DNA of 64,000 bases from Polynucleobacter aenigmaticus. Its GTDB lineage: Bacteria; Pseudomonadota; Gammaproteobacteria; Burkholderiales; Burkholderiaceae. The position numbers were made by a program, and so were the translations under genes. How positions within the stretch are numbered: position 1 is the first letter of the stretch; each line of letters starts with the position of its first letter. Positions 1-64,000 of this stretch are shown here, piece by piece. The notes beneath the pieces were generated by a model. The model had not been told where the DNA came from. It worked only from the letters and a program-made list of their open reading frames with translations, and made no database searches. The stretch covers positions 1-64,000 of the forward strand of contig NZ_NGUO01000008.1 of the NCBI RefSeq assembly GCF_002206635.1. Reading direction: 5' to 3'.

Positions 1-2
1 CC

Positions 3-479
3 AAGCTCTCGAAGACCATTAGCGCCAAGATTAAGAATCGCCGTAATAACGATCAACACCAGTTCTCACGGCTTTTAGCCAATGAGTATGGTGCGATCTT
101 TGTCGGAAATGTATCCAGTAGCAAACTCATTAAAACCAAGATGGCGAAGTCTGTGCATGATGCAGGCTGGAGTCAATTTAAGACAATGTTGGAATACAAG
201 TGCCATGAGGCAGGTGTTGTCTTTTTAGAGGTCAATGAGAGTAATACAACCCAAACCTGTTCTTCGTGTGGCGAAAAGCCACCGTCGAGGCCGAAAGGTA
301 TCGCAGGACTTGGAATAAGAGAATGGGCTTGCGACTGTTGTGGAGTCATCCACGATAGAGACATTAATGCCAGCAAGAACATTCTCCGTATCGGACTAGA
401 TACGCTAGCAGTAGGAGCCTCGCAGTTAAATCAAGGGAGATTTGAACCCCCTTGCTTTCGTAATAATCTTGCGCTTTAG
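3..479 (+). pseudogene. tnpB: IS200/IS605 TnpB nuclease, 3' part (cut by window edge)
   Basis: The reading frame is open from the left edge of the window, so only about 158 C-terminal residues are visible and the gene may be intact outside it. It carries the zinc ribbon typical of TnpB (TCSSCGEKPPS ... WACDCCG) followed by the RuvC-III motif HDRDINASKNIL with its catalytic Asp. TnpB is an RNA-guided DNA nuclease that helps IS200/IS605 elements persist at their donor sites. Its sequence is clearly different from the second TnpB at 51347, so these are two separate elements. Two strong hairpins overlap and follow the stop codon. The next gene, yhbY, ends at 534 in the opposite direction. The family call is firm; whether the element is complete cannot be judged here. 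Confidence 0.85.
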
Positions 480-533
480 CGCTTAGATTGTTGGCGAAGA
501 CCTTTACGGTCTTAGCTATGGGGAGTAGTCAGG
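440..533 (+). ncRNA. Putative omega-RNA / right end of the first TnpB element
   Basis: A stem-loop at 465-489 (AATCT, T, GCGC, TTTA, GCGC, TT, AGATT) spans the tnpB stop codon. A second perfect hairpin lies at 497-513 (AAGACC, loop TTTAC, GGTCTT). In IS200/IS605 elements the guide (omega) RNA is made from the end of tnpB plus the right end, and it is hairpin-rich in this way. The exact right boundary is unknown; it should lie at or just before 533. The RNA assignment is inferred from position and structure only. Confidence 0.35.
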
Positions 534-1160
534 TTAAGAGCCCAATGATTTTTTCTTGGTGCTGCTCATGCGTACCTTGCGTTTCTTAACTGGCGCAGGA
601 GCTGCGGCTGCTTTACGATAACCTGGTGATGACCAGCCAATTTTGGACTCAGCAGCATCAGCGCGCAGAACACGTTTCTTCGGAGTGGCGCTTTTAACTG
701 CCGCAGCTCTTTCAAAAGGGGACTTGCTTGAGGCGGAGCGTCGATCTGATCTCTCGGAGGTACTGGTGCGAACCCCCGTTTTTGCCACTACGCGGTTTGG
801 CTGGCGCTTTGTACGTGGGGCTTGCAATGATTTTTTGGTTTGCTTGCTAGATCTACCTAAATTAGAAAGGGCTTCATCCACTACATCTTTGGGTTTCCAA
901 AGGACGAGTAACTTTCCGATATGCTGAACTGGTGCTGCATCGAGCTTGTCACAAAGCTCTTCATAGATCGCGGTACGAGCTTCGCGTTCGTCACCAAAGA
1001 CGCGAACTTTAATTAATCCATGATGAGAAATGGCTAATTTAGCCTCTTTAATAACCGCGGGGGTCAGACCATCGCCACCAATCATGACTACCGGACTGAG
1101 GTCGTGAGCGTCGGTTTTAAGGGATTTACGTTGTGCGGGGGTAATAGTAAGTGCTGTCAT
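534..1160 (-). CDS. yhbY: YhbY/CRM-domain RNA-binding protein with long basic tail
   Basis: Residues 1 to about 97 form a CRM (YhbY) RNA-binding domain: the N-terminal part LTPAQRKSLKTDAHDLSPVV, a GGDGLT loop in the position of the family GxxG loop, and the typical helix VIKEAKLAISHHGLIKV. YhbY-type proteins bind pre-50S ribosomal particles. The usual protein is about 95-100 residues. This one has roughly 110 further residues rich in Lys, Arg, Ser and Ala, probably disordered and nucleic-acid binding. It is divergent from rlmE, a 23S rRNA methyltransferase gene, as is common in proteobacteria, which supports a ribosome-assembly role. Its 3' end touches the right end of the TnpB element. Confidence 0.9.
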   Translation of the reverse strand: MTALTITPAQRKSLKTDAHDLSPVVMIGGDGLTPAVIKEAKLAISHHGLIKVRVFGDEREARTAIYEELCDKLDAAPVQHIGKLLVLWKPKDVVDEALSNLGRSSKQTKKSLQAPRTKRQPNRVVAKTGVRTSTSERSDRRSASSKSPFERAAAVKSATPKKRVLRADAAESKIGWSSPGYRKAAAAPAPVKKRKVRMSSTKKKSLGS

Positions 1161-1298
1161 AGGCTCGATGATAGAGCATTAGGGCATGTAAAACGGGGCT
1201 TTCGCCCATATATCAGCTCTAATTTGGAGGTTTTAAGTCGATTCCTTTTGCCTTACGGGGCATAAACAAGGAAAATGGACGCCGAAAGTGGGTAAGTT

Positions 1299-1973
1299 GT
1301 GGCAAAGAATAAATTTAATAAAAGTTGGTTGCAGGATCACTTGAATGATCCGTATGTGAAGATGGCCCAAAAAGAGGGTTATCGAGCGCGAGCTGTCTAT
1401 AAGCTAAGCGAGATAGACGAGCAAGACAGGCTCATTAAAGCGGGTATGACGATTGTGGATCTCGGAAGCGCCCCAGGGAGCTGGTCTCAGTACGCCCGCA
1501 ATCGCCTCACAGAGCTTGGTAAAAACAATCCCAAGGTCGAGTCGGGCAAGCCAGATGGAATCATTATTGCGATTGATATTCTGCCGATGGAGGATATTGC
1601 CGATGTTTCCTTTATTCAGGGGGATTTTCGTGAAGATGAGGGCTTAAAGGCTCTTGAGGCGCTTTTACCGGCTGATGCTGGCGGTAAAGTTGATCTTGTA
1701 CTGTCGGATATGGCCCCCAATCTATCTGGGGTGGGTGTGGCCGATGCTGCTCGCATGGCCTTTTTGGCAGAAATTGCCTTAGATTTTTCAGTTCAACACC
1801 TAAAGCCAGAGGGTGCGCTATTGATCAAGTGCTTCAATGGCAGCGGCTATAGTCAGATCGTCGAGTCCTTTAAAAAGGTCTTTAAAACGGTGGCCTCCAG
1901 AAAGCCTAAGGCTTCACGAGCAAAGTCCTCTGAAATCTTTTTGTTGGGCCGAGACCTCAAATCCACTAAATGA
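1299..1973 (+). CDS. rlmE: 23S rRNA (uridine-2'-O-)-methyltransferase
   Basis: RlmE (FtsJ/RrmJ) methylates the 2'-O of U2552 in the 23S rRNA A-loop using S-adenosylmethionine, a late step of 50S maturation. The 224-residue protein shows the FtsJ opening [26 protein letters not shown] with a catalytic Lys, the SAM-binding loop [14 protein letters not shown] near residues 53-66, [12 protein letters not shown] with the catalytic Asp, and a C-terminal [11 protein letters not shown]. It starts at GTG; the nearby ATG at 1275 runs into a stop after six codons, so GTG 1299 is the best start. It lies upstream of ftsH, the same order as in many proteobacteria (rlmE-ftsH). Confidence 0.93.
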
Positions 1974-2073
1974 CCCACTAAAAATAGGGGTTTATTAAAT
2001 AAAGTTGCTCTCAGCTCTTGAAAAAGCCTGGTAGTAGAATCAAATACTTAGGTATAGCAATCCGCTTTAACTC

Positions 2074-2087
2074 CCGGATTAATCCGG
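2074..2087. promoter_or_regulatory. 14-bp palindrome in the ftsH leader
   Basis: CCGGATTAATCCGG is a perfect palindrome just upstream of the probable ribosome-binding site (AAAGG, about 2089-2093) and the TTG start of ftsH at 2101. It could be an operator or a small hairpin that affects translation. No function is shown. Confidence 0.35.
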
Positions 2088-2100
2088 CAAAGGTCTACTT

Positions 2101-3978
2101 TTGAATAGCAATATGTTGCAAAAAATCGGTGTGTGGCTCATTGTGGGTCTGGTGCTATTTACTGTTTTTAAACAGTTTGATAAGCCAAAGGATCAGTCTC
2201 AGGTCACTTATTCTCAATTCATGGACGATGCCAAAGTTGGCAAAGTCAAGCGAGTTGATGTGCAAGGTCGCACGTTGCAGGTGACCCCCAATGACGGCAA
2301 CAAATATTCCATCGTCTCCCCAGGAGATATTTGGATGGTTGGCGATCTCATGAAATTCGGAGTGCAGGTAACTGGTAAAGCAGATGATGAACCAAGCATG
2401 TTGGTTTCTGCTTTGTATTACCTTGGACCTACTTTATTGATTATTGGCTTCTGGTTTTTCATGATGCGTCAGATGCAAGGCGGCGGAAAGGGTGGAGCTT
2501 TTTCTTTCGGAAAGTCAAAGGCACGTCTGATTGATGAGAATAGCAATACCGTTACCTTTGCTGATGTTGCAGGTTGCGATGAAGCTAAAGAAGAAGTCTT
2601 TGAGATTGTGGATTTCTTAAAGGATCCGCAGAAGTTTCAAAAGCTCGGTGGTCGTATTCCTCATGGCATATTGCTTGTAGGTCCCCCAGGTACCGGTAAG
2701 ACCTTGCTTGCACGCGCAATTGCGGGTGAAGCAAAGGTTCCGTTCTTCTCCATCTCTGGCTCAGATTTCGTTGAGATGTTTGTTGGTGTTGGTGCATCGC
2801 GCGTGCGCGATATGTTTGAGAACGCTAAGAAAAACTCTCCTTGCATCATCTTCATTGACGAGATCGATGCGGTCGGTCGTCATCGCGGCGCTGGTATGGG
2901 CGGCGGTAACGATGAGCGTGAACAAACGCTCAACCAGATGCTTGTTGAGATGGATGGTTTCGAAAGCAATAGTGGCGTGATTGTGGTTGCTGCGACTAAC
3001 CGTTCCGATGTATTGGATAAGGCCTTGCTGCGTCCTGGTCGTTTCGATCGCCAGGTACACGTAGGTTTACCAGATATTCGGGGCCGCGAGCAAATCCTGC
3101 AAGTGCATATGCGTAAGGTTCCCATTGATCCAGATGTGGATGCTGCTGTATTGGCACGCGGCACACCTGGTTTCTCAGGCGCAGATTTAGCAAACCTAGT
3201 AAATGAGTCTGCATTGTTTGCAGCGCGTCGTAATAAGCGTGCTGTAGATATGAAAGACTTTGAAGACGCAAAAGACAAGATCTACATGGGTCCTGAACGC
3301 AAGTCTGCTGTGATGCGTGAAGAAGAGCGTCGTAATACGGCCTATCACGAGTCTGGCCATGCGGTAGTTGCCAAGGTATTACCTAAGGCTGATCCAGTGC
3401 ATAAAGTCACCATCATGCCGCGTGGCATGGCTTTGGGTGTGACTTGGCAGTTGCCTGAGTTTGATCGTGTGAATCTATATAAAGATCGCATGATGGAAGA
3501 GTTGGCGATTTTGTTTGGCGGTCGCGCTGCTGAAGAAGTGTTCTTGCATTCCATGAGCACTGGTGCTTCAAATGACTTTGAGCGTGCTACCAAAATGGCG
3601 CGTGATATGGTGACTCGTTACGGCATGAGCGATAGCTTGGGCACGATGGTTTATGTGGATACAGAGTCCGAAAGTATTTTTGGGCGCAATAGTACAAAGA
3701 CGGTTTCTGAGTTGACTCAGCAAAAAGTAGATGCTGAGATTCGGGCATTAGTGGATAGTCAATATGCTTTGGCAAGATCCATTCTTGAGCAAAATCGTGA
3801 CAAGGTTGAAGCCATGGTTGCCGCATTGCTTGAGCTGGAAACTATTGATGCTGAGCAGATTACCGACATCATGGAAGGTCGTCCACCACGCGCTCCTAAG
3901 CCGCCATCAGCAACCCAGTTTGGTAACTCAGCTGGAACGCCAGGTCCTGCTGCGGGTGCTGCTCCTGCAACTGCCTAA
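2101..3978 (+). CDS. ftsH: ATP-dependent zinc metalloprotease FtsH
   Basis: FtsH is a hexameric inner-membrane AAA+ protease that removes misassembled membrane proteins and regulators such as sigma-32 and LpxC. Visible parts are an N-terminal membrane helix (about residues 5-23), a periplasmic segment, a second helix near residues 100-122, Walker A GPPGTGKT from residue 194, Walker [13 protein letters not shown], and the zinc site HESGH at residues 416-420. The Pro/Ala-rich C-terminus is normal for beta-proteobacteria. Start is TTG 2101 ([12 protein letters not shown]), which matches the MNNN-type start of relatives; ATG 2113 is the alternative. folP follows within 25 bp and is probably cotranscribed. 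Confidence 0.97.
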
Positions 3979-4000
3979 TTATTTCTAAGTAAATAGTTAG

Positions 4001-4873
4001 GTGATCAAGCAAACACTGCCCGCAACTTGGCGTTGCGGGCGTTTTCTTTTTGACTTTAGTAAACGTCAACGTCCATTAGTGATGGGCATTCTGAATGCCA
4101 CACCAGATTCATTTTCTGATGGTGGAAAGTTCCGCACAGCAAGTGATGCCATTGCCCAAGCAGAGCGCATGATCACCAACGGCGTAGACATCATTGATAT
4201 CGGCGGTGAATCTACTCGCCCCGGTGCTGAGCCTGTTTCTTTACAAGAAGAGTTGGATCGTGTCTTGCCCATTATTGATGCCTTGAAAGATTGTGGCGTA
4301 GCGCTGTCTATTGATACCTATAAAGCGCAAACCATATGCCAGGCCCTGCGAGCTGGCGTAGATTGTGTCAATGATATTTGGGCGCTTCGACAAGAGGGTG
4401 CAGTAGACGCCATTCTTGAAAGCGACAAAAATCACCCAGAAAAACAGTGCGGCATTGTATTAATGCATATGCAGCGTGATCCACAAACTATGCAATTTGA
4501 TCCTGAGTATGTTGATGTGATTGCAGAGGTAAAGCTGTTTTTGCAAGAGCGTGCAAAGTTGCTAGAAGAGCAGGGGGTTGCTCAAAACCGTATTGCTATT
4601 GATCCGGGCTTTGGTTTTGGCAAAAGTCTGGAGCACAACCTCAATATGCTGGCTAATTTTGATCAATTCTCACAATTGGGATACCCAGTTTTAGCGGGGA
4701 TCTCTCGTAAGTCAATGCTTGGCAAGCTAACAGGTCGAGATACGAATGAGCGAGTGGCGCCGAGCGTTGCGGCTGCCATCCTTGCCGCTGATCGGGGTGC
4801 TCGTATCATCCGAGTCCACGATGTCCAGGAGACGGTTGACTCCCTGAAGGTCTGGGAAGCGATTCAGGGATAA
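4001..4873 (+). CDS. folP: Dihydropteroate synthase
   Basis: FolP condenses p-aminobenzoate with 6-hydroxymethyl-7,8-dihydropterin diphosphate in folate synthesis and is the sulfonamide target. The 290-residue TIM-barrel protein contains the family signatures MGILNATPDSFSDGG near residue 27, DIIDIGGESTRPGA, IDTYKA, CVNDIWALR, IDPGFGFGKSLEHN and GISRKSMLGKLTGR. It starts at GTG 4001, 22 bp after the ftsH stop, and lies between ftsH and glmM, the conserved order in beta- and gamma-proteobacteria. Confidence 0.96.
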   Translation: MIKQTLPATWRCGRFLFDFSKRQRPLVMGILNATPDSFSDGGKFRTASDAIAQAERMITNGVDIIDIGGESTRPGAEPVSLQEELDRVLPIIDALKDCGVALSIDTYKAQTICQALRAGVDCVNDIWALRQEGAVDAILESDKNHPEKQCGIVLMHMQRDPQTMQFDPEYVDVIAEVKLFLQERAKLLEEQGVAQNRIAIDPGFGFGKSLEHNLNMLANFDQFSQLGYPVLAGISRKSMLGKLTGRDTNERVAPSVAAAILAADRGARIIRVHDVQETVDSLKVWEAIQG

Positions 4874-4913
4874 CTCGCTTGGCTAAATACTCACAAGTTT
4901 TATAATCAAGCCC

Positions 4914-6257
4914 ATGAAAAAACAATACTTTGGTACTGATGGCATTCGCGGTGAAGTAGGTCAATTTCCGATCATTCCTGAGTTCATTACGCGTCTTGGC
5001 TACGCTGCTGGCATAGTACTGAGTAGTCATGCAAAACCTGGCGAACGTTGCAAGATTTTGATTGGTAAAGATACACGTGTATCAGGCTATCTACTGGAGG
5101 CCGCTCTAGAGGCGGGCTTTGCTGCTGCAGGGGTTGATGTCATGCTGTGCGGACCAATGCCAACTCCCGGAGTTGCTTACCTTACTAAAGCCTTGCGCTT
5201 ATCGGCGGGTGTTGTGATTTCAGCATCGCACAATCCTTATCAAGATAATGGCATTAAGTTTTTCTCGGCTGAAGGCGGTAAGTTAAGTGATGAGCTGGAG
5301 CTTGCTATTGAAGCAGAGCTTGAAAAACCGATGGGCTGCGTTAGTTCAAAGGAGTTGGGTAAGGCATTTCGTATCGACGATGCTGCTGGTCGTTACATAG
5401 AGTTCTGTAAATCAACTTTTCCTGGTGAGCTCAATCTCAAAGGTATGAAGTTGGTAGTGGATTGTGCGAATGGCGCTGCTTACCATACTGCACCACATGT
5501 GTTTCATGAGTTAGGTGCAGAAGTCGTTTCGATTGGCGTTCATCCTGATGGTCGCAATATCAATGATGGCTGTGGTGCTACAGCGCCTGATGCCTTAATT
5601 GCCAAAGTGAAAGAAGTGAGTGCTGATATCGGTATTGCATTGGATGGCGATGCAGACCGCCTACAAATGGTCGACGCTTCTGGTCGTTTATTTAATGGTG
5701 ATGAGCTCTTATACGTACTTGCTAAAGATCGTATCGAGCGCGGCCAAGCTATCGGTGGTGTAGTTGGCACTCTAATGACTAATCTTGCAGTAGAAAGTGC
5801 TATTAAAGATTTGGGTATTGGATTTGAGCGTGCTAATGTGGGCGATCGTTATGTCTTAGAGTTACTCAAGCAAAAAGGCTGGATCATTGGCGGGGAGGGC
5901 TCTGGCCATCTACTTTGCCTAGACCAGCATTCCACTGGTGATGGCACGATTGCTGCACTGCAGGTCTTGGCGGCGATGAGTCAAACAAAGAAGAGTCTTG
6001 CGAAATTACTTGATTCTGTAAAAATCTTTCCTCAGGTGCTTTTAAACATCAAGTTCCAAGCTGGCTATGACTGGAAGTCAGATGACGCCCTCAAATCCAA
6101 GATAAGCCAAGTTGAGAGCGCCCTTAAAGGAGGTGGTAGGGTGCTGATCCGCGCTTCAGGCACGGAGCCCGTCCTTCGGGTGATGGTTGAGGCTCAAGAT
6201 GGTGATGTTGCTATGAGCTCAGCCAAGAGTATTGCTCAATTGGTTCCTACCCAATAA
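4914..6257 (+). CDS. glmM: Phosphoglucosamine mutase
   Basis: GlmM interconverts glucosamine-6-phosphate and glucosamine-1-phosphate on the way to UDP-GlcNAc, for peptidoglycan and LPS. The 447-residue protein starts with the diagnostic [15 protein letters not shown]. It has the phosphoserine loop SASHNP with catalytic Ser105, the Mg-binding loop DGDADR from residue 244, the sugar-binding loop GGEGSGH and the phosphate-binding [12 protein letters not shown] near the C-terminus. It is the last gene of the ftsH-folP-glmM group, before the phosphate operon. Confidence 0.97.
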
Positions 6258-6294
6258 CTCATTGATTTAATTGAACTATTTTTCATTAAGAAGC

Positions 6295-6312
6295 TTGTCA
6301 TAAAAGCGTAAC
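6295..6312 (+). promoter_or_regulatory. PHO box upstream of pstS
   Basis: TTGTCAT, spacer AAAA, GCGTAAC forms two 7-bp units at 11-bp period. This is close to the PhoB consensus (CTGTCAT-type repeats separated by 4 AT-rich bases). It lies 60-78 bp before the pstS ATG, the expected place for PhoB control of the pst operon. It is read by eye and not scored against a matrix. Confidence 0.7.
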
Positions 6313-6372
6313 ACTCAAAACGTATCGTTCAGGTATCGCAATATTGCGTTATTTATCTGAGGAACGATCCAT

Positions 6373-7395
6373 ATGAACTCATTTTTGAAAAAAGCGTTAG
6401 TAATTAGCGCGATTTCATTTGCCCCAGTTGCTTTTGCGGTCGATATGACTGGCGCTGGTGCAACATTCCCATACCCAATTTACGCTAAATGGGCTGAAGC
6501 TTTTAAAGCCAAAACTGGCTCCAATATGAATTACCAATCAATTGGTTCTTCTGGCGGCATTAAGCAAATTAAAGCGAAGACTGTTGATTTCGGTGCAACT
6601 GATAATCCAGTTAAATTTGAAGAATTAGAAAAAGAAGGTTTGGTTCAGTTTCCAGCAATTATCGGTGGCGTAGTGCCAGTGATGAACGTTGATGGCGTTA
6701 AGCCAGGCGAACTCAAGTTAGATGGCCCAACATTGGCTGATATTTTCCAAGGCGTCATCTCCGATTGGGGTGACAAGCGTATTGCCATCATGAACCCAGG
6801 TGTAAAGATTCCTTCTGGCCCAATTACCGTTGTTCACCGCGCTGATGGTTCCGGTACAACTGCAATTTTTACTGATTACTTAGCAAAAACTAGCACCCTC
6901 TGGAAAGATGCTGTTGGTGCAGGTGCTGCTGTTAAGTGGCCTGCTGCTTCATCTGTTGGCGGTAAAGGCAATGAAGGTGTTGCTGCAAACGTATCTCGCG
7001 TAAAGAACTCTGTTGGTTATGTTGAATATGCTTATGCTAAGAAAAACAAAATGACTTACATCTCCTTGAAGAACAAGGATGGTAATTTTGTTGCTCCGGA
7101 CGATGTCACATTTGCTGCTGCAGCTGCTGGTACTGATTGGGCGAAGATTCCAGGCATGGGTACATTTATTACCAATGCTTCTGGCGCTAAGTCTTGGCCA
7201 ATCACTGGCGCATCTTTCATCCTCTTGTACAAGAACCCAGAAAACAAAGCAAATGCTGCTGAAGTGATCAAGTTCTTTGACTTTGCATTCAAGGATGGCA
7301 AGAAGATGGCTGAAGAGCTCGATTACGTTCCAATGCCTGATGCAACAACTGATTTCATCCGTAAGAATGTATTTTCTAAGGTTGTTACTAAGTAA
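6373..7395 (+). CDS. pstS: Periplasmic phosphate-binding protein PstS
   Basis: PstS captures orthophosphate in the periplasm and delivers it to the PstCAB ABC transporter. A cleavable signal peptide ends near residue 22 (PVAFA before VDMTGAGATFPYP). The mature protein shows the phosphate-binding motifs GAGATFPYPIYAKW, SIGSSGGIKQI, DFGATDNP, HRADGSGTTAIFTDYL and GVAANV. It is the first gene of pstSCAB-phoUBR, with a PHO box upstream and hairpins downstream that would let pstS be expressed more highly than the membrane genes. Confidence 0.97.
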   Translation: MNSFLKKALVISAISFAPVAFAVDMTGAGATFPYPIYAKWAEAFKAKTGSNMNYQSIGSSGGIKQIKAKTVDFGATDNPVKFEELEKEGLVQFPAIIGGVVPVMNVDGVKPGELKLDGPTLADIFQGVISDWGDKRIAIMNPGVKIPSGPITVVHRADGSGTTAIFTDYLAKTSTLWKDAVGAGAAVKWPAASSVGGKGNEGVAANVSRVKNSVGYVEYAYAKKNKMTYISLKNKDGNFVAPDDVTFAAAAAGTDWAKIPGMGTFITNASGAKSWPITGASFILLYKNPENKANAAEVIKFFDFAFKDGKKMAEELDYVPMPDATTDFIRKNVFSKVVTK

Positions 7396-7400
7396 GGTTT

Positions 7401-7424
7401 GATGATTAAGATTTCTTAATCATC
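7401..7424. terminator. Perfect 11-bp inverted repeat after pstS
   Basis: GATGATTAAGA, TT, TCTTAATCATC begins 5 bases after the pstS stop. It is an AT-rich stem without a U tract. It could act as a 3' RNA-stabilising structure or pause site, protecting the pstS message. Confidence 0.5.
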
Positions 7425-7431
7425 ACTGAAT

Positions 7432-7460
7432 AACAGCTCCATCAAAAGTGGGGCTGTTTC
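7432..7460 (+). terminator. Attenuating terminator between pstS and pstC
   Basis: AACAGCTCC pairs with GGGGCTGTT (one G-U pair) across a 9-base loop, followed by a short T-containing tail. It sits 23 bp before pstC. This fits partial termination after pstS, which would explain higher PstS levels. Confidence 0.6.
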
Positions 7461-7482
7461 AATATTTAAATAAGCATAATTT

Positions 7483-8472
7483 ATGATTGAATCGACCCAG
7501 TCTCACTCGGCACCGACGCCACAGGCGCTTCGCATTGCTAAGCTGCAGCGCGTTCAAGACTTCTTATTTCACGGCATTACTCAATTCTTTGCCTTATCAG
7601 TATTAATTGCCTTGGTCGGAATTATGATTTCGCTGGTAATAAATGCCTGGCCTGCATTAAGTACTTTTGGCATTGGCTTTTTCTTCACCCAAGAGTGGGA
7701 TATTGTGAATGGTGAGTTTGGTGGATTGATCGCCATATACGGCACCCTAGCAACATCTATCATTGCATTGTTGATTGCCGTTCCCCTCAGCTTTGGTATT
7801 GCTGTTTTTCTAACTGAGCTATGTCCAGGCCCTTTACGCAGACCATTGGGAACAGCAGTGGAGTTGCTTGCAGCCGTTCCTTCAATCATTTACGGTATGT
7901 TTGGCCTGTTCATCTTTGCACCTTTATTTGCCGAGTACATTCAACCAGGTATTGCTGGGACTCTTGGGCAAATCCCTGGATTAGGTATCTTGTTCTCCGG
8001 CGCATTTAATGGTATCGGCATTTTGTGTGCCGGCTTGATTTTGGCAATGATGATTTTGCCTTTTATTGCCTCTGTAATGCGCGATGTATTTGAGATTGTT
8101 CCTCCAGTACTCAAAGAGTCAGCATATGGTATTGGCTGCACCACTTGGGAAGTAGTCAAGAATGTAGTTCTGCCATACACCAAGGCTGGTGTGATTGGTG
8201 GCGTTATGCTGGGATTGGGTAGGGCGCTTGGTGAAACCATGGCCGTGACCTTTGTGATCGGCAATGCCCATCGCTTATCTCCTTCCTTGTTCGCGCCGGG
8301 AACTTCAATTGCCTCTACGCTAGCTAACGAATTTGGTGAGGCTGAAGCTGGCAACCATCTCTCTTCTTTATTCGCCTTAGGTCTGGCGCTGTTTATTATT
8401 ACCTTCGTGGTTCTAGCATTTGCTAAGTGGATGCTAAATAACATGGAGAAGAAGCAGGGTTTAAGAACATGA
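7483..8472 (+). CDS. pstC: Phosphate ABC transporter permease PstC
   Basis: PstC is one of the two membrane subunits of the high-affinity phosphate importer. The 329-residue protein has about six hydrophobic segments after a polar N-terminus. The permease coupling loop [20 protein letters not shown] is followed by [19 protein letters not shown], both typical of PstC. The stop overlaps the pstA start (ATGA), so the two are translationally coupled. Confidence 0.96.
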
Positions 8473-9335
8473 ACAACACTTCCAATATTGATCCAGCAGT
8501 TTTTGCTAGGCGTAAGCGCGCCAATAAAATTGGCTTAGCCTTGTCCATGGGTGCCATGGGTTTGGGTATGATCTTTTTACTTTGGATTTTGAGCGTACTG
8601 ATATTTAAAGGCTTTGCTGCTCTTGATATCACCTTGTTTACCCAAAGTACTCCAGCCCCAGGTTCTGAAGGTGGTGGTCTTTCTAATGCCATCGTTGGCA
8701 GCCTAATGCTCGTTGGTTGCTGTACTTTAATTAGCACTCCAATTGGAGTTTTGGCGGGTCTCTACCTCTCCGAATACGGTGATCGCAGTCGCATTGCAGC
8801 CATCACCCGTTTCGTTACTGACATCATGCTATCGGCCCCATCGATTGTGATTGGTCTGTTTGTTTACGCTTTTGTAGTCGCTCAGGTTCGCCACTTTTCT
8901 GGCTGGGCCGGAACTATCGCTTTAGCTTTAATTGCCATACCAGTAGTGGTGCGGACAACTGAGAATATGTTGCGCTTGGTTCCTGGTAGCTTGCGCGAAG
9001 CTGCATATGCATTGGGTACTCCAAAGTGGAAAGTGGCCTTCATGATCACCTTGAGAGCTGCGCAAAGCGGTGTGATGACTGGTATTTTGTTGGCCTTGGC
9101 CCGTGTCAGTGGCGAAACAGCGCCTTTGTTATTCACAGCTTTGAATAACCAGTTCTTCTCTACCAATATGAATGCCCCAATGGCGAACTTACCAGTAGTG
9201 ATCTTCCAGTTTGCAATGAGTCCTTATGACAATTGGGTTGATCTTGCCTGGGGTGGCGCTTTATTAATCACCTTCGCAGTACTCGGATTAAATATCTTGG
9301 CTCGTGTAGTCTTTCGCGAAAAGGTTCAGGGATGA
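8469..9335 (+). CDS. pstA: Phosphate ABC transporter permease PstA
   Basis: PstA is the second membrane subunit of the Pst importer. The 288-residue protein has a first helix near residues 25-50, then the PstA features [14 protein letters not shown] and [14 protein letters not shown], and the coupling loop [17 protein letters not shown] followed by [14 protein letters not shown]. It overlaps pstC at its start and pstB at its stop by four bases each. Confidence 0.96.
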
Positions 9336-10183
9336 TGAGCAATATGAAAACAATGTTTGACTTAAATCAGATTGATAGTCAAGGAGTAAATACAAATATG
9401 AATACAAATCAACAAACACCAGTCGCAGCTAAGAATGCTCTTGAAGTGCGCAATCTGAACTTTTTTTATGGATCCTACCAAGGTCTAAAAGATATCAATT
9501 TAGATATCGAAGAGGGTAAGGTAACTGCATTTATTGGACCATCTGGTTGTGGTAAATCGACTTTGCTCAGAGCATTGAATCGCATGTATGACCTGTATCC
9601 TGGTCAGCGTGCTGAAGGCGAGATTAATTTCTACGGACAAAATATTTTGACTCCAGGTCAGGATTTAAATCTCCTTCGCTCACGGATCGGCATGGTCTTT
9701 CAGAAGCCTACACCATTCCCAATGTCTATCTACGAGAACATTGCCTTTGGTGTACGTTTATACGAAAGACTTTCCCGTTCAGAGATGGATGAGCGTGTTG
9801 AGTGGGCTTTGAATAAGGCGGCACTTTGGAATGAAGCGAAAGACAAGCTTAACCAGAGTGGTTTATCTCTGTCTGGCGGTCAGCAGCAGCGTTTATGTAT
9901 CGCGCGTGGTGTGGCTGTTAAGCCCTCCGTTATTTTGCTAGACGAGCCAACATCAGCCTTGGATCCAATCTCTACAGGTAAGATCGAAGAGTTGATCAAC
10001 GAACTCAAACACGAGTACACCATTGCTATCGTGACCCACAATATGCAACAAGCAGCCCGCGTCTCCGATTACACTGCTTATATGTATCTTGGAAGTCTTA
10101 TCGAGTATGGCAAGACGGACGAGATCTTTATTAAGCCTAAGCGTAAAGAAACAGAAGATTACATTACCGGCCGCTTCGGTTAA
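9332..10183 (+). CDS. pstB: Phosphate ABC transporter ATP-binding protein PstB
   Basis: PstB is the ATPase that powers PstCA. Walker [10 protein letters not shown] starts near residue 69, followed by the Q-loop region [18 protein letters not shown], the signature [13 protein letters not shown], Walker [14 protein letters not shown] and the switch histidine [12 protein letters not shown] 9332 overlaps the pstA stop and gives 283 residues. ATG 9398 follows AAGGAG (9381-9386) by 11 bases and gives 261 residues, closer to the usual family length. The first 22 residues are therefore uncertain and the shorter form may be the main product. Confidence 0.95.
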
Positions 10184-10195
10184 TTGGAGACATAA

Positions 10196-10903
10196 ATGAC
10201 AGAAAAACACCTTTCATCACAATTTGATGCAGATTTAAACTCACTTTCCAGTCGTTTGCTAGAAATGGGTGGTCTCGTCGAGTCGCAGATTTCTACAGCT
10301 ATGCGTGCTTTTACGCAAATGGATATTGATACCTGTAATGTCGTGATTGACAATGAAAAAGCCGTTAATGATTTAGAAATTCAGATTGATTTAGCTTGTA
10401 CTGAATTGATAGCGCGTCGCCAGCCTACTGCACGAGACCTCCGTTTGGTGATGGCAGTATCTAAGGCCATCACAAACTTAGAGCGTGCTGGTGATGAGGC
10501 AGAGCGTGTTGCCAAGAGAACTAAGCGCTTGATTGAAGCAGGCGCTCCTCACAATATTAACGTTGCTGAGATTCGTTTATCTGGGCAAATGGCAATTTCT
10601 TTATTGCGTCGTAGCTTGGATGCTTTTGCACGCCTCGATACGATTGCAGCAGCAGAGGTAGTTGAGGAAGATCGTCAAATCGACGAAGAATTCAGAGGCT
10701 TTGTTCGCAAACTGATCTCCTACATGATGGAAGATCCACACACCATTACAACTGGCTTGGATATGTTGACAATTGCTAAGGCGATTGAGCGCATCGGTGA
10801 TCATGCTAAAAATATTGCTGAGTTTGTGATCTATGTTGCCAAGGGTTCGGATGTGCGTCATATCCCACATGAGGATTTGGTTCGCGAAGCCAATAAACCA
10901 TAG
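10196..10903 (+). CDS. phoU: Phosphate transport regulator PhoU
   Basis: PhoU links the Pst transporter to the PhoR sensor and keeps the Pho regulon off when phosphate is plentiful. The 235-residue protein is all helical, with two PhoU repeats; visible signatures are RQPTARDLRLVMAVSKAITN and LERAGDEAERVAK in the first and AIERIGDHAKNIAEFVIY in the second. A clear ribosome-binding site, TTGGAGACATAA, precedes ATG 10196. The gene lies 12 bp after pstB and 19 bp before phoB. Confidence 0.96.
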   Translation: MTEKHLSSQFDADLNSLSSRLLEMGGLVESQISTAMRAFTQMDIDTCNVVIDNEKAVNDLEIQIDLACTELIARRQPTARDLRLVMAVSKAITNLERAGDEAERVAKRTKRLIEAGAPHNINVAEIRLSGQMAISLLRRSLDAFARLDTIAAAEVVEEDRQIDEEFRGFVRKLISYMMEDPHTITTGLDMLTIAKAIERIGDHAKNIAEFVIYVAKGSDVRHIPHEDLVREANKP

Positions 10904-10922
10904 TTAAATCAATACGGAGCTC

Positions 10923-11639
10923 ATGATGACTCACCGCATATTGATTGTTGAAGATGAGCCTTCTATTGCAGAACTGATTGCAATTAACTTAACTCATGCT
11001 GGTTACGAAGTTGAGAGAGCGATGCAAACTGATGTTGCACTCAATGTGATGCGCGATCAGTTGCCTAGCTTACTCATCTTGGATTGGATGTTGCCTGGTA
11101 AATCTGGAGTTCAGTTTGCTAAAGAGTTACGGGCTAATGATCGTACTCGCGCCTTGCCAATTTTGATGTTGACGGCCAAGAGTGAGGAGGCTGATAAGGT
11201 ATTGGGACTTGATTCGGGTGCTGATGATTATGTCACTAAGCCCTTTTCGCCTAAAGAGCTTGTTGCGCGTGTAAAAGCCCTGTTACGTCGCCAAACTCCG
11301 ATTGAGGATACTGGTCCACTTTCCGTAGGTCCCGTAAAGCTTGACCCCAGCTCGCATCGGGTAATGGCAGTATGGCCGAATATGGAGCCGCAATCCGTTG
11401 TCTTAGGACCTACTGAATACCGACTGCTTCAGTTCCTGATGGTAAACCCAGAGAGGGTACATTCACGAGCCAATTTGCTAGATAAGGTTTGGGGCAGCGA
11501 AGTTTATATTGAAGAGCGTACCGTAGATGTCCATATCAAGAGATTGAGGGCTGCCCTAGCTCCAACCGACTGCGATAGATATATTGAAACCGTGCGTGGC
11601 AGTGGCTACCGCATCACTAAGATGCCAACCCAAACCTAA
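10923..11639 (+). CDS. phoB: Phosphate regulon response regulator PhoB
   Basis: PhoB binds PHO boxes when phosphorylated by PhoR. The 238-residue protein has a receiver domain with acidic pocket EDE near residue 11 and phospho-acceptor Asp54 in LLILDWMLPGKSG, the conserved Lys in DDYVTKPFSPKELVAR, and a C-terminal winged-helix OmpR/PhoB DNA-binding domain (GPTEYRLLQFLM, ERTVDVHIKRLRAAL, RGSGYRI). It is followed by phoR. The PHO-like repeats upstream of pstS, ppx, plcP and ppk2 in this window are its likely targets. Confidence 0.96.
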   Translation: MMTHRILIVEDEPSIAELIAINLTHAGYEVERAMQTDVALNVMRDQLPSLLILDWMLPGKSGVQFAKELRANDRTRALPILMLTAKSEEADKVLGLDSGADDYVTKPFSPKELVARVKALLRRQTPIEDTGPLSVGPVKLDPSSHRVMAVWPNMEPQSVVLGPTEYRLLQFLMVNPERVHSRANLLDKVWGSEVYIEERTVDVHIKRLRAALAPTDCDRYIETVRGSGYRITKMPTQT

Positions 11640-11701
11640 TACACCACCTTATCTGACTGGGGTTTTTAGAGTCCCCGATTGAGATGCTCTAAGATTGCTG
11701 C

Positions 11702-13009
11702 ATGTTCTCCGTTATCACTCGATTTGCACTACTCGTTTTCTTAGCATTTTTTGCCGCTACTCTTAGCCTGGCATTTTTTGGCCCCCTTACGGCTATATCC
11801 GCTGGTATCGCAGTACTTTCTATCCCTCTTATCTATTCCTACATTAATCTCGCGCGTTTGCGTAAGCATGCGATAGCCAACACCGTTGAAAATATGTCCT
11901 TGCCTAGTGGTTATTGGGAAGAGATATTCTTTCGCCTGCAACGCTTGGTGCGCAATCTCAAGCAAGAAATGCGAAGAATAGAAAGGCAACACAATCGTTT
12001 CATTGAAGCCTTCCAGGCCTCTCCAAATGGTATTGTGATGCTAGATGATCAGGATCAAATTGAATGGTGCAATGCTATTGCTGAGCGCTTCTTTGGCCTG
12101 AACTTTAAACGTGATGTGCTACAAAGAATTAACTTCCTCATTCGTCGTCCAGAGTTTGTTCATTATCTGTATAAGCGTCAGTTTGAGGAGCCCTTGCTAC
12201 TCGAAAGAATGGGGCCCGCCGCCAACCTAAGCCTCATGTTGCAAGCATTTCCATTTGGAGATAAGCGTAACCTATTGCTCATTCAGGATGTTACGGATTT
12301 GCAAAAGGCGGATGCCATGCGTCGTGATTTCGTGGCAAACGTGTCTCATGAGATGAGAACGCCAATTACAGTATTAATGGGCTTCTTGGAAACCATGCAA
12401 TCACTGGATTTGGATAAGGCGCAACAAAATCAGTATTTCGACATGATGATGTCGCAGGCCCAAAGAATGAAAAGTCTAGTGGAGGACTTATTAACCCTGG
12501 CCAACCTCGAAGCCAATACTTTGCCAGCGCCGATGCAGTTAGTCAAAATTTCTACTTTGATGGCCTTGTTGAAAAACGATGCTGAAGCGCTTTCTCAAGG
12601 GCGTCACGCCTTTAATTTTGACCTCTCTAGCACTGCTAACCTCATGGGCGAGGAGAGGGAAATCCTGTCTGCATTTGGCAACTTGGTTTCCAATGCAATT
12701 CGTTACACGCCGGACATCGCTTCTATTAGCGCAGATTGGCATTTAAACGAGCGAGGAGAAGGTGAATTCTCTGTAACCGATACTGGGCCAGGAATTGCCT
12801 CGGAGCACCTCTCCCGTCTTACAGAACGGTTCTACCGGGTTGATCGAAGTCGATCTAGAGATACTGGGGGAACTGGATTGGGCCTGGCAATTGTTAAGCA
12901 CATTGCAAATCGCCATCAGGCTCAATTGATTATTGAGAGTACCCCGGGGAAAGGGAGCACCTTTACGCTGCGTTTTCCAAAAGAAAGGATTGCGAACTCA
13001 GTTGACTGA
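11702..13009 (+). CDS. phoR: Phosphate regulon sensor kinase PhoR
   Basis: PhoR is the membrane histidine kinase that phosphorylates PhoB during phosphate limitation. Two N-terminal membrane helices (about residues 5-45) are followed by a PAS region (FIEAFQASPNGIVMLDDQDQ), the HisKA box FVANVSHEMRTPITVL with His216, an N box and the ATP lid motifs DTGPGI and GGTGLGLAIVKHI. The 435-residue length is normal. It starts 62 bp after phoB. In many Burkholderiales ppk and ppx follow here; in this window ppx is 10 kb away. Confidence 0.95.
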   Translation: MFSVITRFALLVFLAFFAATLSLAFFGPLTAISAGIAVLSIPLIYSYINLARLRKHAIANTVENMSLPSGYWEEIFFRLQRLVRNLKQEMRRIERQHNRFIEAFQASPNGIVMLDDQDQIEWCNAIAERFFGLNFKRDVLQRINFLIRRPEFVHYLYKRQFEEPLLLERMGPAANLSLMLQAFPFGDKRNLLLIQDVTDLQKADAMRRDFVANVSHEMRTPITVLMGFLETMQSLDLDKAQQNQYFDMMMSQAQRMKSLVEDLLTLANLEANTLPAPMQLVKISTLMALLKNDAEALSQGRHAFNFDLSSTANLMGEEREILSAFGNLVSNAIRYTPDIASISADWHLNERGEGEFSVTDTGPGIASEHLSRLTERFYRVDRSRSRDTGGTGLGLAIVKHIANRHQAQLIIESTPGKGSTFTLRFPKERIANSVD

Positions 13010-13014
13010 GTCGT

Positions 13015-13233
13015 TCAATCCTTTTTATCTTTTTTCTTATCTTTTTTCTTATCTTTCTTTTTAGATTCCTTAGGAAGCTTATCTAGCTTTCCATTGGCGT
13101 AAAGACACCATACTTTAATTTCCTCAAAAAGTTCATTGAGATCATCGTAAGAGAGGCTTTTAAGGTCTTGCAAGCCAATGGCGCCAGACTCTTGAAGCTG
13201 TTTTACAGCATCTTCATACTTATATTCACTCAT
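13015..13233 (-). CDS. Small protein with Lys/Asp-repeat tail, function unknown
   Basis: I do not recognise a family. The likely product has 72 residues, from the ATG at 13233 (MSEYKYEDAVKQLQES). The body is acidic and helical (GLQDLKSLSYDDLNELFEEIKVW) and the C-terminus is a repeated KKDK run, visible as TTTTTATC-type repeats in the DNA. An upstream TTG would add 18 hydrophobic residues but has no ribosome-binding site. It is convergent with phoR, ending 5 bp after it. Confidence 0.6.
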   Translation of the reverse strand: MSEYKYEDAVKQLQESGAIGLQDLKSLSYDDLNELFEEIKVWCLYANGKLDKLPKESKKKDKKKDKKKDKKD

Positions 13234-13317
13234 GGATTTTTCAAGGGTTGGTAATAACAAGCAAATCGTAACAAAGTAATATGACAAAAGTGCTTTTTTG
13301 GGTCTTAAAACCTAGTT

Positions 13318-13803
13318 TTAGTCCGAATCTGAGGAAATTTCTGAGCCGTGCTTAATCCCAGTCATTCTGGCAAGCAGTCTCTCCAAAGGGCCACCGATAA
13401 TGAGGGTGATTAGGATGGCGCAAAGAGAAAAGGCTCCTAGGACCAGCTCTCCTGCGCCAAAGGCTGCAGCAATTAAGGCGGAGGACCAAATGCTGGCGGC
13501 GGTGGTGAGTCCATGCACTTTTTGAGAGCTATGCTCTCGAATAATCACCCCGGCACCCAGGAATCCAAGCCCAGTAATGAGGCCCTGTAAGACGTGGCTA
13601 AGGGCTTGTACATCTGTCGTTCCTAAGTGTCCTATGGACATAACTGCCGTAGCAGACCCTATAGCAACCAAGGAGTGCGTTCGGATGCCAGCAGATTTAT
13701 GGTGCATCCAACGATTCAAGCCCAGGATGATTCCGGCTGAAAGAGCTAAGAAAAGGCGCAAGGCCATTTCACCGTAAAGATCAAAATATTCCATAAAATC
13801 CAT
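13318..13803 (-). CDS. MgtC/SapB family membrane protein
   Basis: The 161-residue protein has four or five membrane helices and the MgtC signatures LRLFLALSAGIILGLNRW, AGIRTHSLVAIGSA, GLGFLGAGVIIRE and VHGLTTAASIWSSA. MgtC proteins modulate the F-ATPase and adaptation to low Mg, acid or phosphate; they are not transporters themselves. It lacks the C-terminal ACT-like domain present in the second MgtC at 21459. It lies 33 bp downstream of a CorA-family gene on the same strand, which suggests a joint role in divalent-cation homeostasis. Confidence 0.88.
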   Translation of the reverse strand: MDFMEYFDLYGEMALRLFLALSAGIILGLNRWMHHKSAGIRTHSLVAIGSATAVMSIGHLGTTDVQALSHVLQGLITGLGFLGAGVIIREHSSQKVHGLTTAASIWSSALIAAAFGAGELVLGAFSLCAILITLIIGGPLERLLARMTGIKHGSEISSDSD

Positions 13804-13836
13804 GGTACTTCAGTTCATTCAAAAAGTTCAAATCGT

Positions 13837-14997
13837 CTAAATAATTTTTCTAACCTTGAGGGATAGATAGACAGCGGCCCCCGCTAAAGCCATGAGCACC
13901 ATGACGATATAGAAAGATTCCTTAAGGCCAGGTAAGTCTTCCATATTCATTCCCATAATTCCAGTAATGAGGGTCATTGGCAAAAAGATGACTGTCATCA
14001 CCGACAGCACTTGCAAGTTACGCGCATTGAATTCGGCGACATGGGCGGCCTGTTCATCTTGTAGCACTTTGGCGCGATCATACAAGTTGGAAATTTCCTG
14101 AACCAGGTAGGAGAGTAAGTCCAGGTCATCATTGAGTCGATATTTATCTTCATCAGAAAACCAATAGGGTAAGCGCTTTTGTAAGCGATTTAATGCAATC
14201 AGTTCCGGTGAGAACTGGCGACGCAGACGACTGCATTGAATGCGTATCCTACCGAGATATTCATGTTCAGGCAATTCCTTGCCCTTCAGAAGAATCTCTT
14301 CTAAATCATCCATTGTTTCGGAAAGGCGTATCAGCAAGGTGCGTAAATACTCCGCACGCAAATCAATCAATTCATGAAAAAGTTCAATAGCTGAGCATGG
14401 GTTCAGTAAGCCACCCCTTAAATCTGATCGCAATCGATCGGTCGTTCTGAGGGGATTATTTCTTAAGGAAATCATCAGACGAGGTGTCAAGATAGCCCAT
14501 AAGGTTCCAAGACTAGAGTCACTATCCTTCTCACCAAATTCTTGATGAAAGTCATTCATCACCATCAATAGGCAGTCATCCAATTTTTCAATTCGTTCTA
14601 GCCGACTGCGGGTAACTCCCTCATCAATCATTTCAACTACGCGATCCGGTATGAGGGGGGTATTTTTTAACCAACGCTGTACTTGAGAGTTGGTTAAGTT
14701 GAGGTGTAGCCAAATCGATAACTCTGGGTCATTGAGGGCATCGGCAATGTCAAAGAGCGGGATCTCATGATTTTTCCCAGAGGGTGTCATGGCCCAGGCA
14801 AATACGACACCATTAATTGGGAAGGGATGGGTTAGGTTTTCAGTCACAACAGTAGGGGTGTATTTATCGAATATTGATTGATCTTTATGCATTGTAAGGT
14901 AGGTGTGTTGTAAATATACCCACGACATCTGTTTGCCATATTTACTATCTAAGATATCCGTAGGGGCGAACTGAATCGCTCCGTGAAAGGGACCCAA
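13837..14997 (-). CDS. CorA/ZntB-type divalent cation transporter
   Basis: CorA-family proteins form pentameric Mg or Zn channels. The protein has a large cytoplasmic N-terminal domain and two C-terminal helices, with the pore signature in the form GIMGMNMEDLPG at the end of the first helix (LSVMTVIFLPMTLITGIMGMN). The second helix is SFYIVMVLMALAGAAVYL. The Mg/Zn choice cannot be read from the sequence. The start is uncertain: 14997 gives 386 residues, while ATG 14928 (MSWVYLQH) and ATG 14892 (MHKDQSIF) give 363 and 351; none has a good ribosome-binding site. Confidence 0.88.
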   Translation of the reverse strand: MGPFHGAIQFAPTDILDSKYGKQMSWVYLQHTYLTMHKDQSIFDKYTPTVVTENLTHPFPINGVVFAWAMTPSGKNHEIPLFDIADALNDPELSIWLHLNLTNSQVQRWLKNTPLIPDRVVEMIDEGVTRSRLERIEKLDDCLLMVMNDFHQEFGEKDSDSSLGTLWAILTPRLMISLRNNPLRTTDRLRSDLRGGLLNPCSAIELFHELIDLRAEYLRTLLIRLSETMDDLEEILLKGKELPEHEYLGRIRIQCSRLRRQFSPELIALNRLQKRLPYWFSDEDKYRLNDDLDLLSYLVQEISNLYDRAKVLQDEQAAHVAEFNARNLQVLSVMTVIFLPMTLITGIMGMNMEDLPGLKESFYIVMVLMALAGAAVYLSLKVRKII

Positions 14998-15112
14998 TCA
15001 TATGAAGAAATTCATCATTACAGCCTTATCCATATGGAATGAAGCGAGAGCGTCCTACAGGGGAAGATGTCTGAAGCATCGTCTGGGAAGTTAAGTCTCG
15101 ATTGCCTGATGC

Positions 15113-16099
15113 TTACTGATTTTGTTTGGCTATTGAGTTTTGCGGAACAAATAGCGGTCGAAAACTGAATGGACCCGATTCTTGCGCATTAACACGCACT
15201 TCAACAGCCTGAACTTGATTTGCACCCATCACCTCCAGTCTATATACGTTTTCTAGCAACTGATTTTTGCTGTTCATTAACGGCTGATCAATTTTCAACT
15301 GATGGCTATCTCCATGTATCAGAAGAATGGGGATCGCCAATTTCTCAGATTGATCGCGAAATGCTGAAATAGTATCTCGATAGCCACTGCTAGTGCTAGT
15401 TGCCAATTCTGGGGAGTAGAAGAGGTCTGCTTGAAATGCAAAAATAATGCCCGCATATTTTTTCTCCCTTGCGAATTCATACGCGTAATTAATCCAAGCT
15501 AAATTTGCCTGATTACGTATTTGGTATTCTTGATTTGATTCTTCATCTCTCCCAAGGTTGTTGTTAGATCCCGGAATATGCAAATTAACAAATAGAAAGT
15601 GGCCTCTAGTCCACAGAGAGTTTTCAACGTAACGTGAAAATTGTGGCATCAGCTCAGACTGCCGCTGAAGCTTTAGTTTGGCCACTCCAAAACTATTACT
15701 ACTTTGAAATTGCTTGCTGCGGATGTGCTCGAGTCTCTCAAGCGGATTGAATTGACCAGCTAGCGCTCGATGACAGTCGGTCCACTCATTATCCCCAATG
15801 CTATAGATTAAGGGCGCTTTAAATGAATTGAAATACGCCGTCATTTTTTCAATATGCTCATTGCTACAGGGTGAGCTACCTGACTTAGTATCGCCAACAA
15901 AAATTGAGAACGCAGGCTTTTGGGAGTTAATGCTGCTGATGAGTTGTTCAAACCGAGGAAAATCAGCGGGCTGTGAGTAGGGCATGTCGCCTAGTGCAAT
16001 AAACTTAAATGATTCTGCGTATGCAATGCCAATAGATAGGTAGATTACAAGAATAAGAAAAATACCGCTGGTGATTGTTTTTTGACCTCTCAAATACAT
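15113..16099 (-). CDS. Secreted calcineurin-like metallophosphoesterase
   Basis: A signal peptide or anchor (TITSGIFLILVIYLSIGIAYA) precedes a domain with metallophosphoesterase-like motifs: FIALGDMPYS, FSIFVGDTKSGSS, YSIGDNEWTD and LLIHGDSHQ. The order fits GD, GDNE and GH-type motifs with an HGDSH variant, so metal-dependent phosphoester hydrolysis in the periplasm is likely, but the substrate is unknown. The start at 16099 is set by a strong ribosome-binding site (TTGGAGG, six bases before ATG). The ATG overlaps the stop of the upstream outer-membrane gene (TAATG), so the two are an operon. Confidence 0.72.
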   Translation of the reverse strand: MYLRGQKTITSGIFLILVIYLSIGIAYAESFKFIALGDMPYSQPADFPRFEQLISSINSQKPAFSIFVGDTKSGSSPCSNEHIEKMTAYFNSFKAPLIYSIGDNEWTDCHRALAGQFNPLERLEHIRSKQFQSSNSFGVAKLKLQRQSELMPQFSRYVENSLWTRGHFLFVNLHIPGSNNNLGRDEESNQEYQIRNQANLAWINYAYEFAREKKYAGIIFAFQADLFYSPELATSTSSGYRDTISAFRDQSEKLAIPILLIHGDSHQLKIDQPLMNSKNQLLENVYRLEVMGANQVQAVEVRVNAQESGPFSFRPLFVPQNSIAKQNQ

Positions 16100-16935
16100 T
16101 AAAACCTCCAAGTAAATCCAACTTCTGAGCGAGAAACACTAAGTCCTGAGTTGCTGATAACAATGCCCATATTGGCAGCGCTACGCATATACGATAGACC
16201 GAGATCTACTTGATCTGATACCGAAATGATTGCGGCCAGAAGAGCATAGCTGCTTAGGTACTGCTCTGTGCTCGGCGGATTTGTGGTGATACCTGTATCT
16301 AAGGCGAGCCGGACACTTTGCGAGACTCGCCATACCGGCGCTGCAGAAAAGAAAAGAATGTTGATTCTATTTGATTCTGGGCCTACACCGACTGCGTAAT
16401 TGGTATTGTAAGGGGACTTCGAATACGAAGCATTGAGGTGCACTTCAAGTTCATCCGAATAGTGAGAGCCAATCAGATTGAGGGCATAGTTTGGCAAAGC
16501 GAGGTCTAGGCCATGGACCTGCTGCTGGGGTGTTCCTGGTAAGGTAAAGCTTGGCTTAATTGCAAGTGCCCACCGCCCATCTTCGGCTTCGGCAAAGCGC
16601 CATTTTATGGCAATTACTTTATTGGCAATTGGAGAGTAATTACCTTTTGGAATAGAGAAGTAGGTGGCGCCGATGGATATCTCTATGTTTTCAGCAACTC
16701 CCCTGGTATAGGTAAAAGGGAATGCTTTTGCCCCCTCACCGCCAAAATATTCTTCTCCTGGCGTGATAATGTCGACTGTTGCAGCAGATCCACTACCATG
16801 CGATGCAGTCGTAAAAAAATACTGCTCGATTTGATTCGTGCCATTGGCGACAGTTCCAGCATCATCGGTATTGAGGGGTTCAAATGCGATCCCCAGGGTC
16901 GGGATAAACAGTAGGAGGAGGGCGGCAAATCGCAT
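16099..16935 (-). CDS. Outer-membrane beta-barrel protein (Phenol_MetA_deg-like)
   Basis: The signal peptide MRFAALLLLFIPTLGIAFEP is followed by PLNTDDAGTVANGTNQIE. That opening is typical of a family of outer-membrane proteins annotated as MetA-pathway of phenol degradation or simply transporter. The rest is a series of amphipathic beta strands ending in FTWRF, with a C-terminal Phe as expected for a barrel. I chose ATG 16935 over TTG 16959 because it starts directly at the signal peptide. It is translationally coupled to the phosphoesterase at 15113. The substrate is unknown. Confidence 0.7.
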   Translation of the reverse strand: MRFAALLLLFIPTLGIAFEPLNTDDAGTVANGTNQIEQYFFTTASHGSGSAATVDIITPGEEYFGGEGAKAFPFTYTRGVAENIEISIGATYFSIPKGNYSPIANKVIAIKWRFAEAEDGRWALAIKPSFTLPGTPQQQVHGLDLALPNYALNLIGSHYSDELEVHLNASYSKSPYNTNYAVGVGPESNRINILFFSAAPVWRVSQSVRLALDTGITTNPPSTEQYLSSYALLAAIISVSDQVDLGLSYMRSAANMGIVISNSGLSVSRSEVGFTWRF

Positions 16936-16982
16936 TTTCAGGATTTGTAAATTTTCCAAATCCTTTAACTTACTGGTTTTAT

Positions 16983-17000
16983 ATTACAAATCCATGTAAA
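16983..17000 (-). promoter_or_regulatory. Possible PHO box upstream of the outer-membrane/phosphoesterase pair
   Basis: On the minus strand, TTTACAT, spacer GGAT, TTGTAAT gives two PHO-like 7-bp units at 11-bp period, about 48 bp before ATG 16935. Matches to CTGTCAT are 4 and 5 of 7, so this is a weak candidate. Confidence 0.3.
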
Positions 17001-17112
17001 AGCCTGATCCTCCAGCTTAATGTGAAGCCCATGATTTAGGCTTAATCAAACTGAAATATTTGCTCCATATGATTAACCATCGTCAATTTCCACTCTACAA
17101 AGGTTAATCTCG

Positions 17113-17295
17113 ATGGTCTATGGGACAAATGTGAATTTAGCTTCAATATTTCGTGCGCATGATGCAAAATTAGAGCCAGATCACTCCAATCTGAATGAGC
17201 GTTTATTCGAGCCCAAATCTATTAAGGTGGAATCTCGGGCTGACGCGTTTTTGGTAGATAAAAAGTATGCATTGCAACTCGACGAACTTATTTGA
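17113..17295 (+). CDS. Small hypothetical protein upstream of arsC
   Basis: A 60-codon frame from ATG 17113, preceded by AAAGG at a spacing of 9 and ending 12 bp before the arsenate reductase gene. I recognise no family, and the protein shows no signal peptide or membrane segment. It could be a real short gene in an operon with the reductase or a chance frame; position and ribosome-binding site are the only support. Confidence 0.35.
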   Translation: MVYGTNVNLASIFRAHDAKLEPDHSNLNERLFEPKSIKVESRADAFLVDKKYALQLDELI

Positions 17296-17307
17296 TTATT
17301 CTCCGGC

Positions 17308-17814
17308 ATGAGTCACCCACAAAACATCCTTTTTCTCTGCTCTGGTAATTCAGCAAGATCCATTTTGGCTGAGGCCCTTGCCACGACTCTGAGTCATGGT
17401 CGCTTAATTGGCTATTCTGCTGGTGCTAAACCCACTGGCGCAGTCCACCCTATGGCGATTGAGTTAATTCAGTCGATGGGCTATCCCTTGGAGGTGTTGA
17501 GGAGCAAAAGTTGGGATGAGTTTGGTTGCGAAGGCGCCCCCAAGATGGACTACATCATTACCCTGTGTGACTCTGCGGTGGGTGAGGAGTGCCCTTATTG
17601 GCCTGGGCACCCATCTACAGCACATTGGGGCTTTCCGGACCCTGCGGCAGTGAGGGCGGGTGATGAGGCAATGCTCCATGCCTTTAAGCAGGTAGAAATG
17701 GGCTTGCGCAATCGGATTGAGTTGCTGATGGACTTGCCGATGGATAAGCTAGACCACCTAGAACTCAAAGAGCAGCTCGACAGCATTCATCAGCGGATCA
17801 AGTTGGGCGAGTAG
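17308..17814 (+). CDS. arsC: Arsenate reductase, low-molecular-weight phosphatase type
   Basis: The 168-residue protein opens with ILFLCSGNSARSILAEAL, the CX5R phosphate-binding loop of the LMW-PTPase fold with nucleophile Cys11. GNSARS is the form found in thioredoxin-coupled ArsC. Later signatures are SKSWDEF, IITLCDSAVGEECPYWPG and HWGFPDPAAV. These enzymes reduce arsenate to arsenite. Here there is no arsR or arsB beside it, so the gene stands apart from a full ars operon. A protein-tyrosine-phosphatase role is the less likely alternative. Confidence 0.85.
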   Translation: MSHPQNILFLCSGNSARSILAEALATTLSHGRLIGYSAGAKPTGAVHPMAIELIQSMGYPLEVLRSKSWDEFGCEGAPKMDYIITLCDSAVGEECPYWPGHPSTAHWGFPDPAAVRAGDEAMLHAFKQVEMGLRNRIELLMDLPMDKLDHLELKEQLDSIHQRIKLGE

Positions 17815-17873
17815 TCTGCCAGCAGGCTCCCGGGAACTGTAATAATGTGCCCATCTTCCTTATTGGAGTGGGC

Positions 17874-19352
17874 ATGTGCGTTTCTCATAAATCTCGAGCT
17901 GCTTCACCGGCGCCAACTAAGTCTTCAGAGCATTTTTCCGTCCTAACTCCTGCAGAGGTACATCAGGGTAAGCGACTCAGCATAGAAAAGCGCTTAAGAA
18001 ACGGTAAAGCCTTGCGTAAGCGAGTGAACTTTGCTGATCAAGGGATTTATACGCCGCCCAAGAATAGGGTTGGACCGATCGAGATTCTACAGAAGCAGGC
18101 TGAGCAACGGATTCAGGCGCTCATTCCGATTCGATATGAGCGCATGCTGCAATCGCCATTCGATTTTTATCGTGGCGGCGCCGCAATCATGGCGCAAGAT
18201 TTAGCCAGCCAACCTACTACCGATATTACGGTTCAGCTTTGCGGTGATATGCACGTCTCTAACTTTGGGCTTTTTGGGACTGCTGAACATCGACTTGTTT
18301 TTGGGATCAATGATTTTGATGAAACCCTTCCGGGAAGTTGGGAGTGGGATATTAAGCGTTTAGTAGCAAGTGCCGTTATCGCTTGCGAGGCTTTAGGTGG
18401 CTCTCAGTCTCTTTGCAAAAAATTAGTGTATCGAATTAGCTCTGAATATCAAAAGCGCATGGCTCAATATGCACGGATGCCTTATCTCGATCTTGCTCAG
18501 CAATTTATTGGTGAGAAGGATATTCGCAAGCACTTTAATAGCGTTCATCAGAAAAAGTTAGACGCTTATTTGAGGGATACTAAAGGGCAGACTAATATCC
18601 AAGTCTTAGAAAAATTGACAACCTTGGTTGGTAAAAATCGTAAGATTATCAATAGGCCTCCACTCATAGAGCATTTTGATAAAACAACTTATGGAGTGTC
18701 GTTCGCTGGTTTGGTTAAAAAGGCGATGCAAAATTACAGCAGCACTTTATTAGCTGATCGCCAAGTTTTATTTGAGCGCTATACATTGCAGGATTTCGCG
18801 CGAAAGGTTGTAGGTGTCGGGAGTGTGGGAACGAACTGTATGGTCTTGTATTTTGTTGGCGATAGTCAAAAGGACCCGCTGTTTCTTCAATACAAAGAAG
18901 CTCAGGAATCTGTCTTAAGTCCTTATTTAGGAAAGTCCAAATATCCGAATATGGGCCACCGCGTAGTTGCTGGACAGCGATTGCTGCAAGGGGCTCCGGA
19001 TATCTTCCTGAATGGCGGGGAGATTGAGCATAAACAGGATCGGATTCAAGGATTCTATCTTCGCCAGTTGCGCGACATGAAGGGTGGTATTGATGTGGGT
19101 CCTCATGGCGTCTCGTTGAAGAATTTCCCAGACTACGCCAAGTTGTTTGGCTGGGCTCTGGCACTTGGCCATGCACGCTCAGGCGATGCGGCTATGATTT
19201 CAGGCTATTGCGGCCAGTCAACAGAATTTGATTCGGCAATGTATTCTTTTGCTACGGCCTATTCAAAGCAAAATAAGGCCGACTACGATGTCTTTTGTAA
19301 CGCAGTCAAGAGCGGAAAAATTCAAGTAGCCAAGAAGAAAACCCTTAAGTAA
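17874..19352 (+). CDS. DUF2252 family protein
   Basis: About 492 residues with the hallmarks of DUF2252, a kinase-like fold family of unknown function: SPFDFYRGGAAIMAQDLA, VQLCGDMHVSNFGLFG, FGINDFDETLPGSWEWDIKRL, VGVGSVGTNC and LGHARSGDAAMISGYCG. The GDMHVSNFG and NDFDE motifs resemble the catalytic and metal-binding loops of aminoglycoside-phosphotransferase-like kinases. ATG 17874 has GGAG six bases upstream and is preferred over GTG 17847. It is convergent with the PhoX-type phosphatase gene, overlapping it by eight bases. Confidence 0.85.
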   Translation: MCVSHKSRAASPAPTKSSEHFSVLTPAEVHQGKRLSIEKRLRNGKALRKRVNFADQGIYTPPKNRVGPIEILQKQAEQRIQALIPIRYERMLQSPFDFYRGGAAIMAQDLASQPTTDITVQLCGDMHVSNFGLFGTAEHRLVFGINDFDETLPGSWEWDIKRLVASAVIACEALGGSQSLCKKLVYRISSEYQKRMAQYARMPYLDLAQQFIGEKDIRKHFNSVHQKKLDAYLRDTKGQTNIQVLEKLTTLVGKNRKIINRPPLIEHFDKTTYGVSFAGLVKKAMQNYSSTLLADRQVLFERYTLQDFARKVVGVGSVGTNCMVLYFVGDSQKDPLFLQYKEAQESVLSPYLGKSKYPNMGHRVVAGQRLLQGAPDIFLNGGEIEHKQDRIQGFYLRQLRDMKGGIDVGPHGVSLKNFPDYAKLFGWALALGHARSGDAAMISGYCGQSTEFDSAMYSFATAYSKQNKADYDVFCNAVKSGKIQVAKKKTLK

Positions 19353-21312
19353 TTTTGATGCCGCTAGGCTTTGCAGTGATATATCCTACTGCAGCACCAA
19401 ATCGATCCTTGTAATTCTTTTGAATCAAGGGATTTAATATGGGCATCACTTTTGAATGTAATTTTCCTAGCCAATCACCTGGATGTTGAAAGTTGGCAGT
19501 GATATAAGTCCAGCCATTGAGGTTATCTACTACGCTAAGGCCGGTTGCTTCTGCGCCGGAGGGCATAGAGGCAATTCTACTGAGTTTCTTTGTATCCACG
19601 TTATAGGCCCAAATAAAATTATTCACATGGGTGCTACTGTCTTCCCCGATAAAGAGAGTCCTTAACTTTTCAGAAAACTTGAGGTTATCTGGATTGGAAA
19701 TAGTATTGGGGTCAGCCAAGTTCCCGAGCTCATCTTGCGCAATATCTCGACCAACGATTAGCGCCGATAGTTGTCTTGGAACCCAATTACTCTGGATGGC
19801 ATTTCCTGATTGATCGCGTTGATTGCCCTCCAGCTTGCTGGTCATGACTGCGCCAGCGATTAAGGGTTTTTCGAGCTCAATCATGCTCTGTGAATTCCAG
19901 CCCTTGCCACCTTTGATCATTGAATCCTGTATGTTTTGCAGGGCAAAGTACGCAACTTTATCTTTGAGATTAGCGGTGGTACCTTCCATCTTGCTAAAGC
20001 CCATGCTACCGCCCATGAGATAAGCATAGCGATGGGTTTCCAAAAATGCTGCCGCCTTTTCCATTCCAGGTTTTAGCCTTACCCAATTGGTAATACCATC
20101 GTAGTAAATTTTTGTGAATGTGTCGTCGTTGGGATCAGTCTTTAAAACCGTCATGATGTCGGATGGTTTTAAGGTCGCAGCGAGTTTTTTGATTTCATCG
20201 CTAGTGGCATGACCGAGCTTGATCCAGGATAATTTCGCGCCATCGTCTTTTGGGTCTATGGAGAATCCCTGGCCTAGTTTGGCTACATAAAGCGTTCCAG
20301 AAGAAAGATCAGCCTCTTTATCCGCAATGAAAAGGAATAGGCCGCTATTGGTGTAGTCATCACCCATTAGAACGGTTCTTCTATCAGGCATCACTTCAAC
20401 TAACTCATGTGAAATACGCCCGAGACAATAGTGCTTTACAAGAGTACCTGTTCCATCGGGATTGACAGTGACTTCAGGAAGGTGACCATAGTTGTATGGG
20501 TTTGCACTGGTCTCATTGCCGTAGAGATTTTTACTAAAGGCCTTAAAGCGCACATTCTCATGTGCAAAGGGCGCATCAGGCTCATATTCCTCGCTCGATA
20601 AATGTGTATTCCATGGTGATAAGCTGGCGCCACAGGTGATCCATAGGCCTTGAGCGCTAGAAGTATCTACAGGGGTGTATTTGACTAAGGTGAGCTTGCC
20701 ACTAGCCGGATCCTGATTGAGTGTTAAGACGGCGATTTGAGAGGGTAGGACTCCGTACATTTTTTCGTTGCCCTGATTGGTATTGGTGTATTCAAATTGA
20801 ACCACTGCAAACACCGTATTGCCTCGCACCCCTTTAACTTTTGCTCTTTCAAGTTTCAATAAAGACATGCCATCTGGACAATCGGAAAAGAATTGCCTTT
20901 CTTTGCCTGATACAGAGTTATCCATAATCGGTCTATTGTGAATATCTACATATCCGCCAGCCAATATTTTTCCATTCTTACCATCTGGAACCAGATCTCC
21001 AGTAATAAAGAATGGCTCATAAGCGAGTTTGTATGTTTTTGTATCCCCATTCTGCATGGTGACTTCAAGCATCGATCCCACTGAAGTGGTAGCCATTGCT
21101 TCTGGATTAGCTAGAGAAGGCGCCTCCATAGAGATAAATTCTGCGGACCTGAAACCAGAAGCCGCTTCGGCAGCAATCAACGGGGAGCTATTGAAGAGTG
21201 CGGTTAAGCCGGTAGATCCTATGGGTAGCATGGGAGCGCTAATAGCCATTTTAATAAATGAGCGACGCTTAAGGGCTTTAGGGTTTGACATAGTGCACAT
21301 GTTTCTCTTCAT
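19345..21312 (-). CDS. phoX: PhoX-type (DUF839) secreted phosphatase
   Basis: The N-terminus has a twin-arginine signal (KRRSFIKMAISAPMLPIGST), so export is probably by Tat, as for other PhoX enzymes. The body matches the PhoX/DUF839 family: FFITGDLVPDGKNGKILAGG, FSDCPDGMSLL, ISHELVEVMPDRRTVLMGDD, LYVAKL, FIGEDSSTHVNNFIWAYN and SMPSGAEATGLSV. PhoX is a calcium/iron alkaline phosphatase that releases phosphate from organic esters during starvation. Start candidates are ATG 21312 (MKRNMCTM, used) and ATG 21291 (MSNPKALK). It would complement the Pst system in this window. Confidence 0.8.
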   Translation of the reverse strand: MKRNMCTMSNPKALKRRSFIKMAISAPMLPIGSTGLTALFNSSPLIAAEAASGFRSAEFISMEAPSLANPEAMATTSVGSMLEVTMQNGDTKTYKLAYEPFFITGDLVPDGKNGKILAGGYVDIHNRPIMDNSVSGKERQFFSDCPDGMSLLKLERAKVKGVRGNTVFAVVQFEYTNTNQGNEKMYGVLPSQIAVLTLNQDPASGKLTLVKYTPVDTSSAQGLWITCGASLSPWNTHLSSEEYEPDAPFAHENVRFKAFSKNLYGNETSANPYNYGHLPEVTVNPDGTGTLVKHYCLGRISHELVEVMPDRRTVLMGDDYTNSGLFLFIADKEADLSSGTLYVAKLGQGFSIDPKDDGAKLSWIKLGHATSDEIKKLAATLKPSDIMTVLKTDPNDDTFTKIYYDGITNWVRLKPGMEKAAAFLETHRYAYLMGGSMGFSKMEGTTANLKDKVAYFALQNIQDSMIKGGKGWNSQSMIELEKPLIAGAVMTSKLEGNQRDQSGNAIQSNWVPRQLSALIVGRDIAQDELGNLADPNTISNPDNLKFSEKLRTLFIGEDSSTHVNNFIWAYNVDTKKLSRIASMPSGAEATGLSVVDNLNGWTYITANFQHPGDWLGKLHSKVMPILNPLIQKNYKDRFGAAVGYITAKPSGIKIT

Positions 21313-21384
21313 TGGGCTTGTGTTGAGTATCAAAAACGAGAATGAGGCCATTGTTTAGGTAATAATTTATTGTCTAGCCAGAAT

Positions 21385-21402
21385 ATGACAGTTTGATTAA
21401 TG
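21385..21402 (-). promoter_or_regulatory. Weak PHO box candidate upstream of phoX
   Basis: On the minus strand, CATTAAT, spacer CAAA, CTGTCAT lies about 75 bp before the gene. One unit is a perfect CTGTCAT and the other matches poorly. PhoB control is plausible for a PhoX gene, but the sequence support is modest. Confidence 0.35.
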
Positions 21403-21458
21403 CTCTGATGGGGCATCGCCACAGTTAGGGCCTGCTTATAGATGAGTATGATTGCTAC

Positions 21459-22175
21459 ATGGAATCACTAAACAATATCAATCTCGTTTCATTGGCTGAC
21501 ACGGCGGTTAGCCTCTCGGCTGCTTTTATTTTCGGCGGCTTAATTGGGCTTGAGCGTCAATTTCGTCAGCGTACTGCAGGGTTAAGAACCAATATCTTGG
21601 TTGCGCTTGGTGCAGCAATCTTTGTGGATGCTGCCAATCGCTTAGTGGGGCATGAAGGTGCCGTTCATGTGATGGCCTACGTTGTGTCAGGTATTGGCTT
21701 TTTGGGTGCCGGCGTCATCATGCGCGAGGAGGGCAATGTCCGTGGAATTAATACCGCTGCAACACTGTGGGGTTCTGGCGCAGTTGGCGCATTGGCAGGC
21801 GCAGATTTAATACTAGAGGCCGCCTTGGCAACCCTGTTTGTGTTGGCTGCCAACACATTGCTTCGCCCAGTGGTGAGTCTGATTAATAGGCAGCCCTTAG
21901 ATACGGAGTCTGTTGAGGTTACGAATTCTGTTTACATCATTACCCCAAAGCACTCTCAAAAGATTGCGCTGAAGCAATTTATTGAAGCTCTGGAAACTGC
22001 CGGCTATCAGACGCAAGATGTTGAAGTCCATCAGTTTGGTAGCGATGATGTGGAGATTCAGGCTGTGCTAACTGCCACAGCCGTGGAGGGTGATCAGATG
22101 GACGCTTTAATTGCTAAGTTAGCCGATCTTGATTATGTTAATCAAGCGTTCTGGAGCCCTAGCACTACTGATTAG
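21459..22175 (+). CDS. MgtC/SapB family protein with C-terminal ACT-like domain
   Basis: The 238-residue protein has the MgtC membrane part (FIFGGLIGLERQFRQRTAGLRTNILVALGAA, VVSGIGFLGAGVIM and GINTAATLWGSGAVGALAG, about residues 20-130). A soluble C-terminal domain of about 90 residues (SVYIITPKHSQKIALKQFIE to the end) has the length and pattern of the ACT-like domain of long MgtC proteins. It therefore represents the full-length form, unlike the short paralogue at 13318. It is divergent from phoX. MgtC is linked to adaptation to low Mg and low phosphate in other bacteria. Confidence 0.88.
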   Translation: MESLNNINLVSLADTAVSLSAAFIFGGLIGLERQFRQRTAGLRTNILVALGAAIFVDAANRLVGHEGAVHVMAYVVSGIGFLGAGVIMREEGNVRGINTAATLWGSGAVGALAGADLILEAALATLFVLAANTLLRPVVSLINRQPLDTESVEVTNSVYIITPKHSQKIALKQFIEALETAGYQTQDVEVHQFGSDDVEIQAVLTATAVEGDQMDALIAKLADLDYVNQAFWSPSTTD

Positions 22176-22189
22176 TTGTATAGCTTGCG

Positions 22190-22453
22190 TTGGATGCGCC
22201 TGTCTTGATTCTGAAATATTTTGAGTCCAATATTCTGGCTGTGAATACCTTATCTAAAAACCAGCACTCCATCATTACATGCCCCAATTGCCAAGGGCAT
22301 GAGATCCTTGAAATACCTCAGGGGTACTCTCAGCATCTCTATCGTTGCCCGTCATGCAGCATCATTCTTAAGCCCAAGTCTGGTGATTGCTGCATATTCT
22401 GTAGTTTTGCTAATGTGGATTGCTCGAGTTCCGGGCAAAATTTAGCAGCTTAG
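22190..22453 (+). CDS. Small cysteine-rich protein of the GDCC-CSY type
   Basis: The C-terminal half has CPNCQGHEILEIPQG, YRCPSCSIILKPKSGDCC and FCSFANVDC. The two CxxC pairs suggest a zinc ribbon, and GDCCxFCSYxxVxC is a recurrent motif of a short bacterial family of unknown function. Residues 1-25 are uncertain because no good start or ribosome-binding site is visible: TTG 22190 gives 87 residues and GTG 22241 gives 70. It lies between mgtC and ppx on the same strand. No function is proposed. Confidence 0.65.
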   Translation: MDAPVLILKYFESNILAVNTLSKNQHSIITCPNCQGHEILEIPQGYSQHLYRCPSCSIILKPKSGDCCIFCSFANVDCSSSGQNLAA

Positions 22454-22478
22454 TCTTTTGCCAGTAGACTACGGCTTG

Positions 22479-22518
22479 GTTTCATGAATATGTCACGTTG
22501 TTTTCATAAAATAGACAT
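22479..22518 (+). promoter_or_regulatory. Four-unit PHO box upstream of ppx
   Basis: Four 7-bp units at a strict 11-bp period: GTTTCAT (22479), ATGTCAC (22490), TTTTCAT (22501) and TAGACAT (22512), with 4-base spacers GAAT, GTTG and AAAA. All keep the TCAT/TCAC/ACAT core of PhoB half-sites. The array ends 34 bp before the ppx start, a good position for PhoB activation. Confidence 0.7.
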
Positions 22519-22552
22519 ATTCATTTAAATTTGCTTAGCTACTGGGAACATT

Positions 22553-24118
22553 TTGACCCTTTTTAAAGACATCTCCGGAAATAATTCCTCCGACCTAGTC
22601 GCTGCTGTCGATTTGGGTTCTAACAGTTTTCGTATGCTCGTTGCGCAGGTTGTCAAAACACCTTCGGGTACTCAGTTGCGTCCCATTGATACTCTTCGTG
22701 AATCCGTACGCTTAGCCGCAGGTCTTACCGATAATAAATTACTGGGTAATGACGCCTATCAACGGGGTTTGACTGCTATTCGTCGCTTTGGTGAGCGTAT
22801 TAGAGACTTTGATCCTTCCAAAGTCCGCGCTGTTGCTACTAACACCTTGCGAGTCGCCAAAAATGCCCCTAATTTTGTGCGTGATGCCGAGGAAGCCCTG
22901 GGCTTCCCAATTGAAATCATCGCGGGCGTTGAAGAGGCGCGTTTAATTTATATTGGCGCCGCTCATGAAGTTTCTGCGATCCAAGGAAATCGCCTGGTAG
23001 TGGACATTGGCGGGGGCTCAACAGAACTAATTATTGGCAGGGGTTATGAACCCAAGTTAATGGAAAGTCTGTATATCGGCTGTGTTTCTCATAGCCTTCG
23101 ATTCTTTCCCAAGGGCAATATTGATGCCCATGCTTTTAAAGAGGCTGAGCTAGCTGCGCGTCGCGAGATTCAGGTCATTTCAGGAGCCTATTTAAAGTGT
23201 GGCTGGAAGCAAGTGATTGGCTCCTCTGGTACAGCGCGTGCCTTAGCAGATCTCATTGCAGAGAATAACTTCAATGGTCAGGTAGATGAAGGTCTGACCA
23301 TGGGTCGTGTAAATGGTTCTAGTGGACTGATTACACGCGAGGGCCTGAGGGCCATGAAAAAGCATCTTCTCAAGTACGACCATATCAGTCAGGTGGAATT
23401 GCTAGGTTTAAAAGATGACCGAAGATCGGTATGGCCAGGCGGCCTTGCTATCATGATTGCCGTTTTTGATGAGCTGGGTATTGAGAGTATGGAAGTGACT
23501 GATGCTGCTTTGCGTGTCGGGGTCTTATATGATCTTTTGGGCCGCTCTCAGCATGATGACATGCGCTTTGTGACGGTTGAGCAATTTATGCAGCGTTATT
23601 CTGTAGATCGAGAACAGGCAAATCGGGTTGGCCAACATGCGGCTGATTTCCTTGCGCAACTGCCTAAGCCTGATATCGAAAGTAGATCCGATAATATTGC
23701 ATTGCTCCAGTGGGCAGCTAATTTGCATGAGATAGGTCTGTCGATTTCTCATAATGGCTATCACAAGCATTCTGCCTATATTGCTGGTAATGCAGATATG
23801 CCCGGCTTCTCAAAAAATGATCAAGCAAGACTGGCTGCATTGTTAATTGGTCATACTGGAAAATTAGGTAAGCTAGCGAATAACCCCAGCTTTAAAGATT
23901 GGCGTATGTTGTTTTGCTTGCGCCTAGCTCAGGCCCTATGCCGGGGTAGAAGCGATGCCAACCTGCCAAAAGTAAAAGTATCTGAGCATGATGGATCTTA
24001 TCTAATTAGCCTGTCAAAAGACTGGGCTAATGAGCATCCTTTGACAGAATTTAGCCTACAAAAAGAAGCGGCCGAATGGGAGCGTATCGGCCGGCCTTAT
24101 AAAATCAGTTTGAAATAA
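22553..24118 (+). CDS. ppx: Exopolyphosphatase
   Basis: Ppx removes terminal phosphates from long-chain polyphosphate; the related GppA hydrolyses pppGpp. The 521-residue protein has the actin-like ASKHA fold signatures AAVDLGSNSFRMLVAQ, ATNTLRVAKN, EEARLIYIGAAHE and LVVDIGGGSTELIIGRG, then GSSGTARALADL and an HD-like C-terminal domain (WAANLHEIGLSISHNGYHKHSAY), which is the long Ppx form. Start is TTG 22553. A four-unit PHO-like array precedes it, so it is probably induced by phosphate limitation. It is convergent with olsB. Confidence 0.93.
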   Translation: MTLFKDISGNNSSDLVAAVDLGSNSFRMLVAQVVKTPSGTQLRPIDTLRESVRLAAGLTDNKLLGNDAYQRGLTAIRRFGERIRDFDPSKVRAVATNTLRVAKNAPNFVRDAEEALGFPIEIIAGVEEARLIYIGAAHEVSAIQGNRLVVDIGGGSTELIIGRGYEPKLMESLYIGCVSHSLRFFPKGNIDAHAFKEAELAARREIQVISGAYLKCGWKQVIGSSGTARALADLIAENNFNGQVDEGLTMGRVNGSSGLITREGLRAMKKHLLKYDHISQVELLGLKDDRRSVWPGGLAIMIAVFDELGIESMEVTDAALRVGVLYDLLGRSQHDDMRFVTVEQFMQRYSVDREQANRVGQHAADFLAQLPKPDIESRSDNIALLQWAANLHEIGLSISHNGYHKHSAYIAGNADMPGFSKNDQARLAALLIGHTGKLGKLANNPSFKDWRMLFCLRLAQALCRGRSDANLPKVKVSEHDGSYLISLSKDWANEHPLTEFSLQKEAAEWERIGRPYKISLK

Positions 24119-24122
24119 ATTC

Positions 24123-24147
24123 CAGCCAGCTTAATGTCAGCTGGCTG
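24123..24147. terminator. Hairpin between convergent ppx and olsB
   Basis: CAGCCAGCT, loop TAATGTC, AGCTGGCTG is a perfect 9-bp stem, placed 5 bases after the ppx stop and 5 bases after the olsB stop. It lacks a clear U tract on either strand, but its position suggests a shared 3' end structure. Confidence 0.55.
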
Positions 24148-24151
24148 CCCT

Positions 24152-25087
24152 TCACACGCCTAAGAAATGCTTAGCGTAACGTGGATTAATTTCTGATAGA
24201 CGTAACATGGTGAGTACGTCAGCAGTATTGAAATCGGGATCCCACGCTGGGGCGCTGCAAATCTTGGCGCCTAGCTTCAAGTAGCCCTTAATCAACGGTG
24301 GTGGCTCGACCTGTAAGCCGCCGTTCAGACGATCCAGTGGGAGTGGCAGGCGAGGGAAGGCATGGTTCTCTACCGGTGCCATTTGATCGTTACTGAGGGA
24401 GTTATAGAGGCTAGCTGCAAAGTGACCACCATCTGCCATCGGAATACTTGCGCAACCAAGCATGATTTCATAATCGTGCTTTTGCATGTATTGAGCCAAA
24501 CCACTCCATAGGGCCATGATGACGGCGCCAGAGCGGTAGTCTGCATGAACACAAGATCTACCAAGTTCCACCATTTTCGGGCGCAAATGATTTAAGCGTG
24601 ACAAGTCAAATTCAGAATCAGAGTAAAGGCGACCAATTTCTAAGGCCTTATGTGGGGGCAATACGCGATAGGTACCGACCACCTTGAGTGATTCTTGATC
24701 TCGAATCAGTAAGTGATCGCAATAAGTATCAAACTCATCGATATCTAAGTTTTCAGCATTAGCGGGGAGCTTGGCCCCCATCTCTTCTGCAAATACTTTA
24801 TAACGTAGGCGCTGAGCTTCTTTAATCTCGCTGCCATTGCTGGCCCAGGTAATTTGAAAGGCAGGACGTTTAGGTTTAGTGGTAGCTTTATCAATTGCTA
24901 CTGGCTCTTGAATGCTTAATTCTGCACGCGCTCTAGTAGCAAATTTCTTGCCAAATAGTTTCTTGGCCATTTTCTTGGAAAAGAGTTTCTTGATGGCCTC
25001 TGTCTTGCTTTTAATCTTCTTTGGTTTACCTTCAAATCGTGAGTTGAAGATATCAAATGCAGCTAGCGGGTTTGGAATATCCGACAT
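24152..25087 (-). CDS. olsB: L-ornithine N-alpha-acyltransferase (OlsB-like)
   Basis: The GNAT-fold, hemolysin-like acyltransferase domain occupies about residues 75-300 and shows QRLRYKVFAEEMGAKLP, DEFDTYCDHLLIRD, VVGTYRVLPP, ELGRSCVHADYRSG and LGCASIPMADG, the pattern of OlsB. OlsB makes lyso-ornithine lipid from ornithine and 3-hydroxyacyl-ACP, giving a phosphorus-free membrane lipid. The first 70 residues are a Lys-rich, variable extension. AAGGA lies five bases before ATG 25087. It ends a minus-strand group with dgkA, a glycosyltransferase and plcP, and an OlsA-like gene lies divergently at 27464, so both ornithine-lipid steps are here. Confidence 0.82.
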   Translation of the reverse strand: MSDIPNPLAAFDIFNSRFEGKPKKIKSKTEAIKKLFSKKMAKKLFGKKFATRARAELSIQEPVAIDKATTKPKRPAFQITWASNGSEIKEAQRLRYKVFAEEMGAKLPANAENLDIDEFDTYCDHLLIRDQESLKVVGTYRVLPPHKALEIGRLYSDSEFDLSRLNHLRPKMVELGRSCVHADYRSGAVIMALWSGLAQYMQKHDYEIMLGCASIPMADGGHFAASLYNSLSNDQMAPVENHAFPRLPLPLDRLNGGLQVEPPPLIKGYLKLGAKICSAPAWDPDFNTADVLTMLRLSEINPRYAKHFLGV

Positions 25088-25129
25088 AGTTTTCCTTATT
25101 TATATACCTTGAATCGTATAAGCTCTTTG

Positions 25130-25534
25130 TTACCAATCCATGACAATGGGTGTGCAAATAGTGATCCAAAGTAGCGCAGCAATCAGTAGGGCCAGCATTA
25201 CTGCGGCTGACCCGAAGTCTTTCGCTCTTTTTGATAGATCGTGATGATCAAATGAGATCCGGTCGATGGCAGCCTCAACGCTCGAATTGAGTAATTCCAC
25301 CACTAGGACCATAATTAAAGAGGCAATGAGAGCGCACTTCTCTAATGGGCTGATAGGTAGAAAAAAGGCAACTGGGGTCAATAGCACCAGTAGTGTTAGT
25401 TCTTGCCTAAAAGCACTTTCTTCTTTAAAGGCATACACAATGCCGCACCAAGAGTTCTTGGCTGCATGCCAAGCTCTGGTTAGCCCCCGATTGCCTTTGT
25501 GGGGGTTTTGATTGATGTTGTAGGGAGTGGTCAA
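25130..25534 (-). CDS. dgkA: Diacylglycerol kinase
   Basis: The 134-residue integral membrane kinase has three helices and the DgkA signature VVELLNSSVEAAIDRISFDHHDLSKRAKDFGSAAVML, including the catalytic Glu and the metal-binding ENS-like site. An amphipathic N-terminus (WHAAKNSWCGIVYAFKEESAFRQE) precedes it. DgkA phosphorylates diacylglycerol to phosphatidic acid. Start is TTG 25534 with AAGG upstream, only 9 bp after the glycosyltransferase gene. In this group it could salvage the diacylglycerol that PlcP makes when it is not used for glycolipids. Confidence 0.93.
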   Translation of the reverse strand: MTTPYNINQNPHKGNRGLTRAWHAAKNSWCGIVYAFKEESAFRQELTLLVLLTPVAFFLPISPLEKCALIASLIMVLVVELLNSSVEAAIDRISFDHHDLSKRAKDFGSAAVMLALLIAALLWITICTPIVMDW

Positions 25535-25543
25535 AGTGCAGCC

Positions 25544-26572
25544 TTATGCTAGAGCATTAACGTGCACTTCTGGGGAAGGCACTGGCTTGAGGTGATTGGC
25601 AAATTGCTCAGAAGCCGCTCTCCAAGAGAATTTCTCGGCATGAGCTCTAGCAACTTCGCGTGGAATCTTGAGGGCATGTAGGCAAGCTTCGCGTAAATCT
25701 TCATTCATTGCGCCGGCTGGGGAGTTGCCCAAGACATCAATTGGGCCGGTAACAGGGTAAGCGGCTACAGGTGTTCCGCATGCCATTGCCTCGAGCAATA
25801 CCAATCCAAAGGTATCTGTTTTACTTGGAAATACAAACACATCGGCTGCAGCATAAACTTTAGCTAGCTCATGTTGTTGCAAAACACCTAGGTAGTTAAT
25901 ATCCGGATATTTTTGCTTGATGCCGGCCAGTGCTGGACCATCACCAACTACCCATTTAGAGCCTGGCAAATCAATTTCTAAAAAGGCATTGATGTTCTTC
26001 TCTACAGCAACGCGACCTACGTACAAAAAGATCGGGTGAGCAGTATTCAGAGCTTTTGATTCTTGCATTTTGAAGACATCGAGATCAACGCCTCTAGACC
26101 ACAAGACCACATTGTTGAGCCCAAATTTTTCTAGATCATCTTTAACCACAATCGTAGGCGCCATAACCGCCATGGACGGTCCATGGAACCAGCGAATAAA
26201 CGCATAAGTAATGGCAAGTGGAATGCCGGTACGTGCTTTGACATACTCTGGAAAGCGAGTGTGGTAGGCGGTAGAAAAAGGGAGATGATTTTTTACTGCA
26301 TAAGCGCGGGCCGATAAACCCAGAGGGCCTTCTGTGGCGATATGCATTGCATCAGGTGCAAAGGCCTTAATTTTCCGGGCAACTTCTTTGCCAGGAAATA
26401 GGGAGAGAGCAATATCGGGATAAGTGGGGCAGGGAATAGATCTAAAGCCATTTGGCGTAATCATTTCAACCTCATGACCCATGGCAATGAGTTCAGCACG
26501 TGTTTGCTTGAGTGTTCTCACAACGCCATTAACCTGCGGATCCCATGCATCAGTGATGATCATAATTTTCAT
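25544..26572 (-). CDS. GT4 glycosyltransferase, likely diacylglycerol glycosyltransferase (Agt-like)
   Basis: A GT-B, family 4 glycosyltransferase of 342 residues: MKIMIITDAWDPQVNGVVRTL at the N-terminus, HIATEGPLGLSARAYA, TAYHTRFPEYVKAR, LYVGRVAVEKNINAFLE, VFPSKTDTFGLVLLEAMACG (the EX7E region) and PVAAYPVTGP. The start overlaps the plcP stop (ATGA). PlcP next to such a glycosyltransferase is the arrangement known from phosphate-starved marine and soil bacteria. There PlcP turns phospholipids into diacylglycerol and the glycosyltransferase adds a sugar. The substrate is inferred from this context. Confidence 0.85.
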   Translation of the reverse strand: MKIMIITDAWDPQVNGVVRTLKQTRAELIAMGHEVEMITPNGFRSIPCPTYPDIALSLFPGKEVARKIKAFAPDAMHIATEGPLGLSARAYAVKNHLPFSTAYHTRFPEYVKARTGIPLAITYAFIRWFHGPSMAVMAPTIVVKDDLEKFGLNNVVLWSRGVDLDVFKMQESKALNTAHPIFLYVGRVAVEKNINAFLEIDLPGSKWVVGDGPALAGIKQKYPDINYLGVLQQHELAKVYAAADVFVFPSKTDTFGLVLLEAMACGTPVAAYPVTGPIDVLGNSPAGAMNEDLREACLHALKIPREVARAHAEKFSWRAASEQFANHLKPVPSPEVHVNALA

Positions 26573-27378
26573 ACGGTAGCCTCTTTGATGAGTAATTCAA
26601 CAGCGGGTTGTAGGGTAATTTCAGGAACGTGAACTGGATCGCCTTTAATATGGGTCCAGTAGATAATTTTGAGTTCGCCTTCAGTCGTCTCCACTAAAGC
26701 AGAAAGGCTTTCAACCCAATCGCCATCATTGCAGTAGAGTAGGCCGTCAATCTCGCGAATTTCCGCTTTGTGAATGTGGCCACAGACAACGCCATCACAA
26801 TCACGCAAGCGCGCTTCCCTGGCCATGATGTGCTCAAAGTCCGCGATATAACTCACTGCATTTTTTACTTGATGTTTGAGGTATTGAGAGAGGGACCAGT
26901 ACTGCAGGCCCATCTTGACCCGCAACATATTGAAATAGCGGTTGATATATAAGATGAAGGAGTACAGAGTGTCACCAACGTACGCTAGCCATTTTGCATA
27001 TTGCATTACGCCATCAAATAGATCGCCATGGGTAACCCAGAGCTTACGACCATCTAAGGTTGTATGAATAACTTCTTCTTGCACCTTAATATCTCCAAAG
27101 GACATGCCGAAATACTGCCGAGCTGCCTCGTCATGATTGCCGGGGATGTAAATAACCTCTGTACCTTTTCGTGCCTTGCGCAATAGCTTTTGAACTACGT
27201 CATTGTGGGCTTGAGGCCAGTAAAAAGATTGCTTTAGACGCCAGCCGTCAATAATGTCGCCAACTAAATAAAACTGATCGGCTTCATTGTGCTTTAAGAA
27301 ATCGAGGAGGTAGTTAGCCTGACACCCTGATGTTCCTAGGTGTACATCTGAAATCCAGATAGCTCTGTAATGCATCAT
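26569..27378 (-). CDS. plcP: PlcP-type phospholipase C (metallophosphoesterase)
   Basis: The 269-residue protein has all calcineurin-like metal motifs: WISDVHLGTSG near residue 9, YLVGDIIDGW, IYIPGNHDEAARQ, VTHGDLFDG and VVCGHIHKAEI. It resembles LpxH (UDP-2,3-diacylglucosamine hydrolase). The DVHLGTxGCQA opening and the adjacent glycosyltransferase fit PlcP, which hydrolyses phosphatidyl lipids to diacylglycerol under phosphate starvation. A four-unit PHO-like array ends 25 bp before the ATG, which strongly supports PlcP over LpxH. No clear ribosome-binding site is visible, so translation may start from a very short leader. Confidence 0.8.
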   Translation of the reverse strand: MMHYRAIWISDVHLGTSGCQANYLLDFLKHNEADQFYLVGDIIDGWRLKQSFYWPQAHNDVVQKLLRKARKGTEVIYIPGNHDEAARQYFGMSFGDIKVQEEVIHTTLDGRKLWVTHGDLFDGVMQYAKWLAYVGDTLYSFILYINRYFNMLRVKMGLQYWSLSQYLKHQVKNAVSYIADFEHIMAREARLRDCDGVVCGHIHKAEIREIDGLLYCNDGDWVESLSALVETTEGELKIIYWTHIKGDPVHVPEITLQPAVELLIKEATV

Positions 27379-27402
27379 GAGTAGGGATTAGGCCTAGCCA
27401 TC

Positions 27403-27442
27403 ATGTAATCCTCATGACAGTTTTACGACAATTTGATGACAT
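27403..27442 (-). promoter_or_regulatory. Four-unit PHO box between plcP and olsA
   Basis: Read on the minus strand: ATGTCAT (27442-27436), CAAA, TTGTCGT, AAAA, CTGTCAT, GAGG, ATTACAT (27409-27403). These are four 7-bp units at exact 11-bp period, and the third is identical to the PhoB consensus half-site. The array fills most of the gap between the divergent plcP and olsA genes, so it could control both. Confidence 0.8.
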
Positions 27443-27463
27443 GATTTATATTGATGCTTGTTT

Positions 27464-28240
27464 ATGAAAAAACTTAGTCAAAATCTCAAGCCTATCGAGA
27501 TATCAAAAATCATGCGTGTCTGGATATGGACCCAGATTTGGGTTCATGTGATTTGCGGCGTCTGTACGCTGTCTTTTATTTTTCCATTTCTCGATCGCAG
27601 AAGTAAGGACCAAAAAATTCAAGTGTGGTCAAAGCATCTTCTGAAAATATTCAATATCAAACTGGTCGTTCAAGATGCGGCCTTACTGACGAATACGCCA
27701 CACCTGATCGCCTCAAACCATATTTCATGGTTGGATATTCATGTGATTAATGCATTTAAGCCTATTCGTTTTGTTGCGAAGTCTGAGGTAGAGGGGTGGC
27801 CTATATTTGGCTGGATGGCTAAGCAACTGGGTACTGTATTTATTCGGAGGGATAACACTCGCCATGCAAGGCAGGTTGTTGGTCAGATGGCGGAAGTGTT
27901 AAAAACAGAGTCTATTTGCATTTTTCCGGAGGGAACCTCAACGGCAGGAGCTACGGTTTTACCTTTTAAACCCAATCTGTTTGAATCTGCTTTTGCCGCA
28001 AATGTCCCGGCTTTCCCGCTTTCCATTCAATACCTCTCAAAAACAAGCGGATTGAGGAGCGAATCCCCAGCTTTTATTGGCGATATGGGTCTATTGGAGT
28101 CGATGTCTAAAACCATCAAAAATCGATCCCTGATAGCCCAAATTATCATCCTATCCCCATGCCCCACCAGCCAGGCGTCCACTCTTGATCGCAAGCAAGT
28201 GGCAGTCCACTGCCAGGAATCCATCGCCAAAACCCTTTAA
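27464..28240 (+). CDS. olsA: 1-acyl-sn-glycerol-3-phosphate / lyso-ornithine-lipid acyltransferase (OlsA-like)
   Basis: A PlsC-family acyltransferase of about 258 residues with an N-terminal membrane segment, the HX4D catalytic motif in LIASNHISWLDIHVI and the substrate motif IFPEGTSTAGATVLPFKPNLFE. OlsA acylates lyso-ornithine lipid and can also act on lysophosphatidate. The close link to olsB, plcP and a PHO array makes the ornithine-lipid role likely; a general PlsC role is the alternative. ATG 27464 (MKKLSQN) is preferred over TTG 27458. No convincing ribosome-binding site is seen. Confidence 0.75.
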   Translation: MKKLSQNLKPIEISKIMRVWIWTQIWVHVICGVCTLSFIFPFLDRRSKDQKIQVWSKHLLKIFNIKLVVQDAALLTNTPHLIASNHISWLDIHVINAFKPIRFVAKSEVEGWPIFGWMAKQLGTVFIRRDNTRHARQVVGQMAEVLKTESICIFPEGTSTAGATVLPFKPNLFESAFAANVPAFPLSIQYLSKTSGLRSESPAFIGDMGLLESMSKTIKNRSLIAQIIILSPCPTSQASTLDRKQVAVHCQESIAKTL

Positions 28241-28248
28241 GACGACAT

Positions 28249-28277
28249 ATGTAATAAAAATGTCATATCCTTGGAAT
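28249..28277 (+). promoter_or_regulatory. PHO box upstream of ppk2
   Basis: ATGTAAT (28249), AAAA, ATGTCAT (28260), ATCC, TTGGAAT (28271): two good PHO units and a weaker third at 11-bp period, starting just 8 bases after the olsA stop. This suggests a PhoB-dependent promoter for ppk2 and the genes after it. Confidence 0.65.
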
Positions 28278-28306
28278 ACAAAGAAAAGAATGCCTAAGAG
28301 GAAGAA

Positions 28307-29215
28307 ATGACGTCAACAAAACACAAAGAGATGGCTGAGTGGTATCAGCGTGCCCAAGAAGAGATACTGGATAGCATGGATGAAGAGCTCGAAATGGAGC
28401 TCGATGATGCCCGCCTATCCCCAGATGGTGGCAGCGGCTCCGTTATCCCTCGCCAAGTCTATTTCAAAGAGCTGTTTCGTTTGCAAGGGGAGCTGGTTAA
28501 GCTTCAAGACTGGGTTGTAGAGAATAAGCTCAAAGTCGCGGTTTTATTTGAGGGTCGCGATTCCGCTGGTAAGGGCGGTGCAATTAAGCGCATTACTCAG
28601 CGATTAAATCCCCGCGTTTGTAAAGTTGTAGCATTGACAGCTCCAAGCGAACGAGAAAAGACGCAGTGGTATTTTCAGCGCTACATATCGAATTTACCTG
28701 CAGGCGGTGAGATTGTGCTGTTTGATCGAAGTTGGTACAACCGTGCTGGTGTTGAGAAGGTCATGGGATTTTGTACTGATGATGAGTACGAAGAGTTTCT
28801 CAGAACGGTTCCAGATCTTGAGCGCATGATGATTAACTCCGGAATTATCTTAATTAAATACTGGTTCTCTATTTCCGATGATGAGCAGTACAACCGATTC
28901 ATGATGCGTATTCATGACCCACTCAAACAGTGGAAATTGAGTCCAATGGACCTAGATGCTCGTCGCCATTGGGAAGCTTATACCAAGGCAAAAGAGACTA
29001 TGTTGGAGCGTACCAATATCCCTGAGGCGCCATGGTGGGTTGTAGCGGCCAATGATAAGAAAAAGGCACGCTTAAATTGCATCACGCATCTGCTAGATCA
29101 AATTCCCTATAAAGAAATTAATCACCCAGAAATTACCTTGCCGGCCCGCGTACATAATCCTGATTACTTGCGTGGCCCAGTGCCTCGCAATATGTACGTA
29201 CCCGAGGTGTACTAA
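28307..29215 (+). CDS. ppk2: Polyphosphate kinase 2
   Basis: PPK2 enzymes transfer phosphate between polyphosphate and nucleotides, usually favouring NDP or NMP phosphorylation from polyphosphate. The 302-residue protein has Walker A EGRDSAGKGGAIKRI from residue 82, the conserved LTAPSEREKTQWYFQRYI, Walker B VLFDRSWYNRAGVEKVMGFC and a lid region near RHWEAYTKAKETML. An acidic 50-residue N-terminus precedes the kinase domain. AGAGGAAG lies just before ATG 28307. It is followed by a CYTH protein gene, and a second PPK2 lies at 62935. Confidence 0.93.
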   Translation: MTSTKHKEMAEWYQRAQEEILDSMDEELEMELDDARLSPDGGSGSVIPRQVYFKELFRLQGELVKLQDWVVENKLKVAVLFEGRDSAGKGGAIKRITQRLNPRVCKVVALTAPSEREKTQWYFQRYISNLPAGGEIVLFDRSWYNRAGVEKVMGFCTDDEYEEFLRTVPDLERMMINSGIILIKYWFSISDDEQYNRFMMRIHDPLKQWKLSPMDLDARRHWEAYTKAKETMLERTNIPEAPWWVVAANDKKKARLNCITHLLDQIPYKEINHPEITLPARVHNPDYLRGPVPRNMYVPEVY

Positions 29216-29264
29216 GTATTTGCAGAAAGTGTTAATCTCTTAATCATATTGGGGGGTTAACACT

Positions 29265-30092
29265 ATGAAGTTACATGAATCGATTACCAATCGGGAGTTT
29301 AAGCTCCTGATTAAGCCAAAAGGCTTGGATCGTCGGAGCAGGATTACGGCTTTGAGTGATCAGATACTCAAGTTTTGCAAAAAAAGTAAGGTGGATTTTT
29401 TCCACTTAGATAATGCAACTACTGGCCTTCGCAATATTTACTTTTACGATACGCCCGGAGAAGATTTTCGCCGCAACAACATTATCTTGCGGGTTCGTGA
29501 ATCCCGCCAAAATGTTTGGGTTGATGATTGGTGTGAGGTAACTCTAAAATGCCGAGCGAGCGATCTTTCGGAATCTTCTCAATTCGATCCAAGTCCCAAT
29601 AAAAAGATCAAATCAAGAATGCGCTTGAAGGAGGAGATATTGCGTGGCGATGTTCTTGGGACAAAGCGAACAATCTATTCAAACAACGCTATTTTAGATG
29701 CCGTTCCTTTGGATAATCTATTTGATCGAAGCCTCATTAGTGTGGGCAAGTTTTTCCCTGGCCTAGTCGATCTACCCATTAATAAAAAATTGCCACTGCG
29801 TATTGTGGGTGGGAGTACCAACAAAATTCTCGAAGCTTGCTTGCCAATCGGTAATTTGGTTTTTGGGGATGGGGTGCAAGCGCATTGCGATATCGCTATT
29901 TGGATGAAGAGTGTTGGCGATCCGATTGTGGGGGAGTTGGCATTTTCCTATCGAGTAAATGATCAAAATCGCTCGCAAGAAAAAGCGCATCAGCGTGCGG
30001 ATAAATTCTTTAAAAACCTGCAAATTGAGTTGGCTGACTGGCTGGAAATTGGCAGCACTAAAACGGCTTTAATTTATGGAAAGCCAGAGTGA
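29265..30092 (+). CDS. CYTH-domain (triphosphate tunnel) protein
   Basis: The 275-residue protein follows the CYTH pattern: REFKLLIKP near the N-terminus (a degenerate ExExK), IYFYDTPGEDFRRNNIILRV (the usual YxDTP...LRxR strand pair), WCEVTLKCRA, and later GELAFSYRV. CYTH proteins act on triphosphates or polyphosphate inside a beta tunnel lined by Glu, Arg and Lys. The pairing with ppk2, 49 bp upstream and under a PHO box, suggests a polyphosphate or tripolyphosphatase role. The weak ExExK could mean altered catalysis. Its stop overlaps the next gene's GTG start (GTGA). Confidence 0.7.
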   Translation: MKLHESITNREFKLLIKPKGLDRRSRITALSDQILKFCKKSKVDFFHLDNATTGLRNIYFYDTPGEDFRRNNIILRVRESRQNVWVDDWCEVTLKCRASDLSESSQFDPSPNKKIKSRMRLKEEILRGDVLGTKRTIYSNNAILDAVPLDNLFDRSLISVGKFFPGLVDLPINKKLPLRIVGGSTNKILEACLPIGNLVFGDGVQAHCDIAIWMKSVGDPIVGELAFSYRVNDQNRSQEKAHQRADKFFKNLQIELADWLEIGSTKTALIYGKPE

Positions 30093-30661
30093 CTCTAGCT
30101 ACTGACATTTCGATTGCTAAACTAAATTCTCCTAAGCTGAGCGATATATTCGTTCAATTTCTCTTGATTGGCGCCATTAGCTTTGGCGGTGGGATTATGG
30201 CGTATGAACGCATCCTTTTAGTAGAAAATCGTAAGTGGTTATCTGCAGATGAGTTCATGGCCTACCTGGCGATTAGCCAAACAATGCCCGGCCTTAATTC
30301 AGTCAATATGGCCGTGTTATCTGGGGACCATCTGCGCGGCGCCTTAGGGGCATTGATTGCCACCATTGGTTTAATCTTGCCGGGCAGTTTATTTGTTTTA
30401 GGTATGGGAATTTTGTACGCCAGCGCCTCAGATCACCCTCTAGCAAACTTGATTTTGATTGGCATTGCAGCCGCTGCTAGCGGCCTACTAGCAGCGATCA
30501 CTTACCGAATCGGTGAGGATAATTGGCGTCATCTCAAATCACTTCTCATTATTGTCGCCACCTTTATATTGATGAGTATTGCCAAGCTATCTCTGCCAAT
30601 AGTGTTATTGATCATGGCTCCCATAGCGATCTACCTTTACCGTCCACGTCAGGGCGTATGA
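30089..30661 (+). CDS. chrA: Chromate transporter ChrA-family, N-terminal-half protein
   Basis: A 190-residue membrane protein equal to one half of ChrA: LSDIFVQFLLIGAISFGGGI, RKWLSADEFMAYLAISQTMPGLNSVN and GAAASGLLAA-type helices. Short-chain ChrA proteins work as a pair of half-length subunits (CHR3H type), as here with the gene at 30658. The usual substrate is chromate, but some family members move other anions. Start is GTG 30089, overlapping the CYTH gene stop, so it is part of the ppk2-CYTH transcription unit. Confidence 0.85.
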   Translation: MTLATDISIAKLNSPKLSDIFVQFLLIGAISFGGGIMAYERILLVENRKWLSADEFMAYLAISQTMPGLNSVNMAVLSGDHLRGALGALIATIGLILPGSLFVLGMGILYASASDHPLANLILIGIAAAASGLLAAITYRIGEDNWRHLKSLLIIVATFILMSIAKLSLPIVLLIMAPIAIYLYRPRQGV

Positions 30662-31185
30662 GCCTTTTAATACAGCTCACTCTCAGTTTTGCATTGCTAT
30701 CCATTTTGGCGGTAGGGGGCGGCACTGCAGTCCTACCTGAGATGCAATCCTTGCTGGCTCATCAGTTTGGCATCGACCATACCCAATTTGTCCATATCTA
30801 CAGCTTTGGTCAACTGGCTCCTGGGCCCAATATGCTGATGGTATTGGTCATTGGCTACCAATTGGCCGGTCTAATTGGTGCCGGCGTTGTTTTGCTTTCG
30901 TTCTTCTTGCCCTCTAGCATTCTCTGCTTTTACGTTGGCAGGCTGTGGAATCGATTTGGCGAAAGCCCTTGGCGAAGAGCTGTTCAGAATGCTTTGGAAC
31001 CCATTTCTCTTGGACTGATGGCTTCTGGAGTTTATGCCGTTGGCAAGGCATCCATCGTGAGTGGAATTACTGCGGCACTTGCTTTAGTAAGTTTTTACCT
31101 CATCCTCAAAACCAAAATTAACCCAGTATGGGTTATTTTAGGATCTGGAGGATTTGGTGCGCTGCTCATGACTTATCTGAAATAG
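30658..31185 (+). CDS. chrA: Chromate transporter ChrA-family, C-terminal-half protein
   Basis: The second half-length ChrA subunit (175 residues): LLIQLTLSFALLSILAVGGG, TAVLPEMQSLLAHQFGI and FGQLAPGPNMLMVLVIGYQL, followed by several helices. The ATG overlaps the stop of the first subunit (ATGA), the typical arrangement for ChrA pairs. A longer upstream frame exists but has no support beyond being open. Confidence 0.87.
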   Translation: MSLLIQLTLSFALLSILAVGGGTAVLPEMQSLLAHQFGIDHTQFVHIYSFGQLAPGPNMLMVLVIGYQLAGLIGAGVVLLSFFLPSSILCFYVGRLWNRFGESPWRRAVQNALEPISLGLMASGVYAVGKASIVSGITAALALVSFYLILKTKINPVWVILGSGGFGALLMTYLK

Positions 31186-31193
31186 CCCAGGGT

Positions 31194-33269
31194 TTAGAAG
31201 GTACCCCTTAATCCCACCATCAAGCTTCTTCCTGGTTGGGGGGCATAAAGTCTGACCGCCATTGGTGTAGTAGCGTACCGAATTTGCTCATTGAGTAAAT
31301 TCTTCAGGTTCATATACACAGTCCAGTTCACATCCTTAATTTTCTCTGTATATGAGATGCCTGCATTGAGTAAGTTGTAACTCGGAGCAGGGCCTTGCTC
31401 CCAACTTGCTAATCTATTTTGCTGATAGCTATAGATGTAAGTGGCATTGGTAAGCCAACCATTCTGTTGATGCGCAATTTCTGCGCCTAAGCGTGGAGCT
31501 GGCTGCAGTGGCAGGTTTCCACCAGCATCAAAACTACCCTGAGAGGCATCGCCAAACACACGCCCACCCACACCATGCTGCTGCCAGTTATAAGTAAGCT
31601 CACCTTCAACACCTTTAATGGTAGCTGCAGCCTGTTGTGCAACTACTACCGAGAAGTATTCTACTGCGGGGACGGATTGACCGGTGTAATAACCATAGAT
31701 GTAATTATTAAAGCGGTTGGCATAGGCACTCGCTTTGCCGCGCAATAAACCACTGGTCTTCTGAATATTGAGCTCTAGGTTATGTGAGGTCTCTTTGTTT
31801 AGATTCGGATTACCGATATCAAAGGTGGCCGTTGATTCATGAGCTCCATATGAATACAGTTCCTGGGCACTAGGGGCGCGTTGAGAAACGGTGTAGGCAA
31901 CACCGGCACCATGACCTTGCATAAAGTTCCATAAACCGCCAGCAGAGTAGGACATTAAATTAAAGTTGCGGTTTTGTAAGGTAATGGCGGGCGTATCACC
32001 ACCAGTATTTACGGGTTCGGTTACCAGCTCGGTTCCTAAATTCGGTTTTTGCGCAACGTTGTTATAACGCAGACCTAAATTGCCTTGCAAGGAATTCCAT
32101 TTTCCTTCCTCAATCCAAAACAAGGCATTCGAATTGGTTTTAGTTGGCGGAACGATCGCATAACTTCCAGAGCCTACTTCAGTGGCGTTTAGTGATGCTG
32201 CGGATACTTGTGCGCCAAAGGTACCTTTCCAGCCAGCTAAGGGGTTATGGGCAAACTCAAAACGCGCTTCATTGGCGATGTTCTTCCATAAAGATGCCGC
32301 CTCACCCGCATTGTTAAATTCAGTATGGTTGTAATTGGAATTCGCAGCGCTAAATTTGAATGATGAGAATCCTGCAAAGGGATCACGGGTTTGATGTTGT
32401 AAGTCGTAGCGATTCTGCGACTGGTTGATGGATCCACCTTCAGGCGTTGGTATGCCGTAGTTATTATTCAAGCGTTCGACTGATACACCGGTATAGCCGT
32501 TTTGCCCAACATAAGAAACGCCAACCCCTAAATTATTTTGATTGCTAAAGGTGTTAGGTAGCTTCCCAGTGTAATTTATTGCATCAACACCAGCCGGTGG
32601 AACTGTCCATCCTCCGGGTGACTGAATAGAGCTACCTGGAATAGTGTAGTTATTTGCATTGTTAATCGCCGTATCTACGTGAACAGCCACAGAACCAAAT
32701 GCACCATCGACCTCTACCGAGCCAGCCCTTCCATTATTAACCGTTTCATAGCTTGTGTTGATTGCTCCTGTTGGTCTATCAGGTAAGTTCGTCAAGATGC
32801 GATCGTTGACCACGTTAACGAGTCCACCACTCGAGCCGGATCCGTAGAGTAGGGCAGCGGCACCACGCAAAATTTCTACTTGATGCGTGTTTTGCATGTT
32901 GTTGCCAACAGCATGGTCTTGCGAGATATTGGATACGTCACCAACAGATAAGCCATTCTGCAAAATTTGTACTCGAGACCCTTCAAGGCCCCTAATGACT
33001 GGACGGGAAGATCCCGCACCATAACCCGTTGCGGATACGCCTAGCTCATTGGCTAATGTGGCGCCTAGAGTGCCGCCGAGTTTATTTAGTAGTTCATCAC
33101 CTTGCAAAATCTTGGTCGGAGTCAAAATACTTTGAGTTGCTTCTTGAGATCCCGTTGCCGTTATTTCAAGAGAGGGTTGAGATTGCGCAAAGGCGGCAGT
33201 ACTAATTAATCCTGAAACCAGTATGTAGATTAGCTTTTGCTTAGCCAATGGCTGATTGATTTGATGCAT
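31194..33269 (-). CDS. TonB-dependent outer-membrane receptor, ZnuD-like
   Basis: About 691 residues: signal peptide ending at AAFAQ, a plug domain (LGATLANELGVSATGYGAGS, RPVIRGLEGSRVQILQNGL, DHAVGNNMQNTHQVEILRGA, ALLYGSGSSGGLVNVV) and a 22-strand barrel ending in GRSLMVGLRGTF. The plug is close to ZnuD, a zinc receptor, by its RPVIRGLEG..ILQNG..DHAV pattern; the metal is inferred. ATG 33269 is set by AAGGAA six bases upstream. A small His/Cys-containing protein gene lies upstream on the same strand, as often seen with zinc receptors. Expression may depend on Zur, but I see no clear operator. Confidence 0.85.
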   Translation of the reverse strand: MHQINQPLAKQKLIYILVSGLISTAAFAQSQPSLEITATGSQEATQSILTPTKILQGDELLNKLGGTLGATLANELGVSATGYGAGSSRPVIRGLEGSRVQILQNGLSVGDVSNISQDHAVGNNMQNTHQVEILRGAAALLYGSGSSGGLVNVVNDRILTNLPDRPTGAINTSYETVNNGRAGSVEVDGAFGSVAVHVDTAINNANNYTIPGSSIQSPGGWTVPPAGVDAINYTGKLPNTFSNQNNLGVGVSYVGQNGYTGVSVERLNNNYGIPTPEGGSINQSQNRYDLQHQTRDPFAGFSSFKFSAANSNYNHTEFNNAGEAASLWKNIANEARFEFAHNPLAGWKGTFGAQVSAASLNATEVGSGSYAIVPPTKTNSNALFWIEEGKWNSLQGNLGLRYNNVAQKPNLGTELVTEPVNTGGDTPAITLQNRNFNLMSYSAGGLWNFMQGHGAGVAYTVSQRAPSAQELYSYGAHESTATFDIGNPNLNKETSHNLELNIQKTSGLLRGKASAYANRFNNYIYGYYTGQSVPAVEYFSVVVAQQAAATIKGVEGELTYNWQQHGVGGRVFGDASQGSFDAGGNLPLQPAPRLGAEIAHQQNGWLTNATYIYSYQQNRLASWEQGPAPSYNLLNAGISYTEKIKDVNWTVYMNLKNLLNEQIRYATTPMAVRLYAPQPGRSLMVGLRGTF

Positions 33270-33358
33270 GGTATTTCCTTCATTCCTGATGCATGCCACT
33301 TCTTGAGTGGTGCAATAAATCTAATTGCCAAACAATTCAGTTTGGCGTGTCGGGCGAT

Positions 33359-33724
33359 TTACAGGATGAAGCTAGGCGGGGCTCTTGATTGGTATAGCCC
33401 AATATGAATTCGGGTTAGTGAAGAGTCGGCCGATACCAATTGCACTTCACGAAAGAAGTTGATGCCAATGAAATGATTGGGTTCTGAGGTAATAAAGCCA
33501 GCAAGAGTGAGTGCGTCAAGTAAATGACAACTAGCTGAACTATGCCCAAGAGTTGGCGCTTGATCTACACAACTGAGCTCAGTGTTCTGGTGATGAATTC
33601 CGGAGTGAGCAATGCCGTGAGCGAAGCCGATCCAGTGGGTACCTAATAAGCTGGCCAGTAGAAAGCTGAGGGCGATAAACCCCTTCAGCTGCTTTCTAAA
33701 TTTGCTTAAATATAAGGCGCCCAT
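33359..33724 (-). CDS. Small exported His/Cys-containing protein (DUF2946-like)
   Basis: The likely product is 121 residues from ATG 33724: a basic N-terminus, a hydrophobic signal segment (GFIALSFLLASLLGTHWIGFAHG), then HGIAHSGIHHQN, SCVDQAP and HSSASCHLLDALTLAGF. Short proteins with a signal peptide and an HxxH / SCxLxDAL pattern often lie upstream of TonB metal receptors and resemble DUF2946. Its frame stays open further upstream into the tRNA-Pro gene, but that part is not coding. The function may be periplasmic metal binding. Confidence 0.6.
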   Translation of the reverse strand: MGALYLSKFRKQLKGFIALSFLLASLLGTHWIGFAHGIAHSGIHHQNTELSCVDQAPTLGHSSASCHLLDALTLAGFITSEPNHFIGINFFREVQLVSADSSLTRIHIGLYQSRAPPSFIL

Positions 33725-33784
33725 ACCCCGAATCTTACAGGATTTGCCCCATTGGGCCATCTGGGTGTAGAATATCGATTCCGT

Positions 33785-33861
33785 CGGAGTGTAGCGCAGC
33801 CTGGTAGCGCACCTGCTTTGGGAGCAGGGGGTCCAAGGTTCGAATCCTTGTACTCCGACCA
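33785..33861 (+). tRNA. tRNA-Pro (anticodon TGG)
   Basis: A 77-nt cloverleaf. The acceptor CGGAGTG pairs with TACTCCG (33851-33857), discriminator A and encoded CCA. The anticodon stem is CCTGC/GCAGG with loop TTTGGGA, giving TGG. GGTTCGAATCC forms the T arm. Confidence 0.95.
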
Positions 33862-33899
33862 CCATCTCTTTGTTTTAAGTATTTCAGTCCCAGTACTCA

Positions 33900-33976
33900 C
33901 TGCCTATAGCTCAGATGGATAGAGCAACGCCCTTCTAAGGCGTAGGTCGCACGTTCGAATCGTGCTGGGCAGGCCA
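33900..33976 (+). tRNA. tRNA-Arg (anticodon TCT), integration site of the island
   Basis: A 77-nt cloverleaf. The acceptor CTGCCTA pairs with TGGGCAG (33966-33972), discriminator G and encoded CCA. The anticodon stem is ACGCC/GGCGT with loop CTTCTAA, giving TCT. Bases 33932-33972 are repeated exactly at 50547-50587, so the 3' half serves as attL. The discriminator is G here but A in the distal copies, which suggests the island brought its own tRNA 3' end. Confidence 0.95.
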
Positions 33977-34298
33977 AAAACCTCAAGCAATTCAAGCTGT
34001 TTCATTGGATTAACTATAGTCTGATCATAGATGAGCTTGGTTAGCGTAAGTGTGGCCTTGGTCTAGCGTGGGGGATCCTGGCGGACTATGAGCAATTCAG
34101 TCGAAATTTTTGAACCTGATGATCGGGTGTCGGTTTGACCCGACTGTGTAGCGTACGGTTACGTGACGGTTGGATGGCTCTTATGGGGTGGCTTGCAGAC
34201 ATTCAAAACTGGCTAGTTGGCGGTGTTTGGGTGGCAGAGATAGGCCAAAAGCGGTCTATCCTCATGATCCTCAAAAATTACGCTACATTACTGATTTA
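33977..34298. other. Non-coding left end of the island
   Basis: About 320 bp from the tRNA-Arg CCA to the CDF-like gene. It contains palindrome copy 1 (34129-34144) and a G-rich stretch with repeated ACGGTT near 34155. I see no gene with a credible start or ribosome-binding site. Confidence 0.5.
34129..34144 (+). repeat. Island palindrome copy 1 (GTCGG-TTTGAC-CCGAC)
   Basis: GTCGG and CCGAC arms flank TTTGAC. First of five copies in the island, at the left border of the metal-resistance module. Confidence 0.75.
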
Positions 34299-35126
34299 AT
34301 GTCAAATCATCTCAATCCCTCAATCTCTAAAACCATATTCATCGTGCCTGCTATGGATTGTCCATCGGAAGAGCAGATGATCCGCATGGCATTGGGCTCA
34401 TTATCAATACACACGATGGATTTTGATATTCCCAATCGAAAATTAATCATTTGTCATAGCGAAGAGCCTAATGTGGTTCTCGATAAATTAGTTCCCTTAG
34501 GTTTTGGGGCAAAGATTGAAAGCAGCCAAGTATTAGAAGACTTTGAAATTAAGCCAATTCAATTGGATGCCGCCAAAGATGCTCAAGAGCGAAAAGTCTT
34601 AATTTGGCTCTTGGCATTAAACGGATTGATGTTCTTTGTTGAGATTATTGCGGGCTGGATTGCCCAATCGGCAGGGCTTATTGCTGATGCTTTGGATATG
34701 TTTGCCGATGCCGCAGTCTATGTGGTGGCTTTATATGCCGTTGGTAAAGCCGCACAGCATAAGCTCAAAGCCGCTAAATTAGCTGGTGTGGTTGAATTAC
34801 TTTTAACTGCTCTTGCTTTTTGGCGTACGGGTTATCAAATTTACATTGGGACAATGCCTGAACCCAATGCCATGATTTGGATTTCGCTACTTGCTTTGAC
34901 GGTTAATGTCACCTGCCTATATCTAATATCTAAACGCAAGAATGATGGCGTTCATATGCGAGCCAGTTATATCTTCTCCGCCAATGATGTTTTGGCAAAT
35001 CTAGGAGTTATTGTTGCTGGTGTATTGGTGGTTTGGCTCAATAGCCCCTATCCAGATTGGGTCATTGGACTAGTTATCGGATTCTTAGTATTAAGCGGTG
35101 CTATTCGTATACTGCGTTTGAAGTAA
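34299..35126 (+). CDS. Cation diffusion facilitator-like transporter with HMA-like N-terminus
   Basis: The first 75 or so residues resemble a heavy-metal-associated domain ([20 protein letters not shown]), in which the usual CxxC is replaced by MDCPSE. Then come six membrane helices of CDF type: [39 protein letters not shown] with the D-x3-D metal site of helix 2, and [19 protein letters not shown] in place of the HxxxD of helix 5. CDF proteins export Zn, Cd, Co or Fe in exchange for protons. ATG 34299 (MSNHLNPS) is the first good start; a longer frame to 34170 is unlikely to be coding. It lies at the left end of the island cargo. Confidence 0.75.
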
Positions 35127-35143
35127 AGCTAAAAGAGGGTAAT

Positions 35144-35479
35144 TTGGAATTTATAAAACTCACAGGACTATTTGCTATTACGGCTGTAGCCGAGATTATT
35201 GGTTGTTATCTTCCATGGCTTGTATTGAGACAAGATAAGCCTGCTTGGTTGTTTTTGCCAGCGATAGTATCTCTACTATTATTTGCGTGGTTGCTAACCC
35301 TTCACCCTACCGCCGCAGGTAGAACTTATGCGGCGTATGGCGGTATGTATATTGTCGTTGCTCTGATATGGCTCAGACTAGTTGAAGGAATTGAACTGAC
35401 AAGGTGGGATGTAGTTGGGGCAATAGTCGCCTTAATTGGTATGGCAATTATCGCTTTTCAACCATTTAGTAGGAGCTAG
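35144..35479 (+). CDS. ynfA: YnfA/UPF0060 small membrane protein
   Basis: The 111-residue protein has four helices and UPF0060 signatures: [51 protein letters not shown] and [21 protein letters not shown]. The family is related to small multidrug-resistance-like exporters and its function is poorly known. TTG 35144 follows AGAGGG by a suitable distance and gives the family length; an upstream frame from 35057 overlaps the previous gene. It is probably cotranscribed with the CDF-like gene, 17 bp upstream. Confidence 0.85.
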
Positions 35480-35691
35480 TGGCATGTTGTTTAAAACCAC
35501 AGTCTAGATACAGAGTCGGGCATCCTAAGCTTTGGTCGATTCTGCCTAGGGACATCAAGAAACACTATAATTGTGTGTAGGTGTTTTACTGGTATGAGCT
35601 GTCGGTAACATCTTTATCCAAAGCTAATCCATTAAGCGTTTGTGAGAAAGCTCATAATGCAAAATACTAAGAAATATGCTGTAATAGAAAC

Positions 35692-36027
35692 ATGAGAAAA
35701 ATCCTGATAATTCTGGCCCTGCTAGCTTTATCGATACAAACATCCTATGCTACGGTTTCTGCTTACTGCCAAGAAGAGCAGGCAGCAGCTTCTCATGTTT
35801 CACATCACGAGCATGAGAAGCCAGTCAGTATTGCCTCAGCTAGCGATTCTGCAAGCTACGATTCTGATTGTGGAGTCTGTCATTTGGCGCATTCTCCAGC
35901 ATTGCATTCCACTTTTAGCATTTCAGTTACCTCTACCATCTTTCATTATGAAGATGCTCGATTAGAGTTTTTAGTCGATATTTCTCCTCACCGCCCCGAA
36001 AAACCCAATTGGCTCGCTCTCGCCTAA
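35692..36027 (+). CDS. Small periplasmic His-rich protein (CzcI-like)
   Basis: The 111-residue protein starts with a signal peptide (MRKILIILALLALSIQTSYA) followed by SHVSHHEHEK, DCGVCHLAHSPALHS and a C-terminal SPHRPEKPNW. Small exported His/Cys proteins with this layout precede czcC in cobalt-zinc-cadmium efflux operons (CzcI type) and are thought to modulate or sense metal. It is separated from the outer-membrane component gene by a hairpin (36016-36039). Confidence 0.7.
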   Translation: MRKILIILALLALSIQTSYATVSAYCQEEQAAASHVSHHEHEKPVSIASASDSASYDSDCGVCHLAHSPALHSTFSISVTSTIFHYEDARLEFLVDISPHRPEKPNWLALA

Positions 36028-36039
36028 GTTAGCGAGAGC
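36016..36039 (+). terminator. Hairpin between czcI-like gene and czcC-like gene
   Basis: GCTCTCGC, loop CTAAGTTA, GCGAGAGC is a perfect 8-bp stem that includes the stop codon of the czcI-like gene. With no long U tract it may attenuate transcription or stabilise the upstream message. Confidence 0.5.
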
Positions 36040-36097
36040 CTTAACCTAATTCTTCTCCTCTCGCTAACTCTGTTTTGAACAAACAAATGGAGTTTTT

Positions 36098-37381
36098 ATG
36101 TTGCGAGAGTATTCGGGCGTAGTTCGTCGCTGCGTCATTCAATTTACTGGATTGGTTTTTATATTGGGGTCGCCAATAGCGTTGGCTAATAGCGAGCGCA
36201 AAGCTGAGTCGGCCTTAAAGTCCTTCTATGAATCTTCATGGGAGCGCCAACCTGACTATAAGTCCTATCAGTATCGAGTAGAGGCCGCGCTTGCTAGGCA
36301 AAAAATTGCTAGCAGCCTTTTGGTAAGCCCAGCTTCGGTGGAAGTGTCGCAAAAGACCGATAGAACTAACAGTAATCAAGGCGCTAGTGAAACCATACTA
36401 GGTTTAGATATCCCCCTGTGGTTATGGAATGAGCGGTCAAGCTCAATTAATTTAGCGGATGCTGAATATAAAAAGCTTTTGTCTCAATACTATCTATCCC
36501 AATTGAGAATTGCAGCTGAAGTAAGGGATGCCTATTGGAATTACCAGAAATCAAAAATTGAGTCTGATTTAGCGCTACGCAGAAATGAGAATGCAAAGAG
36601 CTTAGCTCTTGATGTTGAAAAGAGATTTAAGGCTGGAGACTTATCTCGCGCAGATCTTCATCAGGCCAATGGCGCCCTCGCATCATCAGAAGCTTTTTTG
36701 GTCGAAGCACAGGCCAACGTCATTAATGCTGAGCAAAGGGTGCGTTCTTTATTGGGAAGTGAGTACCTCAAGAAAATTCAATTCGGTGACATTGCTAAAA
36801 ATATTGAACCGTTGCCTAAGGTTCCTGAAAACCTGTCAGGACTAGATTCTAGTTTGCCAATCGTTGCAGCCCTTGTAGATCAGTTAGAGGTTGCTAAAAA
36901 AGCGCTTGACTTAGCAAAGTCTCAAACTCGGGCTTCCCCACAATTACAAATATGGACTACTAAGGGCCGTGAAGTCTATGGCGTTCCCTATCAGCAATCA
37001 GTTGCTGTTGGGTTAAGAATTCCTTTTGGTTCTGATGCTCGCAATACTAATAGATTGGCCAGTGCTACAGCTGAGATGGTCGATTCAGAGGTTCGATTGT
37101 CCTATGAGCGAGAGTCTGCATTAAGTAATGTGGAATCAAATGTGGCTTTAGTGAAGTCGGCAAAAATGAAGCTTGGCGCTGCAGATAAGAGGTCTAACTT
37201 AGCCAATGAAACACGTCAATTTTTTGACAAATCATTTCGCTTTGGTGAAACCGATTTGCCCACAAGACTACGCATAGAGCTAGAAACAGTGGATGCAAAT
37301 AGACAGGCTGCGATTGCAAAAATCAATTACGCAGTTTCAGTTTCAAATTTACGACAGGCCCTTGGCCTGTTACCAGAGTAA
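36098..37381 (+). CDS. Outer-membrane efflux protein (CzcC/TolC-like)
   Basis: The 427-residue outer-membrane factor of a metal RND efflux pump. It has an N-terminal signal (FTGLVFILGSPIALANS) and long helical hairpins with the OEP pattern, for example LRIAAEVRDAYWNYQKSKIE, VEKRFKAGDLSRADLHQANG and RLRIELETVDANRQAAIAKI. It lies directly upstream of membrane-fusion and RND genes, so it should form the exit channel of that pump. The alternative start nearer the signal peptide cannot be excluded. Confidence 0.87.
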   Translation: MLREYSGVVRRCVIQFTGLVFILGSPIALANSERKAESALKSFYESSWERQPDYKSYQYRVEAALARQKIASSLLVSPASVEVSQKTDRTNSNQGASETILGLDIPLWLWNERSSSINLADAEYKKLLSQYYLSQLRIAAEVRDAYWNYQKSKIESDLALRRNENAKSLALDVEKRFKAGDLSRADLHQANGALASSEAFLVEAQANVINAEQRVRSLLGSEYLKKIQFGDIAKNIEPLPKVPENLSGLDSSLPIVAALVDQLEVAKKALDLAKSQTRASPQLQIWTTKGREVYGVPYQQSVAVGLRIPFGSDARNTNRLASATAEMVDSEVRLSYERESALSNVESNVALVKSAKMKLGAADKRSNLANETRQFFDKSFRFGETDLPTRLRIELETVDANRQAAIAKINYAVSVSNLRQALGLLPE

Positions 37382-37394
37382 GGTCACTTTAACT

Positions 37395-37967
37395 ATGAAT
37401 TTATTGAACAAATATAGTCAGTTGGCGTCAAAACTATTAATTGCGCTATCTCTGACAATCGCATCGGCAGCTTATGCAGGGCCTGGTCATGGGGAGGAAA
37501 AACTCACCACTGCACAAACTCAATCATTACCTCGCTTTTATGCTGAATCCGATCTCTATGAGGCGGTAGGAGTGATTAACGGCAAGGAAATTACGCTCTA
37601 CCTAGATCGCTACTCCTCCAATGAATTGGTCAAAGGAGCCAAGGTTGAAATTGAGCTTGAGGGTTCTAAAATTAGCTCAGAGCCTCATGGCGATGGAGAG
37701 TATCTCTTTCGCCTAAAAAATAAAATTAAAGATCAGCCTACTGCGATCACTATCACGATTAATGATGATGATGTTATCGACATACTAGCAGCCACTATCG
37801 ATCTAAGCTCCTTTGAGCGCTCCTCATTGATCACTTGGAAATCAGCAATAAAGATCTTGCTTTATTTCAGCCTCTTGATGGCAATTGCCTATTTGTCTTA
37901 TCGCAAGAAAGAGATGTTGATGACGCATACAAAAAAGTTAATTAAACAAATCAAGGAGCGGGTATGA
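37395..37967 (+). CDS. Exported accessory protein of the metal efflux operon
   Basis: The 190-residue protein has a signal peptide ending in AYAGPGHGEE, a beta-rich middle (LYEAVGVINGKEITLYLDRY, EPHGDGEYLFRL) and a C-terminal membrane helix (AIKILLYFSLLMAIAYLSY) followed by a basic tail. The first mature residues share the GPGHGE motif with the next protein, the membrane fusion subunit, suggesting a shared metal-binding or sorting feature. I know no enzyme function. The stop overlaps the next gene's start (ATGA), so it is tightly linked to the pump. Confidence 0.72.
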   Translation: MNLLNKYSQLASKLLIALSLTIASAAYAGPGHGEEKLTTAQTQSLPRFYAESDLYEAVGVINGKEITLYLDRYSSNELVKGAKVEIELEGSKISSEPHGDGEYLFRLKNKIKDQPTAITITINDDDVIDILAATIDLSSFERSSLITWKSAIKILLYFSLLMAIAYLSYRKKEMLMTHTKKLIKQIKERV

Positions 37968-39004
37968 ATCGCAAACATAGAGATTTTGTATTTCGCCCAT
38001 TTATCCTTATTGGTTTATCTGTGGCGCTATTTGCTTTTAAGGTTCACGCTGGGCCGGGTCATGGCGAGTCGGAAGCATCCCAAGTTCAGGGCGACGCCCC
38101 GAAAAGACAGTCGGACGGCAGTCTTTTTATTCCCAAGCCTGCGCAACGCCAGTTACACGTGATGACAACTCCTGGCCAGTTCGGGGAGTATGCCAAAACC
38201 TATGATTTAGCTGGAAAAGTCATCATGGATCCTAACTTTGGCGGTAAGGTGCAGGCGATTGTTGCTGGCCGTATTACGCCGGGACCAGCTGGTTTTCCAT
38301 TGCCCGGACAGAAGGTTAGTAAAGGCGATGTCTTGGCGTATGTAACTCCAGAGGCTGGCCCAGGAAAATCAAGATCACTTGCGGAAAGTCGACTAAAGCG
38401 TTTGCGAGATCTTAGCGATACGGTCCCTCGTAAGGCTATTGAAGAGGCAGAAGCGGCCGTTGCGAACGAGGAATTAAGAGCCCCAGTGAGCGGAATTATT
38501 TCTACTACGGGTGTTGTATCTGGCCAAGTAGTGCAAGCAAGAGATTTAATCTTTGAGGTCGTTAATCCATCCAAGCTATTAATAGAAGCGCTTGCCTACG
38601 ACTCAAATCTGAGTAAGAACATTGCTGATGGCAAGGTGGATGTCAATGGCAAAGTGATTGAGCTCAAGTATCTCGGTGGTGGACAGACCCTCAGAGAGCA
38701 AGCCTTGCCTCTTACTTTTTCTGCTAAATCGGACGATCTCCAATTTTTACCGATAGGCCAACCCATTCGAGTATTCGTAAATACCGATAGCAAGGTCACT
38801 GGAGTAAAGGCGCCTTCAAAATCATTAGTCAAAAGCAGCTCGAACCAAACAATTGTTTGGATTAAAAAGTCCCCAGAAATATTTGAGCCAAGAACAGTTG
38901 TATATGAGCCTTTAGATGGTCAAAACATTGTTATCACTAGCGGTATTAAAGATGGTGAACGAGTCATTACTGATGGGGCATCCCTCATCAATCAAATTCG
39001 TTAA
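37964..39004 (+). CDS. Periplasmic membrane-fusion protein (CzcB-like)
   Basis: The 346-residue HlyD/CzcB-type adaptor has a signal peptide ending in VHAGPGHGESEA and the lipoyl-like halves VQAIVAGRITPGPAGFPLPG and LRAPVSGIISTTGVVSGQVV. A beta-barrel part and a short C-terminal domain (EPLDGQNIVITSGIKDGERV) follow. It links the RND pump to the outer-membrane channel. The helical hairpin between the lipoyl halves is short. Start ATG 37964 overlaps the previous gene. Confidence 0.88.
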   Translation: MNRKHRDFVFRPFILIGLSVALFAFKVHAGPGHGESEASQVQGDAPKRQSDGSLFIPKPAQRQLHVMTTPGQFGEYAKTYDLAGKVIMDPNFGGKVQAIVAGRITPGPAGFPLPGQKVSKGDVLAYVTPEAGPGKSRSLAESRLKRLRDLSDTVPRKAIEEAEAAVANEELRAPVSGIISTTGVVSGQVVQARDLIFEVVNPSKLLIEALAYDSNLSKNIADGKVDVNGKVIELKYLGGGQTLREQALPLTFSAKSDDLQFLPIGQPIRVFVNTDSKVTGVKAPSKSLVKSSSNQTIVWIKKSPEIFEPRTVVYEPLDGQNIVITSGIKDGERVITDGASLINQIR

Positions 39005-39014
39005 GGACTAAGAC

Positions 39015-42000
39015 ATGTTTACTTGGTTATTAGATTTCAGCTTAAAAAATCGCATGATAGTGATTTTGCTCAGTGCTATATCTATGGTCTATGGTGCGTA
39101 CACCTTAAGCAAGATGCCTGTGGATGTCTTTCCCGATCTGAATAAGCCTACTGTCACCATCATGACTGAGGCTGGAGGAATGGCTTCAGAAGAAGTTGAA
39201 CAACTCATTACATTCCCACTCGAAACGGCCATGAATGGTTTACCAGGAGTAGAAGCCATTCGCTCAGTATCTAGCGCTGGTCTCTCTTTCATATATGTTA
39301 CTTTTGACTGGTCTGTAGACATCTATCGCGCTAGACAAATGGTTTCAGAAAGACTGTCATCTATGGACGGAGCAATTCCGGATGGCATTGTTTCGCGTAT
39401 GGGGCCCATTAGTTCGATCATGGGTGAGGTTATGCAAATTGCCATTCCGATTGATGAATCTAAGATTTCATCCATGCAGGTTCGCGAGTATGCTGATTGG
39501 GTTTTGCGACCCAGATTGATGGCTATCCCCGGGGTAGCGCAAGTCATTCCTATTGGCGGGCAAGTCAGGCAGTTTCAAGTACAACCGAATACTCGTCGTA
39601 TGGCGGAGCTAGGTCTTAGCATATTGCAGATTGAAGATGCATTGCGGGGCTACTCTGCAAATACGTCTGGTGGATTTCTTGAGTCTAATAATCGTGAGTA
39701 TCTTATTCGTCATATAGGGCGAACTTCTAGCCTTGAAGATTTAAAGAACATTGCGGTATCGAACCGCAATGGACAAACAATACTTTTAAGACAAGTTGCA
39801 GATATTACTTTTGCACCAGCAGTTAAGCGAGGCGATGCCGGTTATGAAGGTGGGCCAGCAGTCATCCTAGGTGTACAAAAACAACCTTCAGCAGATACGG
39901 TAGCGCTTACAAAAAAGATTGAATCAGCTATTGCAGAATTAAAGCAAGGCTTGCCAACTGGCATGGAAGCTCCAAAAGTAACATTTAGGCAGGCGAGCTT
40001 TATTGATGCATCCATTAGCACTTTAGAGGGTAAGCTCATCGGCGCATCAATCTTTGTTGCTGTAGTGCTGTATTTCTTTTTAGGAACAATTCGCCCGGTC
40101 CTCATCTCATTAACAGCAATTCCAGTTTCAATTCTCTTAACTGCCCTGGTTTTTAAGTACTTTGGTTTATCAATTAATACGATGACCTTAGGAGGCCTAG
40201 CCATTGCAATCGGCGGCCTAGTTGATGATGCAGTAGTTGATGTGGAAAACGTAATTCGTCGCCTTAGAGTAAATCTAGATAAAGCATCTTTAGATCAATT
40301 AAGTCCACTAGCGATTGTGAGAGCCGCATCGCTTGAGGTAAGAACCGGAATTATCTACGCTACAGCCATCATCGTTTTGGTATTCATCCCATTATTTGCA
40401 TTACCAGGTATAGAGGGGCGACTATTTGTTCCTTTGGGTATTGCATTTATAGTCTCTACTCTTGCATCACTTTTAGTTTCAGTCACTATCACGCCAGTAC
40501 TCTGCTTTTATCTGCTGCCCTCAATGCAGTCCCTGAGGGATCACGATACAAAGATTGTCACTTGGCTTAAAAGCCATTATGAGGTTCAGTTATCAAGGTT
40601 GTTAGCGGCGCCTAAAAAGCCTCTGATGTATGCTTTTGCATCCGTCATAGTTGCTGCTGCCAGTGTTCCCTTTATGGCGAGCTCATTTTTACCGCCCTTT
40701 AACGAAGGGACTTTACTGATCGGACTGCGTTTAAATCCTGGTGTCTCTCTCTCTGAATCGGCAGGCGTAGCTAGCCAAGCAGAAAAGTTAGTCAGGCAGG
40801 TTCCTGAAGTGACTTATGTTGGACGCAGGAGTGGCCGCGCAGAGTTGGACGAGCATGCGGAAGGTGTACACGTTAGCGAGTTAGATGTTGGTTTAAAGCC
40901 TGCGGGTGATTTAGATCGCTCCATGGCTGAGATACAGGCAGATATTAGGTCAAGATTAGTTAACTTACCCGCTGCAATTGCGATCGGTCAGCCAATCTCA
41001 CATCGAATAGATCACATGCTTTCCGGGGTTCGGTCGCAAATTGCGATTAAGATTTTTGGCGATGATTTAGACGTGCTGCGTAGCCAAGCCGATCTTTTGA
41101 GATCCAAATTAGCGGGCATTGAAGGCTTAGTTGATCTAGAAATAGAAAAGCAGGTTTTAGCACCACAAATTAAGGTCCGAATTGATTACGATAAAGCAGC
41201 GCAATACGGGGTTTCAACATCTCAGATTATGGCCACCTTGCAGGGCATGGTTGAAGGGGAGAGACTCTCGCAAATTATTGAGGGTAATCGACAGTTTGCC
41301 TTAGTGATCAAGTTACCAGACTCAGCAAGAAATTTAGAAGGTCTTGCTGATATCTTGATTGATACGCCAAATGGAAAAATTCCACTCTCAAAAATTGCTA
41401 GCATTGAGGATGGGGATGGCCCAAATCAAATTAGCAGAGACGGCGGTAAGCGAAGAATTGTCTTATCGGCTAATGCCTCCAAGCGTGCCCTGTCGGATAT
41501 CGTGGCTGACATTAGAGCTGTTATTTCTAATCAGACCCTTCCAGAGGGATACTTCATTACTTTAGATGGTCAATTTAAAGCGCAAGAAGAGGCATCTAAA
41601 GTAATTGGCTTGCTATCAATTGGCTCATTTCTTTTGATGTTTGCAGTTTTAAATAATCGCTATAAGTCCATACGCTTATCTTTAATGATTATGTCTAACA
41701 TTCCATTGGCTATGGTCGGAGCAGTGATTGGTTTGTGGATTTCAGGCCAGCCACTCTCGATTGCTGCATTAATAGGATTTATCACGCTAGCAGGAATATC
41801 TGTGCGTAACGGAATCTTAAAAATTAGCCATTACCTCAATTTGATGCAGTCAGAAGGTGAATCGTTTAGTCTGGCAATGATTATTCGCGGATCAATTGAG
41901 CGCTTAAGTCCTGTACTAATGACAGCTTTGGTCACAGCTTTTGCCTTGGCACCATTACTATTTGAAGCAGAGCGTCCTGGTACAGAGATATTGCATCCAG

Positions 42001-42137
42001 TAGCAGTTGTTATTTTCTCCGGGCTCCTCAGTTCTACCCTATTGGATACTTTTTTAACGCCAGCCATGTTTTGGCTTTACGGGAAAAAAGCATCTGAAAT
42101 AGCCTTGAGCAATATGAAAACTAACGAAGTATTTTAA
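39015..42137 (+). CDS. RND heavy-metal efflux pump (CzcA/CusA family)
   Basis: The 1040-residue pump has twelve expected helices and the family start FTWLLDFSLKNRMIVILLSA, KMPVDVFPDLNKPTVTIMTE and EEVEQLITFPLETAMNGLPG. The helix 4 motif reads IAIGGLVDDAVVDVENVIRR, so the acidic residues for proton coupling are kept. It differs from the DFG...DG...EN form of CzcA for Co/Zn/Cd and from the Cu/Ag CusA form. The exported metal is therefore open. It lies 10 bp after the adaptor gene and before a small exported protein gene. Confidence 0.92.
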   Translation: MFTWLLDFSLKNRMIVILLSAISMVYGAYTLSKMPVDVFPDLNKPTVTIMTEAGGMASEEVEQLITFPLETAMNGLPGVEAIRSVSSAGLSFIYVTFDWSVDIYRARQMVSERLSSMDGAIPDGIVSRMGPISSIMGEVMQIAIPIDESKISSMQVREYADWVLRPRLMAIPGVAQVIPIGGQVRQFQVQPNTRRMAELGLSILQIEDALRGYSANTSGGFLESNNREYLIRHIGRTSSLEDLKNIAVSNRNGQTILLRQVADITFAPAVKRGDAGYEGGPAVILGVQKQPSADTVALTKKIESAIAELKQGLPTGMEAPKVTFRQASFIDASISTLEGKLIGASIFVAVVLYFFLGTIRPVLISLTAIPVSILLTALVFKYFGLSINTMTLGGLAIAIGGLVDDAVVDVENVIRRLRVNLDKASLDQLSPLAIVRAASLEVRTGIIYATAIIVLVFIPLFALPGIEGRLFVPLGIAFIVSTLASLLVSVTITPVLCFYLLPSMQSLRDHDTKIVTWLKSHYEVQLSRLLAAPKKPLMYAFASVIVAAASVPFMASSFLPPFNEGTLLIGLRLNPGVSLSESAGVASQAEKLVRQVPEVTYVGRRSGRAELDEHAEGVHVSELDVGLKPAGDLDRSMAEIQADIRSRLVNLPAAIAIGQPISHRIDHMLSGVRSQIAIKIFGDDLDVLRSQADLLRSKLAGIEGLVDLEIEKQVLAPQIKVRIDYDKAAQYGVSTSQIMATLQGMVEGERLSQIIEGNRQFALVIKLPDSARNLEGLADILIDTPNGKIPLSKIASIEDGDGPNQISRDGGKRRIVLSANASKRALSDIVADIRAVISNQTLPEGYFITLDGQFKAQEEASKVIGLLSIGSFLLMFAVLNNRYKSIRLSLMIMSNIPLAMVGAVIGLWISGQPLSIAALIGFITLAGISVRNGILKISHYLNLMQSEGESFSLAMIIRGSIERLSPVLMTALVTAFALAPLLFEAERPGTEILHPVAVVIFSGLLSSTLLDTFLTPAMFWLYGKKASEIALSNMKTNEVF

Positions 42138-42152
42138 TTTAAAGGGGTTTAT

Positions 42153-42521
42153 ATGAAATCAATGATGTTGATTGCAACTTTGCTCATCAGTTTTGCTGGC
42201 TTAGTTCAAGCTGGAGCTGGCCATGAATTAAAACCAATGCATGGCGGTGTCATAGTAGAGGCTAAGGACATTGATGTTGAATTAGTTACAAAGCCTGATA
42301 GCTTATCACTGTATTTGACGGACCACGGTAAACCTATACCCCCAGATGGTGGGACAGCAAAGCTGACAGTCTTAATTGGATCAGAGAAAAAGGATTTCGA
42401 GCTACTGCCTAATGAAGGGAAATTGGAAGTGAAAGGTAATTTCGCTATTCCCAAGGGTGCTAAGGCCATAGCAGTTATCAAAATAAAGGCGAAAGTGATT
42501 ACAGCAAGATTTAATTTATAA
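42153..42521 (+). CDS. Small periplasmic protein, metal efflux operon
   Basis: The 122-residue protein has a signal peptide (MLIATLLISFAGLVQAG) and begins GAGHELKPMHGG after it, a His/Met-containing motif similar to the GPGHGE of the two preceding exported proteins. The rest is beta-rich (VELVTKPDSLSLYLTDHGKP and KAIAVIKIKAKVITARFNL). AAAGGGG precedes ATG 42153. It is the last gene of the efflux operon and may bind the exported metal in the periplasm; that role is inferred. Confidence 0.7.
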   Translation: MKSMMLIATLLISFAGLVQAGAGHELKPMHGGVIVEAKDIDVELVTKPDSLSLYLTDHGKPIPPDGGTAKLTVLIGSEKKDFELLPNEGKLEVKGNFAIPKGAKAIAVIKIKAKVITARFNL

Positions 42522-42532
42522 GTTAAATCACC

Positions 42533-42555
42533 TCAATCTATCCTATAGATTGGGC
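42533..42555 (+). terminator. Terminator-like hairpin after the efflux operon
   Basis: CAATCTAT, CCT, ATAGATTG (42535-42553), extended by one G-U and one C-G pair, lies 12 bases after the last efflux gene and is followed by a T-containing tail (CTGTTGTT). Confidence 0.6.
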
Positions 42556-42705
42556 TGTTGTTAAGTAATCGGATTGCTATCGTTGATTAGTGGAGCCATG
42601 TTCCGCCAAGGTCGGCTTTAGGTCGAACTCTGCCTGCCGCTATTAAGTAGGGTGTGGGCCTGCTTTGTGTTCAGTGAAAGCCCATCACAGCCCTGATGCT
42701 GTAGT

Positions 42706-42720
42706 GTCGGTTTAACCGAC
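42706..42720 (+). repeat. Island palindrome copy 2 (GTCGG-TTTAA-CCGAC)
   Basis: It lies 74 bp before integrase 1 and shares GTAGT upstream with copy 3, so the two form direct repeats around that gene. Confidence 0.75.
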
Positions 42721-42793
42721 AGTAAATAATTCAGGTCGCCCAAAAGTAACTCTGAAATTAAGCTAACAAGTGTCCGGTTTCGAGACGCTTGTA

Positions 42794-44014
42794 ATGAATA
42801 ATTTATCACTCTTATTTTCTACCGTTATCGCTGATGATGAGCCCATCAAACTGCTTGATGGTGCCGTCACCCTCTACAAAAGACCTAGTAGTCACCAATG
42901 GCAATGCCGTTTTAAGCTGTCTACTGGCGCTTGGCATTCCGCTAGCACTGGATCAGATCAAGTGGCCGAAGCCACAACCCAAGCCATTGCTATCTATGAA
43001 ACAGTCAAGGTCAAGCTGGCTAGTGATCTAGCCATTAAGACCAAGACTTTTCGGCAATTAGCCACGCAAGAGCTGGCTGCTGCTGCCCGAGTAGTCCAGG
43101 CCAATCCCAATAAACGTACCCATGTTGACTATATTCACATCTATACCAAGTACTTGATCCCATTCTTTGGTAACTACCAGATCAATGACATTACTCAAGA
43201 GCTAGTGGATGACTATGTAGCGTGGCGTATATCGAAGATGGGCAAGAATCCCAAGACCTATACTCAAAGACGTCATGCTGGGCTTTATAAGCGAGTAATT
43301 GAGCGAGCCAGAGATCAAGGGCTAATCCATCGAAATCGTACCATTCCATTATTAGAGGTAAACGCTGACAGGGCAGAAATTAGGCCAGCTTTTAATCAAC
43401 AAGAAGTCAATTATTTACAGGAATACATGCGGGACTGGGAACGATTTGGCCGCAATCAACGCAGTAACCATATGCGTAGGCTTTGCCGAGTCTATGTGGA
43501 GTTCTTGTTAGGAACAGGCATTAGACAAGGAACGGAGAGTATGCCAATTCGCTGGAAAGCCCTGCAGTGGCATTGGATTGGTGAGCAGCGTTACCTAAGA
43601 ATTTGGGTATCAGGCAAAACGGGCCCTAGATACCTAATAGCAAGACATTTTGTGATTGAGGCTTTAGAGCGTTTAATTGCTTGGCAGGCATTGCCTTATG
43701 ACAATTTGGAGGCTGTGATTGAGGCCAAGCTAGATCGTAAGGTGTTTGTATTTCCCGAAGGAGATGCTCCTCATAGCCTAGATGATGTCTTTGAGCGGCT
43801 CATGGTTGAATCTAATTTATTAAAGGATGCGACAGGTAAGAATAGAACCCTGTATAGCCTACGCCATACTTATGCAACCTTTGCTCTAGCTGAAGGTATT
43901 GATATACATACCTTAGCTAGGCAAATGGGTACTAGCGTGGGGATGATTGAACGTCATTATTCAAAATTAACACCAATGATGAGTGCGGAAAGATTGGCAG
44001 GGGCAATCATGTAG
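42794..44014 (+). CDS. Tyrosine recombinase (integrase 1)
   Basis: About 406 residues. An arm/SAM-like N-terminal part (about residues 60-190) is followed by the catalytic domain with LLGTGIRQGTESMPIRW (first Arg), SLRHTYATFALAEGIDIHTL (HxxR-type box), QMGTSVGMIERHYSKL (His/Gly region and nucleophile Tyr). The first box keeps the Arg, so it looks active. ATG 42794 is preferred to GTG 42770. The gene is exactly bracketed by palindrome copies 2 and 3, 74 bp before its start and at its stop codon, which looks like a self-contained unit. Confidence 0.88.
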   Translation: MNNLSLLFSTVIADDEPIKLLDGAVTLYKRPSSHQWQCRFKLSTGAWHSASTGSDQVAEATTQAIAIYETVKVKLASDLAIKTKTFRQLATQELAAAARVVQANPNKRTHVDYIHIYTKYLIPFFGNYQINDITQELVDDYVAWRISKMGKNPKTYTQRRHAGLYKRVIERARDQGLIHRNRTIPLLEVNADRAEIRPAFNQQEVNYLQEYMRDWERFGRNQRSNHMRRLCRVYVEFLLGTGIRQGTESMPIRWKALQWHWIGEQRYLRIWVSGKTGPRYLIARHFVIEALERLIAWQALPYDNLEAVIEAKLDRKVFVFPEGDAPHSLDDVFERLMVESNLLKDATGKNRTLYSLRHTYATFALAEGIDIHTLARQMGTSVGMIERHYSKLTPMMSAERLAGAIM

Positions 44015-44038
44015 TGTCGGTTTTACCCGACGCTACAT
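44009..44038. repeat. Island palindrome copy 3 in a 12-bp hairpin at the integrase 1 stop
   Basis: The core GTCGG-TTTTAC-CCGAC (44016-44031) is extended by ATGTAG on the left and CTACAT on the right, so the full stem is 12 bp with one T-G pair. The integrase 1 stop codon TAG is inside the left arm. The AAA+ ATPase gene ends 6 bases to the right on the other strand, so it may end both transcripts. Confidence 0.75.
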
Positions 44039-44043
44039 ATTAC

Positions 44044-44793
44044 TTAACTGCATGCTTTAAGGGTAATTAAGTGAGTCTCATGCTTTTCTCTCACCTCTTG
44101 GTTAACACTCATCACGATATCTGAAAAAATGCTTCGAGCTGATCCTCTACCAGCCTGAACCACTTGATCTAATACATCGTCAGGCGGTGCTGGTAGACCT
44201 GCATTTTCATAAACACGACGCAAAATTGGTCGCCAATCATTAATTGGTGGAACATTCATATCAATCAAAATTGATCGATTCTGAATGCCTTTATCAATTT
44301 GATCTAAGTTATTGCTAGTCATGATGAATATGACGTCTTTACGATTCATGATTGATTTGAAGCCTGCTTGCGCTGCTGGGGTTAAGACATCAACCTCATC
44401 CATGATGATGTAATGTAGACCACTACTATTAAATGACATATAAGTGGTTCTATTTTGAATCGATTGAGTTAATTGAGCGCCGTTCTGACCTTGTGCGCAG
44501 GCAAAATAATCTGAATTAGGATCTTCTGTATCAACGATAGATCCAGCATTCATTGCTGCACAAGCAGGATTGACTTTGGCCGTTTCAATTAAGCCTGGTA
44601 ATAAGTTGGCCAGAGTAGTTTTACCAGTTCCGTATAAACCATATAGAACAATCCCACAAATACCGTTAGCTGGAATAGGCAGACTTAAATCAAGTATGGA
44701 TTCAAGCTTAAATCGACTATTAGGTTGTAAAGCAAAATCATCTAAACATCTGGGTGCTTGTATGACAATAGAGGGTGGTCTAGGGTTATGCAT
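44044..44793 (-). CDS. AAA+ ATPase, clamp-loader-like
   Basis: A 249-residue single AAA+ module: Walker A VLYGLYGTGKTTLANLLPG near residues 49-67, Walker B YIIMDEVDVLTP, sensor 1 IFIMTSNNLDQID with arginine finger candidates in IQNRSILIDM, and a lid containing GRGSARSIFSDIVM. The MDEVD box and sensor 1 resemble RFC/clamp-loader small subunits. There are no extra domains. It is 83 bp downstream of an unknown gene on the same strand. It may supply ATP-dependent loading during replication or recombination of the island, but this is a guess from the fold. Confidence 0.75.
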   Translation of the reverse strand: MHNPRPPSIVIQAPRCLDDFALQPNSRFKLESILDLSLPIPANGICGIVLYGLYGTGKTTLANLLPGLIETAKVNPACAAMNAGSIVDTEDPNSDYFACAQGQNGAQLTQSIQNRTTYMSFNSSGLHYIIMDEVDVLTPAAQAGFKSIMNRKDVIFIMTSNNLDQIDKGIQNRSILIDMNVPPINDWRPILRRVYENAGLPAPPDDVLDQVVQAGRGSARSIFSDIVMSVNQEVREKHETHLITLKACS

Positions 44794-44875
44794 CGCAATC
44801 TCCTTAAAATAATGAAATGATTGCTGGATTTATCTTGGAAGGTAAATGCCAGCAATCATATGTAGAACAACAAGC

Positions 44876-45700
44876 TCAAGCAGCTTTTAATTTAGATTGG
44901 GCGGCTAAACGCTCATCTTCAATTGCTTTAGCCTCATCAGCTAGTTTCTGTGCTTTTTCTTTTTCAGCGCCGACACTGGAGCAAGCTGCTAACGCTGATT
45001 TAACTGCTGTTCCACTTTGGATGACTCTGCGGATTGCAAAACTGCCATCATCTTCTCGTGTTGCCAGCAATACAACACCTTCCTCTAGTTGCTCATTTGA
45101 GAATGAGGCATTAAGAGAATCACTTTGTACCTTCGCTAGTATTTCGCCATCGAGTACGGTACGTCCTAATTCCACCTTCTGAGCAATCGATTTGCCTTTA
45201 CTAGTAGCAGAGCGTCTAACTTCCTCAACGCCACCTTTTTCACGGAAATATTTTGGTAGATCAAGTACGCTCACTCTCTCAGCCATTGCTGCCTTCATAG
45301 CTGTGCTATAGGCATTAACCCTACGACGATCAACACCAAATACACATTTCACGATCTTAGTGATTAGTGGCGAGCTGTCGCTGAACTTGTATTCATGGGT
45401 CTTGATGTAGTTCGCTAGACCTTTTTTAAGGCTTTTGGCAATATTGTCTGAGCCTTGCATCGTGTTGTTTAGGGCGTAGCAATGCTGCAAGATTCCATAT
45501 AGGACATCATTGGCACTAGAAAGCTCAGTAGATTCCCAGTTTTTACGATATTCGACCAGTCGATCTATCGAATCACCGATGGCTTTTTCTGGATTGCTAC
45601 CTGTTAATAAATTGCCAATTCCCACTGCAAAAGGGTTGGCATTCGTTTTTTCAGCGTTAGGGGCGCTAACGCCTGATTCGACTACAGTAGTTTCACTCAT
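44876..45700 (-). CDS. Island protein of unknown function with helical C-terminus
   Basis: The 274-residue protein starts at ATG 45700, set by AGGAG seven bases upstream; a longer frame to 45748 lacks such a site. The middle contains LITKIVKCVFGVDRRRVNAY and STAMKAAMAERVSVLDLPKY, and the C-terminus is a charged helix (EKEKAQKLADEAKAIEDERL) likely to form a coiled coil. I do not recognise a family. It lies just upstream of the AAA+ gene on the same strand and is divergent from the gene at 45838, with a 137-bp promoter region between. Confidence 0.65.
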   Translation of the reverse strand: MSETTVVESGVSAPNAEKTNANPFAVGIGNLLTGSNPEKAIGDSIDRLVEYRKNWESTELSSANDVLYGILQHCYALNNTMQGSDNIAKSLKKGLANYIKTHEYKFSDSSPLITKIVKCVFGVDRRRVNAYSTAMKAAMAERVSVLDLPKYFREKGGVEEVRRSATSKGKSIAQKVELGRTVLDGEILAKVQSDSLNASFSNEQLEEGVVLLATREDDGSFAIRRVIQSGTAVKSALAACSSVGAEKEKAQKLADEAKAIEDERLAAQSKLKAA

Positions 45701-45837
45701 GGATTTTCTCCTGAAATTGTTAAAAATGTGATGGTGAATTCCATTCACAATCTGATTTCACTTCAGCATCCCTGTAGTGAATACATACAAAATTTAGAAT
45801 TAAAAAAAGTAGGTAAATTTAGGCTGGAGATATCCGC

Positions 45838-46653
45838 ATGGGCGGAAAACTTTGTGCGGAGCAGCAAGACTGTCATCAGGAGATGGCGAGGCTTTTCTTT
45901 AACTTTTTACGTATAAGTCCTAGCTATACCGCCGCTAGCAAGTATGTGAGACCAAAACGATTAACTAAGAAAATGAGTCTTGATAATCGTAAGATCTTAG
46001 ATTGTTACTCCAAGTACGGTTGTGTCTTAGATTGTCTATTTACGACTTGGTTTGAAGGTCATAAGAAGCAGCTGATGGATTCGTCTCCTCCAGTAATTGA
46101 AATTATTAAAGGCAAAGACAGGTTTTTTGTTTGTGATGACGACGTATTGCTAAAGCTTTGTAGCGATCAAGACCCCCCATCAATATCCCAACTGGTTAAT
46201 GCTTTATCGCAAATTTGGCCAAATACTCAAATCAAGCAAATTCATAGTCAAGTACTTAAAGGCGCTAAATTAAAGAATATGTGGAAAGATTTGCTCCTAA
46301 TCTATACCATGGCTTCAAATCCCGATACTGAGCTCTGGAGGGCTGGGGCAATGGCAATGCTAGTAGATCGCTTTATCGGGAGGTTAGACCCATTGGCAGC
46401 AAGGCACAAAAGTGGGGATGATCACATGCGGCGCCATATGACCTTAATGGTCATGAGGCACAAGGAAAGCGCTTTAAATATCTCAGAGCAGGCTGCACTT
46501 GGTATATTCCCACAACAAGAATTAGGTAAAAGCTTTCAAACCCGCTTTAATTTTGAAGATGAAAATTTTGCTAGCCGATTATTTTCATTAGGTAATCACG
46601 AGTTTGACTGCGCAAAAGATCGAGTATCGCAATTGACTAGGCATGCCTGTTAG
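45838..46653 (+). CDS. Island protein of unknown function
   Basis: The 271-residue frame begins at ATG 45838, preceded by GGAG. It has no signal peptide or membrane segment. Features include a Cys-rich start (CAEQQDC, DCYSKYGCVLDCLF), a globular middle (DPPSISQLVNALSQIWPNTQ) and a helical region with MLVDRFIGRLDPLAARHKSG and HMRRHMTLMVMRHKES. No family is recognised. Its stop lies two bases before palindrome copy 4. It is convergent with the short recombinase gene. DNA here is more AT-rich than the core genome. Confidence 0.6.
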   Translation: MGGKLCAEQQDCHQEMARLFFNFLRISPSYTAASKYVRPKRLTKKMSLDNRKILDCYSKYGCVLDCLFTTWFEGHKKQLMDSSPPVIEIIKGKDRFFVCDDDVLLKLCSDQDPPSISQLVNALSQIWPNTQIKQIHSQVLKGAKLKNMWKDLLLIYTMASNPDTELWRAGAMAMLVDRFIGRLDPLAARHKSGDDHMRRHMTLMVMRHKESALNISEQAALGIFPQQELGKSFQTRFNFEDENFASRLFSLGNHEFDCAKDRVSQLTRHAC

Positions 46654-46654
46654 A

Positions 46655-46670
46655 GTCGGTTTTACCCGAC
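46655..46670 (+). repeat. Island palindrome copy 4 (GTCGG-TTTTAC-CCGAC)
   Basis: It sits in the 23-bp gap between two convergent genes, the unknown gene ending at 46653 and the short recombinase ending at 46677, so it could end both transcripts. Confidence 0.75.
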
Positions 46671-46676
46671 TGCCAT

Positions 46677-47243
46677 TTAAATTAGCTCGACAGCATTCCT
46701 CTTTTGCTCATCATTGACATCGATATATCTCTGAGTCACTGCAATCGATCTATGACCTGCAAGGCTGGCTAAGATTCGAACACCAATCCCTTTATTAGCG
46801 AGGGTAGTAATAAAGAATTTTCTTCCTGAATGGCTGCTGCCACCGCTAATGCCAACATTCTTATAAAGCTGATAGAACCACACACATAAGCCATTAGCAC
46901 TAAATCCCAAACGATGATCTGTATGAAAGAGGGGAATATCAGCTTCTTTTATGTATCTTGTTGTTAAGTAGTTGGCCAATTCAGCCTGTAAACGCTGTGA
47001 GACAAATACAGTCCTAGGGTGCTTACCCTTGGTTTGTGCGGCCGATAGGCGGATTTCATTTTTAATAGTGCCATCGAGATTTAATACATCGCCCATTTTC
47101 AAGCTGGCAATTTCGGCAACGCGAAGTCCACCAAGAAAGCTTGTAAGTATTAACGCTCTATCGCGCAAGGCATATTTTTTGGTGCTGACGTAATTAAGAA
47201 CTAGATCTAGTTCTGTTTGAGATAGTGTTTTTGCTTGTGCCAT
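46677..47243 (-). CDS. Catalytic-domain-only tyrosine recombinase
   Basis: The 188-residue protein contains only the catalytic half of a tyrosine recombinase: SFLGGLRVAEIASLKMGDV with the first Arg, a beta hairpin with TKGKHPRTVFV (active Lys), SHSGRKFFITTLANKG (HxxR), SLAGHRSIAVTQRYIDVND (His and nucleophile Tyr). All six catalytic positions appear present. Size and layout recall FimB/FimE-type invertases or the recombinases of small mobile elements. It lacks the N-terminal core-binding domain. AAGGAG precedes ATG 47243. Confidence 0.85.
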   Translation of the reverse strand: MAQAKTLSQTELDLVLNYVSTKKYALRDRALILTSFLGGLRVAEIASLKMGDVLNLDGTIKNEIRLSAAQTKGKHPRTVFVSQRLQAELANYLTTRYIKEADIPLFHTDHRLGFSANGLCVWFYQLYKNVGISGGSSHSGRKFFITTLANKGIGVRILASLAGHRSIAVTQRYIDVNDEQKRNAVELI

Positions 47244-47366
47244 TTAATTCTCCTTAGATAAATAAAAAGTGTGTATTTAGTATGTTTTCTAAGTCTTAAA
47301 AGGTCGACCGAAATTTGTTTATTTGGCCATCAAAAAATATCTTCCAAGAATCAATGACTTACAAGG

Positions 47367-47405
47367 CAGGTTAAGAAAAGTACAATTTTCTTAACCTGTT
47401 CTTTA
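47367..47405. terminator. Perfect 13-bp hairpin
   Basis: CAGGTTAAGAAAA, loop GTACAA, TTTTCTTAACCTG, followed on the plus strand by TTCTTTAT. The stem could be a terminator on either strand or a recombinase or regulator site. It lies about 125 bp upstream of the recombinase start. Confidence 0.5.
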
Positions 47406-47486
47406 TGCAGTATTTATAAAAAATCGCTTCTTTTCGTGGGATTTAGACAACAGCTAAACGGACTTAAACCAGCGATCCTCGAGTAA

Positions 47487-47581
47487 CACCTCAAATTCGC
47501 GCTATACGCTGTTTTTAGTAATTCCAGCTACTCAGTAATGCGAAGCTGTTAGATCTTTGCGTATAGGGCTTTTTTGAGGTG
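47487..47581. repeat. Nested inverted repeat, about 95 bp
   Basis: Outer arms CACCTCAAA (47487-47495) and TTTGAGGTG (47573-47581) enclose inner arms CTATACGC (47502-47509) and GCGTATAG (47559-47566). The 49-base centre also contains short complementary runs. It would fold as one long imperfect stem. It lies just downstream of the gene that ends at 47608 on the minus strand. Confidence 0.55.
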
Positions 47582-47607
47582 AATTTTGTATAAATTTAAA
47601 GCGTCAA

Positions 47608-48057
47608 TTAGTTTAAATCCACATTGGTTGCTATAAACACTGGCTTATTAACGCCAGTACTTTTGCAAAGATGTACATCTAGCGTCCAGGAATCCTTGGT
47701 GTTGTTTGCTTGATCTTCAATCTCTAAATGCAGCTCCTTGGTTTCTGGGGAGTAGATGCTAAATCCACCAACAACCAGTTTTGTTTTGGTCAGTGGATCG
47801 TAGTGCTGGATCCAGGACATTAGAACGCCCGGTTGTTCTGCAATACCAGCATCGCTGAGTTTTCGAACAGTTGCCATCTGCTCATCTGTTTTGGCAGTAT
47901 TTTCCCAATTGCTATATTCAAAGTAATCCACTAGGTATTTTTGATTTGGACTGCCTAGCTCTACTGAGCCATTAAACATCGCTCTTCTAAACAAGCCTTT
48001 ACCGAAGGTGGTATTAAATTTCTCGTTCATAAATCCTCTAACTACAATTTCTCTCAT
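47608..48057 (-). CDS. Island protein of unknown function
   Basis: The 149-residue frame starts at ATG 48057 with a strong ribosome-binding site (AAAAGGAG, seven bases upstream), so it is very likely translated. It has no signal peptide or membrane helix. The sequence is beta-rich with acidic patches (VELGSPNQKYLVDYFEYSNW, KELHLEIEDQANNTKDSWTL). I do not recognise a family. Confidence 0.6.
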   Translation of the reverse strand: MREIVVRGFMNEKFNTTFGKGLFRRAMFNGSVELGSPNQKYLVDYFEYSNWENTAKTDEQMATVRKLSDAGIAEQPGVLMSWIQHYDPLTKTKLVVGGFSIYSPETKELHLEIEDQANNTKDSWTLDVHLCKSTGVNKPVFIATNVDLN

Positions 48058-48428
48058 ATCGTTCTCCTTTTTTCAAATTGATTGAGTTCTCGTTGCGAGC
48101 TGTTGCTTTCGTAGCTTGGTTGCTAGAGGAGTAGATCCAAAAAGATGTTGCTTTGAGTTCAGTTGCAGATCTCAAAGAGATAGTCACTAAGTCGTGTTGC
48201 TAGTCAGAGCTACTCATTTGCCACTCGAGTAACTAGTAACTCACTACCAGTAACTTCTTTATCTATTTGCGACCGCACTTTGAAACACAGCAACTCGCAA
48301 AAGTATTTAGCTCTTGTTAAGAAAACCCATTAATTTCTGGCTCAAAATTAGTCAAAATAAAAAAGAGGTTGTCCAATCCAATATTCCGAAAATAAATTGA
48401 AATGGCTCTTTCATTTACAGGAGGGAAT
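48058..48428. other. Divergent intergenic region
   Basis: About 370 bp without a gene between two divergent genes. It contains repeated GTAACT/AGTAAC units near 48230-48260. A possible promoter for the plus-strand gene is TTGTCC (48369-48374), 18 bp, TAAATT (48393-48398). Nothing else is recognised. Confidence 0.45.
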
Positions 48429-48869
48429 ATGAGCGCATTGACCGCATTAAAACTAGTGGCTCTCAAGAAGCCGGTTCATCAACCAGCGATTGTGATTCGG
48501 AGGAACAAGCTTTCGAGCCGATTATGGGAGCAGATCCAGTTGGCTAAAGGGCAGATGTCAGGAACGCCTTTTGTACTAATGAAGTTTCGTAGCATTAAAG
48601 ATAAAGAGACAGGAGTTCGTAAGCATGTAGAAGTGCCAAAGAGGATTAAGCCCTGGTGGTTTCAAACAGAGGAGGGCAAAGTCTGCGTATCCATTAGATA
48701 TGGAGCTTGCACAATTGAATTGGCCAAAGGAAAGCCCAGTATTCAAGTAGATAGTGCTGAGGACTTAATTAAGGCACTAGAAACAGTTAAGGTTGCTGTG
48801 GAAGCAGGGGATTTAGATACCCAGATTGAAAATGCTAGCGGTTCATTAAAAGCAGGATTTCATAAGTAA
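48429..48869 (+). CDS. DUF6641-like island protein
   Basis: A 146-residue protein from ATG 48429, set by AGGAGGG just upstream; a frame from 48402 lacks a site. The N-terminus MSALTALKLVALKKPVHQPA and VIRRNKLSSRLWEQIQLAKG match a short family often found beside integrases in proteobacterial islands (DUF6641 as I recall it). The C-terminal half has YGACTIELAKGKPSIQVDS and a helical end. The function is unknown. It lies 73 bp before integrase 3. Confidence 0.6.
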   Translation: MSALTALKLVALKKPVHQPAIVIRRNKLSSRLWEQIQLAKGQMSGTPFVLMKFRSIKDKETGVRKHVEVPKRIKPWWFQTEEGKVCVSIRYGACTIELAKGKPSIQVDSAEDLIKALETVKVAVEAGDLDTQIENASGSLKAGFHK

Positions 48870-48942
48870 GTTGGAAGAGGGTGTCGCGCTAAACGTGGCA
48901 CCCATCGCTGAGCAATCCAACTTTACTTTAATAAGGAAAACT

Positions 48943-49968
48943 ATGCGAGCCGTTGTTATAAAACCCCACTCAATTGTCTTTAATAAAGTCGAACGCTTAA
49001 TCCATGTAAATGGAATGAGTTTCGAAGAGGAATTCATTGCAAAAGTCATCAGTGAGCATTTGGCTAAACAGAAAAATGGCAAGCTGCCCACAATCACAGA
49101 TGCCTTTGAGATTTATATGCACGAAGCTAAATCTTCTCATCGCTCCACTTTTGTTAAACACGCAAACTATCACTTTCGCAGTTTTAAGGAATTCTTTGGC
49201 GATTTAACTCTAGATGAGCTCAAGCATTGGCACATTACTGAATACAGGGATTACCAATTAAATAGAGGATTAAGCCCTGTAAGTATTCGTAAACATAACA
49301 ACACCCTTAATGCCATGCTAAATGTAGCTTTTAAACATTTGAATATAGATAGGCTAAGCCCATTTAGAGCATTAAAAATTAGAGGTGAGGGCGAAACAAA
49401 ACGTTCAATGCCAATCATCACCACTCTGTTGATAAACCAAGTAAAAGAGCATTTATTAAAAAGCCCTTCGCCACACAAATTGATAGCATTAATCCAGCTT
49501 AATACTGGATTTAGATTATCTGAGCCGTTATTTGCTAGGTTGGAAGACTGTGTTCTAGATCACGACATTCCGCACTTGTGGATTAGGCGGAATGCTTTAA
49601 GTGATAGAAAGACCAAGTCCAGCATTAGGGCTGTGCCACTTTGTGGCGTTTCGCTTGATGCCGCTAAAGAGCTATACAAGATTGCTAAGAAGCGAAATAG
49701 CGATTGGTTTGTACCGCATTATGCAAGGGATAACGGTAATTCAAGTTGCTCTCAAATCATTAAGAAAACCTTAAAAGAGTTTGACTTCAAAAGCCATATG
49801 TTTAGGCATGCAATCATTGATAGGCTAAAGGCTTGTAATGACATACCTACACGTCTAGCGGAGAGTATTACAGGGCATAGTAGTGGCGGCAGCGAATTTA
49901 ATATGTATGGGACTGTAGGTTACACACTAGAGCAAAAGCGAGATGTGATTTTGAAGGTATTGATTTAA
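48943..49968 (+). CDS. Tyrosine recombinase (integrase 3)
   Basis: About 341 residues with an N-terminal SAM-like domain (DAFEIYMHEAKSSHRSTFVK, HITEYRDYQLNRGLSPVSIR) and a catalytic domain: LNTGFRLSEPLFARLEDC with the first Arg, TKSSIRAVPLCG with Lys, HMFRHAIIDRLKA (HxxR), TGHSSGGSEFNMYGTVGYTL with His and Tyr. ATG 48943 follows AAGGAAAACT and is preferred to TTG 48871, which has no ribosome-binding site. It is the recombinase nearest the right att copy (50547), the usual place for the island integrase. Confidence 0.87.
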   Translation: MRAVVIKPHSIVFNKVERLIHVNGMSFEEEFIAKVISEHLAKQKNGKLPTITDAFEIYMHEAKSSHRSTFVKHANYHFRSFKEFFGDLTLDELKHWHITEYRDYQLNRGLSPVSIRKHNNTLNAMLNVAFKHLNIDRLSPFRALKIRGEGETKRSMPIITTLLINQVKEHLLKSPSPHKLIALIQLNTGFRLSEPLFARLEDCVLDHDIPHLWIRRNALSDRKTKSSIRAVPLCGVSLDAAKELYKIAKKRNSDWFVPHYARDNGNSSCSQIIKKTLKEFDFKSHMFRHAIIDRLKACNDIPTRLAESITGHSSGGSEFNMYGTVGYTLEQKRDVILKVLI

Positions 49969-50023
49969 GTATTGAAAGTGCCCTGTTTAACGCGGTACTA
50001 TTTCTTATCCGCTAAATACTTGT

Positions 50024-50314
50024 ATGAACAAGTATCAAGCTGGTGTGCGTGTAAAAGGTCAATTGGTTAAAACAGTCGTATTTGCTGATAACCCTATACA
50101 CGCACGTTTAATTTTGCAGTATCAATTTGGCATGGATTCAATAGTGAGCTATCCCTCAGCCATTACTGAAGTAGCCACAATCAAGCCTTTAACTCCAGAT
50201 CAGCAACGTATTAAGTCAATGCAGGCTCGGGTCAAACAGGATCAAGCAACCGTGAAGGCTGAACGAGCTAGGCAGAAGATCCGGGCTGGACAGGCACAAC
50301 TGGCTAAGATTTAA
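50024..50314 (+). CDS. Small island protein of unknown function
   Basis: The 96-residue protein has a beta-rich N-terminal half (YQAGVRVKGQLVKTVVFADN, HARLILQYQFGMDSIV) and a basic helical C-terminus (QARVKQDQATVKAERARQKI). Small genes of this type often sit beside the integrase in Burkholderiales islands, but the family is not recognised. It starts at ATG 50024, 55 bp after integrase 3, without a strong ribosome-binding site. Confidence 0.55.
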   Translation: MNKYQAGVRVKGQLVKTVVFADNPIHARLILQYQFGMDSIVSYPSAITEVATIKPLTPDQQRIKSMQARVKQDQATVKAERARQKIRAGQAQLAKI

Positions 50315-50400
50315 TTAAACATCTCTCCGTGATACCGAGTATGTTCAATTGATATTTCATGGTCTGGCTGCTAAGCGTCATTTAAAAGGACGCTTGGAAT

Positions 50401-50415
50401 GTCGGTTTAACCGAC
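50401..50415 (+). repeat. Island palindrome copy 5 (GTCGG-TTTAA-CCGAC)
   Basis: Same core as copy 2. It lies 131 bp before the right att repeat, in the gene-free 50315-50546 stretch in which I see nothing else. Confidence 0.75.
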
Positions 50416-50546
50416 TCCGCATCTGCGAATGCCAAGCCATGTCCACCCAATTCCACCCAACCCCAACATTCTCGGTGCGTATGCCACACCTGATCTAGCA
50501 AGGCTTAAGTCATTGTTTCTGCTATTGATTTATATCATTTTTAAAG

Positions 50547-50587
50547 CTTCTAAGGCGTAGGTCGCACGTTCGAATCGTGCTGGGCAG
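50547..50587 (+). repeat. attR: 41-bp copy of the tRNA-Arg 3' half
   Basis: Identical to 33932-33972 and covers anticodon loop to acceptor. The next bases are ACCA, with discriminator A where the intact tRNA has G. It marks the right border of the island and cannot be a functional tRNA, because the 5' half is absent. Confidence 0.9.
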
Positions 50588-50684
50588 ACCAAATTCATAT
50601 TTCTTTGTATAAACCTAGGCTGTTCTATTGCGCTCAATTGACTTAATCATGAATCAAGCTTGATTGGCATATGAGCCCCAGTCC

Positions 50685-51239
50685 TTAATTGGAAATATTG
50701 CGCAAAACCTCGATGCGCTCACTTAATGGTGGGTGACTCATAAACAAGCGCTTTAAGCCTGTCGCCATACCGCCAGAGATGCCAAAAGCCTCCAATTGCT
50801 CTGGTAGATGCGTTTGATTGGCTGATTTTTGCAGGCGCTCAAGGGCACTAATCATTTTATGCTTGCCTTCAAGGTAAGCGGCTCCAGCATCTGCACGGTA
50901 CTCGCGATGACGACTAAACCACATCACAATTGCAGTAGCTAGAATACCCAGTACCAATTGCGCAATGATTGTAGTGACCCAATAGGCTGGCCCATGCCCT
51001 CGCTCTGTCTTGAAAACTAGCCGATCAATAATGTGTCCTACAACCCTCGATAAGAAGAATACGAAGGTATTAACAACCCCTTGGATAAGCGCTAGGGTCA
51101 CCATGTCACCATTGGCAACGTGACTTACCTCATGGGCTAGTACTGCTTCCGCCTCATCACGAGTCATACCTTGTAATAGGCCAGTGCTTACCGCTACCAA
51201 GGAATTATTGCGGAGCATGCCAGTGGCAAATGCATTGAT
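50685..51239 (-). pseudogene. htpX: htpX, 3' part (interrupted)
   Basis: Encodes the C-terminal about 184 residues of the membrane zinc protease Htp[21 protein letters not shown], the zinc site in [15 protein letters not shown] (HEVSH), membrane helices and [14 protein letters not shown]. HtpX degrades damaged inner-membrane proteins and overlaps in function with FtsH. The reading frame is intact but separated from its start by an IS element, so the protease is presumably lost. A TTG at 51242 could start this part but has no ribosome-binding site. The 5' part is at 52618-52950. Confidence 0.92.
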
Positions 51240-51309
51240 CAAAAGCGCGACAAACCTCGTCTCTTTAGGGCGGGGAAGGATAGCGTATCGGCGCAGCCGA
51301 TTTTTAGTG

Positions 51310-51338
51310 TTGGGGTTTCATTAATGACTGTATATAAT
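51310..51338 (+). promoter_or_regulatory. tnpB promoter
   Basis: TTGGGG (51310-51315), a 17-bp spacer and TATAAT (51333-51338). The start point would fall about two bases before the ATG at 51347, so the tnpB message is probably nearly leaderless. Confidence 0.6.
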
Positions 51339-51346
51339 CACAGTAT

Positions 51347-52573
51347 ATGCAACGCCTTTCAGCCTATCGCTTCGAGTTAAAACTCAATGGTGCGCAACAG
51401 CGCCAGTGCGCTCAGTTTGCAGGCGTTAAACGCTATATCTACAACAAAGCATTGGCCCTGCAACAGACCAATTACGCACAAGGCAACAAGTACATCAGTT
51501 ATGCCAGCATCGCAAAACACCTTAGTCCTTGGCGTAATGATCCTTTGGCACCATGGCTAAAAGAGGCTCCATTTCATACCCAGCAACAAGCACTCAAAGA
51601 CCTCGATCGTGCTTACAGCAATTTCTTTAAAGGTTTGAGCGATTTTCCCAAACCCAAGAGAAAAGGGCTTCATGAATCCTTTCGCTTTCCCGATCCCAAA
51701 CAGATTCAATTCGATCAGACCAACTCGCGCATTAAGTTGCCTAAGCTGGGTTGGATGCGCTACCGCAATAGCCGTGAAGTATCAGGTGAGCTGCGCAATG
51801 TCACTATTAGCCAGTCTGGCGGCAAATGGTTTATGTCCATTCAGACGCAAATGGAAGTCGATCAACCCATACCAGAAGGAGTTGACGCGGTTGGCATCGA
51901 TGTAGGTATTGCGAACTTTGCGGCCCTATCTAACGGTATTTTTATTGCGCCACTCGCCAGTTTTAAAAAACACGAGCAGCGCCTGGCCAAGTATCAACGG
52001 CGCATGAGTCATAAGGTCAAATTTAGCTATAACTGGAAAAAGGAAAAAGCCAAAGTTAATCAGATTCATAGCGATATTGCCAATGCTCGTAAAGACTTTC
52101 TGCACAAAACCACTACAACGATTTGCAAAAACCACGCTCTCGTTTGTATTGAAGATTTGCAGATTAGCAATATGTCTACGTCGAGCAAAGGCACTATCGA
52201 AAACCCTGGCAAGAATGTCAAAGCCAAGTCGGGATTAAACAAAGCTATTTTGGATCAAGGTTGGGGGGAGTTTAGACGCCAGCTAGAGTACAAGATGGCC
52301 TGGAATGGCGGCATGGTGATTGCAGTGCCACCGCAATACACCAGCCAAGCTTGCCCTAATCTTCAGTGTGGCCACATTGCCAAAGAGAATCGCAAGACCC
52401 AATCTCGCTTTAAGTGTGTATCTTGTGGTTATGAGAATCATGCTGATACGGTTGGTTCAATCAATATTTTAGAGCGCGGATTGCGCTTGTTAGCTTGTGG
52501 AGATCCGATGCCGTTAGATCGGTCTGTGAAGCAAGAACCCACCGAGACGACTTTCGATGCCCTTGCAGCGTAA
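51347..52573 (+). CDS. tnpB: TnpB RNA-guided nuclease, full length
   Basis: The 408-residue protein has an N-terminal wedge/helix-turn-helix region (RQCAQFAGVKRYIYNKALAL) and three RuvC motifs: VGIDVGIANFAALSNG (first Asp), LVCIEDLQISNMS (Glu) and NHADTVGSINILERG (last Asp). The zinc ribbon is ACPNLQCGH ... KCVSCGYEN. TnpB uses a guide RNA from the element's right end to cut empty donor sites next to its TAM, promoting repair from the copy that holds the element. All catalytic residues are present and there is no frameshift, so it may be active. It lies antisense to htpX. Confidence 0.93.
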   Translation: MQRLSAYRFELKLNGAQQRQCAQFAGVKRYIYNKALALQQTNYAQGNKYISYASIAKHLSPWRNDPLAPWLKEAPFHTQQQALKDLDRAYSNFFKGLSDFPKPKRKGLHESFRFPDPKQIQFDQTNSRIKLPKLGWMRYRNSREVSGELRNVTISQSGGKWFMSIQTQMEVDQPIPEGVDAVGIDVGIANFAALSNGIFIAPLASFKKHEQRLAKYQRRMSHKVKFSYNWKKEKAKVNQIHSDIANARKDFLHKTTTTICKNHALVCIEDLQISNMSTSSKGTIENPGKNVKAKSGLNKAILDQGWGEFRRQLEYKMAWNGGMVIAVPPQYTSQACPNLQCGHIAKENRKTQSRFKCVSCGYENHADTVGSINILERGLRLLACGDPMPLDRSVKQEPTETTFDALAA

Positions 52574-52617
52574 GCGTGGTAGGAATCCTCTTCCCTTCAG
52601 GGAGGGGAGGATGTCAA
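52480..52617 (+). ncRNA. Predicted omega-RNA scaffold at the right end
   Basis: The 3' end of tnpB and the right end should give the guide-RNA scaffold. The last hairpin pairs ATCCTC (52585-52590) with GAGGAT (52607-52612) and TTCCC with GGGAG around TTCA. The scaffold would end at 52617. The guide would be the next 16-20 bases of the flank, starting ATCAGGGGAGTC, which is htpX sequence. The 5' end is unknown. Confidence 0.45.
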
Positions 52618-52950
52618 ATCAGGGGAGTCATAAATGGCAACTTCTGGCATACCGATACCAGCAGCCTGTGCTTGGCGTGCTACCGTACTAACTAACCACT
52701 GCTCTTGTTCATTTTGGGGTTGCGTAATGACATAAGCGCCAGTTGAGTGCTTAGCCATTGATTTTGACATTGCTAAAGAGATGAATGAACCCGTGATTCC
52801 AACGACGGCCGATAACATTAATAATGAACTGAGATCAAGGTCGACGCCCTGTGCATCTAATATTTTCCCCAAGCCAAAAATATTAATAATGATTGTGATC
52901 ACCAACATAATGGCGATATTGGCCAATAAGAAAAGAAAAATACGTTTCAT
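52618..52950 (-). pseudogene. htpX: htpX, 5' part (interrupted)
   Basis: Encodes the first 111 residues of HtpX: two membrane helices (IFLFLLANIAIMLVITIIIN and LSSLLMLSAVVGITGSFISL), the conserved AKHSTGAYVI and MPEVAIYDSPD. Beyond 52618 it runs into the IS element, adding LTSSPP before a stop at 52597. Joined to 50685-51239 it would give a normal protein of about 295 residues. Confidence 0.92.
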
Positions 52951-53140
52951 AAGAGCTAGCTCCTTGCCAGAATAAGAGTAACGCTATCAGGAAAATCTGA
53001 TTTTTGCTTGAATTTTATTGATTACATAATGCTAAGCGATCAGCTGACCTAATTTTTAGCGCCATTCCAAAAGAGGGTATTTTGGATAATCAAGATCGGA
53101 TAGTTAAAATAACCAACGTATCATCAGCGCTGGGTCGTAG

Positions 53141-53167
53141 GTTCGAATCGTGCTGGGCAGACCAAAT
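53141..53167 (+). repeat. Second tRNA-Arg 3'-end scar
   Basis: The 27 bases from GTTCGAATCG through CAGACCAAAT are identical to 50568-50594 at attR and include the A discriminator. The bases just before differ from the tRNA. It is probably the scar of an older integration at the same tRNA gene. Confidence 0.75.
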
Positions 53168-53206
53168 CTTTATATTGATCTTCTTTGAAATATTTGGATA
53201 ATCTAG

Positions 53207-53362
53207 GTCTATGAAACCTTCTCTTGCCATGAATGCCCATCGCGTCGATATGATATTAATCGATTAGCAAATGTTGCGATGTTGCAAACCCGTTTGTTGG
53301 CAAATAGCCCACGAGAAATTTCCTTAAAAGACGCCATTCATATTTATAGAGAGGCGTTGTAA
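53207..53362 (+). pseudogene. Short open remnant, possibly the 3' end of a lost gene
   Basis: An open frame of 51 codons without a usable start ends at TAA 53360-53362. It has coding-like composition (RLANVAMLQTRLLANSPREI, SLKDAIHIYREAL). It lies just after the tRNA-Arg scar. I cannot identify the parent gene and it may be a chance frame. Confidence 0.25.
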
Positions 53363-53417
53363 TTAGGAAATTCCTATTGATTTTTATGTAATTTATTATT
53401 AGAAAAAAATTAAAGAC

Positions 53418-54854
53418 ATGAATTATCCAAATACGCAATTATTGATCAATGGTAAGTGGCGAGATAGCGGTGATGGACAATCTATCCCGATAGTTAATCC
53501 TAGCACTGGGTTGGAAATTGGACGCGTTTCTTGTGCTACCAAAAGTGATCTTGATGAGGCTCTTTCTGCAGCCCAAATTGGATTTGATATTTGGAGAAAA
53601 ATTCCCGCTATTGAGCGGTCCAGATTAATGGAGTTAGCCTCTAAGAATCTTAGAGAGAGGCTAGAGGATATTGCAATGCTGATCACATTGGAGCAAGGCA
53701 AGCCGTTGGCTGAGGCTAGAGGCGAAGTGATGATGGCCATTGAGGTAATTGATTGGTTTGCTGGTGAGGCTAGAAGAGTATATGGAAGAGTTATTCCAGC
53801 CAGAAATCTCTGTATTGATCAGCGGGCTTTAAAATTTCCGGTTGGACCGGTCGCTGCATTCACTCCTTGGAATTTCCCTGTAAATCAGATCGCCCGAAAG
53901 CTGGCGGCAGCATTAAGTTGTGGCTGTTCAATCATTATTAAGGCGCCTGAAGAAACGCCCGCCTCTCCAGCCGCATTAATTCAAGCATTTATTGATGCAG
54001 GCATTCCAAATGGAGTGGTAGGTTTAGTGTACGGAAACCCTGCTGAAATATCTGAATATTTAATTGCCCATCCAATTATTAGAAAAATTACATTTACAGG
54101 CTCGACTCCAGTAGGCAAGCAATTAGCATCTCTTGCTGGAAAGTATATGAAGCGATGCACGATGGAGTTGGGAGGACACGCCCCAGTAATTGTTGCCGAT
54201 GATGCAGATATTAAGCTTGCTGTTAAAAGTGCGGGGGCAGCTAAATTTAGAAATGCTGGTCAAGTTTGCATTTCCCCGACAAGGTTTCTAGTTCATGATT
54301 CGAGGAAGGATGAGTTTATTAAAGAGACATTATCTTATATTGAGAATTTGCGAGTTGGTAATGGCCTTGATGATCAGGTAAACATGGGGCCTTTAGCAAA
54401 TGGCCGACGTTTAAATGCGATGGCTGAGCTCACAAGCGACGCATTAAAAAAGGGGGCTAACATCATTACTGGTGGGAAAAAAATAGGGGATATTGGGAAT
54501 TTTTTTCAGCCAACACTTTTGGATAATGTTTCATTAGACGCTAAGCTTTTTAATGAAGAACCCTTTGGCCCAATTTTAGGAATTAAGACTTTTAAACATA
54601 TTGATGAGGCTATTAATGAGGCAAACCGTTTGGATTTTGGTTTGGCGGGATATGCATTTACAAGTTCAATAAAGAATTCACATAAACTGTCTCAAGAGTT
54701 GGAGGTTGGAATGTTGTGGATTAACCAACAAGCAACTGCATGGCCAGAGATGCCATTTGGAGGCATTAAAGATTCTGGCTATGGTTCGGAGGGTGGTTAC
54801 GAGGCAATGGAAGCATATTTAAATACAAAATCTGTCTCCATTTTCGCTGGTTGA
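53418..54854 (+). CDS. NAD(P)-dependent aldehyde dehydrogenase (succinate-semialdehyde type)
   Basis: The 478-residue protein is an ALDH with [13 protein letters not shown] at the start, [19 protein letters not shown], the NAD-site [13 protein letters not shown], general base Glu250 in [10 protein letters not shown] and nucleophile Cys284 in [12 protein letters not shown]. The GabD / alpha-ketoglutarate-semialdehyde branch is closest by pattern, but the substrate is uncertain. It follows the tRNA-Arg scar and its DNA is more AT-rich than the neighbouring ppc, which suggests acquisition by transfer. No strong ribosome-binding site is seen at ATG 53418. Confidence 0.85.
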
Positions 54855-54908
54855 TTTTGACAACGATGTTTAGGTTTGATGTTTCCTGTAATGTTTGATT
54901 GAGGCTAT

Positions 54909-57707
54909 TTGGTGCGCAAACAAAGTAATACCGAAGCTCCTTTAATAGATGACATCCGGTTATTAGGAAAAATTCTAGGCGATATCGTTCGCGAGCAAGA
55001 GGGCGAGTCTGTCTATATATTGGTAGAGCAGGTCAGAAAATTATCCGTGGCCTTTCATCGTGATGCAAATCAGAAGGCCAATCACGAACTGAGCAAACTT
55101 CTTAAAGGGCTTACTAGCGAAATCGCTGTAAAAGTTCTTCGTGCTTTTACTTACTTTAGTCATTTGGCGAATTTAGCCGAGGATAGACATCACATTCGCC
55201 GCCGCGTAGCTTATGAGCGCATTGGCAGTTATCAAGATGGCAGCATTCCTATGGCCATGAAAAAGCTTCATGCTGCTGGCGTGACAAGCAAGATGATCTC
55301 TAAGACATTGGAAGAAAGCTTGATCTCGCCAGTGCTCACTGCGCATCCAACCGAAGTGCAAAGAACGAGTATTTTGGAGGCCGAACGCGATATTGCTAAT
55401 TTATTAACTGCACGCGATCAGATTAAAGAATCATCTAGAGCAAATAATCCCCAAAAGGACGCCTTGCTCAATAAAGAGCTTAAGGCAAATGAAGAGCAAA
55501 TTCGCGCTCGTGTCTTGCAGCTCTGGCATACCCGTCTATTGCGATTCACAAAGCTCACGGTTGCTGATGAGATTGAGAATTCTCTGACGTATTACGAGAC
55601 CACTTTCTTAAGAGAGATTCCGAAGATCTATGCTCAACTGGAGGATTCGCTGTCTGGAAATGCCGTAGCCAGCTTTCTAAAGATGGGTCAATGGATTGGC
55701 GGTGATCGAGATGGCAACCCCAATGTCAGCGCTAAGACGCTTGGGTATGCAGTTTCTAGGCAGGCTGAAATGGTGTTGCGCCATTATTTAACTGAAGCGC
55801 ACTACTTGGGTAGAGACTTATCCGTCTCTGCATTGCTTTTGAAGTTTCCTAAAAAGATGCAAGAGCTTGCAGCGAGTTCACCCGATGTCAATGAGCATCG
55901 TCAGGATGAACCCTATCGAAGGGCGCTCACTGGCATGTATTCAAGACTTGCGGCTACTTTGAAGCAGCTCACTGGGTCAGATGCTGCTCGCCATGCTGTG
56001 GCGCCTCAAAACCCCTACATCAGTGCACAAGAATTTCTATCAGACCTCAAAACAATTGAAGCCTCACTCATTTCTCAAGGTGCAAAGGCGTTAGCAGATC
56101 GACGCTTACATGGACTGATAAGAGCAGTTGAGGTATTTGGTTTTCATTTGGCTACTGTGGATTTGCGTCAAAGTTCAGATATGCATGAGGCTGTGCTCTC
56201 TGAATTGCTGGCTACCGCATCCATTGAAAAAGATTACCCCAGCCTTTCTGAGGAGCAAAAACGTGAGCTCCTGCTATCCCTATTAAAGGATCCAAGGCCA
56301 CTTCGGGTAATTGGTCATCAATACTCTGATTTTTCCCTCTCTGAAATTGCTATTTTTGAGATGGCTAAGAGAATGCGAGAGCTCTATGGCAATGACACTA
56401 TTCGTCATTACATCATCAGCCATACTGAAACCGTCAGTGACTTGTTAGAAGTTCTGCTGTTTCAAAAAGAAGTGGGTTTAATGCATGAAACTTTAGGCAA
56501 GAAGTCCTCAGCCGACTTGATAGTCGTTCCATTATTCGAGACGATTGACGATTTACGCAATGCGGCGCCAATCATGGAAGATTTTTATGCATTGCCGGGC
56601 ATTCTTGATTTGGTAAAGCGATCCGGTGCTGAGCAAGACATTATGTTGGGCTACTCCGACTCTAACAAGGATGGCGGTATTGTTACTAGCAATTGGGAGT
56701 TATATTGCGCGGAGCTTGCCTTGGTTCGGGTGTTTGAGCCTTTGGAGCAAAAGCATGGGGTGAAACTCCGGTTATTCCATGGTAGGGGTGGCACAGTAGG
56801 TCGTGGGGGTGGCCCAAGTTACGAGGCAATCCTGGCGCAGCCTCCTGGCACAGTACGCGGACAAATTCGTTTAACCGAGCAGGGCGAAGTAATTGGGTCA
56901 AAGTATGCCAACCCTGAGATTGGCAGACGCAATCTAGAGACCCTAGTAGCCGCCACACTAGAAGCCACTTTATTAAAGCCAACCAAGCAGGCCAGTAAGG
57001 CGTTCTTAGAGGCTGCAGCAAAAATCTCACAAGCAAGCATGAATGCTTACCGAGGCCTTGTATATGAGACGCCAGGATTTGCGGAGTATTTCTTTGATGC
57101 GACACCTATTCGAGAGATTGCTAAGCTTAATATTGGCTCGCGTCCAGCTAGTCGTAAAGCCAGTCATAAAATCGAAGACTTAAGGGCGATTCCGTGGGGA
57201 TTTAGCTGGGGGCAGTGCCGTTTAACACTTCCTGGTTGGTTTGGCTTTGGTTCTGCCGTAGAGGAGTTCTTAAATCACCCTAAGGCTGTAGATAAAAAAG
57301 CGGCACTCGCTCTTTTACAAAAGATGTATAAGGATTGGCCATTCTTTACGACCTTGCTATCTAATATGGATATGGCCCTAGCCAAGAGTGATTTAGCATT
57401 AGCCTCTCGTTATAGCGAGTTAGTCCCTGATGTGAAATTGCGCAAGAAAATCTTCAATGCCATTGAAGCTGAGTGGAATAAAACGGTAGATGCACTCAAC
57501 CTAGTTACCGGCGAAAAGGTGCGTTTAGCCAAGAATCCTGCTCTTGCTAGATCTATTCGGAACCGTTTTCCCTACATTGATCCGCTTCATCATCTTCAGG
57601 TAGAGCTGGTAAGGCGCTACCGTGCTGGCAAGCATGATGAGCGGGTGCAGCGAGGCATTCATATTGCGATCAATGGAATTGCGGCCGGACTCAGAAATAC
57701 TGGGTAA
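54909..57707 (+). CDS. ppc: Phosphoenolpyruvate carboxylase
   Basis: Ppc carboxylates phosphoenolpyruvate to oxaloacetate, refilling the TCA cycle. The 932-residue protein shows [18 protein letters not shown] with catalytic His, [45 protein letters not shown]-type [20 protein letters not shown] and the C-terminal RNTG end required for regulation. The start is TTG 54909 or GTG 54912, with TTGAGGC upstream. Length and motifs are normal. Confidence 0.96.
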
Positions 57708-57869
57708 ATTATCCAGGGCTATTTGCAAAAGACTAATTGAGTTTGAGGTATATCGGTGCTGGGCGGGCCGATTTTCCAGCATCTTTATCGTGACTCTTGG
57801 TTGAATGATCTTGTTGCAATATATACTTTCAATTAATACATGGGTGTGGATTCACAATAGGAGAAATTA

Positions 57870-58784
57870 GTGAAAATCAAAAAAATGAGTAGGGGCTCTC
57901 TAGTATTAGCCACACTATTGTTAGGTGCACTAAATGCCTATGCGGCTAGTCAAACACTGGACAAAATCAAGTCAAGTGGCGCAGTGACCATGGGTGTACG
58001 CGAATCATCCATTCCAATGTCATACACTACAGGTGATAGCCGTTTTGATGGATACCATGTTGAGGTTTGCCGAATGATTTTGGCGGACATCAAAGACAAG
58101 TTAGGCCTGAATACTTTGCGCATTAACTATCAACCGGTTACCTCGCAAAATCGCGTCCCCTTAGTCCAAAACGGCACAGTAGATATTGAGTGCGGTACAA
58201 CAACGAACAATACTGCACGCGGTAAGGATGTTGGCTTTGCTAATACCCTCTATGTTGAAGAAGTCCGCATTGCAGTTAGGTCCAACTCAGGGATTAACTC
58301 CATCTCTCAATTGGCTGGCAAGAGGATCGCCACTACTACTGGTACTACATCAGTGCAGTTATTGCGCAAACATGAAAAGGCCAATGGCGTGAATTTTGAT
58401 GAGGTATTTGGTAAGGATCATGCTGATAGCTTCTTATTGCTTGAGTCGGGACGTGCAGATGCATTCGTCATGGATGGATCAATTTTGGCCGGCAATATCG
58501 CCAACTCCAAGAATCCTAAAGACTACAAAATTGTGGGTGAGGTCTTGGCAACAGAGCCTATTGCCATTATGGTTCCAAAAAATGATCCTGAATTTAAGGC
58601 GGCTGTAAATACAGCAATTGCGAAGATTGTGGCAAACGGCAAAATGCCTGCGCTTTGGGATAAGTGGTTCTTGAAGCCTATCCCACCAAAAAATATCGTT
58701 GTAGGCCTTGAACTATCTCCAGCGACTAAAAATGCTTGGGCGAATCTGAACGATAAGCCTGCTGAAGATTACGTAAAAAGGTAA
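57870..58784 (+). CDS. gltI: Glutamate/aspartate-binding periplasmic protein
   Basis: The 304-residue family 3 solute-binding protein has a signal peptide ending near AYAAS, then SGAVTMGVRESSIPMSYT, DGYHVEVCRMILADI, TVDIECGTTTNNTARG with the ligand-binding Arg, and ESGRADAFVMDGSI. It starts at GTG 57870 with AGGAG upstream. It is the first gene of gltIJKL, the ABC importer for glutamate and aspartate. Confidence 0.93.
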   Translation: MKIKKMSRGSLVLATLLLGALNAYAASQTLDKIKSSGAVTMGVRESSIPMSYTTGDSRFDGYHVEVCRMILADIKDKLGLNTLRINYQPVTSQNRVPLVQNGTVDIECGTTTNNTARGKDVGFANTLYVEEVRIAVRSNSGINSISQLAGKRIATTTGTTSVQLLRKHEKANGVNFDEVFGKDHADSFLLLESGRADAFVMDGSILAGNIANSKNPKDYKIVGEVLATEPIAIMVPKNDPEFKAAVNTAIAKIVANGKMPALWDKWFLKPIPPKNIVVGLELSPATKNAWANLNDKPAEDYVKR

Positions 58785-58817
58785 GTTGAATTAATTCATT
58801 AAAGCCTAATAAATAAT

Positions 58818-59606
58818 ATGTCTTTAGATTTAGGTGTTTTCTGTAAGAACACCTTAGACGGGGAGGTGGTAGAGCACTGCTTCTCCGCTCTGCTTGGTCT
58901 TGCTCACAACAGCGATCCAAGTTATCTAGATTGGTTGATGAAGGCTTGGGGCTGGACTCTGGCCGTAGCAGGTCTAGGCTTAAGCATTGCCTTGATTTTG
59001 GGCATAGTGATGGGTACCTTGCGCACTTTACCCAATACTAGCGCTCTTAATCGATTCTTCATTCGGTTATCGACTACATGGGTAGAGTTATTTAGAAACA
59101 TCCCCATCTTGGTCCAAGTATTCCTTTGGTATCACGTCATTCCCGCATTTATATTGCCTCTAAAGTCACTGCCATCTTATTGGTTGGTGAGTATTGCCTT
59201 GGGATTCTTTACCTCGGCGCGTATTGCAGAACAGGTCAGGGCAGGTATTCAGGCACTGCCTAGTGGGCAAGCCGCAGCTGCAACTGCCTTAGGGCTCACT
59301 ACCGCTCAAAGTTATCGTTATGTGATCTTGCCAATGGCATTGCGGATTGTCATTCCACCCCTGACCTCAGAGACCATGAACCTAATTAAGAATTCATCTG
59401 TAGCGTTTGCAGTTTCTGTGCCAGAGCTGACCTTATTTGCGATGCAAGCGCAAGAAGAAACGTCTAAAGGTGTAGAAATTTATCTAGCGGTCACCCTGTT
59501 ATATGCACTTTCAGCATTTGCTGTAAATCGTGTCATGGCACAAATTGAAAAACGCACTCGTGTCCCTGGTTTTATTGCATCAAATGATGTGAGCTTGGCT
59601 CACTAA
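58818..59606 (+). CDS. gltJ: Glutamate/aspartate ABC transporter permease GltJ
   Basis: The 262-residue membrane subunit has an amphipathic N-terminus, five helices and the His/Glu/Gln-type permease loop: ELFRNIPILVQVFLWYHVIP, ARIAEQVRAGIQALPSGQAA and AATALGLTTAQSYRYVILPMALR. It pairs with GltK at 59627. The length is typical of GltJ. Confidence 0.92.
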   Translation: MSLDLGVFCKNTLDGEVVEHCFSALLGLAHNSDPSYLDWLMKAWGWTLAVAGLGLSIALILGIVMGTLRTLPNTSALNRFFIRLSTTWVELFRNIPILVQVFLWYHVIPAFILPLKSLPSYWLVSIALGFFTSARIAEQVRAGIQALPSGQAAAATALGLTTAQSYRYVILPMALRIVIPPLTSETMNLIKNSSVAFAVSVPELTLFAMQAQEETSKGVEIYLAVTLLYALSAFAVNRVMAQIEKRTRVPGFIASNDVSLAH

Positions 59607-59626
59607 GTGTTGATGGGACCGATGCT

Positions 59627-60295
59627 ATGTTGAGCTTAGACCTTAGTTTTTATAATTGGGAATTATTTACTAACTACATTTTGAAGGGCTTGTTATTTAG
59701 CGCTCAGTTGACCATCTTGGCCACTGTGGGTGGCATTCTATTTGGGACACTCCTAGCGCTAATGAGATTGTCTGGTCGACCTTTATTAGTTTATCCAGCA
59801 ACCTTCTATGTAAACACCATGCGATCCATTCCGTTGGTGATGGTCATTCTTTGGTTCTTTCTGCTGATTCCAATACTGATCGGCACGCCGATTGGTGCGG
59901 ATCTCTCAGCCACCATTACTTTCATTGCCTTTGAGGCAGCATTCTTTTCTGAAATTGTACGCGCCGGTATTCAGTCTGTACCCAAAGGCCAGACTTATGC
60001 AGGCGAGGCCTTGGGGATGACTTATGGCCAGAACATGAGGCTCGTAGTTTTGCCGCAGGCCTTCAGAAATATGATCCCAGTATTTATGACCCAGACGATC
60101 GTCTTGTTCCAAGACACCTCTTTGGTCTATGCCATCGGCGCCTATGATTTGTTAAAAGGATTTGAGATTGCCGGCAAAAACTATGGTCGTCCAATTGAAA
60201 CCTATATCTTGGCTGCAGCCACGTACTTTGTCATTTGCTTCTCGCTTTCTAAAGTGGTGCGCAACATTCAAGCTCGTATCGCCATCATCCGTTAA
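59627..60295 (+). CDS. gltK: Glutamate/aspartate ABC transporter permease GltK
   Basis: The 222-residue second permease has FGTLLALMRLSGRPLLVYPA, YVNTMRSIPLVMVILWFFLL, FFSEIVRAGIQSVPKGQTYA and GEALGMTYGQNMRLVVLPQA. It starts 20 bp after gltJ and ends 18 bp before gltL. Confidence 0.93.
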   Translation: MLSLDLSFYNWELFTNYILKGLLFSAQLTILATVGGILFGTLLALMRLSGRPLLVYPATFYVNTMRSIPLVMVILWFFLLIPILIGTPIGADLSATITFIAFEAAFFSEIVRAGIQSVPKGQTYAGEALGMTYGQNMRLVVLPQAFRNMIPVFMTQTIVLFQDTSLVYAIGAYDLLKGFEIAGKNYGRPIETYILAAATYFVICFSLSKVVRNIQARIAIIR

Positions 60296-60313
60296 CTCAT
60301 TACCTAGATCATC

Positions 60314-61048
60314 ATGATTGAACTTCAAAATGTCTCAAAATGGTATGGATCATTTCAGGTCTTAACTGATTGCTCTACATCGATTCAAAAAGGTGAAGTT
60401 GTTGTGATTTGTGGCCCATCGGGTTCCGGTAAATCCACGCTCATTAAAACAATTAATGCCCTTGAGCCATTTCAGGCCGGCAAGATTACGGTCAATGGTA
60501 TTTCGCTACACGATCCAAAAACCAATTTGCCCAAGTTGAGATCCCATGTTGGAATGGTGTTCCAGCACTTTGAGCTTTTCCCCCACCTCAGCGTTACTGA
60601 GAACCTCACGCTTGCTCAAATGAAAGTATTGGGTAGATCTGCTCAAGAGGCTAATGCCCATGGCCTGAAGTATCTAGAGCGCGTTGGATTAATGGCGCAA
60701 AAAGACAAATTCCCAGGTCAGTTATCAGGAGGGCAGCAACAACGGGTTGCGATTGCCCGTGCCTTAAGTATGGATCCGATCGTGATGTTATTTGATGAAC
60801 CAACTTCAGCGCTGGACCCTGAGATGGTTGGTGAAGTTTTGGATGTCATGGTGAAGTTGGCCAACGAAGGCATGACGATGTGTTGCGTTACTCACGAAAT
60901 GGGGTTTGCGCGTAAGGTAAGCCACCGTGTGATCTTCATGGATCAAGGACGAATTATTGAAGATTGCACTAAGGATGAGTTCTTTAGCAATCCCGAGGAT
61001 CGATCCCCGAGAGCTAAAGAATTTCTCTCAAAAATTTTAGATCACTGA
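60314..61048 (+). CDS. gltL: Glutamate/aspartate ABC transporter ATPase GltL
   Basis: The 244-residue ATPase shows Walker [16 protein letters not shown] near residues 34-48, the Q-loop [19 protein letters not shown], the signature [15 protein letters not shown], Walker [16 protein letters not shown] and the switch [12 protein letters not shown]. It energises GltJK. It is convergent with the decarboxylase-like gene and ends next to its stop. Confidence 0.95.
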
Positions 61049-61049
61049 A

Positions 61050-61427
61050 TTAAATTCCCATTTCGGTGAAAACTTCTTTCGCACATCTAAAGCTATCAAT
61101 AGCAGCAGGTACACCACAGTAAATGGCAGCCTGCAAAAATACTTCCTGAATATCTTCTTTACTCAGACCATTATTAATGGCGCCTCTAACGTGAAGCTTG
61201 AGCTCATGCGGCCGATTTAAAGCGGTAATCATGGATAGATTGATGATGCTTCTGGTTCTGCGGTCGAGGCCAGGACGGTTCCAAATTTCATTCCAGCAAT
61301 ACTCGGTGACCAATTCCTGCATGGGCATGTTGAATGCATCCGCATTTTTGATGGAGTTATCTACATACTCAGCGCCCAATACTTCACGGCGAGTTTTTAA
61401 ACCTTTTTCAAATGCTTCTTTATTCAT
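61050..61427 (-). CDS. Carboxymuconolactone decarboxylase family protein
   Basis: A small all-helical protein of the CMD family: GLKTRREVLGAEYVDNSIKN, EYCWNEIWNRPGLDRRTRSI, ITALNRPHELKLHVRGAINN and EVFLQAAIYCGVPAAIDSFR. It resembles PcaC (gamma-carboxymuconolactone decarboxylase) rather than AhpD, since there is no CxxC. No other aromatic-degradation genes are near, so the substrate is open. AGGAG lies six bases before ATG 61427, which decides that start over the ATG six bases upstream. Confidence 0.85.
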   Translation of the reverse strand: MNKEAFEKGLKTRREVLGAEYVDNSIKNADAFNMPMQELVTEYCWNEIWNRPGLDRRTRSIINLSMITALNRPHELKLHVRGAINNGLSKEDIQEVFLQAAIYCGVPAAIDSFRCAKEVFTEMGI

Positions 61428-61505
61428 TGCCATCTCCTGAATTAATGTAATAGGGTATTGATGGCGTTATATTGCCACTTTTAAAGCCTTCATGTTTAGC
61501 CTAGA

Positions 61506-61898
61506 ATGAAATCCATGAATATCAGTACATCTCTCCGCATCACCCCTTTATTGATTTCCCTTTGCATGTTGGCCGCTTGCACGGCAGATAAATTGGAGGC
61601 GAGACTTCAAGCTGATCCCCAATGTAAGGCAGTGTTGAACTCTAAAACTGGCGCTTTAATGCCTTGCCCTGGCACGGATAAAGAGTTCTATAGATCGGCT
61701 GGTTTAATGGCTCCCGCACCCGTAGCGCAGGTCAATGTGGTTGAGGGGGTGGTGGCTAGCACTCAAACTGTTGGCTCCTCGGCTCAAAAGGCCCCAGGAA
61801 AACCATTGCCAGCCCCTAAGTCGGTTTTTGTACCAGTCGAATGCAAGCCTCAATTGCATCAAAAGTCCGGAAGCCTGATGCCTTGCCCAGCTCCGTAA
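61506..61898 (+). CDS. Lipoprotein with duplicated Cys motif, function unknown
   Basis: The 130-residue protein has a lipoprotein signal with lipobox LAAC and Cys25. The mature part contains two copies of a short motif: QCKAVLNSKTGALMPCPG near residue 38 and ECKPQLHQKSGSLMPCPAP at the C-terminus, joined by an Ala/Pro/Val-rich linker. Each unit has paired cysteines that could form a disulfide. I do not recognise a named family. Confidence 0.7.
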   Translation: MKSMNISTSLRITPLLISLCMLAACTADKLEARLQADPQCKAVLNSKTGALMPCPGTDKEFYRSAGLMAPAPVAQVNVVEGVVASTQTVGSSAQKAPGKPLPAPKSVFVPVECKPQLHQKSGSLMPCPAP

Positions 61899-61993
61899 TC
61901 GCTCTTACCCAATGATTTACCCTATTTGTAATTATTGGCGGTTATGATCACTTTCATATAGGCATTTAATCTTCATCTCTCATGGGAACAAAA

Positions 61994-62659
61994 ATGAAAA
62001 AATTAGGCACTTTAGCCCTCTCAATTGCTGTTGTAGCGATATTGGCCGCATGTAGCAATACAGCTAAGTTGGCTAGCGAGCCTATGCCTAAATCTGGATT
62101 CTTACCAAACTATTCACTATTACAACCAGTAGCCACTAGCCAGTCGGATGTGCGCATCTGGAAATATCGCATCGCTGGCGTTAGCCCTAGTGCATACACC
62201 GCCGTAATTCTTGACCCAATTTACTTAAATCAAAATGCCACTCAACAAATTACGAGTGATTCCATTAATCAAGCAAAAGTTGCCCTGCAAGCCTCAATGT
62301 TGGAGGCGGTACAAGGTCGCGGAAATATCAAGATCGTCACGCAGCCTGGTCCAGGTGTAGCGCGTATTTCTATCGGTATTACAGGCGCTGAAAGTTCTAA
62401 TGACTATTTGAAGCCATGGAACTTCACACCAATTGGATTGGCTGCGAATGCAGCAGCCTTTGCGGGCGGCGTGAACTCCAAAACACCCGCAATGGTGGTG
62501 GAAAGCAAAATTGTTGATAGCCAATCAAAAGTCTTGTTGGGCGAAGGCTTGGTAACTATTCAAGGGGAGTCCTTTAGGACTGGTAGCGGATCAGTAGAGT
62601 CATTTGTTGCTATGGCCAAGAAAGTTGTTCTTGCGGCAATGGAAACTTCTGCTAGGTAA
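61994..62659 (+). CDS. DUF3313-like lipoprotein
   Basis: A lipoprotein signal (LALSIAVVAILAACSN) leads into SEPMPKSGFLPNYSLLQPV, the typical start of DUF3313 proteins, then a beta-rich body (RIWKYRIAGVSPSAYTAVIL, VARISIGITGAESSNDYLKP). The function is unknown; the protein should be anchored in the outer membrane. ATG 61994 is preferred to ATG 61982 because GGGA lies at a usable distance only from the second. Confidence 0.75.
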   Translation: MKKLGTLALSIAVVAILAACSNTAKLASEPMPKSGFLPNYSLLQPVATSQSDVRIWKYRIAGVSPSAYTAVILDPIYLNQNATQQITSDSINQAKVALQASMLEAVQGRGNIKIVTQPGPGVARISIGITGAESSNDYLKPWNFTPIGLAANAAAFAGGVNSKTPAMVVESKIVDSQSKVLLGEGLVTIQGESFRTGSGSVESFVAMAKKVVLAAMETSAR

Positions 62660-62669
62660 GAGCGAGCAA

Positions 62670-62933
62670 ATGTATTTGTCCCTGAAAAACTTATCTGCTC
62701 TTGCTGCATTGGTTATATGCTTTACGCCAATGCTGTCTTTCGCTGACGATACATCACGCAACAAAGAAATCCAAGAGCGATTTACTAAATGCGATGCCAA
62801 TCACGATGGCAAGCTAACTCTGAATGAAGCTAAGGGTTGCATGCCTCGGATCTATGACAATTTCAGCAGGATTGATGCACAGAGCAGGGGCTTTGTCACT
62901 ATTGCTGAAATTCAGGCAATGGCAGACCGTTAA
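62670..62933 (+). CDS. Exported EF-hand protein
   Basis: The 87-residue protein starts at ATG 62670 with a signal peptide (LSALAALVICFTPMLSFADD). The mature part carries an EF-hand calcium loop in FTKCDANHDGKLTLNEAKGC and a second degenerate one (RIDAQSRGFVTIAEIQAMAD). A calcium-dependent periplasmic role is plausible. It starts 10 bp after the DUF3313-like gene, probably in one transcript. Confidence 0.75.
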   Translation: MYLSLKNLSALAALVICFTPMLSFADDTSRNKEIQERFTKCDANHDGKLTLNEAKGCMPRIYDNFSRIDAQSRGFVTIAEIQAMADR

Positions 62934-62934
62934 T

Positions 62935-63708
62935 CTATTTAGAGAGCTTCGGTAACTTTTTAGAATTCGCAGGCCAGCTCAGCACAATCTGCGGGTCGAT
63001 TTTTAAGAGCTTCTTATTTTTGTCTGGGTAATCAACCCGAGACAATAAATCTGCAATCATGTTGAGGTGTGCAAGCTTCTTATCGTTTGCAATAATTACT
63101 GTCCAAGGCGCCTGTGTTGAGTTGGTGTGCTTGAGCATTTTGTCGCGGGCAACCGAGTACTCATTCCACATCTTCTGAGCTTTTTGATCAATCGGGCTAA
63201 TTTTCCACTGCTTTAATGGATCCTTCGCGCGATCCTTCAGTCGAGCAGCTTGCTCATCCTTGGAGATATCTAGGTAGTATTTGATTAATTGAATATCAGA
63301 TCCGACTAGCAGGGATTCGAATTCATTGACGGTAGCCATGAACTGTTTGTATTGCTCGTCAGTACAAAAGCCCATAACCTTCTCTACACCAGCGCGGTTG
63401 TACCAACTTCGGTTGAATAATACAAATTCACCAGCGGTAGGTAGTTCGGCAACATATCTTTGGAAGTACCATTCGCCTTCCTCGCGTAAGGAGGGTTTAT
63501 TTAGAGCAACGATTCTGCTATCTCTAGGGCTTAAATGCTCTGTAATACTTTTGATAGAGCCATCTTTACCTGCGGTATCTCTGCCTTCTAGGATGACTAA
63601 GAGGCGCTTACCTTTTTGAATCGTGTGACGCTGGAGTTTGACTAATTCAATTTGAAGAAGTCTTAAGTCTGCCTCGTAAGTATTTTCAGAAACAATCGAT
63701 TTACTCAC
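62935..63708 (-). CDS. ppk2: Polyphosphate kinase 2 (second copy)
   Basis: The 257-residue PPK2 has Walker A EGRDTAGKDGSIKSITEHLS, ALNKPSLREEGEWYFQRYVA and Walker B VLFNRSWYNRAGVEKVMGFC. It shares the core with the copy at 28307 but has a shorter N-terminus and Lys-Asp-Gly in place of Lys-Gly-Gly in the P-loop. VLFNRSWYN also replaces VLFDRSWYN, so Asn stands where Walker B usually has Asp; this could change activity. Start is GTG 63708 with AAGGA upstream. No PHO-like repeat is visible upstream, unlike the first copy. Confidence 0.9.
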   Translation of the reverse strand: MSKSIVSENTYEADLRLLQIELVKLQRHTIQKGKRLLVILEGRDTAGKDGSIKSITEHLSPRDSRIVALNKPSLREEGEWYFQRYVAELPTAGEFVLFNRSWYNRAGVEKVMGFCTDEQYKQFMATVNEFESLLVGSDIQLIKYYLDISKDEQAARLKDRAKDPLKQWKISPIDQKAQKMWNEYSVARDKMLKHTNSTQAPWTVIIANDKKLAHLNMIADLLSRVDYPDKNKKLLKIDPQIVLSWPANSKKLPKLSK

Positions 63709-63738
63709 GGGCAGTCCTTATAGAACGCTCAATATTTA

Positions 63739-64000
63739 TTAAGCGGGTGTTACTGGAGTTGCTACTTTTTTAGCTGGAGTTTTTTTGGCAACAGCTTTCT
63801 TCGCAGGAGCTTTCTTAGCTACTACTTTTTTAGCTGGAGTTTTTTTAGCAGGAGCTTTCTTAGCTACTACTTTTTTAGCTGGAGCTTTTTTAGCAGGAGC
63901 TTTCTTAGCTGCTACTTTTTTAACTGGAGTGTTTTTCTCCATCTTGTCCAAAGCCTTGGCAAGTTTGTCGATTAATTTTTCTCTTTCGGCTTCCAACTTA
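63739..64000 (-). CDS. Lys/Ala/Pro-repeat histone-H1-like protein (cut by window edge)
   Basis: The frame stays open to the right edge, so the N-terminus is missing. The visible part is a short helical segment ([20 protein letters not shown]) followed by about 55 residues of PAKKxxAKKxPAKK repeats, as in histone-H1-like or AlgP proteins that bind DNA or polyphosphate. The DNA shows matching tandem repeats (TTTTTAGCTGGAG-type units). It lies upstream of the ppk2 gene on the same strand. A polyphosphate-linked role (PHA-granule or polyphosphate histone-like protein) is possible but not shown. Confidence 0.6.

What the first reader, a model, noticed from the sequence alone, without database searches (positions are those of the whole stretch)
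50685..52950. htpX split by a tnpB element whose empty site can be rebuilt to the base
Removing 51240-52617 restores YDSPD-INAFATG in frame. The target is TTGAT and there is no duplication, matching ISDra2-like biology. The insertion inactivates a membrane-stress protease gene and is reversible by exact excision, so it may be recent or act as a natural switch. FtsH is intact and could cover the loss.
Basis: seen in the sequence. Interest (0 to 1): 0.6.

Follow-up and report, generated by a model that had tools for sequence, protein, structure and literature searches.

The report
SOS-boxed RNA-guided element splits htpX
A small mobile DNA element that carries an RNA-guided DNA cutter has landed precisely inside a bacterial membrane-protease gene, and its cutter gene sits under what looks like the cell's DNA-damage alarm switch, an arrangement seen in every scored transposase-less relative of this bacterial genus.

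Summary
A 1378-bp tnpB element (51240-52617) lies 3' of TTGAT in htpX without duplication. A copy 97% identical in protein, in another genome (G135), has the same ends 3' of another TTGAT. None of 21 htpX orthologues in 186 genus genomes carries the insertion.

The 'reversible switch' reading is not supported: no IS200-type tnpA was found in this genome, and the guide next to the covarying omegaRNA end matches the empty htpX site, so an active TnpB should cut revertants.

The surprise is the promoter. A perfect LexA box (51328-51343) ends three bases before the tnpB ATG. recA and a umuD-like gene here carry the same motif; lexA carries a one-mismatch version. In the genus, 26 of 26 scored tnpB genes without a neighbouring tnpA have this box at the start codon; 0 of 7 with tnpA do, and closely related TnpBs fall on both sides. 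Outside the genus boxed solo tnpBs are a minority; none was seen beside tnpA.

Best explanation: a self-guarding, transposase-less TnpB element whose nuclease is predicted to be SOS-induced. LexA binding, induction and cleavage are inferred, not shown.

The parts
50685..51239 (-). C-terminal part of htpX with the M48 peptidase domain
   Evidence: Pfam PF01435, E 4.4e-33
51235..51239 (+). TTGAT target site / predicted transposon-adjacent motif
   Evidence: same motif beside the G135 copy and the G143 relic
51240..52617 (+). Whole tnpB element, 1378 bp, no tnpA inside
   Evidence: Ends fixed by the G135 copy and by 45 right ends
51328..51343 (+). LexA-type SOS box CTGTATATAATCACAG; TATAAT at 51333-51338 lies inside it
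   Evidence: same motif before recA and a umuD-like gene of this genome
51347..52573 (+). tnpB, 408 aa, RuvC residues D185, E269, D367 present
   Evidence: Pfam PF01385, PF07282, PF12323
52529..52617 (+). Right end / predicted omegaRNA scaffold with covarying helices
   Evidence: 13 of 20 pairs with changes on both sides in 33 sequences
52618..52637 (+). Predicted guide (about 16-20 bases), equal to the htpX flank 3' of the empty TTGAT site
   Evidence: guide position inferred from ISDra2 (PMC8612924, passages)
52618..52950 (-). N-terminal part of htpX

Best explanation
This is a transposase-less IS200/IS605-type TnpB-omegaRNA element that inserted exactly 3' of TTGAT in an accessory htpX gene and inactivated it. 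Its tnpB promoter is overlapped by a LexA operator next to the start codon. In undamaged cells LexA is predicted to keep tnpB silent, and with it the omegaRNA, which in known systems is cut from the tnpB message. On DNA damage LexA falls, and TnpB and RecA rise together. TnpB, guided by the flank, then cuts an htpX copy that lacks the element (a revertant, or an allele brought in from a relative), and RecA-dependent repair copies the element back. The insertion is thus self-guarding, not a reversible switch, and its guard is timed to damage and recombination. Shown by sequence: exact ends, target, split gene, RuvC residues, covarying right end, guide match, perfect SOS box, and the association of box with absence of tnpA. 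Inferred: LexA binding, induction, cleavage, homing, and loss of HtpX function.
For: Exact ends and target. Intact orthologues in relatives. No IS200-type tnpA in the genome. RuvC residues present and ISDra2 TnpB match. Covarying right end: 95.6% of cells paired against 81.9% in shuffles, 0 of 500 as high. Box: CTGTATATNNNNACAG occurs 7 times in the genome and 0 times in the reversed control, before recA, a umuD-like gene and five tnpBs; lexA has a one-mismatch version next to its ATG. Genus: 26 of 26 scored solo tnpBs boxed, 0 of 7 tnpA-linked, with at least 5 switches on well-supported branches. Order-wide control: 29 loci with CTGTATATAATNACAG read outside this genome, 18 lexA-like, 4 recA-like, 2 UmuD-like, 5 other, 0 tnpB. 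Only tnpB among 66 ATG open frames of 100 aa or more in the window has the box at its start.
Against: No expression, binding or cleavage data. CTGT-N8-ACAG alone is not rare: 2 in the window against 0.79 expected. The promoter scan did not list this promoter; its -35 is weak. The paired test has only 5 independent pairs and cannot go below p 0.0625, and the labels are not clustered on the tree beyond chance. Most solo tnpBs outside the genus lack the box. Orthologues differ from the guide at 2 to 7 of 20 bases and 4 of 21 lack TTGAT, so cutting of foreign alleles may be poor. With no tnpA in the genome an empty site may arise rarely.
Confidence: 0.62

Rival explanations
1. An ordinary recent insertion of a tnpB-only element. 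The palindrome is only an AT-rich -10 region shared by descent, and tnpB is not SOS-regulated.
For: The box contains TATAAT; related elements within a family share their upstream DNA; the motif by itself is not rare.
Against: CTGT and ACAG are kept in 26 of 26 while inner positions vary (18 to 26 of 26 for the commonest base) and upstream DNA differs between families; the box is absent in 0-of-7 tnpA-linked close relatives; the motif marks recA, a umuD-like gene and, in the order, mostly lexA.
Confidence: 0.22
2. A reversible switch: a TnpA supplied in trans by another element excises the insert exactly and restores htpX.
For: Exact empty site without duplication; a decayed cousin in G143 with its own tnpA has similar ends and lies 3' of TTGAT, so trans-mobilisation is possible in principle.
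Against: No IS200-type tnpA found in this genome; TnpB should cut the restored site.
Confidence: 0.05
3. The SOS-boxed tnpBs serve mainly as a damage-induced defence or host function against incoming plasmids or phages rather than for element retention.
For: This genome keeps five boxed tnpBs with no IS200-type tnpA; boxed relatives occur on two viral contigs and on Shewanella and Variovorax plasmids.
Against: The guide here matches its own flank, the empty htpX site, as expected for retention; many copies in the genus are short pieces.
Confidence: 0.1

Closest known systems
ISDra2 of Deinococcus radiodurans (IS200/IS605 family)
   Same: TTGAT target without duplication, TnpB with RuvC residues, structured right-end RNA with the guide in the flank (PMC8612924, passages); excision and insertion raised by irradiation (PMC2806898, passages)
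   Different: ISDra2 has tnpA; this element has none, and carries a LexA box on tnpB. I saw no such box reported for ISDra2 in the passages read
tnpB-only members of IS200/IS605 (IS1341-like group; name recalled)
   Same: Isolated tnpB between typical ends; isolated tnpB genes are noted in PMC8612924 (passage)
   Different: The SOS box at the start codon
Tn5/IS50 transposase repressed by LexA (title in the reference list of PMC2806898)
   Same: A mobile-element gene tied to the SOS repressor
   Different: There the transposase is controlled; here it is the RNA-guided nuclease of an element without a transposase
TnpB gene drive on plasmids (PMC11870625, passages)
   Same: TnpB favours DNA that carries the element over DNA that lacks it
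   Different: No SOS control described in the passages read; the term SOS does not occur in its main text

Membership tests
IS200/IS605-type element | Insertion 3' of a short target without duplication, ends fixed to the base | tested here: met
IS200/IS605-type element | Carries a Y1 transposase TnpA | tested here: not met
   None inside the element and none of IS200 type found in the genome; tnpB-only members are known, so this places it among the non-autonomous ones
TnpB / OMEGA nuclease | TnpB domains and three RuvC acidic residues | tested here: met
TnpB / OMEGA nuclease | Structured omegaRNA at the right end followed by a guide from the flank | tested here: met
   Covariation; variable following sequence. 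The RNA itself was not observed
TnpB / OMEGA nuclease | RNA-guided cleavage beside the target motif | not testable with these tools
   -
LexA (SOS) regulon | CTGT-N8-ACAG operator overlapping the promoter, as in bona fide SOS genes of the same genome, with a LexA present | tested here: met
   motif in PMC8565304 (passage)
LexA (SOS) regulon | LexA binding and damage induction | not testable with these tools
   -
TldR (nuclease-dead TnpB regulators; recalled) | Loss of RuvC residues | tested here: not met
   All three residues present in the window TnpB

The most novel reading that the evidence does not exclude
When a TnpB-omegaRNA element loses its transposase, its nuclease gene is repeatedly captured by the host DNA-damage regulon. 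In this genus (at least five switches on well-supported branches of the tree) and sporadically on plasmids and viral contigs, solo tnpBs carry a LexA operator placed on the start codon, much as lexA itself does here. RNA-guided homing would then fire only when damage has also raised RecA: an SOS-timed gene drive that persists without any transposase in the genome.
Probability: 0.5. Interest if true: 0.78.

Novelty: new variant of a known kind. Interest (0 to 1): 0.62.

Why it matters
How tnpB-only elements persist without a transposase, and when bacteria let an RNA-guided nuclease act on their own chromosome, are open questions. A LexA operator on tnpB makes both directly testable: it predicts that the nuclease, and probably its guide RNA, appear only in damaged cells, together with the repair machinery needed to copy the element. 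It would tie the ancestor of Cas12 to a stress response and offer natural damage-inducible TnpB systems. The htpX insertion alone is ordinary.

Tried and rejected
Excision by a resident transposase: rejected, the only Y1 protein found is 234 aa and genus-wide in kind. Old fixed split allele: rejected, 0 of 21 orthologues share it. A second intact htpX: not seen; one search counts two matches in this genome, the second too weak to be among the listed rows. Single-strand folding of the left and right ends was uninformative (z -0.54 and -0.09); the covariation test was informative. For it I used 33 of the 46 right ends (window included), leaving out 13 by eye (odd length or similar to others). 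My pattern for TTGAT plus this left end hit only the window and G135 copies among 81 rows, so the target of most relatives is untested. Rfam at E up to 1 over the element: nothing. One search is anchored on the box, so its 26 of 26 for CTGT is by construction (the other 255 half-sites reach at most 3 of 26); the unanchored evidence is. Rows dropped: I scored the 35 of 61 tnpB matches with open frames of 270 aa or more: 26 solo, 7 tnpA-linked, one unboxed at a contig end (G166:C149, tnpA not visible), one with its 5' end off the contig (G145:C53); 26 shorter ones were not scored. In one search I scored 30 of 50 matches outside this genome. Of 78 and 1840 plasmid records I read 18 and 5.

Full report
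1. The observation. htpX lies on the minus strand and is interrupted by 51240-52617. The left flank ends in TTGAT (51235-51239). Joining the flanks restores ...YDSPD-INAFATG... in frame, 111 plus 184 codons. A copy 97% identical in protein in genome G135 shares this stretch and lies 3' of TTGAT at an unrelated place. A decayed cousin in G143 with a broken tnpA also sits 3' of TTGAT and ends in GATGTCAA. In 45 family relatives the right end is conserved up to AGGATGTCAA and followed by 44 different sequences. The boundaries are exact and the target is not duplicated.

2. Relatives of htpX. Among 186 genomes of the genus, 22 including this one carry an orthologue at 88% identity or more over the C-terminal half; three more have one at 55-56%. 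All 21 others read through the site, 20 without a stop and G001 with one TAG. In 16 of 16 read with longer flanks the two parts abut exactly. htpX is thus accessory here and the split allele is private to this genome among those searched. In the 16 relatives nothing but htpX, its short flanks and, in two, a tRNA-end-like stretch aligned with the window.

3. Protein and RNA. The 408-aa protein has three TnpB domains; ISDra2 TnpB matches at E 1.5e-47, and only an AI-designed nuclease scores higher among solved structures. D185, E269 and D367 are present (positions found by motif, consistent with the alignment). The last 89 bases form helices in 33 relatives: 13 of 20 pairs show changes on both sides, 95.6% of cells pair against 81.9% in shuffles, 0 of 500 as high. 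The bases that follow are the predicted guide and match the empty htpX site beside TTGAT. Against 21 orthologues the 20-base guide has 2 to 7 mismatches, and 17 of 21 keep TTGAT. ISDra2 TnpB cuts next to TTGAT with a guide from the flank, and its authors proposed that this reinstates the element by repair (PMC8612924, passages). That TnpB processes its own mRNA into omegaRNA is taken from the title and abstract start of PMC10278001 (search listing).

4. No engine for excision. The genome has one Y1-type match, a 234-aa protein. Across the genus 180 of 186 genomes have a Y1 match, but matches of IS200-type strength (E below 1e-25) were listed only in G142, G143, G145, G147 and G161. A reversible switch has no visible engine here, and an active TnpB would be expected to cut the restored site.

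5. The promoter. CTGTATATAATCACAG (51328-51343) ends three bases before the tnpB ATG. CTGT-N8-ACAG occurs twice in the window against 0.79 expected, so presence alone proves little; but of 66 ATG open frames of 100 aa or more only tnpB has it at its start. In the whole genome CTGTATATNNNNACAG occurs 7 times, and 0 times in the reversed control: before recA, before a umuD-like gene followed by a umuC-like frame, and before five tnpBs, four of them only 28-36% identical to this one. The genome has one LexA, whose gene has a one-mismatch box next to its own ATG. In 330 genomes of the order, 34 had CTGTATATAATNACAG. I read 29 loci outside this genome: 18 precede lexA-like, 4 recA-like and 2 UmuD-like genes, 5 others (two radical-SAM, two SocA-like, one without a family), none tnpB (Pfam run on 10 of the 29, the rest by sequence motif). 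In E. coli the LexA motif is CTGT-N8-ACAG (PMC8565304, passage).

6. The genus-wide association. PF07282 finds 61 matches in 24 of 186 genomes. Of the 35 with open frames of 270 aa or more, 26 have no tnpA beside them and all 26 carry an exact box at the start codon: it begins 17 bases before the start in 21, 19 in four and 21 in one. G098 has ATT at the start position and G014 an in-frame stop further on. Seven have tnpA beside them, and none of these seven has the motif anywhere in the 2.2 to 2.8 kb read. Two could not be classed. The same TnpB lineages fall on both sides: G147:C82 (with tnpA) and G171 (solo, boxed) are 90% identical; G142 (with tnpA) and G000:C8b (solo, boxed) 86%. G143 holds both kinds. 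The seven come from five genomes, and two are near copies (G147:C82, G161). A tree of 34 needs 6 changes of state, 5 forced by well-supported branches; the labels are not clustered beyond chance. Five of five independent pairs go the same way, which cannot go below p 0.0625. The decayed tnpA-bearing cousin of the window element lacks the box.

7. Outside the genus. Window-family relatives: 81 rows, some the same genome in two collections; 0 of 50 with tnpA and 5 of 31 without are boxed, the 5 being the window, G135 twice, L083 and L109. Class-wide: 30 loci scored, two with the 5' end off the contig, 0 boxed, 9 of the 30 with tnpA. Viral relatives found by protein: 18, 0 boxed. Viral contigs found by the pattern box plus ATG: 24, of which 2 are window-family tnpBs without a tnpA match. 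Plasmids: 23 loci read; 3 of 18 solo are boxed (two Shewanella records with what looks like one element, and one Variovorax), one more has one mismatch, and 0 of 5 with tnpA are boxed. So the arrangement is the rule among scored solo copies of this genus, occasional elsewhere, and not seen beside a tnpA.

8. Reading. The simplest account is that solo tnpB elements here belong to the SOS regulon. That would keep a nuclease off in healthy cells and raise it together with RecA when breaks and recombination occur. This timing argument is inference. ISDra2 excision and insertion rise after irradiation (PMC2806898, passages), and TnpB elements act as a drive on plasmids (PMC11870625, passages), so links between damage, recombination and this family are plausible.

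9. Literature. Searches of the open library for TnpB with LexA (10 papers), TnpB with LexA and SOS response (2), TnpB with SOS box (0), IS605 with LexA and insertion sequence (5), LexA with transposase and SOS box (20, 15 listed), Polynucleobacter with LexA (3) and TnpB with DNA damage response (23, 10 listed) showed no title or abstract start reporting a LexA box on tnpB. Of the ten TnpB-LexA papers I read passages in two: PMC2806898 and PMC11437467 (LexA-like and TnpB are separate phage genes there). Subscription papers are mostly not held. The genus name Polynucleobacter is my guess from genome size and family; no call named it.

Noticed in passing
window 33900-33976, 50568-50591, 53141-53164: The 3' end of tRNA-Arg(TCT) at 33900-33976 is repeated (24 bases, 1 mismatch between tRNA and copies) on both sides of the split htpX, with a tyrosine recombinase gene at 48871-49968: looks like one or two islands at tRNA-Arg, htpX lying between two att-like repeats. 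Two of 16 relatives also have such repeats near htpX.
   Followed up: partly
L154:1436-1451: lexA of this genome has a one-mismatch SOS box (CTGTATACAATCCCAG) one base before an ATG, the same layout as the tnpB boxes.
   Followed up: partly
L160, L158, L156, L161 (G000) and relatives: The second tnpB family lacks the usual RuvC-II glutamate at the aligned place (FVGNV in place of IEDL), in solo and tnpA-linked members alike; perhaps a relocated catalytic residue.
   Followed up: no
L044:1454-2259: Relic of a window-family element in G143 with a frameshifted divergent tnpA between left end and tnpB, TTGAT at its left end and no SOS box: an apparent tnpA-bearing cousin.
   Followed up: partly
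L027 (G001): An htpX orthologue with one TAG stop, an apparently independent inactivation.
   Followed up: no
L384-L407: Viral contigs with an SOS box directly before ATG; at least ten start with MNSV or MNSI, a short unknown frame repeated across contigs.
   Followed up: no
L316, L318, L321, L326: SOS boxes before a radical-SAM gene and before a SocA-like gene in other Burkholderiales genomes.
   Followed up: no
window 13992-14007: A second CTGT-N8-ACAG (CTGTCATCACCGACAG) in the window, not at the start of an ATG open frame of 100 aa or more; likely chance.
   Followed up: no
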